From Cytophagaceae bacterium (lineage in GTDB: Bacteria > Bacteroidota > Bacteroidia > Cytophagales > UBA9547), in the NCBI GenBank assembly GCA_027488865.1, contig JAIYAU010000046.1, forward strand, positions 62,001 to 126,000: a stretch of DNA of 64,000 bases, given 5' to 3'. Below, one piece after another: positions 1 through 64,000 of the stretch (position 1 is its first letter; the number at the start of each line of letters is the position of its first letter). A program made the position numbers and the translations under genes. The notes under the pieces are model-generated. The model was not told the origin of the DNA and searched no databases. It saw only the letters and a program-made list of their open reading frames with translations.

Positions 1-293
1 TTAACATCTGTAAGAATGCAAATTTCGACAATCTATCACCCAAAGTATTTATATATTTAAAAGTTAAAATCTTATAAATCACGCAATATGAGAATTAAAT
101 AGCTATTAATTTGTTATCCTAACATGTAAAAAAAGCATCAATTTATCCTCTCTATGTGTGATAACCATACAATTTTGATTAGTCAGATTCATGCATTTTA
201 TCCTGCAATCCTGTCCTCCCCTATTAGCAATAAACACCAATGAAATAGGTAAAAACCCCTTCAAGAAAAATCTTAAAACTAACGAAAGGCTCT
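1..293. other. gene-free AT-rich start of window
   Basis: No coding region, RNA gene or convincing repeat is seen here. It is the upstream region of the first gene, whose likely promoter starts at 294. An open frame starting at 191 runs into that gene but its first 52 codons lack a signal peptide or any family resemblance, so it is not taken as coding. Confidence 0.5.
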
Positions 294-324
294 TTTGCTT
301 TTATCAATATTGTGCGTATATTTC
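294..324 (+). promoter_or_regulatory. Bacteroidota-type promoter of the HMA lipoprotein gene
   Basis: TTTG at 294-297, a 19-nt spacer, then TATATTTC at 317-324 (7 of 8 match to TAnnTTTG). It lies 22 nt before the ATG at 347, which supports that start over the longer frame from 191. Confidence 0.5.
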
Positions 325-346
325 AACTACAATTACAGAAGCAATT

Positions 347-703
347 ATGAAATATTTTATTGTATTACTCACATTAGTGTTAAGCCTTATTTCTTGCGAC
401 AAAAAAGGAGAAGAAAAAAGCACAAAAGTAAAAAAATCCGAGTTTTGGGTAAGAGGTAATTGTGATATGTGTAAAGAACGCATCGAAGCATCTTTATTGA
501 CCGTGCAAGGAGTTTCAGCCGCAGTTTGGAATGTAGATTCCAAATTATTAACAGTGTTATACGATACCACCGCTACCAATGAAATAACCTTAAAACAAGC
601 TACCGCCAAAACTGGCCATGAAACAAAAGATGTTCTGGCTGACGAAAAAGCACATAATGAATTGCCAGAATGTTGTAAGCGAAATGCTTCAGAAATGAAG
701 TAA
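347..703 (+). CDS. heavy-metal-associated (HMA) domain lipoprotein
   Basis: A 118-aa protein with a lipoprotein signal: hydrophobic residues 4-15 then LIS and Cys17, so it is probably anchored in an envelope membrane. Residues about 33-100 look like a small ferredoxin-like HMA domain with the metal-binding pair Cys39-x-x-Cys42 in GNCDMC, the motif used by copper chaperones. A further CC pair sits near the C-terminus. I infer binding of a soft metal (Cu or similar) in the periplasm. The start at 347 is chosen because it begins the signal peptide and follows a promoter. The stop abuts the stop of the opposite-strand gene with no gap. No efflux ATPase lies nearby. Confidence 0.75.
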   Translation: MKYFIVLLTLVLSLISCDKKGEEKSTKVKKSEFWVRGNCDMCKERIEASLLTVQGVSAAVWNVDSKLLTVLYDTTATNEITLKQATAKTGHETKDVLADEKAHNELPECCKRNASEMK

Positions 704-1273
704 TTATTGAGGATTTTCTATTTTTAATACTAACTCATTGTACCAATTTTCTCCATACTTGCGCGTTAATGGATCTTTTAAAAATTTATAAAGCGGTACG
801 CCAAGCTTAGCTCCATAGTCGCATGCTGGACTACAAATACTCCATCGGTCATAGTTGATAGTCTCATACTTGTCATCAAATTTTGTAATCCTTATTGGAT
901 ATAAATGACAAGAAATTGGTTTTCTAAAACTGATTTTACCATCCAAATACGCCTGTTCAATCCCACACTTTAACACGCCACCTGCATCATAAATAGAAAA
1001 TACACATTCTCTATTGTTAATGGTTGAAGTTGAAAAGTCACCTTCCCAGTCTTTAATGTAAGGGCCTTGTTTTTTAATTTCTTCTATGCCCTGTACACTC
1101 AAATAAGGCTTTACCTCGTCCAATATATCTTCGATAACAAGCAGCTCCTCCATTTCTAGAGGAGCTCCTAAATCTCCCTCCACACAACATGCTCCTTTGC
1201 ATTTGTCTAAGTGGCACACAAAAAATTTGTCTGCCACGTCGTCACTTATGTAAGTATCATTAATAACAATCAC
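704..1273 (-). CDS. DUF3109 family protein
   Basis: A 189-aa cytoplasmic protein resembling the DUF3109 family, which is common in Bacteroidota and has no firm function. It is cysteine-rich: a CHLDKCKGACC cluster near residues 20-30 and further Cys residues around SCHLYPIRI and SICSPACDYG. The spacing suggests metal or Fe-S/zinc binding, as in the related YkgJ-type CxxCxxxC proteins. The start is GTG (1271-1273); the N-terminus then aligns with the usual family beginning. It is 32 nt downstream of the M42 peptidase gene and probably co-transcribed with it. Confidence 0.8.
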   Translation of the reverse strand: MIVINDTYISDDVADKFFVCHLDKCKGACCVEGDLGAPLEMEELLVIEDILDEVKPYLSVQGIEEIKKQGPYIKDWEGDFSTSTINNRECVFSIYDAGGVLKCGIEQAYLDGKISFRKPISCHLYPIRITKFDDKYETINYDRWSICSPACDYGAKLGVPLYKFLKDPLTRKYGENWYNELVLKIENPQ

Positions 1274-1305
1274 CTTGTCTAACGCTTTGAGCTTTAATTA
1301 AATAG

Positions 1306-2376
1306 TTATTTGATATATTTAAAATCTTGACCGTTATACAATTTCAACAAGGTATTATAAAATAGCTTAATGGTATTGTCCACATCATCTTGGTGCACCA
1401 TCTCTACAGTAGTGTGCATGTATTTTAAAGCCAAAGATATAAGCGCAGATGGCACCCCAGCATTAGAATAAGCAAACGAGTCAGTATCGGTACCTGTAGA
1501 GCGAGAAACAGCCGCCCTTTGGAAAGGAATCGTTTGTTCTTCTGCCACATTTATTAACACCTTTATCAGGTTGTTATGTACCGCAGGACCATAAGTTAGC
1601 ACAGGGCCCTTACCTGCTGCCAAATCTCCCTGTGATTTTTTATCGTAAAAAGGAGATTGCGTATCATGAGTCACATCCACACATATGGCCACATTAGGCT
1701 TAATATTTTCTGCAATCATTTCAGCTCCTTTTAAGCCTATTTCTTCTTGCACTGCATTTACAATGTATAAGCCAAAATCCAATTTAATATTATTTTCAAA
1801 TAACATTCTGGCTACTTCCGCTATAATAAATCCACCTATTTTGTTATCCAACGCACGACCAACAAAATAACGATTGTTTAATATCGCCAACTCATCTTCA
1901 AAAGTAACTACACATCCCACATGTACACCAAGTTCTTCTACTTCAGCTTTTTTAAAACAACCCAAGTCAAGACAAATGTTTTTCATTGTTGGAATTGGCT
2001 CCTTTTCAGTTTCCCTCACATGTATAGCAGGCCAACCAAATACCGCTTTAACAATTCCTTTTGGAGTGTGAATATTAACTCTTTTAGAAGGAGCTATTTG
2101 AGGATCAGACCCTCCATTTTTTTTTAAGTATACAAAACCATCTTCGCCAATGAAATTCACAAACCAAGATATTTCGTCAGCATGAGCTTCAATTACAACT
2201 TTATAAGGAGCATCTGGATTGATTACCCCCACTGCTGTACCATAATTGTCAGTAAAATAAGTATGAACAAAAGGTTTAATGTACGACAACCATATCTCTT
2301 GTCCTGAAGATTCAAATCCTGTAGGTGCAGGATTATTGATATAAGATTTTAAAAACTCGTTACTTTCTTGACGCAT
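1306..2376 (-). CDS. M42 family metallopeptidase (glutamyl aminopeptidase/endoglucanase-like)
   Basis: A 356-aa di-zinc aminopeptidase of family M42 (FrvX/TET-like), which trims peptides in the cytoplasm. Visible metal and catalytic motifs are the HADEISW histidine/aspartate, the bridging Asp in GRALDNKIGG, the Glu pair in VQEEIGLKGAE, the Asp in CVDVTHD, and a C-terminal HTTVEMVHQDD histidine. Length is normal. The frame extends two codons upstream with a TTG, but the ATG at 2374-2376 is preferred. No signal peptide. The DUF3109 gene follows on the same strand. Confidence 0.88.
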   Translation of the reverse strand: MRQESNEFLKSYINNPAPTGFESSGQEIWLSYIKPFVHTYFTDNYGTAVGVINPDAPYKVVIEAHADEISWFVNFIGEDGFVYLKKNGGSDPQIAPSKRVNIHTPKGIVKAVFGWPAIHVRETEKEPIPTMKNICLDLGCFKKAEVEELGVHVGCVVTFEDELAILNNRYFVGRALDNKIGGFIIAEVARMLFENNIKLDFGLYIVNAVQEEIGLKGAEMIAENIKPNVAICVDVTHDTQSPFYDKKSQGDLAAGKGPVLTYGPAVHNNLIKVLINVAEEQTIPFQRAAVSRSTGTDTDSFAYSNAGVPSALISLALKYMHTTVEMVHQDDVDNTIKLFYNTLLKLYNGQDFKYIK

Positions 2377-2459
2377 GAACAATATTTATTGAATAAAACA
2401 CAAATATACTAGTTTGATTTTTGTTTAAATGAAATTTTTGCGAACCAACTCACTCATGA

Positions 2460-3020
2460 CTACTTACGTTGTTGATTGTAAATTGCCTCAGTTAAAAACA
2501 AGAATTCACTTAAAAATCCATCAACATTTTTTTGATAAGCCGTATCCAACAATAAGCCAGCTTCATCAAACTTGGCGGTTACATTACCAACAGTAAGCAT
2601 TTGTGGAAAGGAATAACCTCCTACACCAAGCACCAATTGCTGCATTTGTAAAGCCCCACGTATGCCACCCAAGGACCCTGTAGAAATAGATACAATACCA
2701 ATTGGTTTTCTAGTAAATTCCTTATTTTTAAGATAATCAACAGCATTTTTAAGCGAAGGAGAAAAACTTCCGTTGTATTCTGGAGACACAAATAAGGCAC
2801 CATCCGCATTGACTATTGCTTGTTGAAATTCAATTAATCCATCAGGCAAATTTGGATGTTTAGGTATAACCTCCTCCATCACAGGAAACCTCAATGCGCC
2901 AAGATCTAAAAGATTTACTTCTTGTTTGTGAAAAGTTACTAACTGTTCAGCAAGAAACTTACTCACTCTTAAAGTGTTATTATTTATTCGGGTGCTTGCC
3001 GATATTACAACAATGTTCAT
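2460..3020 (-). CDS. NADPH-dependent FMN reductase family protein
   Basis: A 186-aa flavodoxin-like oxidoreductase of the NADPH_dep_FMN_red family (chromate/azo/quinone reductase type). The N-terminal strand followed by SASTRINNNTLRVS is the FMN phosphate-binding loop, and SPEYNGSFSPSLKNAVDYL is the family hallmark near the isoalloxazine ring. It is cytosolic with no export signal. The natural electron acceptor cannot be read from sequence. It stands 83 nt upstream of the M42 gene on the same strand. Confidence 0.85.
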   Translation of the reverse strand: MNIVVISASTRINNNTLRVSKFLAEQLVTFHKQEVNLLDLGALRFPVMEEVIPKHPNLPDGLIEFQQAIVNADGALFVSPEYNGSFSPSLKNAVDYLKNKEFTRKPIGIVSISTGSLGGIRGALQMQQLVLGVGGYSFPQMLTVGNVTAKFDEAGLLLDTAYQKNVDGFLSEFLFLTEAIYNQQRK

Positions 3021-3408
3021 ACGTTAATTCATTTTTTGTTCTTAAAAATTTAGTTCATTCCATCACTTGTCTTGTACCAACTAGACAAATTGTGCGAATA
3101 TATTGAATAAATACAACTTAGTGCTTTATAATGTTTTAATAATTATTGTAGTTTAAAATAGAAGTTGTATAAAAATGGGATAAATTTCTAATGAACAACA
3201 AGTTAGAAGGCTGGTAATAAGTAATTTAGGTAATAATACAAATGCTATATTAATTCACCAAATAGTAATATTTAGACCATAAAAATATAGATAAATTAAT
3301 AGAATAAATTAGATTAATTATATTTTATAGTAACTTTCCTATAATCCTTTAACACAGTAATAATTGTTTAAAGAATCAAATTAATGGTAGGTTAAATTAT
3401 TAAAAATC
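3021..3408. other. gene-free, very AT-rich intergenic region
   Basis: 388 nt separating the divergent FMN reductase gene and the GH18 remnant. It is dominated by A and T runs. I see no RNA gene, no long inverted repeat and no strong promoter match. Confidence 0.5.
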
Positions 3409-3675
3409 ATGCAAACACTCTTTATAAAAGCATTTATTTCCCTCTTTTTCATTAGCCTTTATTGTCAAGGTCAAATCATTGGAGGATATTTTCCTAATTA
3501 CAATTACACTGCTACTAACTACCTTAACATTCAATATAATAAGTTAACACATCTATATTATTTTTCCTTAAATCCCACTGGATCAGGCACAGGTACAAGT
3601 AATGGTTCACTCTGGTATAACGATTCATTTTCATGGTTTACCACTACCAACTTTGTAGATGTGCAAAAGCTATAA
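3409..3675 (+). pseudogene. truncated GH18 chitinase-like exoprotein (5' remnant)
   Basis: An 88-aa frame with a good signal peptide (hydrophobic residues 4-18, cleavage before QIIGGYFPNY). The mature part resembles the first strands of GH18 chitinases: GGYFPNYNY and the YNKLTHLYYFSLNP segment. The catalytic DxxDxDxE strand, which lies well over 100 residues in, is absent: the frame stops at TAA and after 3 nt reaches the 3' end of rluF. I infer that a deletion removed most of the gene. An alternative is a short secreted protein, but the match ends in the middle of the barrel fold. Confidence 0.6.
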
Positions 3676-3678
3676 AGT

Positions 3679-4383
3679 TTAGTTTACAATTTTCTTTAGT
3701 TCTTGTATTTCTGTCGAGGTTAGTTGGCGATATTGACCATAAGGCAAATCTCCTAAGAGTACATTTATTATTCTAATTCTTCTCAAAACAATAACTTGGT
3801 AACCAAGCTTGTAACACATTCGTCTTATTTGTCTGTTAAGGCCTTGTGTGAGTATAATAGTAAATGCACAATCATCCATTTTTGTTAAACGTGCAGGCTT
3901 GGTTCTTTTACCCATTATATCCACGCCTTGCTCCATTTTTTCTATAAAATGGTCGTCAAAAGGCTTATCAACCTCTACCCAATATTCCTTTTCTTGATGT
4001 TGATCTGAATGGGTTATTTTATCACACAATTTTCCGTCATTAGTTAATAAAAGTAATCCCTCCGATGCTTTATCCAATCGTCCTACTGGATAGACATGTG
4101 GTAAATCAGTAAAATATTGTTTTAGATTACCTTCAATGGAAGGGTTTAAGGTACATTCTATACCTACAGGTTTATGATAAATGTAATATACATAAGGTGA
4201 AGGCGTTTGCAATGTTACACCCTCACATATTACTAAATCCTCAACAGTAATTTTTTGATCGTAGGTGGCATGTTTGCCATTTATTAACATTTCACCTGCT
4301 GCGATTAAAGCAATTGCAGCTTTATTCGATACATTTAACTTTTGTACAAGAAAAAATTTAGCTGAGGAGGTAATAGGTCTCAT
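3679..4383 (-). CDS. rluF: 23S rRNA pseudouridine synthase, RluF/RsuA family
   Basis: A 234-aa enzyme. Residues 1-55 form an S4 RNA-binding domain (SNKAAIALIAAGEMLINGK). The catalytic domain carries GRLDKASEGLLLLTNDG, whose Asp is the nucleophile, and the family motif LNRQIRRMC near residue 185. The VYYIYHKPVGIECT segment is typical of RluF, which modifies U2604 in 23S rRNA of E. coli. Length is ordinary for RluF in Bacteroidota. Its 3' end is 3 nt from the stop of the GH18 remnant. Confidence 0.87.
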   Translation of the reverse strand: MRPITSSAKFFLVQKLNVSNKAAIALIAAGEMLINGKHATYDQKITVEDLVICEGVTLQTPSPYVYYIYHKPVGIECTLNPSIEGNLKQYFTDLPHVYPVGRLDKASEGLLLLTNDGKLCDKITHSDQHQEKEYWVEVDKPFDDHFIEKMEQGVDIMGKRTKPARLTKMDDCAFTIILTQGLNRQIRRMCYKLGYQVIVLRRIRIINVLLGDLPYGQYRQLTSTEIQELKKIVN

Positions 4384-4481
4384 GTAACTCTTGCATTATC
4401 CTCAAAACAAAATAAAGATAAATAGTTAAGATAGAACGTTAATAAAGTAATCACTTGAGCATATCCATACATTCTATTAAT

Positions 4482-4973
4482 CTATTCACCTTCGTAAGTA
4501 GAATTAGGAATAGTTGTGTAATTGGAAGTGGTAATATGGTCAATCAAAATCTTCAAGAAATCAGGTACAAAGGTGGCCATTTCTTTATAGTCAGGTATAA
4601 TGCCATCGTTGGTAGGGAAAAATATCCTTCCGTCTTCATCAAATCTAAACCATAAATTGATAGGTTTTATAGTTTCCTCACCAGACCAGGATTTTTCTAC
4701 CAAATATAAGATAATTATTCCCTTTTTAAATGCATTAAACTCTGGTAACAAGTTAATTTCTATTCTTACCAAAAACTCCAAGTCGAAAATTTCTATCCTA
4801 AAACTTTCAAAATGAGCTTCTCTTATTTGCAATAACAATTTGACATCGTCGTCTTGCAAGTGCTCTCTAAAGTTGGTTAATAAAAAATGTCCTTGAGACT
4901 TTAATCGATTATAGCTTTTGTTTAAAACTTCATAGCTACCAATTACAGGATTGTATAAAAATTTTTTTGACAT
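4482..4973 (-). CDS. hypothetical protein, 163 aa
   Basis: I do not recognise this protein. It is a soluble, mixed alpha/beta sequence without signal peptide or membrane segment, beginning MSKKFLYNPVIGSYEVLNKS. Charged helices (residues 15-60) are followed by a strand-rich middle with alternating hydrophobics (RIEIFDLEFLVRIEINLLP) and a conserved-looking WFRFDEDGRIFF segment near residue 108. It lies 58 nt downstream of mazG and 98 nt upstream of rluF on the same strand, so may be co-expressed with either. Continuous frame, an ATG start and normal composition support it as a real gene. Confidence 0.65.
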   Translation of the reverse strand: MSKKFLYNPVIGSYEVLNKSYNRLKSQGHFLLTNFREHLQDDDVKLLLQIREAHFESFRIEIFDLEFLVRIEINLLPEFNAFKKGIIILYLVEKSWSGEETIKPINLWFRFDEDGRIFFPTNDGIIPDYKEMATFVPDFLKILIDHITTSNYTTIPNSTYEGE

Positions 4974-5031
4974 AAAAGTTGGTTATTTGTTTGGAGAATA
5001 TGTTTTAGAGTTTATTTGCATCATGAAAATA

Positions 5032-5817
5032 TTATAAAGATTTAGCCTCATTCCAATATTGATCCATTTCAGCAAGGGTCATTTGAGATAATTGCTTCCC
5101 ATCTCGTTTAGAAGCAAATTCTAGATAATTAAAACGTTTTACAAACTTTTTATTTGTTTTTTCGAGTGCATCTTCAGGATTAATATCTATAAATCGTGCA
5201 AAATTGATAAGCGAAAACAACAAGTCGCCAAATTCATTTTCAGCGTCTTCTTTAGAAAATGCATTCGTAGAATTAAACTCCGCCTTAAATTCTCCAAGTT
5301 CTTCTTCTACTTTTTCCCAAACTTGTTCCTTTTTATCCCAATCAAACCCAGCTGACCTTGCCTTTTCTTGAATTCTAATCGCTTTAGTAAGTGCTGGCAA
5401 AGATTGAGGTACTCCTCCAAGCACCGTTTTTTCAGCGCCTTCGTTAAGTTTTATTTGCTCCCAATTAGCTTTTACCTGAGCTTCATTTTCTGCTTTAACG
5501 TCTCCATAAATGTGAGGATGACGGCGTATTAATTTATCACATAGTTGATGAATAACACCAGTAATATCAAACTGACTGGTTTCTGAGGCTATTTTGGCAT
5601 AAAAAATAATGTGCAAAAGTAAGTCTCCTAATTCCTTTTTCACCTCTTCGAGATTTTCTTCAATTATTGCGTCTGAAAGCTCGTAAGTTTCTTCAATTGT
5701 AAGATATCTTAAGCTTTCAATGGTTTGTTTTTTATCCCACGGGCATTGTTCCCTTAGCTCATCCATAATGGTGAGTATTCTATCAAACGCAGCTAACTTT
5801 TCTTGTCTATCAGTCAT
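5032..5817 (-). CDS. mazG: nucleoside triphosphate pyrophosphohydrolase MazG
   Basis: A 261-aa all-alpha NTP pyrophosphatase that hydrolyses (d)NTPs to NMP plus PPi, a housekeeping function. Two MazG domains are visible: the first with CPWDKKQTIESLRYLTIEE and the EELGDLL metal-binding helix (residues about 20-85), the second around EEELGEFKAEF and ENEFGDLLFSLINFARF (residues about 165-220). The length equals the usual two-domain form. A smaller single-domain relative is encoded at 33.5 kb. Confidence 0.92.
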   Translation of the reverse strand: MTDRQEKLAAFDRILTIMDELREQCPWDKKQTIESLRYLTIEETYELSDAIIEENLEEVKKELGDLLLHIIFYAKIASETSQFDITGVIHQLCDKLIRRHPHIYGDVKAENEAQVKANWEQIKLNEGAEKTVLGGVPQSLPALTKAIRIQEKARSAGFDWDKKEQVWEKVEEELGEFKAEFNSTNAFSKEDAENEFGDLLFSLINFARFIDINPEDALEKTNKKFVKRFNYLEFASKRDGKQLSQMTLAEMDQYWNEAKSL

Positions 5818-5885
5818 TTTAACACTAGAGTTACAAATTTAAAGAAACAAAATCCATAAAATTCCATGGCTAAGGTACAGGTTTT

Positions 5886-7580
5886 CTATTTCACCACGAT
5901 CAACTTCTTTGTATCTTTTAGCATACCAGCGTCAATTTGATAAAAATACATACCTGACTTAATATCCCTTAAATCCACCAAAATCCTATGTTCTCCCATT
6001 GGTTTAAATTCATTCATAAGCTGTTTTACGACCTTACCATCTAAGTCAAGAATTTTTAAATTGACATTTGCTCCTGCATTGATGTAAAATGATATCGACG
6101 TACTGTATGACGCAGGATTAGGATAGCAGCTATTGAGTTTAAACCGCTGATAGATAAAATCTTCTATACCTACACTGGTGTTAATGATGTCCAACTTTTC
6201 TCCTCTGCCTGGATAATCTCCCCAAAATATCCCAAATTCCTCATCTACCGTTTTTTCATTTACACACATCCAATCTTTCATGATTGATGCATAAACTTGA
6301 CGATAATCGTACTGGAGACCAACATTATCTTTCGTTAGATCAGGATTAGTGCCAAGCACTCCTGGATTAACATTTTTCCCAAACACTAATAAAGGTGCCC
6401 CAGTGCCATGGTCTGTCCCGTAGCTTCCGTTAGAATAAATTCTTCTACCAAATTCGGAGGTAGTAATGGTTAAAACCTTTTCCTCAATTCCGCGTTTGCC
6501 TAAATCTTGTTGAAAGGCGTTCATAGCGGCCGAGATATGATATACAAGTGCCGCGTGATTGCCCATGGTGGCATCGTATTTCTCAACCTGTTCTGCGTGT
6601 GTATCAAATCCACCAATATTGATCAGATAAATTTTTGTTTTACAACCTCCATTAATAAGATTAGCAATAATTTTTAATTGTTTCGATAACGGATTTTTAA
6701 GCCTCGAAGCTGGTGCATTGTATGGATATGTATCAGGATAAGTGATATTTGGATCATTTTTCTTTCCCTCTTTGTAAGTTTCTAACAACCTATCATCGTA
6801 TTCATCAGATTTTTGTTCAAGTCCAAGAATCCAATTTAATTCGCGCTCATAAGGTGAGTTAGCTAGTGCTAAAGGTGGTATTCCTCTTGGATCTACATTT
6901 TGTTTATCCTCAAAGCCAGGTAAAGTTTCGACAAGGTTAAAAAACGATTCAGGATCGTTGATAGATATAGAGGTAGGTATATTATCATCTTGGTGAAAAA
7001 CCAAGGAAAGATCGTTACCAAATTCTAAAGCAAGAGGATCTTTGAAATTGGGATTTGGAAAATCTTCTGGATATACCAATGGGCTGTTTAAATCTTTAAA
7101 ATAACGTCCTGCCCAGCCAGATTTAAGATAATCGTCTGCACCACCACCCATAAAAAGTATATCCCTTCCTCTAAAGTGAGAGCCATTGTTTTTATCATAT
7201 GAAACGCCCTGGACTAGCTTAACTTTACCTTGGTCATAAAGATTTTTAACTCCCACCATATCAGGATGTAGCCCTATTTGATCTTTTGAAGCCAAGGTTC
7301 CATCTAAGGTAATATATTTTCTTGCACCACTTTCTGGAATAGCTATATTGGCCCTAACACTATAGTATCTATCGTAATCAGCAATTGGGATAATGGTGTT
7401 AATGCCGTCATTTCCTCCGTGCATTTGTAATATTATAAGTACCCTGTCGGTATCACATTGAGCAGCAAGTCTTTGCAATGGTGAGTTAGGCTGGCCTAGT
7501 ATATTAAATGGTATGCTATCAAGCACAAATGGCAACCCACCTAATATTGGTAATTTAGAAATAAATTTCCTTCTATTCAT
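5886..7580 (-). CDS. DUF1501 protein with T9SS sorting domain
   Basis: A 564-aa exported protein. The N-terminus NRRKFISKLPILGG followed by a hydrophobic stretch looks like a twin-arginine (Tat) signal. Residues about 35-450 are the DUF1501 domain, a sulfatase/alkaline-phosphatase-like fold, with motifs LQMHGGNDGINTIIP, GSHFRGRDI, GGFDTHAEQ and SEFGRR...TDHGTGAP. The last roughly 80 residues (CYPNPASYSTSISFYI to the final IVVK) are a type A C-terminal sorting domain for the type IX system. It lies 21 nt after the DUF1800 gene, the usual partner. The substrate is unknown. Confidence 0.85.
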   Translation of the reverse strand: MNRRKFISKLPILGGLPFVLDSIPFNILGQPNSPLQRLAAQCDTDRVLIILQMHGGNDGINTIIPIADYDRYYSVRANIAIPESGARKYITLDGTLASKDQIGLHPDMVGVKNLYDQGKVKLVQGVSYDKNNGSHFRGRDILFMGGGADDYLKSGWAGRYFKDLNSPLVYPEDFPNPNFKDPLALEFGNDLSLVFHQDDNIPTSISINDPESFFNLVETLPGFEDKQNVDPRGIPPLALANSPYERELNWILGLEQKSDEYDDRLLETYKEGKKNDPNITYPDTYPYNAPASRLKNPLSKQLKIIANLINGGCKTKIYLINIGGFDTHAEQVEKYDATMGNHAALVYHISAAMNAFQQDLGKRGIEEKVLTITTSEFGRRIYSNGSYGTDHGTGAPLLVFGKNVNPGVLGTNPDLTKDNVGLQYDYRQVYASIMKDWMCVNEKTVDEEFGIFWGDYPGRGEKLDIINTSVGIEDFIYQRFKLNSCYPNPASYSTSISFYINAGANVNLKILDLDGKVVKQLMNEFKPMGEHRILVDLRDIKSGMYFYQIDAGMLKDTKKLIVVK

Positions 7581-7601
7581 AGTATTGATGCTTACCGCTT
7601 G

Positions 7602-9350
7602 TTATTGTAATTGATATTCTGGTGATTGACAAATGGCATTAATTAAATCTTGCAACATCCCTCTTGCGTCTATTTTACTGTTTGGAATGCCTTCTGCATT
7701 TGCCCAACTAAATTGCCAAAATGCTAAAGCCCCTTGTGGCAAAACTGATCCTAGCGCAAAAAAGCGTTCTTTAAAATAAGCAATTCTCTCAGGTGTTATT
7801 TCTGATGTTGGTGTGTAAACGGAAAATAAATAAGAAATTAGTGAATTGATTAGTTCGTCTGGGTCACTCGCTACATCAGAAAATCTTGATTTGATAAAGT
7901 CATAAACATTGATGTTGATGGCTTCGTCCATATTAATCCTATCTATTGTAATAACTTTATTTATAAAATTATATCGCTGTGTGAGGGTATTTGTAGATAT
8001 CCATGCCCTGTTAAATAAAGGAAACTGATGATAAGCATTGTAACCTGCCACATCTTGTGGATTCATTAAATTCATGCCCATATCATTTAAATATCCCAAA
8101 ATTGTAGACATTTTTTTATGGTAAAGCACAGTATCGACGGTATAACTTGGAAGTTGGTATTCAAAAAAAGTAAGTGTATTTGTAACAAGTTCTAAAGGAG
8201 ACTTAATAATAGCGCCAAATTGGTCGTTGGTTAGCGTGCTGTCGTTGGTATCATAAAAATGAGTACTTTCTAATAATTCTTTGATAACAGGCTCTATTTT
8301 AAATCCATTGGAAGTAAAAGTTGCTGCCATCTCATTAATAACATTGTCGTCAATTGCTGTGTCTATGTCATGGTACACAAAAAATCTATATATCTTTCGA
8401 CAAATATGTTTTGCTGTTTCTGGCTGATCATAAATAAGTTTAATAAGTTGATCCAGCTCATCAGCCATACTTAATGCCGTTGGTTGTGTTCCAGACAATA
8501 ATAAAGGATTTGGAGTGATTTCAGCATTGCCAAACCTAAAGCTAAACTTTTTAGTGGTATTGTCATGTGCGTAGGCAGAGGCATTAGCGCCTAACTTAAT
8601 TTTTCCAATTGGTAATAAGGTATCAGAATCAATGGATGTAAAGGTATAATCAACGTCATAACCAGACAATACCTTGGCTGCCTCTCTTACATCCAGCTCG
8701 GTAAAATGTATATAATCTCCTTGCGTTGTACCCGCAGATACAAATCCAGCAAGACCTTTGCCTATAGTATAAAGTTCCAATAACTCTCTTGAATAATTTT
8801 CATTAACATCACCTTTTACATTGAGTCTACCATCCAATAAAATTAACATAACATTATCTACACTTACTTTTTTTGTAAGCTCCAAAAAATTTATAGTGCT
8901 TGGTAAAGTTGCGTCAAGTGCATATTTGCGAAACAAAACATTTTGAAAATACAATGCCCTGCTGCTTGCAACTACACTTTGGATGGCACAAAAATGTGTA
9001 TGTAAAAAGTATACAATCTTTTCTCTCACCATATAAGCCAATCGATCTGCAGCCGAGACCTCTAACGCTAACATTTGACCTACCCACCAATGTTTAAAAT
9101 ATTCCTGCAAATCACTATCCTTGCTATTAGCTGATGTTGAAACAACATCTACCCAAGTTAGATTAGTTTTTGGATCAATGGGAGCAACGGGTTCGGATAA
9201 ACTAGAATTAAATAAACTATTAATAGCTTGTTGAGGCGTTAAAACAGAAAATGAGTCGATTTGAGCACGAGTGGCTCCAAACGTTACTCTTCTCAGCAAA
9301 TGAGATGCCCGCTTTTGACCTAATATTCCTGTAAATGCTGTTAAGGGCAT
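7602..9350 (-). CDS. DUF1800 family protein
   Basis: A 582-aa protein of the DUF1800 family, whose genes almost always precede a DUF1501 gene as here. Typical features are the N-terminal ASHLLRRVTFGATRAQID, MVREKIVYFLHTHFCA, the NENYSRELLELYTIGKG motif near residue 190, and KHICRKIYRFFVYHD. I see no signal peptide, unlike its DUF1501 partner. Function is unknown; the pair is proposed in general to act on extracellular or envelope material. It is the first gene of a two-gene operon divergent from clpB. Confidence 0.83.
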   Translation of the reverse strand: MPLTAFTGILGQKRASHLLRRVTFGATRAQIDSFSVLTPQQAINSLFNSSLSEPVAPIDPKTNLTWVDVVSTSANSKDSDLQEYFKHWWVGQMLALEVSAADRLAYMVREKIVYFLHTHFCAIQSVVASSRALYFQNVLFRKYALDATLPSTINFLELTKKVSVDNVMLILLDGRLNVKGDVNENYSRELLELYTIGKGLAGFVSAGTTQGDYIHFTELDVREAAKVLSGYDVDYTFTSIDSDTLLPIGKIKLGANASAYAHDNTTKKFSFRFGNAEITPNPLLLSGTQPTALSMADELDQLIKLIYDQPETAKHICRKIYRFFVYHDIDTAIDDNVINEMAATFTSNGFKIEPVIKELLESTHFYDTNDSTLTNDQFGAIIKSPLELVTNTLTFFEYQLPSYTVDTVLYHKKMSTILGYLNDMGMNLMNPQDVAGYNAYHQFPLFNRAWISTNTLTQRYNFINKVITIDRINMDEAININVYDFIKSRFSDVASDPDELINSLISYLFSVYTPTSEITPERIAYFKERFFALGSVLPQGALAFWQFSWANAEGIPNSKIDARGMLQDLINAICQSPEYQLQ

Positions 9351-9525
9351 AAAATATAGAGATTTATACCCTTAAAATTAGGAAAAAAAATTAATTAAAA
9401 TCAATGTTTATTTTGTATTGAAAACTAAACTAAAACAAGGTGTGTAAATTAACTTTCAAAAAAATTGTCCAACAAAAAGACATATTGTCAATATTAATTA
9501 ACTATTGGTTTCGATAAATGACAAT

Positions 9526-9556
9526 TTTGCAGTTTTCATACCCAAGTTTACTTTGG
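9526..9556 (+). promoter_or_regulatory. promoter of clpB
   Basis: TTTG (9526-9529), a 19-nt spacer, TACTTTGG (9549-9556; 7 of 8 to TAnnTTTG), about 40 nt before the ATG. No HrcA-type CIRCE repeat is seen. Confidence 0.5.
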
Positions 9557-9597
9557 ATTGTTTATTGTAACTGTATAAGCAACAAAATCTTCTTATT

Positions 9598-12204
9598 ATG
9601 AACTTTAATTCCTACACCATTAAGTCTCAAGAGGCGATTCAAAAGGCTACTGAAATAGCAACTGGACTAGGCCAACAAGCTATAGAAACGGGGCATATCC
9701 TCAAAGCCATCATTTTAGTTGATGAAAACGTGCCTAATTTTATTTTTAAAAAGCTTAATATTAATTATCCCCAATTTAAAATCAAGCTAGATGATATATT
9801 GCAATCGTATCCTGTTGTAAGTGGTGCAAGCCCTTATCTTGCAAACGAAGCACATGCTGCCCTTACTAAAGCTACAAGCTATTTAAAAGATTTTGGTGAT
9901 GAATTCGTGGCGATTGAACATATATTACTTGGAATTTTGGCCGGAAAGGACAAAACAGCAATGCTTTTTAGGGATAACGGAATCAATGAAAAACAACTTA
10001 AAGCAGCCATTGTAGAACTAAGAGGTGATAGCAAAGTAACTGATCAAAACGCAGAAAATAAATATAATTCACTTAAAAAATATTCTATCAATCTTAATGA
10101 ACTCGCTAAATTGGGTAAAATTGACCCTGTGATTGGCAGAGACGAAGAAATAAGAAGGGTTTTACAAATTTTATCTCGCAGAACGAAAAATAATCCCATT
10201 TTACTAGGTGAGCCTGGGGTAGGTAAAACAGCTATAGTAGAGGGTTTAGCCCAAAGAATAGTAAACGGAGATGTACCTGAAAATCTCAAATCTAAACAAA
10301 TAGTATCTTTGGATATGGGATTGTTGGTGGCTGGGGCAAAATATAAAGGGGAGTTTGAAGAAAGACTTAAAGCGGTTATAAAAGAGGTTATAGATTCCGA
10401 TGGAGAATTGATATTGTTTATTGATGAAATTCACACCCTCGTAGGTGCAGGAGGAGGAGATGGTGCTATGGACGCCGCTAATCTTCTTAAGCCAGCTTTA
10501 GCGAGAGGAGAACTGCATTCCATAGGCGCTACCACATTAAAAGAATATCAAAAATATATTGAAAAAGACAAAGCCTTAGAACGTCGGTTTCAAACTGTTA
10601 TGGTAGATGAACCAGATATAACAGACGCAATTTCAATATTGCGTGGTATAAAAGATAAATATGAGCTCCATCACGGGATACGAATAAAAGATGAAGCAAT
10701 CATAGCAGCTGTTGAACTTAGCAGTAGATATATTAGTGATCGTTTTCTACCTGATAAAGCCATCGATTTAATGGACGAAGCCGCCTCAAAATTACGCATT
10801 GAAATCGATTCTTTACCAGAAGAGTTAGATGAAGTACAAAGAAGAATTATGCAGTTAGAAATTGAAAGAGAGGCAATTAAAAGAGAAAATGACGCAATAA
10901 AAGAATCACAGCTTACGAAGGATATTGCAGAACTTACTGACACTAGAAACGAACTAAAAGCTAAATGGCAAAATGAAAAACAAATAATTGATGGTATTAA
11001 AAAGGAAAAACAAAATATAGAAAATTATAAACTTGAAGCTGACCAGGCCGAACGCCAAGGAGATTATGGCAAAGTAGCTGAAATACGTTACGGAAAAATA
11101 AAAGAAACAGAAGAAAAATTACTGCAATTGCAATCTAGTTTTAAAACCATGCAAGGAGAAAAATCTTTACTGAAAGAAGAAGTTTCTTCAGAGGATATTG
11201 CAGAAGTTGTTGCAAAATGGACTGGTGTGCCGGTATCAAAAATGTTACAAAGTGATCGAGAAAAACTACTGCATCTTGAAGAAGAATTGGGCAAAAGGAT
11301 TGCTGGCCAAAAAGAGGCTATTCAAGCGGTATCAGATGCTGTAAGAAGAAGTAGGGCTGGATTACAAGACCCAAAACGTCCATTGGGTTCGTTTATTTTC
11401 TTAGGCACCACTGGGGTGGGTAAAACTGAACTTGCAAAAGCATTGGCTGATTTTTTGTTTAATGACGAAAACAATATGGTAAGAATTGATATGAGCGAAT
11501 ATCAAGAAAGTCATGCAGTAAGTAGACTTGTAGGCGCTCCTCCGGGCTATGTAGGTTACGATGAAGGAGGTCAACTTACTGAAGCTGTGAGACGTAAGCC
11601 ATATTCTGTAATTTTATTAGATGAGATTGAAAAGGCACATCCCGATGTATTTAACATACTCTTGCAAGTATTGGACGAGGGCAGACTTACTGATAACAAA
11701 GGTAGAATTGCCAATTTCAAAAATACTATCATTATTATGACTTCAAATATTGGAGCTCATTTGATCCAAGAAAATTTTGAAGGAATAGACCAAAAAGATG
11801 TATTTGAACAAGTTATAATTGTTGAAAAAACAAAAGAAGCAGTTTTAGGATTCTTAAAACAAACGGTAAGGCCAGAGTTCTTAAACAGAATTGATGAAAT
11901 TATAATGTTTAAACCACTATCCAAAAGCGAATTACGTAAAATTGTAGATATTCAATTCGCAATTATTCAACAAAGACTTAGGGAAACTGGTATCTCAATT
12001 CATGCAAGTGATGAAGCGCTTAACTTTATTGGTTCAACCGGATTTGACCCACAATACGGAGCAAGACCCCTCAAAAGGACTTTGCAAAAACTAGTATTAA
12101 ATGAACTATCCAAACAAATACTAGCTGGAAATGTCCATAAAGAAGATAATATAATTATGAATTTGAAAAATGCAGAAATCTTATTTGAGTCGGAAAATAA
12201 ATAA
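9598..12204 (+). CDS. clpB: ATP-dependent chaperone/disaggregase ClpB
   Basis: An 868-aa AAA+ unfoldase that extracts polypeptides from aggregates together with DnaK (gene at 51.7 kb). Order: Clp N-domain (1-145), first AAA+ module with Walker A GEPGVGKT near residue 204 and Walker [11 protein letters not shown], the long coiled-coil M-domain (about 400-530, rich in E, K and Q) that distinguishes ClpB from ClpA/ClpC, then a second module with GTTGVGKTE near residue 603 and the C-terminal small domain. Full length and intact. Probably heat-induced, but only an ordinary housekeeping-type promoter is visible. Confidence 0.97.
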
Positions 12205-12230
12205 TGTGTTAATATCCACCACAAACAATT

Positions 12231-12263
12231 ATTATAGGTAAAAATAAATTTTTTGCCTATAAT
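12231..12263. terminator. stem-loop between convergent clpB and phospholipase genes
   Basis: ATTATAGG (12231-12238) pairs with CCTATAAT (12256-12263); an inner A-run and T-run extend the stem. It sits between two 3' ends and probably ends both transcripts. Confidence 0.5.
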
Positions 12264-12346
12264 GTATTAGGTTAAGTTTGACATTTACTAAATTCTATTT
12301 CAAATTAATGATTAATTTAAACATTTATTAAAAGGAAAAGGCTTCT

Positions 12347-13375
12347 TTAATGTTTAATAGCAAAAAAGGTTCTTCCCTCACAGCAACTTCCATGATGATA
12401 ATGACAATCATTATGGGCTTCGTGCGGTCTTGATTTTATATTATCTTTTTCAAGTTCTTCTTTCTCTTTCTTTAATTTATCATCATCAAATTTAAAATCC
12501 ATCAATTTCGAAAGGTCCGGTTGCCCTGCATCTACCCAGCAGCTGTACCAAAAACTTCCAACTTCTAACACTGCTCTTGTCATTTGTCGTTCTACCTGGC
12601 CATTAAGTTTGTTGTGATAAGCAGTAGAAAAGTCTTTAGAATATACTCTCACTGTGAGGTTATTACGTGTTTCGTATCCATACTTTTTATCCTCAGAAAA
12701 CTCCAAGGTAAGTTGTTTCTCAAAAGACAAAACAGAATCTAGGGCTAAATGTGCTCTTACTACACCCGCCCAAGCCTCTTCCGTTGGATTTTTGATATAA
12801 TATGAATCTCCTACAAAAAAATCATATTGAGTACTAAAAAGTTCTGGCAACCGTGACTCCCAAAAACCATGAATGCCATACTGGTTGCTATATTGTCCAT
12901 TATAGTTGTGTGTTGTATGTAAAGGCACATTACTATCTCCAATGTAATGTCCCAAATCTGCCGATAACCTCAAAATGCGTTCAGCGTCCATTTCTTTAAA
13001 GGCATCCGTGAGTTCATACTTCATTTTTACGATATGCCAAGGTACAATTCCGTAGGCCAACAAGGTATCCTCGGAATATTTTGCAACAGCATCCTTCCAT
13101 CGACGCGGCATTTTATAAATAGCACTATCCCCATATATATCGATATCAATGTAATGCTTAGGAGCTTCTCCTTCTACTGCATACCTGCGTCTATCGGGAT
13201 TTACAGCATTTTCCGTAAGATACACGATGTGTTTCTTAAAAAAAGGCAACATTTCTTCAGGAAGCGTAAATACTGCGAGGCGATTTATATTTTGATGTGC
13301 AAAAAATCCCCACCCAAATATTTGACCAGCATTTATGGTAAAAATTGATAATAAAATCCAAAATCTAACCTTCAT
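12347..13375 (-). CDS. zinc-dependent phospholipase C/S1-P1 nuclease-like exported protein
   Basis: A 342-aa protein with a signal peptide cleaved after Gly21, leaving Trp22 as the mature N-terminus (WGFFAHQNINR). In the zinc PLC and P1 nuclease fold the N-terminal Trp and a following His are zinc ligands, so this arrangement is diagnostic. The further ligand motif HYIGDSNVPLHTTHNYNG near residues 165-183 and HGFWE are present. It is likely secreted or periplasmic and hydrolyses a phosphodiester; lipid or nucleic acid substrate cannot be chosen. Unusually, the C-terminal 25 residues are rich in His and Cys (HEAHNDCHYHHGSCC), an extra potential metal site. Confidence 0.78.
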   Translation of the reverse strand: MKVRFWILLSIFTINAGQIFGWGFFAHQNINRLAVFTLPEEMLPFFKKHIVYLTENAVNPDRRRYAVEGEAPKHYIDIDIYGDSAIYKMPRRWKDAVAKYSEDTLLAYGIVPWHIVKMKYELTDAFKEMDAERILRLSADLGHYIGDSNVPLHTTHNYNGQYSNQYGIHGFWESRLPELFSTQYDFFVGDSYYIKNPTEEAWAGVVRAHLALDSVLSFEKQLTLEFSEDKKYGYETRNNLTVRVYSKDFSTAYHNKLNGQVERQMTRAVLEVGSFWYSCWVDAGQPDLSKLMDFKFDDDKLKKEKEELEKDNIKSRPHEAHNDCHYHHGSCCEGRTFFAIKH

Positions 13376-13435
13376 TGACCTATTACTTTTAAGAATTGAA
13401 CTAAACTTAGTTAAATTTAAAATTATAATGTTAAT

Positions 13436-14647
13436 TTGACACCTGTTAACAAAAACATAATATTAAAATTGCATAATTCCTCATTCATTAAACCATTTTT
13501 AAGTACATTTTTTACGTTAATAATCTCAATTAGTGCAAGTTATGCTCAATTAGATAATTCTTTCTTTTTTGACTCAACAGCATCTTCAACTGGAAAAAAA
13601 AGCAATGTTTATTTTAATCTTGAGGTTAATGGCTTTTTAAAAAATACTGAGTATTACAACAAAATTGTATTGGGTAGAACATTATTTGGATACCAAACCC
13701 TTCCAAGATTTGTTTATTATCCCAGTGAAAATTTAAATATTGAAACCGGTGCATTTTTATGGAAAGATTTTGGAAACAGTAGCTATTCTTCCATAGAGCC
13801 ATTTTTTAGGTTAAAATACACTAAGAATAAAATGACCTTTATATTTGGCAATTTATACGGCAGTCTTTCTCATCAATTAATAGAGCCATTATATGAATTT
13901 GAGCGATTTATAAATAATCGAACCGAGCAAGGTGTGCAGTTTCTTTTCGATAAAAAATATTGGAAGGGCGATATATGGATTGATTGGCGAAAAATGATTT
14001 ATGAAGGTTCACCATTTCAAGAAAACCTTCTATCAGGTATAAGTTCAGTACTCAAAGTGAACACTAAACCCAATCTTAAGATTGATTTTCCAATTCAATT
14101 TCATGTTTATCATTCAGGTGGACAAATCAACTCAGCACCGCCCAACATACGTAAGCCCGTGCCAACCACTGTATTTAACTTTGCTTTTGGAAATAGAACT
14201 ACTTGGTTCAATTCTCCTAGTAATTGGCTACAGGCTATTACAGCAGAAAATTATTATGTTGGCTTTTTAAATAATTCAGAGAAACTACCGATTGAGTTGA
14301 GCTCAGGAGATGGTTGGTACTTCAATGTAAAACTTAAAATGAAAAATATTGGAGATACCTATTTATGTTACTGGCGCGGAACATATTTTAATAGTGTAAC
14401 AGGAGGTAGCATTTTTAGATCTGAAAGCACACGACTGGACCTCCCCTACTATGTAATACCTTACAGAGATCTACTGATAATGAGACAAATAACTACATTC
14501 AACCTTCATGAGGATTTAAAAATGCAACTGAGAATAGAACCTTATATTGATCTAAGCAATGGTCATTTTGAATTGGCGTATGGATTTTATATTAGATATA
14601 TTCCAACATTCTTATTAGGCAATGTTGCCAAGTTAAGGCCACAATAA
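13436..14647 (+). CDS. exported, probably outer-membrane beta-barrel protein of unknown function
   Basis: A 403-aa protein I do not recognise. Residues about 18-37 are a signal peptide ending SASYAQ. The remainder is rich in aromatic residues and alternating short strands (VYFNLEVNGFL, MTFIFGNLYGSL, FELAYGFYIRYIP), typical of an outer-membrane barrel. The start must be TTG at 13436 because an in-frame stop lies at 13418-13420 and no ATG precedes the signal peptide. It is divergent from the phospholipase-like gene with only 60 nt between them. Confidence 0.7.
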   Translation: MTPVNKNIILKLHNSSFIKPFLSTFFTLIISISASYAQLDNSFFFDSTASSTGKKSNVYFNLEVNGFLKNTEYYNKIVLGRTLFGYQTLPRFVYYPSENLNIETGAFLWKDFGNSSYSSIEPFFRLKYTKNKMTFIFGNLYGSLSHQLIEPLYEFERFINNRTEQGVQFLFDKKYWKGDIWIDWRKMIYEGSPFQENLLSGISSVLKVNTKPNLKIDFPIQFHVYHSGGQINSAPPNIRKPVPTTVFNFAFGNRTTWFNSPSNWLQAITAENYYVGFLNNSEKLPIELSSGDGWYFNVKLKMKNIGDTYLCYWRGTYFNSVTGGSIFRSESTRLDLPYYVIPYRDLLIMRQITTFNLHEDLKMQLRIEPYIDLSNGHFELAYGFYIRYIPTFLLGNVAKLRPQ

Positions 14648-14732
14648 GAGTTTTTATAAAGATTTTTGAAGTTTATGAATATATAAAGCTCTACAATAGT
14701 TGGATGAAATCAACAATTAACTTTCTTCCATT

Positions 14733-15539
14733 CTACAATTTATTTACTATCAACTCTTTAAGATTAATTACTTCGCCAGTAAGTAATTCGAGCCTATCAA
14801 TAATTTCAGTTTCAGGAAGTTGCTTTTCGGGTGAGAAGGACAAATGACAATGATAACCCCAAATTTCTAAAATATCATGTTGATAAATATAATATGGGTC
14901 ATATATTGGATTATCAGACATAGCGACTAGCGCCTTTTTATCTCTCAATTTACTTATTACCCTTTTATAAACCACACCATCTTCTTTTGTTACAATGATA
15001 TAAGTTTTAAGATTTTGGATTTGATTATAGCTTTCTACGTATCTTCCCACCACAATCGCCCCATGAGCCATATGTGGTAACATTGAATCTCCTTCTATCT
15101 CAAATGCTCTATATGTACCTGTATTTGTATTAGGCAACGAAAATCGTTTTAAGCTTGATATAAATTCTGGATTGCTATATCCAGCTGTATATCCTGCTTT
15201 TGCTTTTACAGGTACAAACTCTATATTTTCTTCGTCCCTTTCGTTTACAGTGATTGCCAACACCCTTAGTTGGTTATGGAGACTTCTAAAATCATCGTCC
15301 GAAGGAATTAAATCCAATGCCTCCAAATCTACTCTTAGTAATTCGTCAACTGTAGCACCGTATAAATCAGCTACTTCTACCAGTATTCTTAGATCAGGTT
15401 GTGTGCCATCATACTCATAATGTTTATAAATGGAACGCTTAATCCCTAATCTTTCTGAAACGTGTTCTTGTGTATATCTATTTTTTTCTCTTAGGTAGAT
15501 AAGATTTTTAACTAATAAATCGGAAGTCAACTTGTCCAT
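14733..15539 (-). CDS. XRE-family repressor with S24 (LexA-like) autoprotease domain
   Basis: A 268-aa regulator. Residues 10-67 are an XRE helix-turn-helix (YTQEHVSERLGIKRSIYKHYE). The C-terminal half is a peptidase S24 domain: Ala115-Gly116 within VKAKAGYTAG is the likely self-cleavage site, Ser152 in EGDSMLP the nucleophile and Lys192 in VVYKRVI the general base. By analogy with LexA/CI it would cleave itself when RecA filaments form, but it is not LexA itself (different DNA-binding domain). Its promoter is enclosed by an inverted repeat, suggesting self-repression. Bacteroidota chromosomes often carry such genes outside prophages, and no phage genes are nearby. Confidence 0.85.
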   Translation of the reverse strand: MDKLTSDLLVKNLIYLREKNRYTQEHVSERLGIKRSIYKHYEYDGTQPDLRILVEVADLYGATVDELLRVDLEALDLIPSDDDFRSLHNQLRVLAITVNERDEENIEFVPVKAKAGYTAGYSNPEFISSLKRFSLPNTNTGTYRAFEIEGDSMLPHMAHGAIVVGRYVESYNQIQNLKTYIIVTKEDGVVYKRVISKLRDKKALVAMSDNPIYDPYYIYQHDILEIWGYHCHLSFSPEKQLPETEIIDRLELLTGEVINLKELIVNKL

Positions 15540-15554
15540 ATTATGCTCAAATAT

Positions 15555-15575
15555 TTAGTCCAAATTTAGGACAAA
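15555..15575. promoter_or_regulatory. inverted-repeat operator of the XRE-S24 gene
   Basis: TTnGTCC-N7-GGACnAA, 21 bp, with perfect GTCC/GGAC arms plus outer TT/AA. The seven central bases are mostly the -7 promoter element of the gene. Its ATG is 16 nt away. I infer that the XRE-S24 protein binds here and represses itself. Confidence 0.55.
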
Positions 15576-15590
15576 TATTTATTTAAACAA
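15561..15590 (-). promoter_or_regulatory. promoter of the XRE-S24 gene
   Basis: On the minus strand TTG (15588-15590), a 19-nt spacer, then TAAATTTG (15561-15568), a perfect TAnnTTTG. It lies inside the inverted repeat at 15555-15575, and gives a predicted leader of only about 15 nt. Confidence 0.6.
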
Positions 15591-15641
15591 CAAATCCTTA
15601 AAATATAAACACTATAAAAAATTCATTTACAATATTTTGAA

Positions 15642-16091
15642 TCATTTGATTAATTGATCAGTATGCTCTTTTGTTTTTACCTTTTCTATAATATCAATAA
15701 TCACTCCTTCTTCATCTATAATAAAGGTAGTTCTTGCCGTACCCATATACTTTTTACCATACATTGACTTTTCCACCCATACTCCATAACTTTCTACTAT
15801 GCTTTTATCCACATCAGCTATCAATGTAAAGTTTAGTTCATGTTTTTTAATGAACTTTTGGTGTGCTTTTTCATCGTCAATACTCACACCCAAAATTGTA
15901 AAACCTGCTGCCTTTAAGCGATCCATATTATCTCTTAAATTACATGCCTGTTCTGTACAACCTGGGGTATCATCTTTAGGATAAAAATAAAGCACCACCT
16001 TTTTACCAACAAAATCTGATAGATGTATTGGATTTCCATTTTGGTCTTTACTACTAAAGTTTGGGGCTTTGTCTCCTATTTTAAGTTCCAT
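15642..16091 (-). CDS. bcp: thioredoxin-dependent thiol peroxidase (Bcp/PrxQ-type peroxiredoxin)
   Basis: A 149-aa cytosolic peroxiredoxin that reduces hydrogen and organic peroxides. The motif DDTPGCTEQACNLRD contains the peroxidatic Cys in PGCT and, five residues on, the resolving Cys of the PrxQ type. The usual KVVLYFYPKD strand precedes it and GTARTTFIIDEEG follows. Length is standard. It is a single gene between the repressor and porP, each with its own gap. Confidence 0.93.
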   Translation of the reverse strand: MELKIGDKAPNFSSKDQNGNPIHLSDFVGKKVVLYFYPKDDTPGCTEQACNLRDNMDRLKAAGFTILGVSIDDEKAHQKFIKKHELNFTLIADVDKSIVESYGVWVEKSMYGKKYMGTARTTFIIDEEGVIIDIIEKVKTKEHTDQLIK

Positions 16092-16163
16092 ATTATTTAA
16101 TTAAAATTAATTTTAAAATATAACTCTAAGCAGTAATTATTGTTTCTACCACCTTTTGCAAAA

Positions 16164-17195
16164 TTAAAGTTTCGGATATGGCATAAACATTATTTTGTGT
16201 TTTTTAAAGGATTTCCTTTTGTCACCAACCGATCCAAACTCAAAACCACATGATATTTCATGGCAGCCACCGGTACCCAGTCCAAGTTTTGAAATGGTAA
16301 TATCAAAGCTATAGCCTAATGTAAATCCATCTTTTTTGTAGCCCATCATTATAACTAACGCATCTTGATTAAAATAGCCATTAGCAGATTTCAATAATGG
16401 CAACCCTCTATACCATAAACCAAAAATAATGGGCTCAAAATGCCAATAAACTCCTAAATCTAATTGATTAAATTGTCCTTGATTTTTAAAATTAAAGGTG
16501 GTAGTAACGCTATTTTCCAACTTTTTAACTAATCCACGATTATCTTCAAAAACAAACTTATATCCTCCATGTATAGATGTTTTAATCGGTAAACTATTCA
16601 CATTTGATGAAAAGGCCTGATTGGGCCTATTTAAATGATGTATTGAAATACCAAGCCAGAATTTTTTTTGGGTTAATAACGAGCCAAATGAAACACTTCC
16701 GAATGTTTTTGTGCCAACGGCTGATGAAAGTTCGTCTAATGTATTAACGTTAAGCTTGCCAACATCCGCACTTAGTTGATCGCCAAATGTATATTTACTA
16801 AAGTCGGTATTTCGTTGAACTACCGTAAACTGCAAAGCATTTCTAATATTTGTACTTTTATTAATATTGAAACTATAAGACGTTAAAAACCCAACAGATG
16901 TTGATTTTAACTTTCCTTCGGCCAATCGATCTACCAAGGCTATTCCGCCTACTCCAAGGTTAAGGTCATTAAAAAAACGGTCATAACTAGCTTGATAGCT
17001 TGTAAAATTACCCACAGCACTAGGCCATTGGTTTCTAAAATTTACTTGTGCGCGGGCATAACTAATTGCACCAGTAAAGGCTGGGTTTAAATAAAGTGGA
17101 TTGGCATAGTATTGAGAATATTGAGGATCTTGCGCTTGAGCTAATGCCAAAGGTATGATTATCAACAATATATTTATTCCACTTTTGCTAAACAT
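16164..17195 (-). CDS. PorP/SprF family type IX secretion outer-membrane protein
   Basis: A 343-aa outer-membrane protein. A signal peptide ends at ALAQAQ, and the mature start DPQYSQYYANPLYLNPAFTG is the diagnostic PorP/SprF opening. The remainder is a beta-barrel ending in a basic tail. Family members interact with particular T9SS substrates or gliding adhesins, usually encoded next door; here no large adhesin is adjacent. The start codon abuts the stop of folB without a gap, so the two are probably one transcript. Confidence 0.9.
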   Translation of the reverse strand: MFSKSGINILLIIIPLALAQAQDPQYSQYYANPLYLNPAFTGAISYARAQVNFRNQWPSAVGNFTSYQASYDRFFNDLNLGVGGIALVDRLAEGKLKSTSVGFLTSYSFNINKSTNIRNALQFTVVQRNTDFSKYTFGDQLSADVGKLNVNTLDELSSAVGTKTFGSVSFGSLLTQKKFWLGISIHHLNRPNQAFSSNVNSLPIKTSIHGGYKFVFEDNRGLVKKLENSVTTTFNFKNQGQFNQLDLGVYWHFEPIIFGLWYRGLPLLKSANGYFNQDALVIMMGYKKDGFTLGYSFDITISKLGLGTGGCHEISCGFEFGSVGDKRKSFKKHKIMFMPYPKL

Positions 17196-17552
17196 TTATC
17201 TCTGTCTTATTAACTTTACCGCAGCACGTTCACAAATGCCGCCAATGGGAGGATTAAACTTAGAAATTCTAACTTCAACTTTATTTACAGCTATAAACTG
17301 TCCCAACAAGTCTTGGATTATTTGATGGCCTATATGTTCCAAAAGGCGCGCTGGTTTATCCATCACCGTTTTTACAATGGTGTAAATTGTTTCGTAATTT
17401 ATTGTCTCTTTTAGGCTATCCTTTTCACCTGCCTCTGAGGTATCAGTAAAAACCTTAATATCTACTCCATATCTATTACCAATTTTTTGTTCCTCATCAT
17501 AATAACCGTGTTTGGAAAAAAACTCCAGACCGATCAGTGCAATCTCATCCAT
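17196..17552 (-). CDS. folB: dihydroneopterin aldolase
   Basis: A 118-aa enzyme of folate synthesis that cleaves 7,8-dihydroneopterin to 6-hydroxymethyl-dihydropterin and glycolaldehyde. Visible family motifs are the N-terminal LIGLEFFSKHGYYDEEQKIG, NYETIYTIVKTVMDKPARLLEHIG with the substrate-binding Glu, and the C-terminal VEVRISKFNPPIGG. Length is typical. It stands directly between the DivIVA-like gene (12 nt upstream) and porP (0 nt), indicating one operon. Confidence 0.9.
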   Translation of the reverse strand: MDEIALIGLEFFSKHGYYDEEQKIGNRYGVDIKVFTDTSEAGEKDSLKETINYETIYTIVKTVMDKPARLLEHIGHQIIQDLLGQFIAVNKVEVRISKFNPPIGGICERAAVKLIRQR

Positions 17553-17564
17553 ACAAAAATATAT

Positions 17565-18359
17565 TTATTCGATTTCATCAAAAAACGACCTTTTATTAGA
17601 CTTTGGTATAACCTCTGCCAATTTTTCTTTTTCAACCTCTTCCAAAGGCATTTTGGTTTCAAATGATTTGTCCTCAATACTTGCCACTTCGGGCATAACT
17701 GCCTCACTGGATTTTGTGATTGGCTCTGTTTCCAAAACATCCGTTTTGATGGAATTTATAACTTTTTGCTCAGATTCCTTTAAAACTTCCTTGTTTTCCT
17801 CCTTTAAAGGTTTTTCATCATATTTATTAAAAAGCTCTATCTTGTTGTTTCTATTATACCTTTCAAGCCTTTCCGAAATATCACCAACAATATTTTTTAG
17901 CTCTTGTAAAATATTATCTCTTTTATTTTCTACCTCCCTATATTCAATGGTTAAATTTTTAAGATCATCACGAGCTCCAGTTACTATACTTTTAGCCTGA
18001 TCTTCAGCTTCTTCTATAATAGTTTTGGCTTGATTTTTTGCCTCTATTAAAATAGCATCCGCTTTCATTTGTGTTTCACGTAATAACAACGAAGCCTGTT
18101 TATTGGCCTGTTCTATCATATTATTACCAGTATCCTCTGCCGTTTTTAGGGTTCTAAAAAGCGTGGTTTCTACTTCTCTTAACTTTTGCACTTCGCGTTC
18201 TGCACTTTCAAAACGTAGTCTAAGTTCTTTGTTATCATCCATTACTCGTTCCCATTCTTGCGACAGAGAGGTAATGAAGGCCTGAACCTCCTCTACATCG
18301 TACCCCCTAAACTTTCTATCAAACTGTTTTTGTCGTATTTCGAGTGGTGTGATTTTCAT
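17565..18359 (-). CDS. DivIVA domain-containing coiled-coil protein
   Basis: A 264-aa cytoplasmic protein. Residues 1-60 match the DivIVA/GpsB N-terminal domain (TPLEIRQKQFDRKFRGYDVEEVQAFI). A long coiled coil, rich in E, K, Q and A, runs from about 35 to 165. The C-terminal 90 residues are acidic and low-complexity. In other phyla such proteins sit at curved membrane and organise division or wall growth; the role in Bacteroidota is little known. It heads a likely operon with folB and porP. Confidence 0.83.
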   Translation of the reverse strand: MKITPLEIRQKQFDRKFRGYDVEEVQAFITSLSQEWERVMDDNKELRLRFESAEREVQKLREVETTLFRTLKTAEDTGNNMIEQANKQASLLLRETQMKADAILIEAKNQAKTIIEEAEDQAKSIVTGARDDLKNLTIEYREVENKRDNILQELKNIVGDISERLERYNRNNKIELFNKYDEKPLKEENKEVLKESEQKVINSIKTDVLETEPITKSSEAVMPEVASIEDKSFETKMPLEEVEKEKLAEVIPKSNKRSFFDEIE

Positions 18360-18573
18360 TATATGCTACTAGAATTGCAAACAGTGGTAAAATCTTGAAT
18401 AATTGCCAAATATAAAAAACTTTTAGTCAAATACCTTTAATTACAGCATTTTGAATGGTTTTTACTAGAATCATTTTCATAACTTAATGCTGCATAAAAG
18501 AAATAGTGCCAATAATAAATCAAGTAATTATTAATTATTTTTCAATAAAATATTTAATATTAAAAATAAATCA

Positions 18574-18581
18574 TACCTTTG
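18574..18581 (+). promoter_or_regulatory. -7 promoter element of the DEAD-box helicase leader
   Basis: TACCTTTG is a perfect TAnnTTTG in very AT-rich DNA; no clear -33 TTTG is seen. Transcription would start near 18588, just at the beginning of the GC-rich structured leader. Confidence 0.5.
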
Positions 18582-18587
18582 CAGCAT

Positions 18588-18763
18588 CAAGGCTTCCTTA
18601 TCCCCACCTCTGTTGTACTGTGGGCCCAGTGAGAAGCCTGTAAGTGGCTGTCACTAGGGCACAGATTGCGTTCATCGCTTTAAACGCCGCTTCAAAAGTT
18701 TTAAAACAATAAAAAAATCGCTTGTTAAGCGTTGGCGCATGCGTTTAGCATCTATGTAAAATC
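18588..18763 (+). ncRNA. GC-rich structured 5' leader of the DEAD-box helicase mRNA
   Basis: About 175 nt between a promoter element and the helicase ATG. By count 35 of 60 bases are G or C at 18601-18660 against 14 of 60 in the preceding 60. A long hairpin can form: CTGTG (18618-18622) with CACAG (18660-18664), CCC (18625-18627) with GGG (18657-18659), AGTGA (18628-18632) with TCACT (18651-18655). Its loop holds GAAGCCT (18633-18639), complementary to AGGCTTC at 18590-18596, so an H-type pseudoknot is possible. Competing pairs exist (CCCAC 18603-18607 with GTGGG 18620-18624). Further hairpins are GCGTT/AACGC (18668-18687) and CGCTT/AAGCG (18719-18731). I do not recognise a named RNA family; it could be a cis-regulator or an independent small RNA. 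Confidence 0.5.
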
Positions 18764-20461
18764 ATGGAAAATAAAATTAAATTCGTTGATCTTCAGCTAT
18801 CTGAAGAAATTCAAAGTGCAGTTGCAGAAATGGGTTTTGTAGAGGCATCTCCAATTCAGTCTCAATCAATACCTCTATTGTTAGCAGGCAGAGATGTGTT
18901 GGGTCAAGCACAAACTGGAACAGGAAAAACTGCTGCATTTGGTATACCAGCTATCGAAAATATTGATATTGAAGATAGAGATACACAATGTTTGGTATTA
19001 TGTCCAACACGTGAACTAGCATTACAAGTAAGTAATGAATTTGCAAAACTTGCCAAATTTAAAAAAGGACTACGTACGTTGGCAGTTTACGGTGGAGAAT
19101 CTATTGATCGCCAAATAAAAGCACTAAAAGGTGGAATTCATGTAGTAATTGGGACTCCTGGCAGGGTTATAGACCACATTGACAGAGGCACACTTAAACT
19201 AGATCGTATAAAAATGATCGTACTTGACGAAGCAGATGAAATGCTCAATATGGGATTCATCGATGACATTAAGTCTATATTAAGTGAGATGCCTGAAGAA
19301 CGCCAAACAGTGTTCTTTTCTGCCACAATGCCAAGAGAAATTATGGAATTGACTAAAAAATTCCAGAAAAATCCAGAAATTGTTAAAATAACACGAAGTG
19401 AAATCACAGTTTCTAATATTGAACAATCATATTATGAAGTAAGAAATGATATTAAATCGGAGTTATTAACTCGTTTAATTGATTTTCACAACCTAAAATT
19501 AATGTTGATTTTTTGCAACACAAAACGCAAAGTAGACGAGCTGGTAGAGGATTTACAAGCCAAAGGATACGGTGCTGAAGGATTGCATGGAGATATGCGC
19601 CAGCAACAACGTAACAATGTGATGGCTAAATTTCGCTCAGGCGTAATAAATGCATTGGTTGCTACTGATGTAGCAGCAAGAGGAATAGATGTGGATAGTG
19701 TTGAAGCGGTATTCAATTACGATGTACCTCTGGATGCCGAAAATTATGTTCATAGAATTGGACGTACAGGTCGTGCAGGTAAATCAGGTATGTCTTTTAC
19801 GTTTGTAACTAGATCAGATCAACGTTTATTGCGTGAAATTATGCAATATACAAAGGCCAATATCAATAAATCTGTAGCTCCATCTGCAAAGGATGTAATT
19901 GAGCAAAGAAAAACAAGGTATATGGAGCAAATAAAAGAACTTATTGCCCAAGGTGGTCTTACCAAATATACTGAGGTTATTGAAAATTTTGAATCACAAG
20001 GAATTGAGCCTTCGTTGGTGGCTGCAGCTCTATTGAAAATGAACTTTAGTCTTGAAGTAAAAGAGATTAATGTTGAAGAAAGAGAGAGAACAAGAAGCAG
20101 TGACGATCGTGGAAACAGACGTGATAGAGATAGAAGCGAAAGACCAGAAAGAAACGAAAGAGAGCGCGGAGATAGAGAGCCACGTTCACGAGCTAGGACC
20201 AACGACCGTGGTGACAGAGACGATAGCCAAATGGTGAGGTTGTTCTTAAACGCTGGTCGTGCTGACCGTGTAAGCCCTGGAGATATAGTAGGTGCCATAG
20301 CAGGCGAAACTGGATTAAAAGGAAGCATGATAGGTGCCATAGACATTTTTGACAAATATTCTTTTGTAGATTTACCAAAGGAACACGTCGAAGACGTGAT
20401 TGAAAAAATGTCAAGAAGGAAAATAAAAGGCGTTAAAGTTAATATGGAGGTTGCTAATTAA
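18764..20461 (+). CDS. DEAD-box ATP-dependent RNA helicase (DeaD/CsdA-like)
   Basis: A 565-aa RNA helicase. The RecA-like core (1-370) has a Q motif (ASPIQSQSIP), Walker A AQTGTGKTAA, PTRELA, DEAD, SAT and HRIGRTGRAGK. A charged, RGD/RE-rich low-complexity linker (about 430-485) precedes a C-terminal DbpA-type RNA-binding domain (MVRLFLNAGRADRVSPGDIVGAIAGE). This layout matches DeaD/CsdA, which acts in ribosome assembly and mRNA unwinding, especially in the cold. The long structured leader suggests autoregulation, as known for some bacterial helicase genes. It ends 3 nt from a convergent kinase gene. Confidence 0.93.
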   Translation: MENKIKFVDLQLSEEIQSAVAEMGFVEASPIQSQSIPLLLAGRDVLGQAQTGTGKTAAFGIPAIENIDIEDRDTQCLVLCPTRELALQVSNEFAKLAKFKKGLRTLAVYGGESIDRQIKALKGGIHVVIGTPGRVIDHIDRGTLKLDRIKMIVLDEADEMLNMGFIDDIKSILSEMPEERQTVFFSATMPREIMELTKKFQKNPEIVKITRSEITVSNIEQSYYEVRNDIKSELLTRLIDFHNLKLMLIFCNTKRKVDELVEDLQAKGYGAEGLHGDMRQQQRNNVMAKFRSGVINALVATDVAARGIDVDSVEAVFNYDVPLDAENYVHRIGRTGRAGKSGMSFTFVTRSDQRLLREIMQYTKANINKSVAPSAKDVIEQRKTRYMEQIKELIAQGGLTKYTEVIENFESQGIEPSLVAAALLKMNFSLEVKEINVEERERTRSSDDRGNRRDRDRSERPERNERERGDREPRSRARTNDRGDRDDSQMVRLFLNAGRADRVSPGDIVGAIAGETGLKGSMIGAIDIFDKYSFVDLPKEHVEDVIEKMSRRKIKGVKVNMEVAN

Positions 20462-20464
20462 CTC

Positions 20465-21373
20465 TTAAGTGTTTAAATGTATACTTTCTTTTTCGCTTAA
20501 GAAATTGTTAAGTTCTTTAATGATAGTGTCCATTTCTTGGGCACTATCATCTATTTTTAGAAAGTAGTCTTTAATTGTTTTCACATCTTCCTTATCAATA
20601 GAATCTAATTCCATTTTTAACAAAAAGCTTAAGCCCAAGATTCTGGCCAAAGGAGCTCTTACTTTATGAGAATTAAACATTGCATATTCAAAAAGCTTTT
20701 CATTTAATTCCTCTACTCGTTTTGTCCGATTTTTTACCAACTCTTCAAGGCGTTCGTTAGAAATAATAATCTCCTCGTTTTGCGTAGCTATTTCATTGTT
20801 TTTTATTTGAAGGATTTGATTAATTTGGTTCACTTCTTGATGTTCCTTTAAATACTCTTCTTTAAGTGCTAAACAAATATTGATAGACAAGGCCATTCTA
20901 CTAATTACTTCAAAAATATCAACCCATTGACTATCAGCTATTCTGCCGTTTGTAATTGCCTCTGGGAATTTTATTTGATAATAAAATAAAAATAGCATGA
21001 CACAGATAAAAATAGCTACGCAAATGATTCGTGTTCGGCCGGAAAGTATTACTATCAAACAAATCAGGATATTGGCAAAATCAAATGGGGCGATCCCAAA
21101 AAATCCACCTAAAGTAAAAAAACCGGCTATTACTGAACCACAAAAAGTACTCACCACCAGCCATCGTACAATAATGATATTTTTAGTTAAGAAGATTGAA
21201 ATCAGCAATAAAAAGTAGATTACAAATCCTGAAAAAGATTGTTGTAAAAGAACAAGATTTGGATTAATGAAGGCATCATTAATAGAATAAAGTAAAATCA
21301 CTATAATAGAAATACTCACCATACGGAAAAGTATTTTTCTTTCCAGATTCCAATCCTTTATTCTAGTAATCAT
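20465..21373 (-). CDS. membrane histidine-kinase-like protein lacking the ATPase domain
   Basis: A 302-aa protein with about five membrane segments (residues roughly 15-31, 46-63, 67-86, 95-112, 115-133), a coiled-coil linker (172-228) and a HisKA-like dimerisation helix with His236 in NSHKVRAPLARILGL. The sequence ends about 60 residues later: the N, G1 and G2 boxes of the catalytic ATPase domain are absent. The frame ends at a proper stop 3 nt from the helicase stop. It may be a truncated kinase, a phosphotransfer partner of another kinase, or a degenerate gene. Confidence 0.7.
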   Translation of the reverse strand: MITRIKDWNLERKILFRMVSISIIVILLYSINDAFINPNLVLLQQSFSGFVIYFLLLISIFLTKNIIIVRWLVVSTFCGSVIAGFFTLGGFFGIAPFDFANILICLIVILSGRTRIICVAIFICVMLFLFYYQIKFPEAITNGRIADSQWVDIFEVISRMALSINICLALKEEYLKEHQEVNQINQILQIKNNEIATQNEEIIISNERLEELVKNRTKRVEELNEKLFEYAMFNSHKVRAPLARILGLSFLLKMELDSIDKEDVKTIKDYFLKIDDSAQEMDTIIKELNNFLSEKESIHLNT

Positions 21374-21555
21374 TCTTAGAATATATGGTTTAACTAAAGC
21401 ACTATATTAGCTTCTTAAGATTATAAACATAATTAGTTGAATTTTATATATACCATTTTTTAGACTGACTTACCTAATTTTAACACCAAGTTGAGTTAAA
21501 TAATCGATTATACCTAGCACGTTAATTAGTAAACGTAAACTTCGACTGGTAAAAA

Positions 21556-22434
21556 CTAATAAATCGTCTCTATGTGATTTTTAACCTTTTCCATTAGCCA
21601 CATTGGAGTAGAAGTAGCTCCAGCAATACCCACTCTTTTACAGTTTTCAAACCAACTTGACTCAAGTTCTTGTTCATTTTCAACAAAATAGCTTCTAGTA
21701 TTATTGGCCTTACACACACCATAAAGTGCCTTTCCGTTAGAGCTTTTTTTACCACTCACAAAAATGATAACATCATGTAGTACAGAAAATTTTTCCAGTT
21801 GAGGTTCTCTATTAGACACTTGCCTACAAATACTGTCGTTTGCATCAAAATCTTTGTCTTCAAACGCTAAATTATTTGCTTTCATTTTATCCTCGATCAA
21901 GCCCTTCATTTTATAAAATCCAGCAGTGCTTTTTGTAGTTTGGCTAAAAAATGTAATTGGTTTGGTAAAATCTACCAAATCTAGGTCTTCCTCATTAGTA
22001 ACTACTATTGCTTTTTCATTTGTTTGCCCACTAAGACCAATTACTTCCGCGTGACCCTTTTGACCATATATCACTATTTGTCCATCTTTTGATTCGATAA
22101 GATCAAAAGCGTTTTTTACCCTATTTTGTAGTTTAAGAACTACTGGACAAGAGGCATCAATAAGTTCTATATTATTTTTTAGAGCAAGTTCGTAAGTGGA
22201 AGGAGGCTCACCATGTGCTCGAATAAGAACCTTACAATCGTGTAAATCTTCAAGTTGATCTTTTGTAATAATTTTAAGACCTTTTTTATTGAGTCTCTCT
22301 ACCTCCATAGCATTGTGTACAATATCACCGAGACAGTACAAATTACTACCAGCATCTAACTCATCTTCAGCCATTTGTATTGCAAATTCCACACCAAAAC
22401 AATATCCAGAATTTTTGTCGATTTCTACAACCAT
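21556..22434 (-). CDS. ispH: 4-hydroxy-3-methylbut-2-enyl diphosphate reductase
   Basis: A 292-aa Fe-S enzyme, last step of the MEP isoprenoid pathway, making IPP and DMAPP. Conserved cysteines that hold the cluster are seen in SGYCFGVEFAI, in IDASCPVV and in DANDSICRQVSNRE. The substrate loop motifs GAHGE-like RAHGEPPSTYE and the C-terminal VGIAGATSTPMWL are present. Length is ordinary. It follows cmk by 54 nt on the same strand, a frequent pairing in bacteria, where IspH and Cmk genes may be neighbours or fused. Confidence 0.95.
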   Translation of the reverse strand: MVVEIDKNSGYCFGVEFAIQMAEDELDAGSNLYCLGDIVHNAMEVERLNKKGLKIITKDQLEDLHDCKVLIRAHGEPPSTYELALKNNIELIDASCPVVLKLQNRVKNAFDLIESKDGQIVIYGQKGHAEVIGLSGQTNEKAIVVTNEEDLDLVDFTKPITFFSQTTKSTAGFYKMKGLIEDKMKANNLAFEDKDFDANDSICRQVSNREPQLEKFSVLHDVIIFVSGKKSSNGKALYGVCKANNTRSYFVENEQELESSWFENCKRVGIAGATSTPMWLMEKVKNHIETIY

Positions 22435-22488
22435 GGAAGTAGGTAGTTAAAGTTTTATAAAATTAAAACACATTAAATTTTTATTTGT

Positions 22489-23196
22489 TCAATCTAACAG
22501 ACTATTTTCTCTGTGTTTATGTAACATTTTATCTGTAGCTAAGTGAATAACATATTCTACTTGCTCGTCAATAGATAAATATGAGGTATCTAGTTCAAAT
22601 GCTTCAACAGCTTTAAGAAGCGGGCTTTCTGCACGTGATGAATCGATATAATCTCGCATCTTTAAATTTTCTACAATTTCGTCAAAGGGTACAAGCTGGT
22701 TCTTACCTAGCAATTCTTGTTGTCTCCTTTGTGCTCTTATATTGATATCTGCAGTTACGAATATTTTGAGTTCAGCATCAGGAAAAACTTTGGTGCCGAT
22801 ATCTCGACCGTCCATAACTACCCCTCCCCTTTTACCCATTTTTTGCTGTTGAGCAACTAGTGCATAACGCACCTCAGGTAAAGCACTTACCTGACTTACA
22901 TTATTGGAAATATACATTTTCCTTATCTCTTCCTCTACATTATTTCCATTTAAGTATGTTTCTGGTCTACTTAGCTTTTCGTTGTATACAAAAGAAATAT
23001 TAATATCGTCTAATGCTCTTTGAACCTCCCTTTTATGATTGAGCTCTATGTAGTGATCGTGAAAATATAGTGTCACCGCTCTATACATGGCTCCAGTATC
23101 GATATAAGTATAATGAAGCGCATTGGCAACAGCTTTGGCAGTGGTACTTTTCCCACAGCCGGAGTATCCATCCACAGCTACAATAATTTTTTGCAT
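22489..23196 (-). CDS. cmk: cytidylate kinase
   Basis: A 235-aa (d)CMP kinase. Motifs are the P-loop DGYSGCGKSTTAK at the N-terminus, YIDTGAMYRAVTLY for CMP binding, VVMDGRDIGTKVFPDAELKIFVTA, and RAQRRQQE in the lid. Length is standard for the single-domain form. It is the middle gene of a minus-strand cluster: a 42-aa lipoprotein gene ends 3 nt before its ATG, and ispH follows. Confidence 0.95.
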   Translation of the reverse strand: MQKIIVAVDGYSGCGKSTTAKAVANALHYTYIDTGAMYRAVTLYFHDHYIELNHKREVQRALDDINISFVYNEKLSRPETYLNGNNVEEEIRKMYISNNVSQVSALPEVRYALVAQQQKMGKRGGVVMDGRDIGTKVFPDAELKIFVTADINIRAQRRQQELLGKNQLVPFDEIVENLKMRDYIDSSRAESPLLKAVEAFELDTSYLSIDEQVEYVIHLATDKMLHKHRENSLLD

Positions 23197-23199
23197 AGG

Positions 23200-23328
23200 C
23201 TATTTATGATGGGGCTGACCAGATTTTATTTTATGGTTTTGAGGCAACCAAGTTTGTTGCCCTTTGTTTTTATACAAACAAGAACTTAGAAACATGATTA
23301 AGGAAAGCGAGATTACGATTTTTTTCAT
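23200..23328 (-). CDS. small lipoprotein, 42 aa
   Basis: A short gene below usual length cut-offs. It encodes MKK, a hydrophobic stretch, then LSSC with Cys17 as a clear lipobox, followed by only 25 mature residues that are basic and polar and end in GQPHHK. The ATG is at 23326-23328 and the TAG at 23200-23202, 3 nt before the cmk start, so it is almost certainly translated from the cmk transcript. I do not know its function. The hydrophobic signal, lipobox and tight coupling argue against chance. Confidence 0.65.
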   Translation of the reverse strand: MKKIVISLSLIMFLSSCLYKNKGQQTWLPQNHKIKSGQPHHK

Positions 23329-23430
23329 TTTTTGAATTATAGTAGAAAAGAAATTTTTAACAAATCGTCACAATATTTTATCAAAGTTAACCATAGAACT
23401 TTTAACTTAAAAATTGAATATTTTCTAAAC

Positions 23431-24363
23431 CTAGTTTTTATAAACTAGATGCTTATATATAACACCCTCTTTAAGTGCATATGTACTCACCTTTATCTTG
23501 TCCACGGCTAAAATTTTAAGAATATAATCAATTAGGCAACAAGCCACTACTGCCATGTCTACACGCATTTCAATCATACCAGGTATTTGCAGCCTTTGTT
23601 CTTTGTTTTTAATTTTAATATCATTTGATATGAGATGGTAATCCCTAACTGGTATCAATAGTTGTGACCGATGTTCAATATCAAAATTTTTTTCATTTTT
23701 TTTGTAATAAATTTCGGCTAATGTATCAAAAGTACCTGACGAGCCAATTAGTCCAACTGGCTGAAAATCCGATATTGCTTTTATTAATGGCTGTAGTTCT
23801 TGATCAAAAAAATCATTAAGTGCCAATATTTCTTTGTGGGAAATTGGCTCCGATTTATGAAATTTATCTATTAACCGTTGTCCTCCTATTTCAAAACTTT
23901 CCTTCCATAGCACCTCATCCTTGTTTCCTATTATAAATTCTACACTGCCTCCGCCTATATCAACTACCAAATTAGGATTGTTATCCAAATCTATGGCCAA
24001 TTTCACACCATCAAATATCAAAAGCGCCTCTTCTAGTCCATTTATTATATTGATATAAATGCCTGTTTCTCTTAAAATTTTACCTGAAAACTCAATTCCA
24101 TTTTCGGCATTTCTAAAAGCACTTGTTGCTATTGCATGAATGTGAGATACATTAAATTGGTTTATTTTTGATTTAAAAAAATGGATGGCATTTAGCGCTC
24201 TTTCTTGTGCCTCATCGGTAATTATCCCCTTTGCAATACCTCCTTTGCCAATTTTTACGGCAATCTTTTCTTTAAAAAGAACCTCAAAAGTGTCTGAACC
24301 AACGCTAACAATTTGCAAATGAAAGGTGTTGGTTCCCAAATCTAAAACTGCAATTCGCTCCAT
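23431..24363 (-). CDS. Ppx/GppA phosphatase family protein
   Basis: A 310-aa member of the exopolyphosphatase/pppGpp phosphohydrolase family with the sugar-kinase/actin fold. Phosphate-1 loop AVLDLGTNTFHLQIV is at the N-terminus and phosphate-2 loop VDIGGGSVEFIIG near residue 130. Only the short N-terminal two-domain form is present, without the HD C-terminal extension of E. coli Ppx. The ATG at 24363 is chosen because the upstream 16 codons, reachable only from a TTG, are not part of the fold. It acts on polyphosphate or alarmone; which one cannot be told. Confidence 0.87.
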   Translation of the reverse strand: MERIAVLDLGTNTFHLQIVSVGSDTFEVLFKEKIAVKIGKGGIAKGIITDEAQERALNAIHFFKSKINQFNVSHIHAIATSAFRNAENGIEFSGKILRETGIYINIINGLEEALLIFDGVKLAIDLDNNPNLVVDIGGGSVEFIIGNKDEVLWKESFEIGGQRLIDKFHKSEPISHKEILALNDFFDQELQPLIKAISDFQPVGLIGSSGTFDTLAEIYYKKNEKNFDIEHRSQLLIPVRDYHLISNDIKIKNKEQRLQIPGMIEMRVDMAVVACCLIDYILKILAVDKIKVSTYALKEGVIYKHLVYKN

Positions 24364-24765
24364 TCCTAACAATTTTTGACGAAGATAAGCTAAAGTTTTA
24401 AAACCATCCAATTAGTTCATTTTCATAGTTGAATTGTGTCCTTTGCTAAGCAATAACTAAGATTCAATTTGTATATAAAATTTATATTTTCGTACCATGA
24501 TAGTATAAACTAGACTTTAAATACTTTCAAAAATCCATAATATACTTTTATTTCATACTAAATATTTTTTGAATTTGATAACTAGTACTTTGTTATTATT
24601 GAAGATATTTTTTTATAAATTAGATGTTTTAACATGTATTTCCATCAATGTTAATTTCGCCAAATTTTGTAGAATTAATCGACCTTTAATACTGGAACTT
24701 GACAACTTAAAAATATTATCTATATTTATGGCCTAAAACATTAGACTTTCCTTAAGACCCATAGT
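24364..24765. other. divergent intergenic region between ppx and a sensor kinase
   Basis: 402 nt of very AT-rich DNA. Apart from the kinase promoter candidate at 24699-24728 I see no RNA gene, repeat or other structure. Confidence 0.5.
24699..24728 (+). promoter_or_regulatory. promoter of the sensor kinase gene
   Basis: TTG (24699-24701), a 19-nt spacer, TATATTTA (24721-24728; 7 of 8 to TAnnTTTG), 37 nt before the ATG. Confidence 0.45.
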
Positions 24766-26607
24766 ATGTTTAAATCAGTAAGGAATCAGTTGTTCGTTGC
24801 ATTTTTAACAATATCAATATTTGGTATTGGAATAGGGTTAAGTGGATTTTATTATTTTAATAAAATTGAAGAGATCTATCAACTTACTAAACTTACTAAT
24901 AATTTATTTTCCAACTACCTTAAGATTATTCAAAGTGAATATGATTTTTTAACCAAAGAATCAATAAGTTCCGATTTTTTCAATACTGGAAAAAGTACAT
25001 TTTTAAGTACCCACGAGGAATATATTATACTGGCATCAGAAGACTTGGATCAAATTGAAAAAAACCAAGCACTAAATGAATTTGGTATAAATAAAGAGAT
25101 CGAAATAATTAAAAATGAATTCTATTATTATGATTCAACTTTTCGAAAAATTGTGAATTTGATTAAAGAACGAGGGTTTAAAGATCACGGCGCCGAAGGT
25201 AAAATGCGAATTTTTGCTCATGAAATAGAAAATTATGGAGATTTAATAGATCAAAAAAACTTGTTATCATTAAGGAGGTACGAAAAAGACTACATCATGC
25301 GACGTGATAGTATCTACCTTGAGGCACTTGAAATTGAATCTAAAAAGTTAAGTGATCACTTTTTAGAAAATAGTCGATTGTCCCACAGTCAGGTATTGGA
25401 ACTACAATCTTTATTTTTTGGCTATCAACAAGCGTTTAAAGAGATTCTAAAAATAGACCAGCAACTTGGCCTTACAAAAAGCAAAGGTCTGAATGATGAA
25501 AAGGACAGCCATAAACTCAAGTTGGAGGAATTGTTTAAACGAATAAATGTAGCTTGTGAAAAAAATGAACAAAAAATAATTAATCAATTGTATTCCCAAT
25601 TTGCATTTACAGTAGGAATTTTCTTTATAATTAGCTTAATTTTAAGTAGTTATATTTCAAAATTAATCACTAAACCTATCACCAATTTAACCAAATTTAT
25701 TAAAGATGAATTAAATAATGACTTCGTTACAGATAAGCGTCTTCAAACTAGTTCTACAAACGAACATGGCCTTCTTATTCAAAACTTCAATTCACTTCTT
25801 GACAAAGTGGAAGTAAATCTAAAAGAAATATCAGACAAAAATAGTATACTTAAAGTCCAGTTTGATAAACTACAAAAATCGGAACAAGAACTATCGAAGT
25901 TAAACTCAATGAAAGATAAATTTTTTGCCATTATCTCTCACGATTTACGAAGTCCAATAAATTCAATGACGGGTTTTACCAAGTTGCTTCACAACTTTGC
26001 AGATAAAATGTCTCCGGCAGAATTACGTGAATTTGCCAGTAATATGGACAGTAACTTAGCTAATGTAAAAGATTTATTAGATAATTTATTGCAATGGGCT
26101 CGATCACAAACTGGTGGATTGATACTTAATCCTGAGGAGGTAGATATTGAATCATTAGTGATAGAAAACATTAAATTATTACAAAATACGGCCAATCTTA
26201 AGCATATTTCTTTAAAGTATGCAGTTTTACCCAAAACTGTGATATATGCTGATAAACATATATTAAATTTTATGCTTAGAAATTTGATTTCTAATGCAAT
26301 TAAGTTTACTCCCAAACATGGATTGGTAGAAATAAGAGTAATTATTGGTAGTTATGCCAACGTCATTTTAGTAAAAGATAATGGTATAGGCATTAAAAGT
26401 GAAAATGTATATAAACTGTTTGATTTTAATACTCATTATTCTACCGTTGGCACCAATAAAGAAAAAGGAACAGGTCTTGGACTGCTATTATGTAAAGATT
26501 TTGCAGATAAATCAAACGCCACCATTACGGTAGAAAGTGAAGAAGGTCAAGGCACTAGCTTTTATGTTTCATTCCCTCATAAAAAATCAGATCGAGTACC
26601 TGCATAA
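24766..26607 (+). CDS. membrane sensor histidine kinase
   Basis: A 613-aa hybrid-free kinase. Membrane segment one is at residues 8-28 and two at about 280-300, enclosing a 250-residue, largely helical extracytoplasmic sensor domain I cannot name. A HAMP-like segment and coiled coil (300-385) lead to the HisKA domain with His392 in FFAIISHDLRSPINS. The ATPase domain has N box NLISNAIKFTPK, G1 DNGIGI and G2 GTGLGLLLCKDF. It phosphorylates an unknown regulator: no response regulator is adjacent, so it is an orphan kinase. Confidence 0.9.
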   Translation: MFKSVRNQLFVAFLTISIFGIGIGLSGFYYFNKIEEIYQLTKLTNNLFSNYLKIIQSEYDFLTKESISSDFFNTGKSTFLSTHEEYIILASEDLDQIEKNQALNEFGINKEIEIIKNEFYYYDSTFRKIVNLIKERGFKDHGAEGKMRIFAHEIENYGDLIDQKNLLSLRRYEKDYIMRRDSIYLEALEIESKKLSDHFLENSRLSHSQVLELQSLFFGYQQAFKEILKIDQQLGLTKSKGLNDEKDSHKLKLEELFKRINVACEKNEQKIINQLYSQFAFTVGIFFIISLILSSYISKLITKPITNLTKFIKDELNNDFVTDKRLQTSSTNEHGLLIQNFNSLLDKVEVNLKEISDKNSILKVQFDKLQKSEQELSKLNSMKDKFFAIISHDLRSPINSMTGFTKLLHNFADKMSPAELREFASNMDSNLANVKDLLDNLLQWARSQTGGLILNPEEVDIESLVIENIKLLQNTANLKHISLKYAVLPKTVIYADKHILNFMLRNLISNAIKFTPKHGLVEIRVIIGSYANVILVKDNGIGIKSENVYKLFDFNTHYSTVGTNKEKGTGLGLLLCKDFADKSNATITVESEEGQGTSFYVSFPHKKSDRVPA

Positions 26608-26622
26608 AAAATCAAAAAATTC

Positions 26623-26653
26623 TTTGATTTAAATATCCCAACTACGACATTTG
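26623..26653 (+). promoter_or_regulatory. promoter of the SAM riboswitch-metH transcript
   Basis: TTTG (26623-26626), exactly 19 nt, then GACATTTG (26646-26653; 7 of 8 to TAnnTTTG). The predicted start lies at the first P1 bases of the riboswitch. Confidence 0.6.
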
Positions 26654-26658
26654 CAACG

Positions 26659-26766
26659 CTTATCAAGAAAGGCGGAGGGATAGGACCCTATGAAGCCTTA
26701 GCAACCACCCTGCCCCATAAGGTATAGGTGCTAAATTCCTGCCAGATTATCGCTGGCGAAGATAAG
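26659..26766 (+). promoter_or_regulatory. SAM-I (S-box) riboswitch
   Basis: P1 is CTTATC (26659-26664) with GATAAG (26761-26766). Between them lie the core pieces of the S-box: AAGAAAGGCGGAGGGA, GAAGCCTTAGCAACC and GGTGCTAAATTCCTGC, then a GCCAG/CTGGC hairpin. SAM binding should reduce expression of the downstream metH. No clear U-tract terminator precedes the ATG, so control may act on translation. Confidence 0.93.
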
Positions 26767-26848
26767 GTAACAAAGCTTCTTCCCTTGGTTATCGCGCTTT
26801 CTTGATTGGTATTTGAAATTATCTAAAAAACGATCATTCGAAACATTA

Positions 26849-29800
26849 ATGAATAACCACCCGATATACAAAGCTTTACAAGAAAGAATCCTCATTCTTG
26901 ATGGTGCCATGGGCACGATGATACAACGGTATCAACTGACGGATGCTGATTACCGCGGCGAACGCTTCAAGGATTTTCCCAAAGAATTGAAAGGCAACAA
27001 TGACCTTCTTTCCCTCACTCGTCCTGATGTGATCTTGGCGATACATAAAGAATATTTGCAGGCTGGGGCTGATATCATTGAAACAAACACCTTCTCAGGA
27101 ACTACAGTTGCAATGGAAGATTACCACATGGGCTTCTTGGTACATGAGTTGAACTACGAATCAGCCAAATTGGCCAAACAAGCGGCGCAGGAATATACTG
27201 CCAAAGACCCTTCCAAACCGCGTTTTGTGGCTGGCTCAATGGGGCCTACCACTAAGCTTACTTCACTTTCCCCAGATGTAAATAGTCCTGGCTATCGTGC
27301 CATTACATTTGACCAACTGGTAGTGGCATTTTCAGAGCAGATCAGAGGATTGATAGAAGGTGGAGTAGATTTACTGCTATTTGAAACCATCACCGACACC
27401 CTTAATGCAAAGGCAGGTTTATTTGCAGCCGACGCCATCATTAACGAATACAAAGCTAAAGACCCTAGCTTTGAAATGCCATTGATGATTTCAGGCACCA
27501 TTACCGATCAATCAGGCCGTATTTTGACTGGACAAACAGCAGAAGCATTTTATAATTCCATTTCCCACATCCCGTTGCTTTCAGTTGGCTTTAACTGTGC
27601 CTTAGGTGCAAGGGCCATGAAACCTTATGTAGCAGAATTGTCACGCATAGCAGATTGTTTTGTAAGTGTGTATCCCAATGCAGGCTTGCCCAACGAAATG
27701 GGACAATACGATGAGTCTCCTTCGTTTATGGGGGAGCAGGTGGAAGAGTTTGTGAAAGAGGGATACATCAATATCTTAGGAGGCTGTTGCGGCACTACTC
27801 CTGCGCACATCAAGCAATTTGCTGATATTGCCCAGAAATACCCTCCAAGAAAACGCAGCACAGTAGAACCCATGCTTCGTTTGAGTGGATTGGAACCAAT
27901 GACCCTGACCAAAGAACTGGGATTTGTAAATGTGGGTGAAAGAACCAACGTTACAGGATCTGCTAAATTCTTAAAACTAATCAAAGAAGAGAAGTATGAG
28001 GAGGCATTGGCCATCGCACAAGATCAAGTAAGTGGTGGCGCAAATGTGATTGATATCAACATGGATGAAGGGATGCTAGATGGTGCGAAGAGCATGACCA
28101 CATTTCTTAATTTAATAGCCTCAGAACCAGATATTTCTAAAGTACCTGTGATGATCGACTCCTCCAAGTGGGAGATTATTGAGGCAGGATTAAAATGTGT
28201 TCAAGGCAAATCCATAGTGAACTCCATTTCATTAAAAGTGGGAGAAGAAGAGTTTATTCGTCAAGCGAAGTTGGTAAGAAGCTACGGAGCGGCTGTTATC
28301 ATCATGGCATTTGATGAATTAGGCCAGGCAGACACTACGGAGCGAAGAATAGAAATTGCTAAAAGGAGTTATGATGTGCTTGTCAACAAGGTGAATTTTC
28401 CACCCCAGGACATCATTTTTGACTTGAATATTTTCCCTGTAGCTACTGGTATTGAAGAACATAAAATAAATGCGGTTTCATTTTTTGAAGCTACCAAATG
28501 GGTGCGTGAAAATTTACCTTTCGCCCACGTGAGTGGTGGGGTATCCAATGTATCTTTTTCATTTAGAGGCAATAACAGAATGCGCGAAGCCATTCATTCA
28601 GCCTTTTTATATCACGGTCGCAAAGCTGGCTTGGACATGGGGATAGTGAATCCTACCATGTTGGAGATTTATGACGATATTCCTAAAGACTTGCTCGAAG
28701 CCGTAGAGGATGTCTTGTTAAATAGAAGGGATGATGCCACTGAACGCTTGCTGGATATTGCAGAATCACTCAAAGGAAAAAGTAAAGAAGCAGAGAAAAA
28801 TGATCAGGAATGGCGCTCCCAACCTGTGGAAAAGCGATTGGAACATGCCTTGGTAAAAGGGATCATTGAGTTCATTGATGAAGATGTAGAGGAAGCCCGC
28901 ATAAAATACGAATCGCCGTTGAAAGTGATCGAAGGTCCGTTGATGGACGGGATGAATGTGGTGGGTGACTTGTTTGGCGCCGGAAAGATGTTTCTACCAC
29001 AAGTTGTAAAGTCGGCTAGAGTGATGAAGAAGGGGGTGGCTAATTTGCTCCCATATTTAGAAGAGGAGAAAAGATTGTCAGGAAATACCGCCAAAAACTC
29101 TGGTAAAATACTAATGGCCACCGTAAAGGGCGACGTGCATGACATCGGAAAAAATATTGTTGGGGTTGTATTGGCATGTAACAATTTTGAAATTATTGAT
29201 ATTGGCGTGATGGTATCTTGTGAAAAGATTCTGGAAACTGCCATTAAAGAAAATGTGGACATTATAGGATTAAGTGGCCTCATCACACCATCGTTGGATG
29301 AAATGGTATATGTAGCTAAAGAAATGGAAAAAGCTGGCATGAAAATTCCGTTATTGATAGGCGGGGCAACCACATCTAGGGTACATACTGCTGTTAAAAT
29401 TGACCCAAACTACAGTGGACCTGTGGTTTATGTACTGGATGCATCAAAGTCTGTGCCTGTCGCTTCTGCACTACTTAGCAAAGATTCCAAAGAACAATAT
29501 TTTAAGGATGTAAAAGCAGAATATGCTCAGTTTAGAGAAGAATACGCCAATCGCCAAAAAGAAAAAAATCTTATAAGTATTGTTGATGCGCGTAAAAACA
29601 AATTTAATATTGACTGGGAAAATACAAAAATCACCAAACCTACTTTCTTAGGCACTAAGGTATTTGAAGACTATGATTTAAATGAAATAGCAAAATATAT
29701 CGATTGGACACCATTTTTTCAAACTTGGGATTTACATGGCAAGTATCCACGAATATTGACTGATGAAGTTGTAGGCAAAGAGGCCACTGAACTATTTGCA

Positions 29801-30565
29801 AATGCTCAAACCATGTTAAATACAATTTTAAAAGAAAAATGGTTAACTGCAAAAGGAGTAATTGGCTTTTGGCCAGCCAATACTATCAACTATGACGATG
29901 TCGTTATCTTTGACTTTGATGATAATAATGTTGAAAATAGAAATAAAACAATTTCAACTTTTTATAATTTGCGTCAGCAAGGTCAGAAAGGTACAAATAT
30001 TCCTAACATTAACCTTTCTGACTTTATTGCACCGGCAGAAACAGGTATCAGAGACTATATAGGTGGTTTTGCTGTTACGATTTTTGGAGCTGATTCTAAG
30101 GCTAAAGAATTTGAAAACGACCACGACGACTATAATAGCATCATGATTAAAGCTCTAGCTGATAGATTTGCTGAAGCCTTTGCTGAACTACTTCATGAAC
30201 GTACACGAAAAGAGTATTGGGGGTATGCATCAACAGAAAACTTGACTTCAGATAATTTGATAGCAGAAGAATATGAAGGAATTCGTCCGGCACCAGGATA
30301 TCCTGCGTGCCCAGACCATACTTTAAAAGTGGAACTGTTTAAATTACTGGATGCTACCAACAAGATCAACTTACAATTAACTGAAAGTTTAGCTATGTAT
30401 CCCGCATCTGCAGTAAGTGGTATGTATTATGCACATCCACAAGCCAAATATTTTGGGCTTGGCAAAATAGCTAAAGATCAGGTGGAGGACTATTGCCAAA
30501 GAAAGGGTATTGAATTGAGTTTGGCGGAAAAATGGCTACGACCAGCTTTGGGTTATGATTCGTAG
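26849..30565 (+). CDS. metH: cobalamin-dependent methionine synthase
   Basis: A 1238-aa four-module enzyme that transfers methyl from methyl-THF to homocysteine through B12. Homocysteine domain (1-330, zinc Cys pair in [10 protein letters not shown]), pterin domain (about 350-620, [16 protein letters not shown]), B12 cap and binding domain (about 650-880, DVHDIGKNI with the Co-binding His near 763), and SAM-activation domain (about 910-1238, [15 protein letters not shown]). The ATG at 26849 is preferred to an upstream in-frame TTG at 26813. Base composition drops from about 41-52% G+C in samples up to 29520 to about 31-40% after it, near the junction with the activation domain. Confidence 0.96.
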
Positions 30566-30654
30566 CATAAAAAGGTTAAAATTAGATTGTTTCAGAATTA
30601 ATCTTTTAAAGTTTAGTTTATAAAACTTGCAGAAATTATATTATCAATTTTAGA

Positions 30655-30694
30655 TTGAAAATTATCCTATTTCAAAAGTATTTTTGATACTTTT
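30655..30694 (+). promoter_or_regulatory. promoter and overlapping inverted repeat before the DUF3467 gene
   Basis: TTG (30655-30657) and a perfect TATTTTTG (30679-30686). The inverted repeat AAAAGTAT (30674-30681) / ATACTTTT (30687-30694) with a 5-nt loop covers the -7 element, as a repressor site would. Confidence 0.45.
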
Positions 30695-30731
30695 ACTTAG
30701 CGTAATCAAATAAAGAATAACATCTAAACAA

Positions 30732-31055
30732 ATGGCTGAAAAAAAGAATCAAAATACTGAAGATCAAATAAATATAGAACTTAGTGAAGAAATGGCAGAA
30801 GGGCAATATGCTAACCTTGCCATGATAGCACATTCAAATAGTGAGTTTGTGATAGACTTTATTAGATTAATGCCTGGAGTCCCCAAAGCCAAGGTAAAAT
30901 CGAGAATTGTAATCACTCCTGAACATGCAAAACGTTTGTTGTTCGCCTTAAAAGAAAATATTGCCAAGTACGAGGATAGTTTTGGTGAAATTAAATCAGT
31001 TGCAGAAATGCCAGTATTCCCATTAAACTTTGGAGGAACTATGGGTGAAGCCTGA
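30732..31055 (+). CDS. DUF3467 family protein
   Basis: A 107-aa cytosolic protein matching DUF3467, widespread in Bacteroidota and without known function. It begins with a charged leader, then EEMAEGQYANLAMIAHSNSEFVIDFIRLMPGVPKAKVKSRIVITPEHAKRL split over two recognisable blocks (residues about 18-68) that read as beta strands and a helix. Length is typical. It is a single-gene unit with its own promoter and a stem-loop after it. It follows metH in the same direction but the 166-nt gap with a promoter argues for separate transcription. Confidence 0.85.
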   Translation: MAEKKNQNTEDQINIELSEEMAEGQYANLAMIAHSNSEFVIDFIRLMPGVPKAKVKSRIVITPEHAKRLLFALKENIAKYEDSFGEIKSVAEMPVFPLNFGGTMGEA

Positions 31056-31110
31056 TTAATTTGGTTAGTTTAATTAAACTAATTTATATAGTTGCTTATC
31101 ATCGTGAGAT

Positions 31111-31160
31111 AAAACCCTCTATACTTTTAAAGCCTTAAAGGAGAAAATATGGAGGGTTTT
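31111..31160. terminator. stem-loop between convergent DUF3467 and rhlE-like genes
   Basis: AAAACCCTC (31111-31119) pairs perfectly with GAGGGTTTT (31152-31160), nine base pairs closing a 32-nt loop that itself contains short self-complementary stretches. It can serve both strands because the arms end in A and T runs. Confidence 0.6.
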
Positions 31161-31224
31161 AATACAAACAGCGTTAAAACACTTAAAAATAATTCAACAA
31201 TTTTTAAATGTTTGAGGCAACCAG

Positions 31225-32436
31225 TTAGTTACTTTTTTTATTAATATTTTTTCTGAATCTATTTTTAAAAGTTGAACCTAAGTTTACCTCTGGGTCATAA
31301 GAAATCATATCACCTTGGCTATCGGGAACAGGTATTTTAGGTATTTCTTTACCTATCAACGATTCGATACGTTTAAATTTTTGCTGGTCTTTTAAATTAA
31401 TAAATGTAATGGCTGTTCCTTTGGTAGCTGCACGGGCTGTTCTACCAATTCTATGAATATAATCTTCAGGGTCAGGAGGTGCATCAAAATTAATTACCAA
31501 ACTAATACCTTCCACATCTATTCCTCTTGATAAAATATCAGTACCAATTATCACCTGTAAACGTTTGGCCTTAAAGTCACGCATAATCGACTCTCTTTCT
31601 GGTTGTTCAAGATCAGAGTGAAAGGCTTTCGAGGCTATGTTAATGGCTTGAAGTTCACTATCGAGCTTTTTTACATTTTCTTTTGTGGACGCAAAAATTA
31701 TAACACTACTAAAATTACCCTTTTCTAATAACAATTGAACCAAACCTACTTTTTGCGCATCTTTCACCAAATAAGCAAGTTGTAAAATTCCTTCTGCCGG
31801 TTTAGAAATAGCTATACTTATTTCTTCAGGATTTTTTAAAATCTTATTGGCTAGTGTTCTGATTTTTGGAGGCATGGTTGCAGAAAACAACAAAGTTTGT
31901 CGTTGAATTGGCAAATAACTGATTATTTTTATGATGTCATCAAAAAAACCCATATCGAGCATTCTATCTGCCTCATCCAAAATTAAGTGCTGAACTTGTG
32001 AGAGATCCATATCCCCTGCTTGTAGTTGAGCAATTAATCTGCCAGGCGTAGCAATTACTATATCAGCTCCCTCTTTTAACGCTTTCTTTTGTTGGTCCCA
32101 TGTGCTGCCGTCACCACCTCCATAAATTGCAATAGAACTTGCAGAAATAAAATACGAAAAACCTTCTACCTGTTGGTCTATTTGCAACGCCAATTCCCGT
32201 GTAGGAGCTATAATTAATGTATTTAAATTTCTATTTTCTGTTTCGGCAATCTTATTAAGAATAGGCAACACATATGCGGCAGTTTTACCGGTGCCTGTTT
32301 GTGCACAAGCTATTAAATCTTTATTGGCCAATATAAGTGGAATAGCTTGTAATTGAATCGGAGTAGGTTTGGAAAAACCCATTGCATCAAGGCCATTGAG
32401 CAACTGTTGGTTTAAATTAAAATCCTTAAAAGTCAA
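31225..32436 (-). CDS. DEAD-box RNA helicase, RhlE-like
   Basis: A 403-aa helicase core without long extension. Motifs in order: Q motif FSKPTPIQ, Walker A AQTGTGKTAAY, PTRELALQ, TPGRL, DEAD, SATMP, and HRIGRTARAA. The short basic tail (FRKNINKKSN) is like RhlE-type enzymes of ribosome assembly. The start is TTG (32434-32436): an in-frame stop lies just upstream and the next ATG would remove the conserved FKDFNLN opening. Second DEAD-box gene in the window, without a structured leader. Confidence 0.9.
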   Translation of the reverse strand: MTFKDFNLNQQLLNGLDAMGFSKPTPIQLQAIPLILANKDLIACAQTGTGKTAAYVLPILNKIAETENRNLNTLIIAPTRELALQIDQQVEGFSYFISASSIAIYGGGDGSTWDQQKKALKEGADIVIATPGRLIAQLQAGDMDLSQVQHLILDEADRMLDMGFFDDIIKIISYLPIQRQTLLFSATMPPKIRTLANKILKNPEEISIAISKPAEGILQLAYLVKDAQKVGLVQLLLEKGNFSSVIIFASTKENVKKLDSELQAINIASKAFHSDLEQPERESIMRDFKAKRLQVIIGTDILSRGIDVEGISLVINFDAPPDPEDYIHRIGRTARAATKGTAITFINLKDQQKFKRIESLIGKEIPKIPVPDSQGDMISYDPEVNLGSTFKNRFRKNINKKSN

Positions 32437-32705
32437 AGTAAAGCGAAATTAGGTGAATAAACCAGTAAGAAAGACGACCATATTAAAAGTCAATAACTAT
32501 AGCCTTAAGAAACAAGATTGTCCTATAAAAGTTATGTAAAATTACCCTTAAATATTATCAAAGTCAATAAGTTTATTTTAAATATTTAGATTTAACTCAT
32601 TGTATAAGCACAATTTGCAAATTACCTTTCCAAGTCATGGAAATGTTAATAAAGAATAATTTTTCGGTTCTATAATATTATCCATTTTTTAGTATTTTGC
32701 ACCTC

Positions 32706-33482
32706 ATGGCAAATTCCAAGAAAAAAGGAACTTCCTTTTTGGTAATTCTATTCAGACTTTTTCTATTAATAATGAGTCCTGTTATAATTTATATCGGGTA
32801 TTACATTTATAGGGAATTCAATGTTGGATTTATTCATTATAGAGAATTTGGGATTAGAATTCCAAAAGGCTACACCATACATGGGGTAGATATTTCACAT
32901 CACAATGGCGTGGTAAATTGGTCAGCTTTGTCTTCAATGAAAGTAGATAAAATTCAAATGGATTTTGGATTTATCAAAGCTACTGAAGGAAAAAGGATGA
33001 TAGATAGTAAATTTTATCAAAATTGGCTTAGAGCCCATCAATCAGGTATAATTTGCGGAGCATATCACTATTTTCGCCCAGAAATTAGTGCACAAAAACA
33101 GGCTGATCATTATATAAGAGTTGTTAATCTTAAAAGTGGTGATTTGCCTCCTGTTCTTGACGTTGAAGAAACCAATGGACAATCTGTAGCTGCAATACAA
33201 AAAGGAGTTAAAGAATGGCTTGATATTGTAGAAAGGCACTATGGTGTAACTCCAATATTATATACTGGTGCAGTGTTTTATAAAAATTATTTAGGAAAAA
33301 AATTTGATAAATACCCACTTTGGGTGGCTCACTATCACTCTGGAAACAAACCAAGAATTGGTAGAAAATGGCATTTTTGGCAACATAGTGAAAATGGAAA
33401 TGTGAATGGCGTAAAACATGCCGTAGATTTTAATGTTTTTAATGGTACAAAACAAGATTTTGATAAACTACTAAAAGAATGA
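32706..33482 (+). CDS. glycoside hydrolase family 25 (lysozyme-like) protein
   Basis: A 258-aa cell-wall muramidase of GH25. An N-terminal membrane anchor (residues about 10-34) follows a basic leader. The catalytic domain has HGVDISHHNGVVNW with the first acidic residue, FGFIKATEG, GAYHYFRPEISAQKQADHYI, LPPVLDVEET with the second acid pair, and PLWVAHYH. I choose the ATG at 32706 over an upstream TTG. Its last codon overlaps the next start in ATGA, so translation of the two is coupled. Confidence 0.9.
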   Translation: MANSKKKGTSFLVILFRLFLLIMSPVIIYIGYYIYREFNVGFIHYREFGIRIPKGYTIHGVDISHHNGVVNWSALSSMKVDKIQMDFGFIKATEGKRMIDSKFYQNWLRAHQSGIICGAYHYFRPEISAQKQADHYIRVVNLKSGDLPPVLDVEETNGQSVAAIQKGVKEWLDIVERHYGVTPILYTGAVFYKNYLGKKFDKYPLWVAHYHSGNKPRIGRKWHFWQHSENGNVNGVKHAVDFNVFNGTKQDFDKLLKE

Positions 33483-33805
33483 CACTGCAAGAAGCACAGG
33501 ACAAAGTGGATAATTGGATAAAACTTTATGGCGTGAGATATTTTAGCGAACTCACCAATATGGCCATCCTCACAGAAGAGGTGGGTGAAGTAGCAAGGAT
33601 AATCGCTAGAAAATATGGTGATCAATCTTTTAAAGAATCTGACAAACAAATTGAACTTTCAGACGAGTTAGCCGATGTACTTTTTGTGTTGATTTGTTTG
33701 GCAAATCAAACAGGCATTAACCTAACTGAGGCTCTTGCAAAAAATTTAGATAAAAAAACCAAAAGAGATCAATTTCGACACATCAATAATGAAAAACTCA
33801 AATAA
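33479..33805 (+). CDS. MazG-like nucleotide pyrophosphohydrolase (single domain)
   Basis: A 108-aa all-alpha protein of the MazG/dUTPase-like superfamily. The metal-binding helices LTEEVGEVARIIARKYGD and ELSDELADVLFVLICLANQTG carry the ExxE and ExxD acidic pairs of active enzymes. It probably removes a non-canonical or excess NTP. The start overlaps the lysozyme stop by 4 nt, an odd functional pairing for which I have no explanation. It is distinct from the two-domain MazG at 5.0 kb. Confidence 0.85.
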   Translation: MTLQEAQDKVDNWIKLYGVRYFSELTNMAILTEEVGEVARIIARKYGDQSFKESDKQIELSDELADVLFVLICLANQTGINLTEALAKNLDKKTKRDQFRHINNEKLK

Positions 33806-33897
33806 ATTCAATTGTTTTTGATTTAATCAATATGCAACAATTCACTAAGTTCGTTTAGAATGGTTAAAGAAAATTCCTTATTTGGGGTAAAACAAAA

Positions 33898-33925
33898 AAG
33901 GGCTTAATTATTACATTAAGCCCTT
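33898..33925 (-). terminator. intrinsic terminator of the thiS-thiC operon
   Basis: AAGGGCTTAAT (33898-33908) and ATTAAGCCCTT (33915-33925) form an 11-bp stem with a 6-nt loop. On the minus strand it is followed by a run of T, as a rho-independent terminator needs. It lies 23 nt after the thiC stop. Confidence 0.85.
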
Positions 33926-33947
33926 GACCCTTAACAAATAAAATACA

Positions 33948-35855
<1,908 letters not shown>

Positions 35856-35859
35856 TTAA

Positions 35860-36066
35860 CTATCCCCCTTGGGTAGCCCTTATCACGGTTATATGATCAT
35901 TATCATTTAATAGATACGATTGCCAATTTGCCTTTGCAACTACTTCATTATTAACCGCAACAGCAATGCCCCTTGATTGATCCAAAGAAACTTCTTTCAG
36001 AATATCAATAAGGCAAGCATCTAAATGTATAGAATGAGAAATCCCATTGATATATATCACAGCCAT
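35860..36066 (-). CDS. thiS: sulfur carrier protein ThiS
   Basis: A 68-aa ubiquitin-fold sulfur carrier for the thiazole half of thiamine. It ends in QGG, whose terminal Gly is adenylated and thiocarboxylated. The start at 36066 gives MAVIYINGIS, the normal beginning; a longer frame to 36147 would run into the riboswitch and is rejected. It lies 25 nt before thiC. No thiE, thiG or thiH follow: the thiC terminator comes directly afterwards, so those genes must lie elsewhere. Confidence 0.92.
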   Translation of the reverse strand: MAVIYINGISHSIHLDACLIDILKEVSLDQSRGIAVAVNNEVVAKANWQSYLLNDNDHITVIRATQGG

Positions 36067-36146
36067 TTTTAAAATGCTAACAATTAAAATTTGCTTACTC
36101 GGGGAGGATTTACACCTAAGAACGAGGTATAAATTAACATCGGGCA

Positions 36147-36229
36147 CTTATTCCCTTCGTAGGTATTATCCTAATCAGGTTCAAAGGGTATCATCTCAGT
36201 TCTTAAAAAATAAGAACACCCCTATAAGC
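36147..36229 (-). promoter_or_regulatory. TPP (THI-box) riboswitch
   Basis: Read on the minus strand: an AGGGGTG 5' strand, CTGAGATGATACCC, TTTGAACCTGAT, AGGATAATACCTACG and GAAGGGAATAAG, all hallmark THI-box pieces. CTTAT (near 36228) closes P1 with ATAAG (near 36147). It controls thiS-thiC in response to thiamine pyrophosphate. Confidence 0.95.
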
Positions 36230-36233
36230 AATA

Positions 36234-36264
36234 CAAAAATAGTACTAATACTTAATAAAACAAA
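36234..36264 (-). promoter_or_regulatory. promoter of the TPP riboswitch-thiSC transcript
   Basis: On the minus strand TTTG (36261-36264), exactly 19 nt, then TATTTTTG (36234-36241): a full match to the Bacteroidota consensus, placed right before riboswitch P1. Confidence 0.75.
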
Positions 36265-36351
36265 GTATTTTACACTTGAGTATAGTTATTATCGATTTAC
36301 ATTCTTTACTATAATTTACAAAATGCAAATTATAGTAATACCATTGACCAA

Positions 36352-37935
36352 TTAAAACGGTGGTTCTTCGCTATTTTGATCGGTTATCTCTGGAGATTGG
36401 TTCAATTTGCTACCAATGGTCATTGTACTATTTGACTCAAAAGCAGCAATACCATTCACATCAGGAAATGCATTTATACCTGTTTGAGCCATTCCGGCCG
36501 AAGCAAATCCTGAATCATCTAAATCAGCAAATTTTGTATATTTGCCAATAAACCTTAACCAAACACTATCTAAAGACCCGTTACGATGTTTGGCAATTAT
36601 TACCTCGCCCATACCCGTAACTGGATTCCCAGATTCATCTTGAGTAATTTGATAATATTCAGGACGGTATAAAAACATTACCATGTCGGCATCTTGTTCA
36701 ATGGCACCAGATTCTCTTAGGTCTGACAACATTGGTCGCTTATCTCCTCCACGGGTTTCTACAGAACGACTTAATTGAGAAAGTGCAATTACAGGTACTT
36801 TTAATTCTTTAGCAATCTGTTTAAGCGCTCTTGAAATAGAGGCAATCTCTTGTTCTCTATTTCCCATTGCCTGTTTATTACCTTTGTCACCGCTCATGAG
36901 TTGTAAATAATCTATTACAACCAATTGGATATCATGTTGCGCTTTAAGCCTTCGACATTTTGCTCGCAGTTCAAGAATGGACAATGCCGGCGTATCGTCT
37001 ATAAAAATGGGTGCTTCATTTAAACTACGTATTCGATGATGTAGCTGTTGCCATTCATAATCGGCCAAATTACCCTTTTTCAATTTTTCACTTTCTAGCT
37101 CTGCCTCGGCTGAAATCAATCTATTAACAAGCTGAACAGCTGACATTTCCAAGGAGAATATAGCAACTGGCTTTTTATGAACTACCGCAGCATTTCTCAT
37201 TGCTGACACCACAAAGGCCGTTTTACCCATACCAGGCCTAGCAGCAATTATTATCAAATCACTTGGTTGCCATCCTGAGGTTAACCTATCTAAACCTGTA
37301 AAACCGCTTGGTACACCAGTAAGTCCATCTTTATGATTTCTTCTTGCTTCCAGTTCCTCTATGGCTTGTCGCATGATATCACGCATTCCAGCATAGTTTT
37401 TTCTGATATTGGATTCAGAAACCTCAAAAAGCCTTTGTTGGGTTCTATCTAACAAGTCAAACACATCCGTGGTATCCTCAAAAGCATTTTTTTCTACCTC
37501 AGAGGCAATACTTATCATCTCTCGTTTAATGGCATATTCAGAAACAATTCTTGCATGATATTCAATGTTAGCAGCTGAATTTACCTTGTTTGTAAGCTCA
37601 ACTATATAAAAAGCCCCCCCAATTAATTCCAACTCGCCAGTTGATCTAAGTTGGTTAGTAACTGTTAGTAAATCAATAGGTTCTCCTTTAGAAAATAAGG
37701 ATAAAATTGCACCATAAATCCTTACATTTCGGTCATCATAAAAACTTTCTGGTTTTAAAATATCAACTATATCCGTAAGTGCATCTTTTTCAATCATCAA
37801 GGCGCCCAATACAGCTTCTTCAAGATCCCTTGCTTGAGGCGGTATTTTACCCAAACCCATTGTGGCATCAAGTGCTGTACGCTTGCGGTTTTTAATAAGG
37901 GATTCGTTTCCTGAGGAAGTTTTGATAGTTGCCAA
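36352..37935 (-). CDS. dnaB: replicative DNA helicase DnaB
   Basis: A 527-aa hexameric replication fork helicase. The N-terminal domain (about 30-135, PPQARDLEEAVLGALM) precedes a linker and the RecA-type motor with Walker A ARPGMGKTAF near residue 225, Walker B VVIDYLQLM, ALSQLSRSVE and the DLRESGAIEQDADMV arginine-finger region. No intein. Start is TTG (37933-37935): an in-frame stop lies directly upstream and the next ATG would drop 25 residues. The poorly conserved Q/S-rich C-terminal tail is normal. Confidence 0.95.
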   Translation of the reverse strand: MATIKTSSGNESLIKNRKRTALDATMGLGKIPPQARDLEEAVLGALMIEKDALTDIVDILKPESFYDDRNVRIYGAILSLFSKGEPIDLLTVTNQLRSTGELELIGGAFYIVELTNKVNSAANIEYHARIVSEYAIKREMISIASEVEKNAFEDTTDVFDLLDRTQQRLFEVSESNIRKNYAGMRDIMRQAIEELEARRNHKDGLTGVPSGFTGLDRLTSGWQPSDLIIIAARPGMGKTAFVVSAMRNAAVVHKKPVAIFSLEMSAVQLVNRLISAEAELESEKLKKGNLADYEWQQLHHRIRSLNEAPIFIDDTPALSILELRAKCRRLKAQHDIQLVVIDYLQLMSGDKGNKQAMGNREQEIASISRALKQIAKELKVPVIALSQLSRSVETRGGDKRPMLSDLRESGAIEQDADMVMFLYRPEYYQITQDESGNPVTGMGEVIIAKHRNGSLDSVWLRFIGKYTKFADLDDSGFASAGMAQTGINAFPDVNGIAAFESNSTMTIGSKLNQSPEITDQNSEEPPF

Positions 37936-38551
37936 TTAAATTTTAAGGTTATTACTTCTAATTGTGATACGTAGATCAACAAAAATCTATTGTGGTGCTA
38001 CAAAATTAATTAATAGAATTGACGTATTAATAACATGTTGTTAACAAGGTTATTAACATTTAAGCTAGAATTAAGCTAACCCCTAGCCTATCAATACAAT
38101 ATGAATAATTTAAATACCCGATACTAAATTCACATTTATTTATTGCTGTCGTAAACTACAAAATTTTTAGTCTAATTTAGACTTTTGCTGATATTAGCTT
38201 GGTAGGTGGTTCAACTTTCATTCCTTATTGGCTATTGAAATTTTGCCATCAATTCTTGTCTGTTATAATTCTATTCTAAACTAGGGAATCAAATTTCATT
38301 CATTAATCTAATTTATACTTGGAAACTTGTGTTTAATTTTCAATGGACGTGCAAAAACACCTGAAAGTATTGCTACTTTGGATTGGTTTTTATCGATAGC
38401 AGACTATAAATATGTAAATTTAAAACACGCAAAAATACCTTATCTTAGTATTAATTGTGTAGTTTATTAAGCAATTCTCACAATTTTTAAATTGACCTAA
38501 TTTTAAAAACAAGTCATTTTTAATATTTTTGTATTCGAAAAATAAAATTTC
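37936..38551. other. long gene-free divergent region between dnaB and yebC
   Basis: 616 nt, the largest gap in the window. It holds a 10-bp palindrome TTGTTAACAA (38038-38047), two copies of TTAAGCTA shortly after, and the yebC promoter at its end. No RNA gene, dnaA-box cluster or coding remnant longer than about 20 codons was recognised. Confidence 0.5.
38524..38531 (+). promoter_or_regulatory. -7 promoter element of yebC
   Basis: TATTTTTG matches TAnnTTTG fully; a TTTT stands 19 nt upstream (38501-38504) at the -33 position. The ATG follows 20 nt later. Confidence 0.45.
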
Positions 38552-39259
38552 ATGGGAAGAATATTTGAAACTAGAAAGCATAAAATGTTTAAACGATATG
38601 CCAAAATGGCCAAATCGTTTACAAAAATAGGCAAGGAAATAGCCATGGCCGTAAAAAATGGAGGTCCAAACCCTGAAACCAACAGTAAATTACGTGCAGT
38701 AATACAAAATGCCAAATCTATAAATATGCCGAAAGACAATATAGATAGGGCAATCAAAAAAGCATCTAGCAAAGACCAAGAAGATTATAAAGAAATGGTG
38801 TATGAAGGCTACGGCCCTCATGGTATAGCAATGCTTGTAGAAACAGCTACTGACAACCCCAATAGAACCGTGGCAAATTTAAGAAGTTATTTTACCAAAT
38901 GTAATGGTAGCATAGGCACCTCAGGTTCAGTAGAATTTCTATTTGAAAGGAAATGCATGTTTAAAGTAGCCAAGTCCAACTTACAAGTAGAAGAGCTTGA
39001 GCTTGAATTGATTGATTTTGGTGCTGAAGAAGTTTTTGAGGAAGAGGACGGTATTATGATTTATGGTGCCTTTACTGAGTTTGGTAATATCCAAAAATAT
39101 ATAGAAGACAAAAATCTGGATATGTTAAGTGCTGAATTTGAGCGAATTCCAAATGATACCAAGGAACTTACCGATGAACAGCAGGACGACATACAAAAGT
39201 TACTAGATAAACTTGAAGAAGACGATGACGTTCAAGCTGTATTTCATACAATGGCTTAA
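38552..39259 (+). CDS. yebC: YebC/PmpR family protein
   Basis: A 235-aa cytosolic protein of the YebC/TACO1 family. It begins with MGRIFETRKHKMFKRYAKMAK and AKSFTKIGKEIAMAVKNGGPNPETN over residues 22-47, then NIDRAIKKAS, YEGYGPHGIAMLVE and TDNPNRTVANLRSYF. Members were described as transcription factors, and more recently as translation factors that relieve ribosome stalling, so the label 'regulator' is uncertain. Length is standard. Single-gene unit with a strong bidirectional terminator after it. Confidence 0.93.
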   Translation: MGRIFETRKHKMFKRYAKMAKSFTKIGKEIAMAVKNGGPNPETNSKLRAVIQNAKSINMPKDNIDRAIKKASSKDQEDYKEMVYEGYGPHGIAMLVETATDNPNRTVANLRSYFTKCNGSIGTSGSVEFLFERKCMFKVAKSNLQVEELELELIDFGAEEVFEEEDGIMIYGAFTEFGNIQKYIEDKNLDMLSAEFERIPNDTKELTDEQQDDIQKLLDKLEEDDDVQAVFHTMA

Positions 39260-39267
39260 AAATCAAT

Positions 39268-39299
39268 AAAAAGGAGGACATAAATAAGTCCTCCTTTTT
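39268..39299. terminator. bidirectional terminator between yebC and metK
   Basis: AAAAAGGAGGAC (39268-39279) and GTCCTCCTTTTT (39288-39299) form a perfect 12-bp stem with an 8-nt loop. T-runs occur on both strands, so it serves both convergent genes. Confidence 0.85.
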
Positions 39300-39309
39300 A
39301 TTTTTCAGA

Positions 39310-40641
39310 TTAATTCAATCCAAATTCTTTCTTGATTTTATCCACCCAGTTAAGTTTTTCCCATGGGAAAAACTCGAACTTTTTAGAATCATGTTTCCGA
39401 ATTTCTTTTACTTTATCACCATCCTCCTCTACTTTTACATAGGCTGTTTTTACCTCTGCCTCATATGTTTCTCTTCCAACATGTCCATAAGCGGCAGTTG
39501 GCGAATATATTGGAGTTTTAAGATTAAACCTTTCAATAATTTCTTTAGGCTTAAACTTATCTTTAAATAACTTAATTACTTTAGAAGAAATCTCCCCATC
39601 CGTCAATTTTAATTTAGCAGTTCCGTAGGTATTCACATTTATGCTAGTTGGTTCTGCCACACCAATGGCGTAAGAAACCTGAACGAGTACTTTTTCAGCT
39701 AACCCTGCGGCCACCAAATTTTTAGCTAAATGCCTAGCCGCATATGCTGCACTGCGATCTACCTTTGAAGGATCTTTTCCAGAAAACGCTCCTCCACCAT
39801 GTGCGCCAGCTCCACCATAAGTATCTACTATAATTTTTCTTCCTGTAAGGCCTGTATCTCCATGTGGCCCACCAATTATAAACTTGCCGGTAGGATTGAT
39901 ATGAAATTTAATTTCATCATTAAATAATTCTTTTACTCGTTTTGGCAATTTAGCTTTGATGGCAGGAATCAGAATCTTTTTAACATCTTCTTCTATTTTT
40001 TCCTGCATTTCTTTTTCAGCAGCTTTATTGGCCTTTTTTGAATCATCCTTTGCCTTTACAAACTCATCGTGTTGCGTAGAAACTACAATAGTATCAATTC
40101 TAACAGGAACATTATTATCGTCGTATTCGATTGTTACTTGAGATTTGGCGTCAGGTCTCAAATACTTCATTTTTTTACCTTCTTTACGAATTTCTGCAAG
40201 TTCTTTCACCAAAAGATGCGAAATTTCCAAAGTTAGTGGCATGAAATTATCAGTTTCGGTGGTTGCAAAACCAAACATCATCCCTTGATCGCCTGCTCCT
40301 TGTTCCTTGTCCTTTTCTTCATCCACTCCTTGTGCAATGTCTGGAGATTGGCTATGCAGGGCATTAATCACAGCACAAGATTTAGCACTGAACATCAACT
40401 CATCTGAATTATAGCCTATTTTTTCTATGGTAGATCTTACTGTATGCTGTACATCAATATTTGCATGAGTAGTAATTTCTCCAGCTACTACCACCAAGCC
40501 AGTAGTAACCAATGTTTCGCAAGCTACACGTGAATGTGGATCCTGTGCAAGCATAGCGTCCAAGATTGCATCAGAAATTTGATCGGCTACTTTATCTGGA
40601 TGTCCTTCAGACACCGATTCTGAGGTAAATAAATATGGCAT
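39310..40641 (-). CDS. metK: S-adenosylmethionine synthetase
   Basis: A 443-aa enzyme making SAM from methionine and ATP. Motifs: [19 protein letters not shown] at the N-terminus, [49 protein letters not shown]. It is longer than the roughly 385-aa E. coli enzyme mainly because of a Lys/Glu-rich helical insertion (near residues 195-235), as is usual in Bacteroidota. Together with metH at 27-30 kb it covers two steps of the SAM cycle. No riboswitch is seen in its own upstream region. Confidence 0.96.
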
Positions 40642-40819
40642 ATTACGTAAATATTAAAAGATTATGATTTTTTTGTAAAATTATAACTAGCCAATAAGAA
40701 AACAAAGAAAAAATGGAATAATTTATTCATTATAAAATTATATATACATATTGTAAAAATAATTAGAATATAATTCCGAATATATAATTTAAACTAAAAT
40801 TATATACCGTATAAAATAA

Positions 40820-40847
40820 AAACACCATGCAATAAAACATGGTGTTT
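40820..40847 (-). terminator. intrinsic terminator after the ferredoxin gene
   Basis: AAACACCATG (40820-40829) and CATGGTGTTT (40838-40847), a 10-bp stem with 8-nt loop, followed on the minus strand by a T-rich tract. It lies 25 nt beyond the ferredoxin stop. Confidence 0.8.
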
Positions 40848-40872
40848 ATGAATACAGAATGGTTATTTTCAA

Positions 40873-41247
<375 letters not shown>

Positions 41248-41286
41248 TTAGATACACCATTATTATAAACAAAACCAACTTACACT

Positions 41287-41294
41287 TATTTTTG
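41287..41294 (+). promoter_or_regulatory. -7 promoter element of the acyl-CoA reductase gene
   Basis: TATTTTTG, a full match to TAnnTTTG, 49 nt before the ATG. No clear -33 element. Confidence 0.35.
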
Positions 41295-41343
41295 TTTTTA
41301 CTTTATATTTTTAGAAAATAATTTTTCAAATAATAAAAAATTC

Positions 41344-42360
41344 ATGCAAAACAACCATTTGGTTATTAATGCCTTAATAAAACTAGGCGACAAACTTAAA
41401 GCCTTTACTCCGGAAGAACTTAACCACTGGTGCCAAGGTGCCAAAAGAAACAATCCATGGTTTTCAGAAGATAATGTAGAATTTTCGCTCAGTCATTGGT
41501 CTAATTTATTAACTGAACAAAACATCTTCAACTGGTTAAACCAATATCCCAATCTAGCTAAAACAGAAAAAAATATTGGAGTGGTAGCAGCAGGCAATAT
41601 ACCTCTTGTAGGCTTTCATGACGCCATCTGTGTTTTATTAACTGGCAATATTTTAAAACTAAAATGTAGCACCGACGACACATTTTTAATGACTAAAATG
41701 CTGGACAGCTTAGTTGAATTTGAACCATCTATAAAAGATAAATATCAGTTGGTTGACCGTTTAAAAGATATCGATGCCATAATAGCTACAGGAAGTAACA
41801 ATACATCTAGGTATTTCGAATACTATTTTTCACAAATTCCACACATCATAAGAAGCAACAGAACCTCGGTCGCAGTTCTTACAGGTAATGAGACAATAGA
41901 AGACTTCAAAAAACTGGCTAAAGACGTATTTACTTACTTCGGCCTAGGTTGTAGAAATGTAACCAAATTATATTTACCAATTAACTATGACTTTATACCA
42001 CTTTTAGATGAGTGGACCCATTTGACTAAATTACTACAACATCATAAATATGCCAATAACTATGAATACCATCGAGGAATATTTTTAATGAACCGAATAC
42101 CTATTTTTGATAACGGAATTGTAATATTAAAAAAAGATTCAAACTTATATTCGGCAGTAAGTGTTATTAACTATGAATATTATGAGAACGAACAAAAACT
42201 GAATAAACACTTACAAGAGGAAAAATCGAAAATTCAATGTATTCTCAGTCAAAACGATAGTATATATGGTGCATTACCTTTAGGAACAGCACAATCCCCT
42301 GCGCTTAATACCTACGCAGACGATATAGACATTATAAATTTTTTACAAAATATTAACTAG
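41344..42360 (+). CDS. LuxC-type acyl-CoA reductase
   Basis: A 338-aa member of the acyl-CoA reductase (LuxC) branch of the aldehyde dehydrogenase fold, which would reduce fatty acyl-CoA or acyl-ACP to aldehyde with NADPH. Motifs: NIGVVAAGNIPLVGFHD for cofactor binding, IIATGSNNTSRYFEYYF, RSNRTSVAVLTGNE and FTYFGLGCRNVTKLYLP with the likely catalytic Cys. It is shorter than Vibrio LuxC (about 480 aa). No luciferase genes are present. The pairing with a ferredoxin gene is, as far as I know, common in Bacteroidota; the product is unknown. Confidence 0.82.
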   Translation: MQNNHLVINALIKLGDKLKAFTPEELNHWCQGAKRNNPWFSEDNVEFSLSHWSNLLTEQNIFNWLNQYPNLAKTEKNIGVVAAGNIPLVGFHDAICVLLTGNILKLKCSTDDTFLMTKMLDSLVEFEPSIKDKYQLVDRLKDIDAIIATGSNNTSRYFEYYFSQIPHIIRSNRTSVAVLTGNETIEDFKKLAKDVFTYFGLGCRNVTKLYLPINYDFIPLLDEWTHLTKLLQHHKYANNYEYHRGIFLMNRIPIFDNGIVILKKDSNLYSAVSVINYEYYENEQKLNKHLQEEKSKIQCILSQNDSIYGALPLGTAQSPALNTYADDIDIINFLQNIN

Positions 42361-42428
42361 TTATCAAATAGTTAGGCAGAATTGTTGAGGTGTATCAATT
42401 AAAAAGGTAGAAATTTTAATACCCTTTG

Positions 42429-42460
42429 TTTGACATTAACGATTGAAATGTATTTCTTTG
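42429..42460 (+). promoter_or_regulatory. promoter of the acpP-fabF-rnc operon
   Basis: TTTG (42429-42432), 20 nt, TTTCTTTG (42453-42460; 7 of 8 to TAnnTTTG), 28 nt before the acpP ATG. Confidence 0.45.
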
Positions 42461-42488
42461 CACTCGGTTTTTTAAAAACATTACTAAA

Positions 42489-42725
42489 ATGTCAGAAATA
42501 GCACAAAAAGTAAAAGCCATAATTATCGACAAATTGGGCGTAGAAGAGTCTGAAGTTACTCCAGAAGCAAGTTTCACTAATGATTTAGGTGCGGATTCCC
42601 TTGATACTGTTGAGTTAATCATGGAATTCGAAAAAGAGTTTAACATTTCAATACCTGATGATCAAGCTGAAAATATTGCTACAGTTGGTCAAGCAGTTTC
42701 TTACTTAGAGGCAAACGTTAAGTAA
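42489..42725 (+). CDS. acpP: acyl carrier protein
   Basis: A 78-aa acidic four-helix carrier for growing fatty acyl chains. The phosphopantetheine attachment Ser is in [18 protein letters not shown]. Length and charge are ordinary. It is the first gene of a conserved acpP-fabF-rnc block, 30 nt before fabF. Confidence 0.97.
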
Positions 42726-42755
42726 GCTATTTTTCCTTTCCACCATTCCCGAGAT

Positions 42756-44006
42756 ATGACTTTACGTAGAGTAGTTGTAACTGGACTTGGTGCACTTACT
42801 CCAATTGGTAACAATGTCACAGACTTTTGGCAAGCCTTATCAAATGGAGTAAGCGGCGCCGGGCCAATTACAAAATTTAACACCGAAAAATTCAAAACTA
42901 AGTTTGCTTGCGAACTTAAGAATTTTAATGTAGAAACTTTTATTGACAGAAAGGAAGCTCGTAAGATGGATCCTTTTACACAATATGCTATGGTTTCGGC
43001 GGAGGAGGCAGTTAAAGACGCAGGTATTGATCTTCCTGGAAGTTTTGATCCAGATCGAGTAGGTGTTATATTTGGTTCAGGAATTGGAGGAATAAAAGTA
43101 TTTGAAGAAGAAGTAACTTCTTATGTAAAAGGTGACGGAACTCCTCGATTCAACCCATTTTTTATACCAAAAATGATTGTTGATATTGTCGCTGGGCAAA
43201 TTTCAATGAAATATGGTTATCGAGGTCCAAATTTTGTGACTGTTTCAGCCTGTGCTTCATCAAGTAACGCACTTGTAGACGCATTCAATTACGTAAGACT
43301 AGGTATGGCTGATGTTATTGTTGCGGGTGGTACAGAAGGGGCAATAACTGAAGCAGGTATTGGTGGTTTTAACGCCTGCAAAGCGTTATCTGAAAGAAAT
43401 GACGATCCTGCCACTGCTTCAAGACCTTTTGATAAAGACCGCGACGGTTTTGTTATGGGCGAAGGTTCAGTAACTATGATACTCGAAGAATACGAGCATG
43501 CCAAAGCAAGGGGTGCGAAGATTTATGCTGAAATAATCGGTGGAGGAATGTCTGCTGATGCATATCATTTAACTGCTCCACATCCTGAAGGTTTAGGAGC
43601 TAAAAATGTTATGATAAATGCACTACGTGATGCTGGAATAAAACCAGAAGAAGTAGATTATGTTAATGTGCATGGTACTTCTACCCCACTAGGTGATATA
43701 GCAGAGTTAAAAGCAATACAGCATGTATTTGGAGACCATGCCTACAAAATAAACATAAGTTCCACAAAATCTATGACAGGCCATCTGTTAGGTGCAGCAG
43801 GTGCTATAGAAGCTGCAGCATGTGTACTTGCGATTAAAAATGGTCTAGTACCTCCTACTATCAATCATTTTAATGATGATGAAAATATTGACCCAAAATT
43901 AAATCTTACTTTTGGCAAGGCTCAAGCGAGAGATATCAACATTGCTTTAAGTAACACTTTCGGTTTTGGTGGTCACAACTGCTCGGTTATTTTTAGAAAA
44001 ATTTAA
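42756..44006 (+). CDS. fabF: beta-ketoacyl-ACP synthase II
   Basis: A 416-aa thiolase-fold condensing enzyme for fatty-acid elongation. The catalytic triad is visible: Cys in VSACASSSNAL (residues about 163-173), His in VHGTSTPLGD, and His in SMTGHLLGAAG. The C-terminal SNTFGFGGHNCSV is a family signature. Length is standard. It is followed after 16 nt by the TTG start of rnc. Confidence 0.97.
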   Translation: MTLRRVVVTGLGALTPIGNNVTDFWQALSNGVSGAGPITKFNTEKFKTKFACELKNFNVETFIDRKEARKMDPFTQYAMVSAEEAVKDAGIDLPGSFDPDRVGVIFGSGIGGIKVFEEEVTSYVKGDGTPRFNPFFIPKMIVDIVAGQISMKYGYRGPNFVTVSACASSSNALVDAFNYVRLGMADVIVAGGTEGAITEAGIGGFNACKALSERNDDPATASRPFDKDRDGFVMGEGSVTMILEEYEHAKARGAKIYAEIIGGGMSADAYHLTAPHPEGLGAKNVMINALRDAGIKPEEVDYVNVHGTSTPLGDIAELKAIQHVFGDHAYKINISSTKSMTGHLLGAAGAIEAAACVLAIKNGLVPPTINHFNDDENIDPKLNLTFGKAQARDINIALSNTFGFGGHNCSVIFRKI

Positions 44007-44022
44007 CTAAACAGATAGCACG

Positions 44023-44751
44023 TTGTTCAAACGACTATCAGCCATATTTCAAAGTCCTGTTTCTAAAAACAAGAAACTGAAGGTAGCTATAAAACAAATT
44101 GTAGGTGTTGAGCCTGTACATATTGAATTATATCTACTTGCAATTAAGCACATATCCACATCCAAGGAGGTAGTTAAAGGTATTAAGGAGAACAATGAGC
44201 GGCTTGAATTTCTTGGAGACTCAATTCTAGGAATGGTAGTAGCTGAATATCTTTTTAAAAAATTCCCATACAAAGACGAAGGTTTTCTCACTGAAATAAG
44301 AGCCAGAATAGTAAATGGCGAATCATTATCGGTTTTAGCCAAAAAAACCGGTATAGATAAGCTTGTTGAATTTGAAAACAACAAAAATCCAGTAGCATTT
44401 AAATCAGTTTATGGAGATGCCTTAGAAGCTTTGGTGGGAGCCATTTATCTTGACCATGGAATAAAGGTAGTTAAGTTATTTATAATTAAAAGATTAATAG
44501 ATCAGCATATTGATATTAATACTATTATTGAAAACAATAACAACTTTAAAAGTAAGCTAATAGAATGGGCTCATAAGGAAAATAAGGAAGTTCGTTTTAA
44601 AATTACTGGAGAATCAGGTAAAGGAAACCACAAACAATTTACTGCACAAGCTATTATCAATGATGAATATATTTCTGAAGGTGCTGGTCTCAGCAAGAAA
44701 AAGGCAGAACAAGATGCAGCAATGAAGGCATGTGATTTTTTAAAACTTTAA
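44023..44751 (+). CDS. rnc: ribonuclease III
   Basis: A 242-aa double-strand RNA endonuclease. The signature ERLEFLGDSILGMVVAEYLF (about residues 60-80) carries the catalytic acidic residues, GDALEALVGAIYLD the second pair, and a C-terminal double-strand RNA-binding domain runs from about 170 to the end (KKKAEQDAAMKACDFLKL). The start is TTG at 44023 since the in-frame stop at 44008 excludes anything upstream. The acpP-fabF-rnc order is conserved in Bacteroidota. Confidence 0.95.
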   Translation: MFKRLSAIFQSPVSKNKKLKVAIKQIVGVEPVHIELYLLAIKHISTSKEVVKGIKENNERLEFLGDSILGMVVAEYLFKKFPYKDEGFLTEIRARIVNGESLSVLAKKTGIDKLVEFENNKNPVAFKSVYGDALEALVGAIYLDHGIKVVKLFIIKRLIDQHIDINTIIENNNNFKSKLIEWAHKENKEVRFKITGESGKGNHKQFTAQAIINDEYISEGAGLSKKKAEQDAAMKACDFLKL

Positions 44752-44980
44752 TTAAGACATTCTATTTAGAGAAGGTGTTTTTAAAACTCCAAATGGCATA
44801 ATCATGAATTTTAAACTATTTCAAAATTTTTAAATAAAGATACTTTACAAACCCAAGAACTAAAAGTTTCTTCAGTTTCTAGTCTCTACCTATTAAATAC
44901 TTTCGTAAGCACAACGTATTCAAATTGGTTTTAGACTTTAAACATTTTTATTATAGGTAGGATTATTACATTCAATCATA

Positions 44981-46324
44981 TTACTTTCCGATACAGAATT
45001 TACTAAATATATTTTCCAACAAGTCATCGGTGGTAATTTCTCCAGTAATTTCTCCAAGAAAAAACAATGCTTGACGGATGTCCATGGCCAAAAAGTCGCC
45101 AGAAATAGAGGCATCTATGCCCTTTTGTGCATTCTCTAAAGCAGTTTGGGTGTTTCGCAAGGCTTCATAATGTCTTAAATTGGTAATAAGGCTATCAGAC
45201 TTTGCGATTTTACCCCCTAAAACTCTATCGTATAACGCTTTTTTGAGTTCTTCAATTTGTAACCCTTCTTTGGCACTAATGGCTATTGCTGCCTTTGGGA
45301 TTTTGGAGGAAAGTATTTTGTCTGATTTATTTGCTACCAACAATACTTCCTCCTCTTGTTTGTCTAAGTTTTTTACGTCGGCAATTACCTCTTCTACAGG
45401 GAGTTCAATATCAAAAACATACATTACCAAGTTAGCTTGAGCCACTTTTAGCTTAGATTTAGATATACCAATCGCCTCAATTTGGTCTTGTGCCTCCCTT
45501 ATTCCTGCGGTATCAATAAGCCTAAACTGAATACCATTTATCACCAGAATCTCCTCGATAGTGTCCCTCGTAGTACCAGCAATATCACTTACAATTGCTC
45601 TTTCATCATTTAAAAGTGTATTAAGTAACGTGCTTTTCCCCGCATTGGGTCTTCCCGCAATAACCACTGGTACACCATTTTTTATCACATTCCCAAGATC
45701 AAAAGAATCTATAAGTGGACTTATTACTGCTTGTATTTTATGTAACAAAGATTTAAATCCTTCTCTACTTGCAAATTCGACATCCTCTTCGCTAAAATCA
45801 AGCTCCAACTCGATCATACTTGCAAAGTGAATAAGTTCTTCTCTGAGTTGTTTAATTCTTTTAGAAAACCCTCCTTTCATTTGGTTTATTGCTGTTGCAT
45901 GAGACGCAGCTGTTTCTGAAGCAATTAAATCAGCCACGGCCTCAGCTTGGGCTAAATCCATGCGGCCATTTAGAAATGCTCGTTGGGTAAATTCTCCTGG
46001 TTGGGCCATTTCTGCCCCGTTTTTGAGTAATAACTTAATTATTTGTTGCACAATATAAGAGGAACCATGGCAACCAATTTCTACAACATTTTCTTTGGTA
46101 AATGAATTGGGTGATTTATAAATAGTCACCACCACTTCATCAATGATAGACTGACCATCAATAATATAGCCAAAATGAGCGGTATGACTATTTTGTTGGG
46201 AAAGTATTTTACCTTTAAATATCGCTTGGGTTATTGCAAAAGCATCTAAGCCCGAAAGCCTAATTAGCGCTATAGCTCCAATTCCACTTGGAGTAGAAAG
46301 TGCTACTATGGTAGATTTAGCCAA
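44981..46324 (-). CDS. mnmE: tRNA modification GTPase MnmE
   Basis: A 447-aa enzyme which, with MnmG, installs the cmnm5 group on wobble uridines. N-terminal folate-binding domain (1-120, FTKENVVEIGCHGS), helical domain with RAFLNGRMDLAQAEAVADLI, G domain (about 215-370) with GRPNAGKSTLLN, DIAGTTRDT, DTAGIRE and NKSD, and the C-terminal FCIGK whose Cys is conserved. Start is TTG; an in-frame stop is just upstream. It lies 12 nt after the thioredoxin-like gene and is the last gene of a minus-strand run of five. Confidence 0.96.
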   Translation of the reverse strand: MAKSTIVALSTPSGIGAIALIRLSGLDAFAITQAIFKGKILSQQNSHTAHFGYIIDGQSIIDEVVVTIYKSPNSFTKENVVEIGCHGSSYIVQQIIKLLLKNGAEMAQPGEFTQRAFLNGRMDLAQAEAVADLIASETAASHATAINQMKGGFSKRIKQLREELIHFASMIELELDFSEEDVEFASREGFKSLLHKIQAVISPLIDSFDLGNVIKNGVPVVIAGRPNAGKSTLLNTLLNDERAIVSDIAGTTRDTIEEILVINGIQFRLIDTAGIREAQDQIEAIGISKSKLKVAQANLVMYVFDIELPVEEVIADVKNLDKQEEEVLLVANKSDKILSSKIPKAAIAISAKEGLQIEELKKALYDRVLGGKIAKSDSLITNLRHYEALRNTQTALENAQKGIDASISGDFLAMDIRQALFFLGEITGEITTDDLLENIFSKFCIGK

Positions 46325-46336
46325 TTTTATTATGGA

Positions 46337-46846
46337 TTAATTGGCACTGTTATATTGTTCCCAAGTTTGTTTCTTATAAACATTATCACCAAAATATTTG
46401 ACAATTTTTGTGAACATTGGGACATCTAAATAAGATGAAACGGTTGTTAGAACATTTAAATTTTCATCTAAGTATACCGTAGTGGGATAGCCAGTAGCAG
46501 CAAATATAGAACTAGCTAGTTCTCTTTCTGTCAATACTTTGCCGTTAAATAACACCTTTTTATTGCTTTCAGCATCTAGCTTGACGGCATAATAGTTTTT
46601 ATTAACATATTCACCTACTGCTTGATCTGCAAATGTTGATTTGTCCATTTTTTTACACCAACCACACCAATCTGTGTATACATCTACTACAATTTTGCGC
46701 GGTTTTTTTTGCTGTAATTTATTCATTTCTTCAATTGTGTACCACTTGATTCCAGTTGTCGTCGATTTTGGATTCCAAAATGAGCTGATAGCCAGTGCTA
46801 GAACAACAAAAATTACACTAGCTAAGAAGTTTTTAAGAAAATGCAT
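46337..46846 (-). CDS. thioredoxin-fold envelope protein
   Basis: A 169-aa protein with an N-terminal hydrophobic segment (residues 7-24; signal anchor or uncleaved signal) and a thioredoxin fold. The redox motif is WCGWCKK within VDVYTDWCGWCKKMDKSTF, an oxidoreductase CxxC, followed by TGYPTTVYLDE with the cis-Pro. It is probably a periplasmic disulfide reductase or thioredoxin-like carrier. It sits 35 nt downstream of the response regulator and 12 nt upstream of mnmE. Confidence 0.83.
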   Translation of the reverse strand: MHFLKNFLASVIFVVLALAISSFWNPKSTTTGIKWYTIEEMNKLQQKKPRKIVVDVYTDWCGWCKKMDKSTFADQAVGEYVNKNYYAVKLDAESNKKVLFNGKVLTERELASSIFAATGYPTTVYLDENLNVLTTVSSYLDVPMFTKIVKYFGDNVYKKQTWEQYNSAN

Positions 46847-46881
46847 ATTTATTTTTTTTAGAATTAACTCAATTTAAAGTT

Positions 46882-47292
46882 CTAAAGTTCATTAGAAAAT
46901 TTTTCCTTTATTTCCATGAGCTGGGCAAGGGACAGCGGCTTTGTGATAAATCCATCTATTACAGCATAGGTTTTAGACTTCTCAATATCTTCGTCGTAAA
47001 CAGAGGAAGACTGTATGTAAATAAGTACCTTTTGTGCGATATCACTACTCATTTTTTGATATTCCTCAATAAAGCTCCAACCATCTAATATCGGCATATT
47101 AATATCAATAAATATTAAGTCGGGAAGTTGAGCTTTATCGGCTATCGATTTTGCCAAAAAATTAAGACCATTTTGTGAACTAGTGTAGGTAATAATGTCT
47201 TTGATGTTTAAAATCTTTTTGATAGTTTCAGAGCAAATGAAGTTATACACCTCGTCATCGTCTATCAACATAATTTGCTTTAATACATTCAT
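46882..47292 (-). CDS. stand-alone response regulator receiver
   Basis: A 136-aa receiver domain without output domain. Acidic pocket Asp11-Asp13 (IDDDEVYN), phospho-acceptor Asp63 in FIDINMPILDGW, Lys118 in FITKPL. Its ATG overlaps the stop of the upstream kinase gene in ATGA, so the two proteins form a coupled pair. Without a DNA-binding or enzymatic domain it must act by protein contact or pass phosphate on. Confidence 0.92.
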   Translation of the reverse strand: MNVLKQIMLIDDDEVYNFICSETIKKILNIKDIITYTSSQNGLNFLAKSIADKAQLPDLIFIDINMPILDGWSFIEEYQKMSSDIAQKVLIYIQSSSVYDEDIEKSKTYAVIDGFITKPLSLAQLMEIKEKFSNEL

Positions 47293-48716
47293 TTTATTTC
47301 ACATTTTAGATATATAATAAAATTCGATCCTTGTCCAACTTCACTTTCCACATCTACTTCACCGTCCAAAGATTCCACCAAAGATTTAAGAATGAACAAA
47401 CCTATTCCTTTTCCTTCAATGTTATAGTGGAATCGTTTATGCAAGCCAAAAACATTTCTTTTGTTTTTGTTTAAATCTATCCCCAAGCCATTGTCTGCCA
47501 CTTTTAAACATACATAGTTATTTACCAATTCTGTTGATATAAAAATAGTTGGTTTTCTCTCGCTTGACCGATATTTGATTGCATTCGTCAGTAAATTTAG
47601 CAATATACTATTTATATGACTCTTGATATAGAAAATTTCTTTTATTTTAAAGTCTGCTTTAATTTCAGCCTTACTCTCTTCTATTTGTTTTTCTATTCCT
47701 GTGGTTATTTCATGTAATAATGTTTCAAAATTGATTATTTCTTTGGCATCATCAAGGTTCTTTTTTAAAGATACTATTTCAATGAGTTCATGAAGAGTAT
47801 TATTCAATTGTTGAATACTAATATCAATTTTATCTAAAATTAATTTGTTTTTCTCATTCAAATCATCTTTTTCTATAAAATTTAAGAGATTGACAAGGTT
47901 CACTACAGGTGCTCTTAAATCATGAGATGTAATGTATGCAAATCGCTGAAGTTCATTATTGTGTTTCATTAGCTGCTTGGTCATTTCAGTTAAATCACTT
48001 TCAGCTTCATTTTGTATCTTTTGTTGTATTTGAATGGTGTCCATCAATAGGTTAAAGTTGTCATAAAGCACACCAATTTCATCATTGCCTTTTTTTTCAA
48101 CCCTCATTTGGTAATCCTTTTTTACAGAAATTTCCTTGGTTATTTCCGCAAGTTGATAAATAGGAACAGATACAATTTTTTGTAATTGATAAGTTATAAA
48201 AAGTGCAATAAGGAGAATTAAAAAAGTAAAAAGAATGGTCTTTTTAATATAATCAACTAATTGCTCATCAATACTGGTTGTGTCCGCAACTAAATAAATA
48301 TAACCATACAATTTGTCATTATAAATAACAGGCTGTTTTACATGCAACGTTTTACCAATAAATTGATAATCGAATTTTAAGTTTTTAATTATATTCTCCG
48401 GGCTTTTTAAGTTAAAAGATGTAAAAACATTTCCGTTCATATTAAGTAAAACCACACAGCTTAGGTTGTCAAGCGACATGGCTTTACTTAAAACTTCCGT
48501 TGCACCATCCTTGTCTTCAAACACCATCGGAGATACAGAATATTCTGCTAACAATTTAGCCTGAGTTACAGAAAGTCGGGCAAATTCTTCTCGCTTAGAG
48601 GTAATTTCAATATAAACAGAAAGGGACCCCCCAAAAACTAAGGTAAAAATGGATACTATTAATAGAATAGCAATTAGTTTTGATTTGATGGACCAATTCT
48701 TAATTATATTAAGCAT
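47289..48716 (-). CDS. sensor histidine kinase with CHASE8-like sensor and HAMP
   Basis: A 475-aa kinase. Membrane helix one (12-34), a periplasmic region (about 38-150) with the LAEYSVSPMVFEDKDGATEVL start typical of CHASE8 sensors, membrane helix two (158-178), HAMP (180-232), HisKA with His265 in YITSHDLRAPVVNL, and an ATPase domain with NLLTNAIKY, VADNGLGIDL and GKGIGLFILKSLV. CHASE8 is the sensor type of YfiN/TpbB, and a YfiR-family gene lies 18 nt upstream. I infer that the YfiR protein controls this kinase from the periplasm. Confidence 0.88.
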   Translation of the reverse strand: MLNIIKNWSIKSKLIAILLIVSIFTLVFGGSLSVYIEITSKREEFARLSVTQAKLLAEYSVSPMVFEDKDGATEVLSKAMSLDNLSCVVLLNMNGNVFTSFNLKSPENIIKNLKFDYQFIGKTLHVKQPVIYNDKLYGYIYLVADTTSIDEQLVDYIKKTILFTFLILLIALFITYQLQKIVSVPIYQLAEITKEISVKKDYQMRVEKKGNDEIGVLYDNFNLLMDTIQIQQKIQNEAESDLTEMTKQLMKHNNELQRFAYITSHDLRAPVVNLVNLLNFIEKDDLNEKNKLILDKIDISIQQLNNTLHELIEIVSLKKNLDDAKEIINFETLLHEITTGIEKQIEESKAEIKADFKIKEIFYIKSHINSILLNLLTNAIKYRSSERKPTIFISTELVNNYVCLKVADNGLGIDLNKNKRNVFGLHKRFHYNIEGKGIGLFILKSLVESLDGEVDVESEVGQGSNFIIYLKCEIK

Positions 48717-48734
48717 TCTTATTTATTTGGTATT

Positions 48735-49265
48735 TTATTTTATAACTCTTGCTAATTTATATAAATGAAAACTAACATTAAGACCTGATTTTTTCACAGC
48801 AGGTTCATTTATCTCAAATTTTAATTTATTTTGCTGTATAAAAAAATTAATTAATACTCCTTTGGTACCAAAATTATCTTTGTCTCCTATGGTTAAAATT
48901 GGTTTGTTAGCGGTATAAGATAAAATTTCTACTAGCTTGTCGCTAAATGTGTTTGAGATAAATAATATATCTATTTCTTTATTTTTTAAATCAGAAACAT
49001 GTTTACAATGAACGACAACTACCTTGTTGTTTTTTACCAACATAAATTTGAAATTTTTTTCTAGCACCTGCTTTATAGGGTCGTCATAATCACCTAAGTA
49101 AACCAAATTATAACTACTTCTATTGGGTTTTTCTGGCCAGTCTATAAATCTAGTAAAACGTTCAATACATACTGTTTTAAGTAAAGAAACATCTTCTTGT
49201 GCTATCGATTTAAACGATAACAAAATCAAAAATACCTTAAATGTATTTTTAGTGATATGGTTCAT
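48735..49265 (-). CDS. YfiR family periplasmic protein (DUF4154)
   Basis: A 176-aa protein with a signal peptide ending at SIAQ. The mature protein starts with a helix LLKTVCIERFTRFIDWPEKP, the characteristic YfiR opening, and ends with VSFHLYKLARVIK. In Pseudomonas YfiR is a redox-sensitive periplasmic repressor of the diguanylate cyclase YfiN; here the neighbour with the matching sensor domain is a histidine kinase. The ATG at 49265 is used; one codon further a TTG is possible. Confidence 0.82.
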   Translation of the reverse strand: MNHITKNTFKVFLILLSFKSIAQEDVSLLKTVCIERFTRFIDWPEKPNRSSYNLVYLGDYDDPIKQVLEKNFKFMLVKNNKVVVVHCKHVSDLKNKEIDILFISNTFSDKLVEILSYTANKPILTIGDKDNFGTKGVLINFFIQQNKLKFEINEPAVKKSGLNVSFHLYKLARVIK

Positions 49266-49310
49266 CAAAAATAATAAAATAAATATATGGCTTGTCTAAT
49301 TAATCGCAAT

Positions 49311-50489
49311 TTACTTAAAAGCTGGAATTCCTGTAATCTCAGCTCCTAAAATTAATAAATGTATATCATGGGTACCCTCATAAGTGACTACCGATTCCAA
49401 ATTCATCATATGCCTCATAATAGGGTATTCGCCTGTTATGCCCATCCCACCATGTATCTGTCTTGCCTCTCTCGCTATGTGAAGCGCAATTTCAACGTTA
49501 TTACGTTTTGCCATAGAAATTTGAGCGGTATTAGCACGGCCAAGGTTTTTTAACTGTCCCAAACGTAAACACACCAATTGAGCCTTTGTAATTTCAGTAA
49601 GCATTTCCGCTAGTTTCTTTTGGATTAATTGAAACGAGGCAATAGGTTTATCAAATTGAATTCTTTCTAGGGCATATCTTTTAGCAGCATCATAACAATC
49701 CATCGCAGCACCTAAAGCACCCCAAGCAATGCCATACCTTGCCGAGTCTAAACATTGTAATGGAGCGCTTAATCCATCCGCATGCGGTAATAAATTATCC
49801 TTAGGTATTTTTACATTGTCAAATATTAATTCACCAGTGGTACTGGCCCTTAATGACCATTTATTATGTATTTCTGGTGTACTAAAGCCCTCCATGCCAC
49901 GTTCCACTATTACACCTTTTACCCTTCCAGCTTCATTACGCGCCCATACGACTGCAATATCTGCTTTTGGAGAATTTGAAATCCACATTTTGGATCCATT
50001 AAGAATGTAATGGTCGCCAGCGTCTTGTAAAGTTGAGAGCATCCCTGAAGGGTTTGAGCCAAAATCAGGTTCTGTTAAACCAAAACAGCCGAGAAATTCT
50101 CCGCTGGCCAATTTTGGTAAATATTTTTGTTTCTGTTGCTCCGACCCAAATTGAAAAATCGGGAACATAACCAAAGACCCTTGCACCGAAGCAGTTGAAC
50201 GCATTCCTGAGTCACCCCTTTCGATTTCTTGCATCATTAACCCATAAGAAATATAATCAAGTCCTCCACCACCATAGGTAACGGGGATAGTTGGACCAAA
50301 AATACCCAATTCACCCATTTTTTTAACTAAGTAATATGGAAACTCCGCTTTTTGGCAATAATCATCTATAATTGGGCTTATTTCCCTTTTTACAAAAGCC
50401 CTTACAGTGCTACGAATTAACTTGTGTTCGTCTGACAACAAATCATCAACTTGATATAAATCTGGTGATTCGAAATTGTCAATTCGCAT
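49311..50489 (-). CDS. acyl-CoA dehydrogenase, glutaryl-CoA dehydrogenase type
   Basis: A 392-aa flavoenzyme. The opening region SDEHKLIRSTVRAFVKREI, the loop GDSGMRSTASVQGSLVMFPI, GCFGLTEPDFGSNPSGM and the catalytic Glu in VTYEGTHDIHLLILG are typical of glutaryl-CoA dehydrogenase, which oxidises and decarboxylates glutaryl-CoA to crotonyl-CoA in lysine and tryptophan breakdown. It is divergent from a tryptophan dioxygenase gene (86-nt gap), which fits the tryptophan route. Side activity on other acyl-CoAs cannot be excluded. Confidence 0.87.
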   Translation of the reverse strand: MRIDNFESPDLYQVDDLLSDEHKLIRSTVRAFVKREISPIIDDYCQKAEFPYYLVKKMGELGIFGPTIPVTYGGGGLDYISYGLMMQEIERGDSGMRSTASVQGSLVMFPIFQFGSEQQKQKYLPKLASGEFLGCFGLTEPDFGSNPSGMLSTLQDAGDHYILNGSKMWISNSPKADIAVVWARNEAGRVKGVIVERGMEGFSTPEIHNKWSLRASTTGELIFDNVKIPKDNLLPHADGLSAPLQCLDSARYGIAWGALGAAMDCYDAAKRYALERIQFDKPIASFQLIQKKLAEMLTEITKAQLVCLRLGQLKNLGRANTAQISMAKRNNVEIALHIAREARQIHGGMGITGEYPIMRHMMNLESVVTYEGTHDIHLLILGAEITGIPAFK

Positions 50490-50575
50490 GGTTTGTTTTG
50501 TTTTTAGTTAAAATTAATCTCAACTTTACAGTTTTGATGTTATAACGACATTTTCCTGCAAAGGGTTATTTCCAT

Positions 50576-51517
50576 ATGAACGATACAGAAAGCGCAGATC
50601 AGCGAATTTACGATAAAATAAAATTACTTGAAAGCAGGTATAGTAAAGATAATCAACAAATTACAGATTATCTTGATGGCTTATTACACTCCAAATACCT
50701 GAATTATTGGGACTATATTAGGCTCGAAACCCTATTAACTTTACAACAAACTCAATCAAATTTTAATGATGAAATGATTTTTATCGTTTTTCATCAAGTG
50801 ACTGAGCTTTATTTTAAACTAGTATTACAGGAAATTGAATTTTTAGCCCAAGATAAAGAAGTTTCGCAACAAGAATTGACCAAAAAATTGCGAAGGATGA
50901 ATAAATACCTAGAATATGTTTCAAATTCGTTTGACATAGTTTCTGAGGAGATGAGCCAAACAGAGTTTGCACAGTTTAGAACTTCTCTTTTTCCTGCAAG
51001 TGGCTTCCAAAGTATTCAATATCGTAAAATAGAAATTTGTGCTACTGACCTTATTAATCTCGTGGTGCCAGAAATCAAAGAAGCGGCTCCATTTGACCTA
51101 AGTTTAGAGGAGTGCCTGGAAAATATTTATTGGAAAAACGGAGCTACTGACAAAGCAACTGGTATGCAATCTATTACCTTGAAACAGTTTCAAGATAAAT
51201 ATGGTGACGACCTCCACTATACTGCTATGAAATACAAAGAAACGAATCTATGGAAAGTGTATCTAAAGGCTACAAATGCCCTACAAATCGAGCAAGAATT
51301 ACTAAACGAAATGCGAAATTTTGATGTGAATTTTAACATCAAATTTGGATTGTCTCATTTAAAAGCGGTTGTTAAACACCTTAAAAACAATCCATCAACA
51401 GGAGGTACCAACTGGCAAAAATATTTACCACCAAAATATCAAAAAACCATATTTTTCCCGGAATTATGGTCAAGGGAAGAGATATTAAATTGGGGCAGAG
51501 ATTTTTTAGTAAGTTAG
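50576..51517 (+). CDS. tryptophan 2,3-dioxygenase family protein
   Basis: A 313-aa all-helical heme enzyme that opens the tryptophan indole ring to N-formylkynurenine. Family motifs: YLNYWDYIRLETLLTLQQ, DEMIFIVFHQVTELYFKL with the distal/substrate His, FRTSLFPASGFQSIQYRKIE near residue 140, and GGTNWQKYLPPKYQKTIFFP near the C-terminus. Length is somewhat above the roughly 280 aa of compact bacterial forms. No other kynurenine genes are adjacent, but the divergent glutaryl-CoA dehydrogenase belongs to the lower part of that route. Confidence 0.88.
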   Translation: MNDTESADQRIYDKIKLLESRYSKDNQQITDYLDGLLHSKYLNYWDYIRLETLLTLQQTQSNFNDEMIFIVFHQVTELYFKLVLQEIEFLAQDKEVSQQELTKKLRRMNKYLEYVSNSFDIVSEEMSQTEFAQFRTSLFPASGFQSIQYRKIEICATDLINLVVPEIKEAAPFDLSLEECLENIYWKNGATDKATGMQSITLKQFQDKYGDDLHYTAMKYKETNLWKVYLKATNALQIEQELLNEMRNFDVNFNIKFGLSHLKAVVKHLKNNPSTGGTNWQKYLPPKYQKTIFFPELWSREEILNWGRDFLVS

Positions 51518-51555
51518 TTCTTTTGTACGAAACGGAACTAAAGTCATTAAATTGC

Positions 51556-51590
51556 AATTCACATAGTGACAATATGTCATTATGTGAATT
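51556..51590. repeat. 35-nt near-perfect palindrome between tryptophan dioxygenase and dnaK
   Basis: Two 16-nt arms (51556-51571 and 51575-51590) around a 3-nt ATA, with a single G-T mismatch. It starts 38 nt after the dioxygenase stop and ends 138 nt before the dnaK ATG. Neither strand has a T-run directly after it, so it is not a typical terminator; the inner TGACA-ATA-TGTCA looks like a protein binding site. Confidence 0.7.
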
Positions 51591-51666
51591 CTTAAAAAAA
51601 TCTTACGATTCTATAAATCAGAGATATACAGATAATTTAATTAAAAATTGACATTTTTTTAACTTT

Positions 51667-51681
51667 TGGCATATCAGTTGC
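51667..51681 (+). promoter_or_regulatory. sigma-54-like (-24/-12) promoter candidate for dnaK
   Basis: TGGCATATCAGTTGC has GG and GC separated by exactly 10 nt and agrees with TGGCAYR-N4-TTGC. It lies 47 nt before the dnaK ATG. No good TTTG-N19-TAnnTTTG promoter is seen in the same gap. Confidence 0.4.
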
Positions 51682-51728
51682 GAAAGGGTTATAAACAAGA
51701 AATAATCTTAACATAATTAATACATAAA

Positions 51729-53636
51729 ATGGGTAAAATTATAGGTATTGACTTAGGGACTACTAATTCCTGCGTCGCTGTAATGGAAGGAAATGAACCT
51801 GTGGTAATAGCCAATAGTGAAGGCAAACGCACTACACCTTCTATCGTTGCATTCATGGATAATGGTAATGGCGAGAGAAAAGTAGGTGATCCAGCTAAAC
51901 GTCAGGCGGTTACCAATCCTCAAAATACTGTTTATTCAGTTAAAAGGTTCATGGGCAAAAAGTATGCTGAGTCTAAAGGAGAAGCAGTAAACATGCCGTA
52001 TACTGTAGAATCGGGCGCTAACGACGTAGCAAGGGTAAGAATAGGCGATCGTACTTTTACTCCTCAAGAAATTTCTGCCATGATCCTTCAGAAAATGAAG
52101 CAAACAGCTGAAGACTTTTTGGGTCATGCGGTAACAGAAGCAGTTATAACTGTACCAGCATATTTTAATGATTCTGAAAGACAAGCAACCAAAGAGGCTG
52201 GACAAATTGCAGGTTTGGATGTTAAAAGAATAATCAACGAGCCTACTGCCGCGGCATTGGCATATGGATTGGACAAAAAGAATACAGATGCTAAAATCGC
52301 AGTATTTGACTTAGGAGGTGGTACGTTTGACGTGTCAATCCTTGAACTAGGTGATGGTGTTTTTGAAGTTAAATCTACCGATGGTGATGTACATTTGGGT
52401 GGTGATGACTTCGACCAAAGAATTATAGATTGGTTAGCTCAAGAATTTAAAAGTGACGAAGGAATTGACCTTAAGTTAGATCCTATGGCGCTTCAACGTT
52501 TAAAAGAAGCTGCTGAAAAGGCCAAAATAGAATTGTCTAGTTCTACTACCACTGAGATTAATTTGCCTTATATCATGCCTGTGAATGGCATTCCTAAACA
52601 CTTAGTTCGTACGCTAAGCCGTTCTAAATTTGAACAAATATGTGATGATTTATTTCAGAGATGTTTAGAACCATGCCGCAGGGCAATGAAAAATGCAGGT
52701 TTAAGCAATTCAGATATTGATGAGGTTATTTTAGTTGGTGGTTCTACACGTATACCAAGAGTACAAGAAGAGGTAGAGAAATTCTTTAACAAAAAGCCAA
52801 GCAAAGGGGTAAATCCTGATGAAGTGGTGGCGATTGGTGCAGCTATTCAAGGTGGTGTGTTAACTGGTGAGGTAAAAGATGTATTATTACTTGACGTGAC
52901 TCCTTTGTCGCTTGGTATTGAAACAATGGGTGGCGTATTTACAAAACTAATTGAGTCTAACACTACCATTCCAAGTAAAAAATCTGAGACATTCTCAACC
53001 GCTGCTGACAACCAGCCTTCAGTTGAAATTCATATTTTACAAGGCGAGAGACCAATGGCAAGAGATAATCGCACCATTGGAAAGTTTATTCTTGATAGTA
53101 TTCCTCCAGCACCAAGGGGTGTACCACAAATTGAGGTTACCTTTGATATTGATGCCAATGGTATTTTGCATGTATCCGCAAAAGATAAAGGTACTGGAAA
53201 AGAACAGAAAATACGTATTGAGGCATCTTCTGGATTAAGTCAAGAAGAGATTGAAAGAATGCGTCAAGAGGCTAAAGCCAATGAAGCAAGCGATAAAGCC
53301 GAAAAAGAAAAAATAGAGAAACTTAATGCTGCAGATACTTTAGCTTTCCAAACTGAGAAACAGCTAAAAGACTATGGTGACAAATTGTCGGCTGACAATA
53401 AGTCTTCAATAGAAGATGCACTTAAAGATCTTCGTATGGCTCATGCTTCGAAAGATTTATCAATGATTGATTCAAGCATGGAAGCACTTAACAAAGCATG
53501 GGAAAAAGCTTCAGGTGAGTTGTATGGCGCTATGAACAATCAAGGTACTTCAGGCACAAACGAATCTGCTGGTAACAACTCCAATAGTTCAAAAACCGAA
53601 GATGTTACAGACGTCAATTACGAAGAAGTTAAGTAA
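51729..53636 (+). CDS. dnaK: molecular chaperone DnaK (Hsp70)
   Basis: A 635-aa ATP-driven chaperone. The ATPase domain (1-380) opens with [17 protein letters not shown] and holds [23 protein letters not shown] and [12 protein letters not shown]; the linker [19 protein letters not shown] leads to the substrate domain, and the Asn/Ser/Gly-rich tail ends in TDVNYEEVK. Full length. dnaJ and grpE are not adjacent. Partner of ClpB in this window. A strong terminator follows. Confidence 0.98.
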
Positions 53637-53654
53637 TACGCTTAATATTAAAAT

Positions 53655-53687
53655 AAAAAAAACCGAGTCAAACGACTCGGTTTTTTT
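53655..53687 (+). terminator. intrinsic terminator of dnaK
   Basis: ACCGAGTC/GACTCGGT stem with a 4-nt AAAC loop (53670-53673), flanked by an A-run and a T7 run, 19 nt after the stop. The A-run makes it usable in both directions, but the next minus-strand gene ends 200 nt away. Confidence 0.9.
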
Positions 53688-53889
53688 ATTTTACCCATCT
53701 CCAATTTTCATAAGCAAAGTATTTTATACTGGTACCAATGGCATGACTTGAGCATGACGAGTATCAATTCCATTTACGCATTAGAAAAATTTACAATTTT
53801 TATATCTTGAAGATATTCAAGATTCTAAATTGTTACTAATTAAGAAGTTTTCTTACTTTACGGAGTAACAAAAAAGTAAAGGCCATCAA

Positions 53890-55164
53890 TTAACCTTTAC
53901 AAAATTCAATCACAGTAATTTCTGGGGGCATCCCTACCCTTCCTGGAAATCCTAAGTAGCCAAATCCCCTATTGACGTACAAATATTGGTTATCGTTTTG
54001 ATAAAGTCCAGCCCATTGCTCGTACATGTATTGTACAGGGCTCCATTGAAAACCAGCTATTTCTACTCCACATTGCATCCCATGAGTGTGACCAGCAAAC
54101 ATTACATCAATATCTTTGTATTTCGAATTCACTTGGGCGTCCCAATGGCTTGGGTCATGCGATAAAAGTAATTTTACAGGCATTTCTTCTATGCCTTGGT
54201 ATGCTTGCTCTAGCTTTCCATACTTTGGAAATCTCCCTTTGGCACCATAATTTTCTATACCTATAACTGCCAACTGGGCATTATCTACCGTGATTATTCT
54301 ATTTTCGTTCATCAAAAGATTCCATCCCATTAAGCGATGTACTTCTTTTAATTTTTCTAGATTTCTATATTTGGCTTCCGCAGACTCCCAAGATACATAA
54401 TCACCATAATCGTGATTGCCTAAAGTAGAGTACACACCCAAGGGTGCTTTAACTTTAGAAAAAATATCCTGATATTCAGCCATTTCATCAACTTTGTTAT
54501 TGACTAAATCTCCAGTGAAAAATACCAAATCAGGTTTTTCTTTTAACAACATTTCGATGCCTCCTCTTACAGCGGTTTTATTAAAAAAACTTCCAGAATG
54601 CACGTCTGAAATTTGAATTAATTTAAGCCCATGAAATTGGGTTGGCAAATTTGCTAAGGTTATTTTTTGGTTTCTAATTCTATAATCATGTGCACCAGAC
54701 AAGATACCAAATGTCATAGCACCAAAAGGTACTACGCCCGCTAAGGTGGCTGTTTTCATTAAAAAGTCATGCCGTGTAATCTGGTTTTCTGGCAAGGCTT
54801 GAGTTGGTAATTCGGTTTTCTCCGAGGTGAGAGGCCTTATTTGAAACCATATCCATTCTAGGCCTCTAAGTAGATCATCTATAAATAAAAAGATTACTAC
54901 AAAAAGCTTTGAAAAATAGGTGACAAAAACGGTAGCTACCAAAAAAGTGCGAAATCCTCTGCTATAGCTATGAACTTGTCCAAAATTATAAATCCATAAA
55001 CTAGAAATGGCTATAACGGTGAATAATCCAAAAATTAGGTATGAAACTTTGCGGGAAGATTCACTTAAATCAGCTGTTAGATACTTAACTACTTGAAAAA
55101 CATATAAATCAATTAATAAAAAAAGAATTGTGACTATTGGAATAAAGATAAACTTATTGGGCAT
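53890..55164 (-). CDS. membrane metallophosphoesterase (YkuE/YaeI-like)
   Basis: A 424-aa protein. Three or four membrane helices occupy residues 5-125; a Tat-like or lipid-facing segment precedes the catalytic domain. Calcineurin-type metal motifs are complete: QISDVHSGSF, FTGDLVNN, GNHDYGD, LSHDPSHWD and FAGHTHGMQ. Homologues such as YaeI hydrolyse lipid-linked diphosphates (UDP-diacylglucosamine), so an envelope lipid substrate is likely but unproven. It is a monocistronic minus-strand gene. Confidence 0.9.
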   Translation of the reverse strand: MPNKFIFIPIVTILFLLIDLYVFQVVKYLTADLSESSRKVSYLIFGLFTVIAISSLWIYNFGQVHSYSRGFRTFLVATVFVTYFSKLFVVIFLFIDDLLRGLEWIWFQIRPLTSEKTELPTQALPENQITRHDFLMKTATLAGVVPFGAMTFGILSGAHDYRIRNQKITLANLPTQFHGLKLIQISDVHSGSFFNKTAVRGGIEMLLKEKPDLVFFTGDLVNNKVDEMAEYQDIFSKVKAPLGVYSTLGNHDYGDYVSWESAEAKYRNLEKLKEVHRLMGWNLLMNENRIITVDNAQLAVIGIENYGAKGRFPKYGKLEQAYQGIEEMPVKLLLSHDPSHWDAQVNSKYKDIDVMFAGHTHGMQCGVEIAGFQWSPVQYMYEQWAGLYQNDNQYLYVNRGFGYLGFPGRVGMPPEITVIEFCKG

Positions 55165-55389
55165 GATTTAACAATAATATATTGACTAAAAACTATCGAG
55201 ATTAAGAACTACCAAGGTGTAAAAATAATTCAATATATTATTAAAAATTAATTTTATTGGTTGTGTCATGAGTAAGTAATTTCCAATTAATTAAACATGC
55301 CAAGGGTAAAACTTTAGCGATAGTACCAAATATTTTTGTTCGATTACTCTGGTTATTTGTTATGGTACATTGGCAAATGAGAATTGTTT

Positions 55390-56703
55390 CTAAACTTCCT
55401 GTAATCCTTGTTTATAAACTTCTAATGCCCTATTTCTAGCCAGTTCATGTTTTACAATGGGCTGAGGATAAGTAAACTCTTGAAATTCTGGCACCCACTT
55501 TTTTACATATTTTAATTGTGGGTCAAACTTCTCAGTTTGAAGATATGGATTAAAAACCCTAAAATAGGGTGCTGCATCACAGCCACTTCCCGCAGCCCAT
55601 TGCCACCCACCATTGTTGGCCGAAAGATCAAAATCTAGTAATTTGCTAGCAAAATAAGCCTCTCCCCATCGCCAGTCGATAAGCAAATGTTTTACTAAAA
55701 AACTTGCTACTATCATTCTCACGCGATTATGCATAAATCCTGTGGCATTTAGTTCTCGCATACCAGCATCTACGATTGGGTATCCTGTTTGGCCAGTACA
55801 CCACCGTTCAAATTGAATTTTATTATTTAGCCATTTAATATTATCATACTGCCTTTTAAATGATCCATGGACCACATGAGGAAAATGATACAAAATCATC
55901 ATATAAAAATCTCTCCAAATAAGTTCGTTGAGCCAAGTAGCACTGTATGAATTGCCCATTAAAGCTAATTTCCTAATACTTATCGTACCAAAACGAAGGT
56001 GTACACTTAGTCTTGAGGTACCACTTTCAGAAGGAATATCCCTCTTTTGGGCATATTTTAGTAATAATTCTTTTTCCACCGTTAAAGGTGGTATGGCTAG
56101 GTGGGTTACATTAAAACCCATGTCTTGAAGAGGAATGATTGGCATTGGTGGTGTTTGAATCAACCCTTTTGCCAAGATAGAATTAGATTCTACACAAACA
56201 ATAGGCTTTGTGGCAAGCAACGCAAGCCACTTTTTACTATATGGCGTGAATACAGTGTAGGGTTTACCGTCGTCTTTTACCACCTCCGATTTTTCAAAAA
56301 TACATTGATCTTTAAAGGTTAAAAATGAAATCTTACTCGTATTTAATAAATTATTAATTGCTAAGTCTCTTTGAATGGCATAAGGTTCATAATCATGGCT
56401 ACAATACACCGAATTAATATTATACGAGGTAATAATTTCCTTCCAAACCTCAGTTGGATGTCCATACTTAACCAAGAGAGTGGACCCCATTTCTTCCAGC
56501 TGCTTTTTTAAAGAAATAATAGTTTGATAGATAAAACTTACTCTCTTGTCATTTTTGTCCTCTAACTTTTCTAGAATATCTTTATCAAAAATAAATAAGG
56601 GTAATACCTTGTTTTCCGTCGACAACGCATGAAAAAGCCCTACGTTATCTTCAAGTCTTAGGTCTCTTCTAAACCAAAAAATGTTAATTTTGTCTGAATC
56701 CAT
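55390..56703 (-). CDS. cryptochrome/DNA photolyase (class I)
   Basis: A 437-aa light-driven flavoprotein that repairs UV dimers or senses blue light. The antenna domain opens with NIFWFRRDLRLEDNVGLFHA; the FAD domain shows SRLSVHLRFGTISIR, WLNELIWRDFYMMIL, CTGQTGYPIVDAGMRELNATG, MHNRVRMIVASFLVKHL and NNGGWQWAAGSGCDAAPYFR. The latter set is more like CPD photolyases than cryptochromes. Length is slightly short. Divergent from the DUF4403 gene with an 81-nt gap. Confidence 0.9.
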   Translation of the reverse strand: MDSDKINIFWFRRDLRLEDNVGLFHALSTENKVLPLFIFDKDILEKLEDKNDKRVSFIYQTIISLKKQLEEMGSTLLVKYGHPTEVWKEIITSYNINSVYCSHDYEPYAIQRDLAINNLLNTSKISFLTFKDQCIFEKSEVVKDDGKPYTVFTPYSKKWLALLATKPIVCVESNSILAKGLIQTPPMPIIPLQDMGFNVTHLAIPPLTVEKELLLKYAQKRDIPSESGTSRLSVHLRFGTISIRKLALMGNSYSATWLNELIWRDFYMMILYHFPHVVHGSFKRQYDNIKWLNNKIQFERWCTGQTGYPIVDAGMRELNATGFMHNRVRMIVASFLVKHLLIDWRWGEAYFASKLLDFDLSANNGGWQWAAGSGCDAAPYFRVFNPYLQTEKFDPQLKYVKKWVPEFQEFTYPQPIVKHELARNRALEVYKQGLQEV

Positions 56704-56784
56704 GTTTTATAAACTAATTAATTTGCTACATGTTTTAGACTTAACTTTTTTATAATACCTTTATCTAATTAAAAATATACTTTT

Positions 56785-58176
56785 ATGAAGCATCATTTAT
56801 ACTTTTTGTTGGCCTTAGCAGCAGGAATAGGACTGTATGGCTGTAAAAAGAACCTTGCTCCTACGGCACCTAATAATGAATTTACAAAAAAAACTTACAA
56901 GCCATCTCCCTCAGAGTTAAATGTGCCTGTGGTAATACCCATAAAAGCGGTAAATGATAAAATAAACAAAGAATTAAAAGGGCTAATATACGAGGACAGT
57001 AGCCTAACTAATAATGGCAACGACAATCTTTTGCTAAAAGTATGGAAACAAGGGGACATAAAAGTAGATGTTAAATATGATTATTTCGACTATTCCGTAC
57101 CTTTAAAAATATGGGCAAAATACGGTGTTTCCATATTGGGATATACACAGTTTGGTGAAACTGACTTGGGTATTAAATTAAGATTCAAAACCAAGCTACG
57201 CATGGATTCTACTTGGAAAATAGTTTCTCACACCGAACCACATGGTTATGAATGGATTTCATCTCCTATCTTAAAAATAGGAATGATGGAAATACCTATC
57301 AAATTTATTGGAGATTTAATATTAGAAAGCCAAAAGAAGGATTTGGCTAAAATGATTGATCAACAAGCAAGTGAATCTATTAATATCAAAGGCTTTGCAA
57401 AAGATATCTTTAAAACTCTTCAAAATCCAATTGAAATATCTACAGACCCTAAAGTTTGGTTAAAAATCTCGCCAAAGTCATTTTCAATGACCCCTTTTTA
57501 TGGTCAAACAGGTAATATAAAATCCGCCTTGGGGCTAGTGGCAGCTACTGAAACTGTTTTTGGGTTAAAACCAGCAGTAAAGGTGGATACGATTTTGCCC
57601 AATTTACACCTAACTAACGTAGCCAAGAATAACTTTTTTATTGCCATTACGGCCGATGTGCCTTATGAATACGCCACTGAAATGGCCAGAAAAATGCAAA
57701 AAGGGTTGATTTATGAATTTAAAGAAGGAAAGTATAAAGTCAAAATCGAGGATATGATGATTTATGCCAGTGGTGACAAAGTAGCTGTAAAAACGGACAT
57801 TTCTGGAAGCATAAAAGGTACAATATATCTCACTGGCGTTCCCATTTATGATGAATTAAATCAATCTATTTTTATTAAAAATGTTGATTTTGATATAGAT
57901 ACACGAAACAAACTATTAAAAACTGCCAATTGGATGATGAATGGAGCAATAGAAAAAAAGCTTGAAAAAAGTCTAGTGTTCCCGCTTAAAGACCAACTAG
58001 ACGAAAGCAAAAAGTTGATTCAAAAGACCTTACAAAATAACAGAATCCAGCCAGGTGTTTTACTGATGGGCAAGCTAACCACACTAGAACCTAAAGACGT
58101 GCTCATTACAAAAGATGGAATAAGGGCCTTTGTTGAGGCCAAAGGGAACTTGGAAATAAAAGTAGATGGGTTTTAA
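56785..58176 (+). CDS. DUF4403 family lipoprotein
   Basis: A 463-aa lipoprotein: hydrophobic residues 5-17, lipobox LYGC with Cys20. The mature part resembles DUF4403, opening with PSELNVPVVIPIKAVNDKINKEL and continuing with paired strand-rich modules, the second around FFIAITADVPYEYATEMARKM. Repeating amphipathic strands recall lipid-binding (BPI/SMP-like) tubes, which is my inference. Function is unknown. A TACCTTTA element at 56756-56763 may be its -7 promoter box. Confidence 0.8.
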   Translation: MKHHLYFLLALAAGIGLYGCKKNLAPTAPNNEFTKKTYKPSPSELNVPVVIPIKAVNDKINKELKGLIYEDSSLTNNGNDNLLLKVWKQGDIKVDVKYDYFDYSVPLKIWAKYGVSILGYTQFGETDLGIKLRFKTKLRMDSTWKIVSHTEPHGYEWISSPILKIGMMEIPIKFIGDLILESQKKDLAKMIDQQASESINIKGFAKDIFKTLQNPIEISTDPKVWLKISPKSFSMTPFYGQTGNIKSALGLVAATETVFGLKPAVKVDTILPNLHLTNVAKNNFFIAITADVPYEYATEMARKMQKGLIYEFKEGKYKVKIEDMMIYASGDKVAVKTDISGSIKGTIYLTGVPIYDELNQSIFIKNVDFDIDTRNKLLKTANWMMNGAIEKKLEKSLVFPLKDQLDESKKLIQKTLQNNRIQPGVLLMGKLTTLEPKDVLITKDGIRAFVEAKGNLEIKVDGF

Positions 58177-58243
58177 CCTTGGGCTTTAGTTGAAAAGTTT
58201 AAAATAAATTCCATTTTGTGGTCAAAATATTGACTTTAAAAGC

Positions 58244-59011
58244 ATGAAAATTAGCATATTAGGAACGGGTAACGTAGGAACTCAGCTTGCCAAAGGTTTA
58301 GAAACAGCAGGACACTCAATTATAGAAATTTACAGCAGACACCTTGCAGCAGCTTCTAATCTTTGCATAAAACTATATGAAGCCGAACCAACTACTTCAC
58401 TTGATTTTTCAAAAAGTAAGGCACAGATTTTTATATTGTGTGTTTCAGATGATGCCATAGCTTTGTTGGCAAAAAAGATAAAATTACCACCACAGGGCAT
58501 ATTGGTACATACTTCGGGCACAGTTTCTATGGCTGCTTTGGGTTCGCAAGGTCATGGTGTTTTTTATCCATTGCAAACCATAAGCAAATCGAAAAAGACC
58601 AATTGGGCTCAAGTACCTATTTGTTTGGAGTCGAAAAACGAAGAGGTAAAACTGGTACTAATTGCCCTAGGACACTCGTTAAGCCAAAAGGTTTATAGCA
58701 TTGATTATGAACAACGTAAAGCTCTTCACGTAGCTGCGGTTTTTGCCTGCAATTTTACCAATCATTTACTTAAAATTGCTAAGGATATTACCGAAACGGA
58801 AGGTATGAAATTTGAAATGCTACATTCACTTGTTCAGGAAACAGTATCCAAAGCATTTACCCTTAGTCCTGAGGAAGGACAAACTGGCCCTGCCATTCGT
58901 AAGGACAATAAAACACTGAATGAACATCGTTTATTTCTTAACCATAACGATACGCTTACTCAATTCTACAATTTGTTTTCAGAAAGTATCAGAGAAACCT
59001 ATCAAGGATAA
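58244..59011 (+). CDS. Rossmann-fold protein with DUF2520 (NADP oxidoreductase-like)
   Basis: A 255-aa dinucleotide-binding protein. The N-terminus ISILGTGNVGTQLAKGLETAGHSI is a Rossmann GxGxxG loop like that of F420-dependent NADP reductases and pyrroline-carboxylate reductases; the C-terminal half is the helical DUF2520 domain (HVAAVFACNFTNHLLKIA; TGPAIRKDNKTLNEH). The substrate is unknown. It lies 67 nt after the DUF4403 gene and 150 nt before bshC. Confidence 0.83.
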   Translation: MKISILGTGNVGTQLAKGLETAGHSIIEIYSRHLAAASNLCIKLYEAEPTTSLDFSKSKAQIFILCVSDDAIALLAKKIKLPPQGILVHTSGTVSMAALGSQGHGVFYPLQTISKSKKTNWAQVPICLESKNEEVKLVLIALGHSLSQKVYSIDYEQRKALHVAAVFACNFTNHLLKIAKDITETEGMKFEMLHSLVQETVSKAFTLSPEEGQTGPAIRKDNKTLNEHRLFLNHNDTLTQFYNLFSESIRETYQG

Positions 59012-59161
59012 CAGAAATTGTCCAGCAATTACCTTTGTTTTTTTTGCATTGAAAATATGATATTTTAAAGGCTTAATGGGCAATAATTGTTTAGTTTTGA
59101 ACAATATTGTAGTAGAATTTGTATTTTGATTATGACTTTTTAAAACCACCATATATACACG

Positions 59162-60733
59162 ATGCTCCTTGAAAAAATTACACTTGAAGATACTAAACAG
59201 TTTTCTTCTTTATTTTTAGACTATCTCAAACAAAAACCAGAGCTAAAGACATTTTACAACAACCTTCCAACGTTAGCTAGTTTTGAAAAACAAATTCAAG
59301 AAAAGGCCTTTACAACACATAAAAGAGAAGTTTTACATAAGGTGCTTGTGGAGCAATATAAAGCCATTGAGTTGACGCCAACAGTACAAGAAAACATAGA
59401 TCTTTTACTCCAACCCAATACATATACCATTGCTTGTGGGCATCAACTTAATATTTTTACAGGACCTCTCTATTTTGTTTTTAAAATTATTTCCACCATT
59501 AATTTAGCCAAACAACTAAAACAAACTTACCCCAACTACAACTTTGTGCCGCTTTATTGGATGGCGACTGAGGATCATGACTTTGAGGAGATTAACCACT
59601 TTTACTTGTTTGGTAAAAAACAGGTCTGGCAGCAACTAGAAACAGGCGCGGTAGGCAACATTGGAACCCTTTCCATGTTAGAACTGCTAGAGGCACTACC
59701 CGAAGAAATGGCCGAGTATAAAAAACACTATCAAAATAATGCGCAACTTAGTGCGGCAACCAGAGCTTTGATAAACAATATTTTTGGTTCTGAAGGTTTG
59801 GTGTGTCTGGATGCCAACCATGTTGCGCTTAAAAACCAGCTGATACCTATTTTAAAAGACGAAGTTGCAAATCAAAATGCCTATAAACTAGTAAACACAA
59901 GCACCAAAAATCTGCAAAGCCTTGGATATAAAGAGCAGATTCATGCCAGAGAAATTAACTTATTCTGGATGGAGAAAGTTCTCAGGGCACGCTTAGACAA
60001 AACTACAAACGGATTTGAGTACAAAGATAATGAAGGCGAAGTTCATCTCATCTCGAATGAACGTATGCAAGAGGTGCTCGTAAATGAATGTGAAAAATTA
60101 AGTCCAAATGTGGTGCTTAGGCCCTTATACCAAGAAATTATCTTACCCAATCTTTCGTTTACAGGAGGCCCTGCGGAAATATCCTATTGGCTTCAGTTAA
60201 AATCTACCTTTGATCATTACCAAGTTCCTTTCCCAATTTTGCTACCTCGCTGTTTTGGGATGTTAGTAACTGATCAATTAAACAAAAAATTACATAAATA
60301 TAACCTTACTGTATCCGAACTTTTTCAAGACGAAAAAACTATAAAAAGACTAACCTTTAACGATGTATTATTGCTTGATTTTAACCAAGAAAAGTTAGAA
60401 ATAGGTAATTTACAAAAGATGTTGCAGGAAAAAGTAAAGGTACTTGATCCTTCTCTTTCGGGTTATATAGGGGCAGAAGTAAATAAAATAGAAAAAATAT
60501 TAGATGAAATTGAAAAACGGTTTACCAAAAGCTCAGAAAAGAAAAATGAGGAGGGCATCAACCAGATATTGAATGTAAAAGCCAAACTTTTCCCACAAGA
60601 TGAACTTCAAGAGCGCCACGAAAACATTTTTACGTTTAAAATAAATCACCCTTCTATTATACAAGAACTGCTGAATACACTTGACCCATTAGATTTTCGT
60701 TTTAATATTATTTATATTTCCAGTGCTAATTGA
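59162..60733 (+). CDS. bshC: bacillithiol biosynthesis cysteine-adding enzyme BshC
   Basis: A 523-aa enzyme that attaches cysteine to glucosaminyl-malate to finish bacillithiol, the low-molecular-weight thiol of Firmicutes and many Bacteroidota. Family landmarks are TIACGHQLNIFTGPLYFVFK, NFVPLYWMATEDHDFEEINH with the HxxH-like metal/substrate region, and the LSFTGGPAEISYWLQLK loop, followed by a C-terminal coiled coil (about 400-490). Full length. bshA and bshB are not in the window. It is 49 nt before the nucleoside transporter and may share a transcript. Confidence 0.94.
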   Translation: MLLEKITLEDTKQFSSLFLDYLKQKPELKTFYNNLPTLASFEKQIQEKAFTTHKREVLHKVLVEQYKAIELTPTVQENIDLLLQPNTYTIACGHQLNIFTGPLYFVFKIISTINLAKQLKQTYPNYNFVPLYWMATEDHDFEEINHFYLFGKKQVWQQLETGAVGNIGTLSMLELLEALPEEMAEYKKHYQNNAQLSAATRALINNIFGSEGLVCLDANHVALKNQLIPILKDEVANQNAYKLVNTSTKNLQSLGYKEQIHAREINLFWMEKVLRARLDKTTNGFEYKDNEGEVHLISNERMQEVLVNECEKLSPNVVLRPLYQEIILPNLSFTGGPAEISYWLQLKSTFDHYQVPFPILLPRCFGMLVTDQLNKKLHKYNLTVSELFQDEKTIKRLTFNDVLLLDFNQEKLEIGNLQKMLQEKVKVLDPSLSGYIGAEVNKIEKILDEIEKRFTKSSEKKNEEGINQILNVKAKLFPQDELQERHENIFTFKINHPSIIQELLNTLDPLDFRFNIIYISSAN

Positions 60734-60782
60734 TTTTTCTAAATTAGCGCATATGGAGTTACCCTAAATAAATGTACTGAAG

Positions 60783-62093
60783 ATGAATGTTTTTCGCAGT
60801 TTGATTGGCCTAGCTGTATTGATTTTGATTGCCTATTTGTTTTCACAAAACAGAAAAAACATCAATTGGCGACTAGTAACTATTGGCCTATTAGTACAAG
60901 TTATTTTTTGTTTGTTAATCACGTATGTTCCATTTATCGCCTATTTGTTTGATAAACTTGGTGAGGGTTTTATCACTTTTCTTGGTTTTTCAGCCAAAGG
61001 TGCTGAGTTTTTGTTTGGAGATCTTGCCAAAAACAGTTCCTCTTCCAAAGAAGTGAGGCATCAACTTGGTTTCTTATTTGCGTTTCAAGTATTGCCAACA
61101 CTTATCTTCTTTTCATGCATTACTACTGGGTTATACTATTTAGGTATTTTACAAAAGATGGTAAAAGGCATTGCCTGGCTAATGCAAAAAAGCATGGGGC
61201 TATCGGGTGCAGAAAGCCTGTCAGCTGCAGGAAATATTTTTTTAGGACAAACCGAAGCACCTTTGTTGGTGAAACCATTTATAAGGTACATGACCCAGTC
61301 AGAACTCATGTGTTTAATGACGGGCGGCATGGCAACACTTGCCGGCGGCGTATTGGCTGCATATGTCACGTTTTTAGGAGGTGACGATCCTGTAGAAAAA
61401 ATGCGCTATGCCTCTTATCTGTTGAGTGCCTCGTTTATGAACTCACCAGCAGCAATAGTCACTGCCAAAATGTTGGTTCCAGAAAAAGAAAAGTTCAACG
61501 ACAACTTAGAGCTCACCAAAGAAAATATTGGTTCAAACCTCATAGATGCACTATCTATTGGTGCACAAGACGGACTTAAGCTTGCTGTAAATGTGGCCGC
61601 CATGTTACTTGCGTTTATTTCTATCATTGCCAGTTTTAACTACCTGCTCAAAGACATACTTGGTGAGTTCACTGGCTTAAACACTTGGGTTGTAGAATCT
61701 ACCCATGCTACTTTTAATGGATTTACCTTGGAGTATATCTTCGGCCAAATTTTTAGGTTGGTGGCATTTGTAATTGGTGTTGACTGGAAAGATACGCTGC
61801 AAGTCGGAAGTCTTTTAGGGCAAAAAACTGTGATTAATGAATTTGTAGCCTATATTTCTCTTGCAGACATGAAATCCGCGGGTACACTAAGCCCAAAGTC
61901 CATACTTATTGCTACCTATGCCTTAAGTGGATTTTCTAATTTTAGCTCCATAGCTATCCAGATTGGTGGCATTGGTGGCATGGCTCCTAACAGACAGGCT
62001 GACGTAGCCAAGTTAGGCTTACTTTCTTTGCTAGGCGCATCATTAGCCTGTTTTTTATCAGCAACCATAGCTGGTGGGCTTACTACTTTTTAA
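60783..62093 (+). CDS. concentrative nucleoside transporter (NupC/CNT family)
   Basis: A 436-aa inner-membrane transporter with about 10 helices that imports nucleosides with H+ or Na+. CNT hallmarks: the QKSMGLSGAESLSAAGNIFLGQTEAP segment (near 140-160), SELMCLMTGGMATLAGGVLAAY, SASFMNSPAA, and the C-terminal GFSNFSSIAIQIGGIGGMAPNRQ. Length is usual. Ion and substrate preference cannot be read by eye. Probable operon with bshC. Confidence 0.93.
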   Translation: MNVFRSLIGLAVLILIAYLFSQNRKNINWRLVTIGLLVQVIFCLLITYVPFIAYLFDKLGEGFITFLGFSAKGAEFLFGDLAKNSSSSKEVRHQLGFLFAFQVLPTLIFFSCITTGLYYLGILQKMVKGIAWLMQKSMGLSGAESLSAAGNIFLGQTEAPLLVKPFIRYMTQSELMCLMTGGMATLAGGVLAAYVTFLGGDDPVEKMRYASYLLSASFMNSPAAIVTAKMLVPEKEKFNDNLELTKENIGSNLIDALSIGAQDGLKLAVNVAAMLLAFISIIASFNYLLKDILGEFTGLNTWVVESTHATFNGFTLEYIFGQIFRLVAFVIGVDWKDTLQVGSLLGQKTVINEFVAYISLADMKSAGTLSPKSILIATYALSGFSNFSSIAIQIGGIGGMAPNRQADVAKLGLLSLLGASLACFLSATIAGGLTTF

Positions 62094-62193
62094 TGCTTCT
62101 AGTTGAATATTAGTTGGTAAATTGGTACATTATCAATTGTGTCAAGTGTAAACATAGGCCACCGTATAAGATTCACTAACGAGTAAAAGCAAA

Positions 62194-62221
62194 GTAGCTT
62201 CTACAACAATGCAGAAGCTAC
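62194..62221. terminator. stem-loop between the nucleoside transporter and LRR genes
   Basis: GTAGCTTCT (62194-62202) pairs perfectly with AGAAGCTAC (62213-62221) across a 10-nt loop, between two converging 3' ends. Confidence 0.6.
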
Positions 62222-62259
62222 AAAGGACTCAAATAATTTTTTTCTTAAAACGATGGCTT

Positions 62260-63990
62260 TTATTCTTTTATCACTTTCGATACTTTGCCATTTATATTAA
62301 CGTAGTAAACGCCATTACTTAGGTGAGAAATGTTAATTATTTCATTGGTAGAATTAATTAAAGAACTATAAACAAATTCTCCCACCATATTTTGTATTGT
62401 AAATACTCCTATTGCATTTTGAACAGTAAAAATTCCTTTTGAGGGATTAGGGAAAATATTTGACGAGATGATGTTACTACTTTCATCAATTGATGTTACA
62501 CTGCAATCCAGGTTAAAAATAGATTGATTATCTATAAACCAAAATTGTTGTGTTTTAGCTATTGCTTGTGCAACATTACTTACTTGAATACACAATAATG
62601 ATGGGTTAATAGTGCTACTTAAATTTGTTAAACTAGTTGTGTTAATCAAGTTTAAACTACTTAGGTTATTATTGTTACAGGTTAATTCCTTTAAATTAGT
62701 TAATCCGCTTACATCTAGACTTGTTAAATTATTATTCTGGGTTTGTATCTTGTTTAAGCTAGTTAATCCACTTACGGTAAGGCTAGTAAGCTTGTTTTCG
62801 TAACAAATTAAATTTGCTAAACTGGTTAATCCGGTACAATTTAAACTTGTCAGCTTATTTTTATTACATTCTAAATCTATTAAACTGGTTAATCCACTCA
62901 CATTAAGACTAGAAAGATTATTTTCTGCACAATACAATGTATTTAAACTAGTTAATCCACTTACATTGAGGGTGGATAAAGCATTTAAATTGCAATTTAT
63001 ATAGCTTAATTTGGTCAAACCACTTACATTGAGGCTTGTGAGCGCACTTGAAAAAACGTTTAAAGTAGTTAATTCAGGCAATCCACTACAATCCAAGCTA
63101 GTTAATGATTTGTTTCTACCGCATAATAATTCATTTAAATTGGTTAATCCGCTTAAATTGATACTCGTAAAACTATTACTGCTACAATTTAACTTTGTTA
63201 AAGCTTTAAAATCTTCAATACCAGTTAAATCTGTTATGGCTAAATCTGATATATCCAAATTGGTAAGTCCTTCAATATTAGCGGTGTTTACATAATTATC
63301 TAATACATTATCGTAACCAAGTACAATCAATCCATTTTCAAATTTATCATCTGGCACGTAAGTAAATTTAGGAGTTACGCATGCCAAAGAATAACTAGCC
63401 AAAGCATCTTTTTTCCAATTTGAATTAGCATCTGCCGCGGCTACATTGTTTACTTGTATACATGCCAAGGAGGTGTTTTGAGTGCAATCAAAACTAGATA
63501 AACTAGTTAAACCACTCAAATTAAGCGTTGTAAGCGAATTTTTAAAACAAAGAAATTCGTTTAAATTAGAACATCCAGTCAGATTAACACTTTTTAGATT
63601 ATTATCTCCACAATACAAAGTAGTTAAACTAGTTAAACCACTCACATCTAAAGTCTCGATTAAGTTATCACTACAATCAATGGTAGTTAAATTAGGCATG
63701 TTTTTCAAGGTCAAACTAGTAATGGAATTTCCAAAACAGTACAAAGATTGTAAATTAGTAAAGTCTTGAATACCAGTAAGGTCAGTAATTGATCTAAAAC
63801 CAATATTCAAAGAAGTCATCCAATTGACACTGGCAGAATTTACATAGTTGTCAAGCGCATTGTCATATCCTAAGGAGATAAAATATTGTTCAAAGTTATC
63901 GTCAGGAATATAAATGCTTTGGGCGTTTAGGGTCACGCTTCCTAGGCCTAATAGCACTGAGGCTACAATCATTAGTAATTTTTTTTTCAC
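62260..63990 (-). CDS. leucine-rich-repeat exoprotein with T9SS sorting domain
   Basis: A 576-aa secreted protein. Signal peptide to NAQ near residue 24. Two modules follow, each opening with IPDDNFEQYFISLGYD or VPDDKFENGLIVLGYD and then LRRs; the second has at least nine 21-residue repeats of the form LTSLNVSGLTSLNTLYCxxN. Each repeat carries a Cys at the same place. Residues about 500-576 are a type A sorting domain (NIFPNPSKGIFTVQN, final SKVIKE). Start is GTG at 63990; a start upstream, beyond the window, cannot be excluded. Likely a surface adhesin or ligand binder. Confidence 0.85.
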   Translation of the reverse strand: MKKKLLMIVASVLLGLGSVTLNAQSIYIPDDNFEQYFISLGYDNALDNYVNSASVNWMTSLNIGFRSITDLTGIQDFTNLQSLYCFGNSITSLTLKNMPNLTTIDCSDNLIETLDVSGLTSLTTLYCGDNNLKSVNLTGCSNLNEFLCFKNSLTTLNLSGLTSLSSFDCTQNTSLACIQVNNVAAADANSNWKKDALASYSLACVTPKFTYVPDDKFENGLIVLGYDNVLDNYVNTANIEGLTNLDISDLAITDLTGIEDFKALTKLNCSSNSFTSINLSGLTNLNELLCGRNKSLTSLDCSGLPELTTLNVFSSALTSLNVSGLTKLSYINCNLNALSTLNVSGLTSLNTLYCAENNLSSLNVSGLTSLIDLECNKNKLTSLNCTGLTSLANLICYENKLTSLTVSGLTSLNKIQTQNNNLTSLDVSGLTNLKELTCNNNNLSSLNLINTTSLTNLSSTINPSLLCIQVSNVAQAIAKTQQFWFIDNQSIFNLDCSVTSIDESSNIISSNIFPNPSKGIFTVQNAIGVFTIQNMVGEFVYSSLINSTNEIINISHLSNGVYYVNINGKVSKVIKE

Positions 63991-64000
63991 TTGTTTAGAA

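Follow-up and report, generated by a model that had tools for sequence, protein, structure and literature searches.

Ribosomal proteins offer well-known cases of riboswitch-like and protein-autoregulated leaders. In the rpsO/S15 and alpha operon/S4 systems of E. coli, and in gene 32 of phage T4, the mRNA of an autoregulated RNA-binding protein has a leader pseudoknot close to its start codon. A long structured 5′ UTR with alternative folds also precedes the cold-response gene cspA of E. coli, and Chlorobi-RRM RNA precedes genes whose products are RNA-binding (RRM) proteins. We know of no structured-RNA family for a DEAD-box helicase in Bacteroidota. Chlorobi-RRM RNA (RF01697) has been listed among structured RNAs as a candidate cis-regulatory element of Chlorobi (PMC2864571). 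In Bacteroidia, whose ribosomes mostly disregard Shine-Dalgarno (SD) sites, rpsU is known to be under feedback by way of an extended SD; in Cytophagales such feedback has been inferred mainly for Cyclobacteriaceae (PMC9976891).

The leader described here precedes a DEAD-box RNA helicase gene (18764..20461, plus strand) in a 64,000-nucleotide stretch of a Cytophagaceae genome, referred to as a whole as the window. The 565-aa product carries DEAD, Helicase_C, DeaD dimerisation and DbpA RNA-binding domains (Pfam PF00270, PF00271, PF25399 and PF03880, all above cut-off), by which it is classed as a full-length helicase of the DeaD/CsdA/DbpA, cold-shock type. With these domains it is an RNA-binding protein, as is expected of the product of a gene with an autogenous operator. 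The leader has its own promoter box, TACCTTTG at 18574..18581 (+), which corresponds to the Bacteroidota −7 type (TAnnTTTG) and is assigned its function from the known consensus of that phylum; transcription probably starts near 18586-18590, as judged from this box. The leader is 182 nt long, up to the ATG at 18764, and belongs to no upstream gene, since the neighbouring gene at 17565-18359 lies on the minus strand, divergent from the helicase. The genome has five paralogous DEAD-box genes: promoter-box leaders measure 25 nt in two, one of which also has a farther box, and 133 nt in one, while the remaining two have no clear leader of their own.

The leader is also unusual in composition. An earlier note on this DNA had pointed to a GC-rich island behind a TAnnTTTG box, with 58% GC against 23% just upstream, and recounting bears this out: GC amounts to 58.3% at 18601-18660 and to 23.3% at 18541-18600, and a GC content as high is reached by only 0.05% of 60-nt windows across the 64 kb. 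Over its whole length the leader reaches a GC fraction of 0.45, the highest among 17 promoter-box leaders within the window. Its plus strand holds no terminator-like site, which makes transcription attenuation unlikely. Close to the gene, a putative six-codon upstream ORF (ATGCGTTTAGCATCTATGTAA, 18739..18759, +) stops 4 nt before the helicase start and could, from its position, provide translational coupling to the helicase.

The GC-rich island contains a set of pairings that together describe a possible pseudoknot. An interrupted hairpin of 13 bp (S2) is formed in sequence by a 5′ arm with a GG bulge, CTGTGGGCCCAGTGA (18618..18632, +), and a 3′ arm with an A bulge, TCACTAGGGCACAG (18651..18664, +), and comprises the pairs 18618-18621/18661-18664, 18624-18627/18657-18660, 18628/18655 and 18629-18632/18651-18654. 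The earlier note had given this hairpin exactly, save for one arm that was off by one base. Directly behind the 5′ arm stands GAAGCCT (18633..18639, +), an exact 7-bp complement of AGGCTTC at 18590..18596 (+), and both pairings that the note had listed as rivals, CCCAC at 18603-18607 with GTGGG at 18620-18624 and AGTG at 18643-18646 with CACT at 18652-18655, are present. The putative pseudoknot helix (S1, 7 bp) would thus be combined with S2 through loops of 21 nt (L1), 0 nt (L2) and 11 nt (L3), a geometry that would be sterically reasonable with S1 and S2 stacked. ViennaRNA prefers a longer plain hairpin, in which AGCC at 18635-18638 pairs with GGCT at 18646-18649; because this extended hairpin uses 18635-18638, it competes with the pseudoknot. 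Its energy is put at -22.5 kcal/mol, compared with a sum of about -14 (S2) and -13.7 (S1), pseudoknot penalty excluded. A second, longer-range helix is predicted downstream between TGCGTTCATCGCTT (18667..18680, +) and AAGCGTTGGCGCA (18727..18739, +), at -16.2 kcal/mol, and its 3′ side ends 24 nt before the helicase ATG.

Judged from this single sequence, the fold is marginal, and the hairpin with its pseudoknot exceeds chance only weakly. The minimum free energy of the whole leader gives z = -0.76 or -1.18 in two computations, and that of 18588-18666 gives z = -0.52; the hairpin alone reaches z = -2.63, for a stretch picked post hoc. Among shuffles, 4% give a 7-bp Watson-Crick match of 5′ flank and loop (a chance of about 0.04), with the hairpin already picked. 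The best pseudoknot score for 18586-18670 is reached by 111 and 70 of 500 shuffles (14-22%), which is not significant; longer stretches score better (11-31 of 500 shuffles), but their optimum consists of a different pair set.

Rfam 15 has no family at the gathering threshold for this leader, with chance-level matches only at E<=10, and no family matches in 18 loci with orthologous leaders, in agreement with the earlier note, which could place the leader in no known RNA family. Elsewhere in the window, a SAM riboswitch (26657-26768, +) and a TPP riboswitch (36135-36233, -) are ordinary Rfam matches. A BLAST comparison with 58 relatives yielded only short, mostly A/T-rich matches to the leader, and other leaders of its own family could not be aligned with it. 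A single-sequence covariance model of the hairpin was run on 194 genomes of the order (the window's own and 193 others), and on the window together with 75 helicase loci; its one credible match is the hairpin it was built from. The nearest helicase in the comparison set is 63% identical and none comes from the same genus; at this distance, and with no homologous leader, the pairs of the window lie beyond the reach of covariation here. In a separate line of comparison, a mimic of 23S rRNA helix 92, whose A-loop GGCUGUU is the natural target of the DbpA domain, was considered and rejected: GGCTGT occurs in the window at 18646-18651, and GGCTGT/GCTGTT is not enriched over shuffles across the leaders.

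Orthologous genes provide the comparison that the single sequence does not. Helicase upstream regions were collected from more than 100 genomes of the same order (Cytophagales), plus further element matches; in many of these regions a TAnnTTTG box lies 60-330 nt ahead of the start codon. The folding z-scores of 40 orthologous helicase leaders, mostly one per genus, average -1.49 (SE 0.19). The corresponding mean is -0.46 (SE 0.17) in a control set of 57 further leaders from these genomes, drawn by the same promoter rule from the fetched loci (Mann-Whitney P = 2e-5, for rows that are not phylogenetically independent). Helicase leaders are therefore structured as a class, to a greater degree than the control set, and the shift to lower z is absent in most leaders of one family, f13. 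These leaders are conserved within families and not across them. One record in the set, L031 (CALPQG020000277.1), titled as a Bifidobacterium breve MAG, has a helicase upstream sequence identical to that of G005, a genome of the window's family, and is probably misnamed or contaminated.

The most clearly defined of these leaders belongs to Cyclobacteriaceae-type genomes. Its sequence is conserved in family f20, a family that includes the named Cyclobacteriaceae record L034, and in two f22 genomes (L211-L236 and L265-L274 in f20; L190 and L199 in f22), and a model of this element, R1, was built from 14 of these leaders. It matches in 41 of 148 f20 genomes, many others of which have no detectable element, and in 48 of 49 loci it immediately precedes the helicase ATG, the sole exception being the weakest match. 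R1 is an H-type pseudoknot of 15 pairs with two interleaved helices, t1 (GCCGTG/CATGGC) and t2 (TTCCTTACT/AGTAAGGAA). Across 46 distinct sequences the helices are 96.2% paired, compared with 39-56% after the partner strand is slid by 1-3 columns, and four pairs show two-sided changes, a count equalled by 0-4 of 500 shuffles. Taken alone, t1 is 95.5% paired, and its covariation is reached by 0 of 500 shuffles. The first t1 pair (G-C, A-U, G-U and others) has changed at least seven times on a tree of 30 helicases, on which a paired-site test has too little power, and a compensatory example within one genus turns GCCGTGG/CCGTGGC into GCTGTGG/CCGTAGC (L234, L267). The pseudoknot is thus supported by covariation in the sequences compared, and R1 is a candidate new RNA family, concrete enough to propose. 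The 3′ strand of t2 contains AAGGAAA, some 10 nt ahead of the ATG, and closure of the knot would therefore mask the site where ribosomes land.

These comparisons divide the earlier note's claim of a structured, pseudoknotted helicase leader into two parts. At the level of the gene it is supported, through the folding scores of the class and the covariation of R1 in one family; the window's own pseudoknot and switch stay putative, with a fold that barely rises above shuffles and no homologue in the genomes and loci searched. The note had named an Rfam hit, or a lack of covariation in orthologous leaders, as outcomes that would speak against it; what was found is covariation in the Cyclobacteriaceae-type pseudoknot and no Rfam match, hence neither of the two.

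Family f13 probably holds another structured leader, of about 185 nt, which is conserved in 27 sequences. A CGGCC/GGCCG helix is 93% paired there, with two-sided changes in two pairs, and a near-invariant block, GCTGTTTTCAG, can pair over 12 bp with a 5′ block, TTTGAGAACGGC (L183, L187, L191, L193, L237-L261). A 12-bp helix of this family that joins the 5′ and 3′ ends of the leader is 95% paired, with zero two-sided changes. A long P2 helix was also tried for these leaders and is not supported, being only 64% paired.

The relation of the window leader to these families is a matter of traces. The R1 model has no match in the window or elsewhere in its genome, and an AAGGA-like site is absent before the window ATG, where the sequence reads ...GCATCTATGTAAAATCATG. 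The interleaved order of the R1 strands (t1-t2-t1′-t2′) recurs in the window as AGGCTTC / CTGTGGGCCCAGTGA / GAAGCCT / TCACTAGGGCACAG, although R1 has a short L1 and a long L2 of about 35 nt and shows no detectable homology to it; the shared topology is by itself weak evidence. The heptamer TCGCTTG (18718..18724, +) is common to the window leader and to leaders of f2, f13 and f20, and 0 of 500 shuffles spread as widely over four families; TTCCTTA is common to the window leader, f20 and f22, and both motifs were noticed post hoc. They are possibly shared traces of one ancestral leader, and common descent of these leaders is possible. The stronger proposal, that a single old, fast-diverging pseudoknotted autogenous switch, remodelled by the helicase, gave rise to the window leader, to the Cyclobacteriaceae pseudoknot and to the leader of f13, their sequences having drifted beyond recognition, appears rather unlikely. 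In the f2 genome G010, a 9-bp helix can be drawn in the helicase leader (L204) between CTCGCTTGA and TTAAGCGAG, the latter immediately ahead of the ATG; this helix, which uses the TCGCTTG motif, is a possible means of start-site masking.

The presence of structured leaders at the helicase gene, together with a covarying pseudoknot in one family, suggests that this gene is controlled through its own RNA. The reading preferred for the window, in which we place middling confidence, is that 18586-18763 is a cis-acting structured 5′ leader, transcribed from the TACCTTTG promoter, that sets helicase translation through a closed or open fold, with the helicase itself as the likely effector. In a leader of the Cyclobacteriaceae type, the closed knot would hide the ribosome landing site and the open knot would expose it; the general disregard of SD sites by Bacteroidia ribosomes speaks against this reading (PMC9976891). 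By analogy, the hairpin or pseudoknot of the window, if it forms, may act with the second helix in holding the 5′ UTR closed or open. Helicase in excess would bind or remodel its own leader, and helicase would run short when drawn off to ribosome assembly or to RNA stabilised by cold. Translation as the controlled step and the helicase as its effector are what we infer from the position of these elements and the nature of the encoded protein.

A simpler account, which retains a considerable probability though one short of even, is that the window carries just a long, GC-rich, lineage-specific 5′ UTR, in which hairpin and complement arose by chance, and that the Cyclobacteriaceae pseudoknot is a separate invention irrelevant to it. 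The weak folding scores, a complement with a chance of about 0.04 once the hairpin had been picked, and the lack of homologues in the genomes and helicase loci searched all agree with such an origin. It accords less well with the excess of structure in helicase leaders as a class over others of the same genomes, with the recurrence of long leaders at this gene, and with a GC island within the top 0.05% of the window.

Two further accounts assign the leader a function of another kind. If the RNA alone refolded with temperature, on the model of E. coli cspA, cold would permit helicase synthesis and a protein effector would not be needed; the cold-shock (CsdA/DeaD) type of the gene and the near-isoenergetic competing folds (the extended hairpin against S2 plus S1, before the penalty) fit such a thermosensor or cold-adaptation element, but competing pairings are common in any GC-rich RNA, and we regard it as decidedly improbable. 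Less probable still is a separate small non-coding RNA gene upstream of the helicase: the GC island does have its own promoter box, yet the plus strand offers no terminator, Rfam has no match, and the Cyclobacteriaceae elements are fixed directly before the helicase ATG. For the preferred reading, of a leader through which the helicase governs its own translation, it is the Cyclobacteriaceae element, more than the fold of the window, that lends significance. Were the helicase to act on a pseudoknot in its own leader, a remodelling enzyme would be tied directly to an RNA fold that it can open, in a compact feedback loop that would be testable in culturable Cyclobacteriaceae.

The literature searched for a helicase leader element describes none, and none is in Rfam; the kind of element (structured, sometimes pseudoknotted, leaders of genes for RNA-binding proteins) is known, while for this gene, and for the element itself, the sources searched have no precedent. 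The cspA leader resembles that of the window in being a long structured 5′ UTR, with no relation in sequence or in Rfam. Chlorobi-RRM RNA belongs to another lineage and another gene, and has no match in the window or in the 18 orthologous loci. The likeness to rpsU (bS21) of Bacteroidia lies in feedback at a translation-related gene of the same phylum, and the Cyclobacteriaceae helicase leader likewise has AAGGAAA before its ATG (PMC9976891); in place of an extended SD, this leader has a short SD-like site within the pseudoknot, and the window has none. The rpsO/S15, S4 and gene 32 operators serve ribosomal or single-strand-binding proteins whose binding has been shown, whereas the putative binder here is a DEAD-box helicase, and the putative knot of the window, unlike theirs, is separated from the ATG by more than 95 nt. 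Their layout is the one matched by the Cyclobacteriaceae element.
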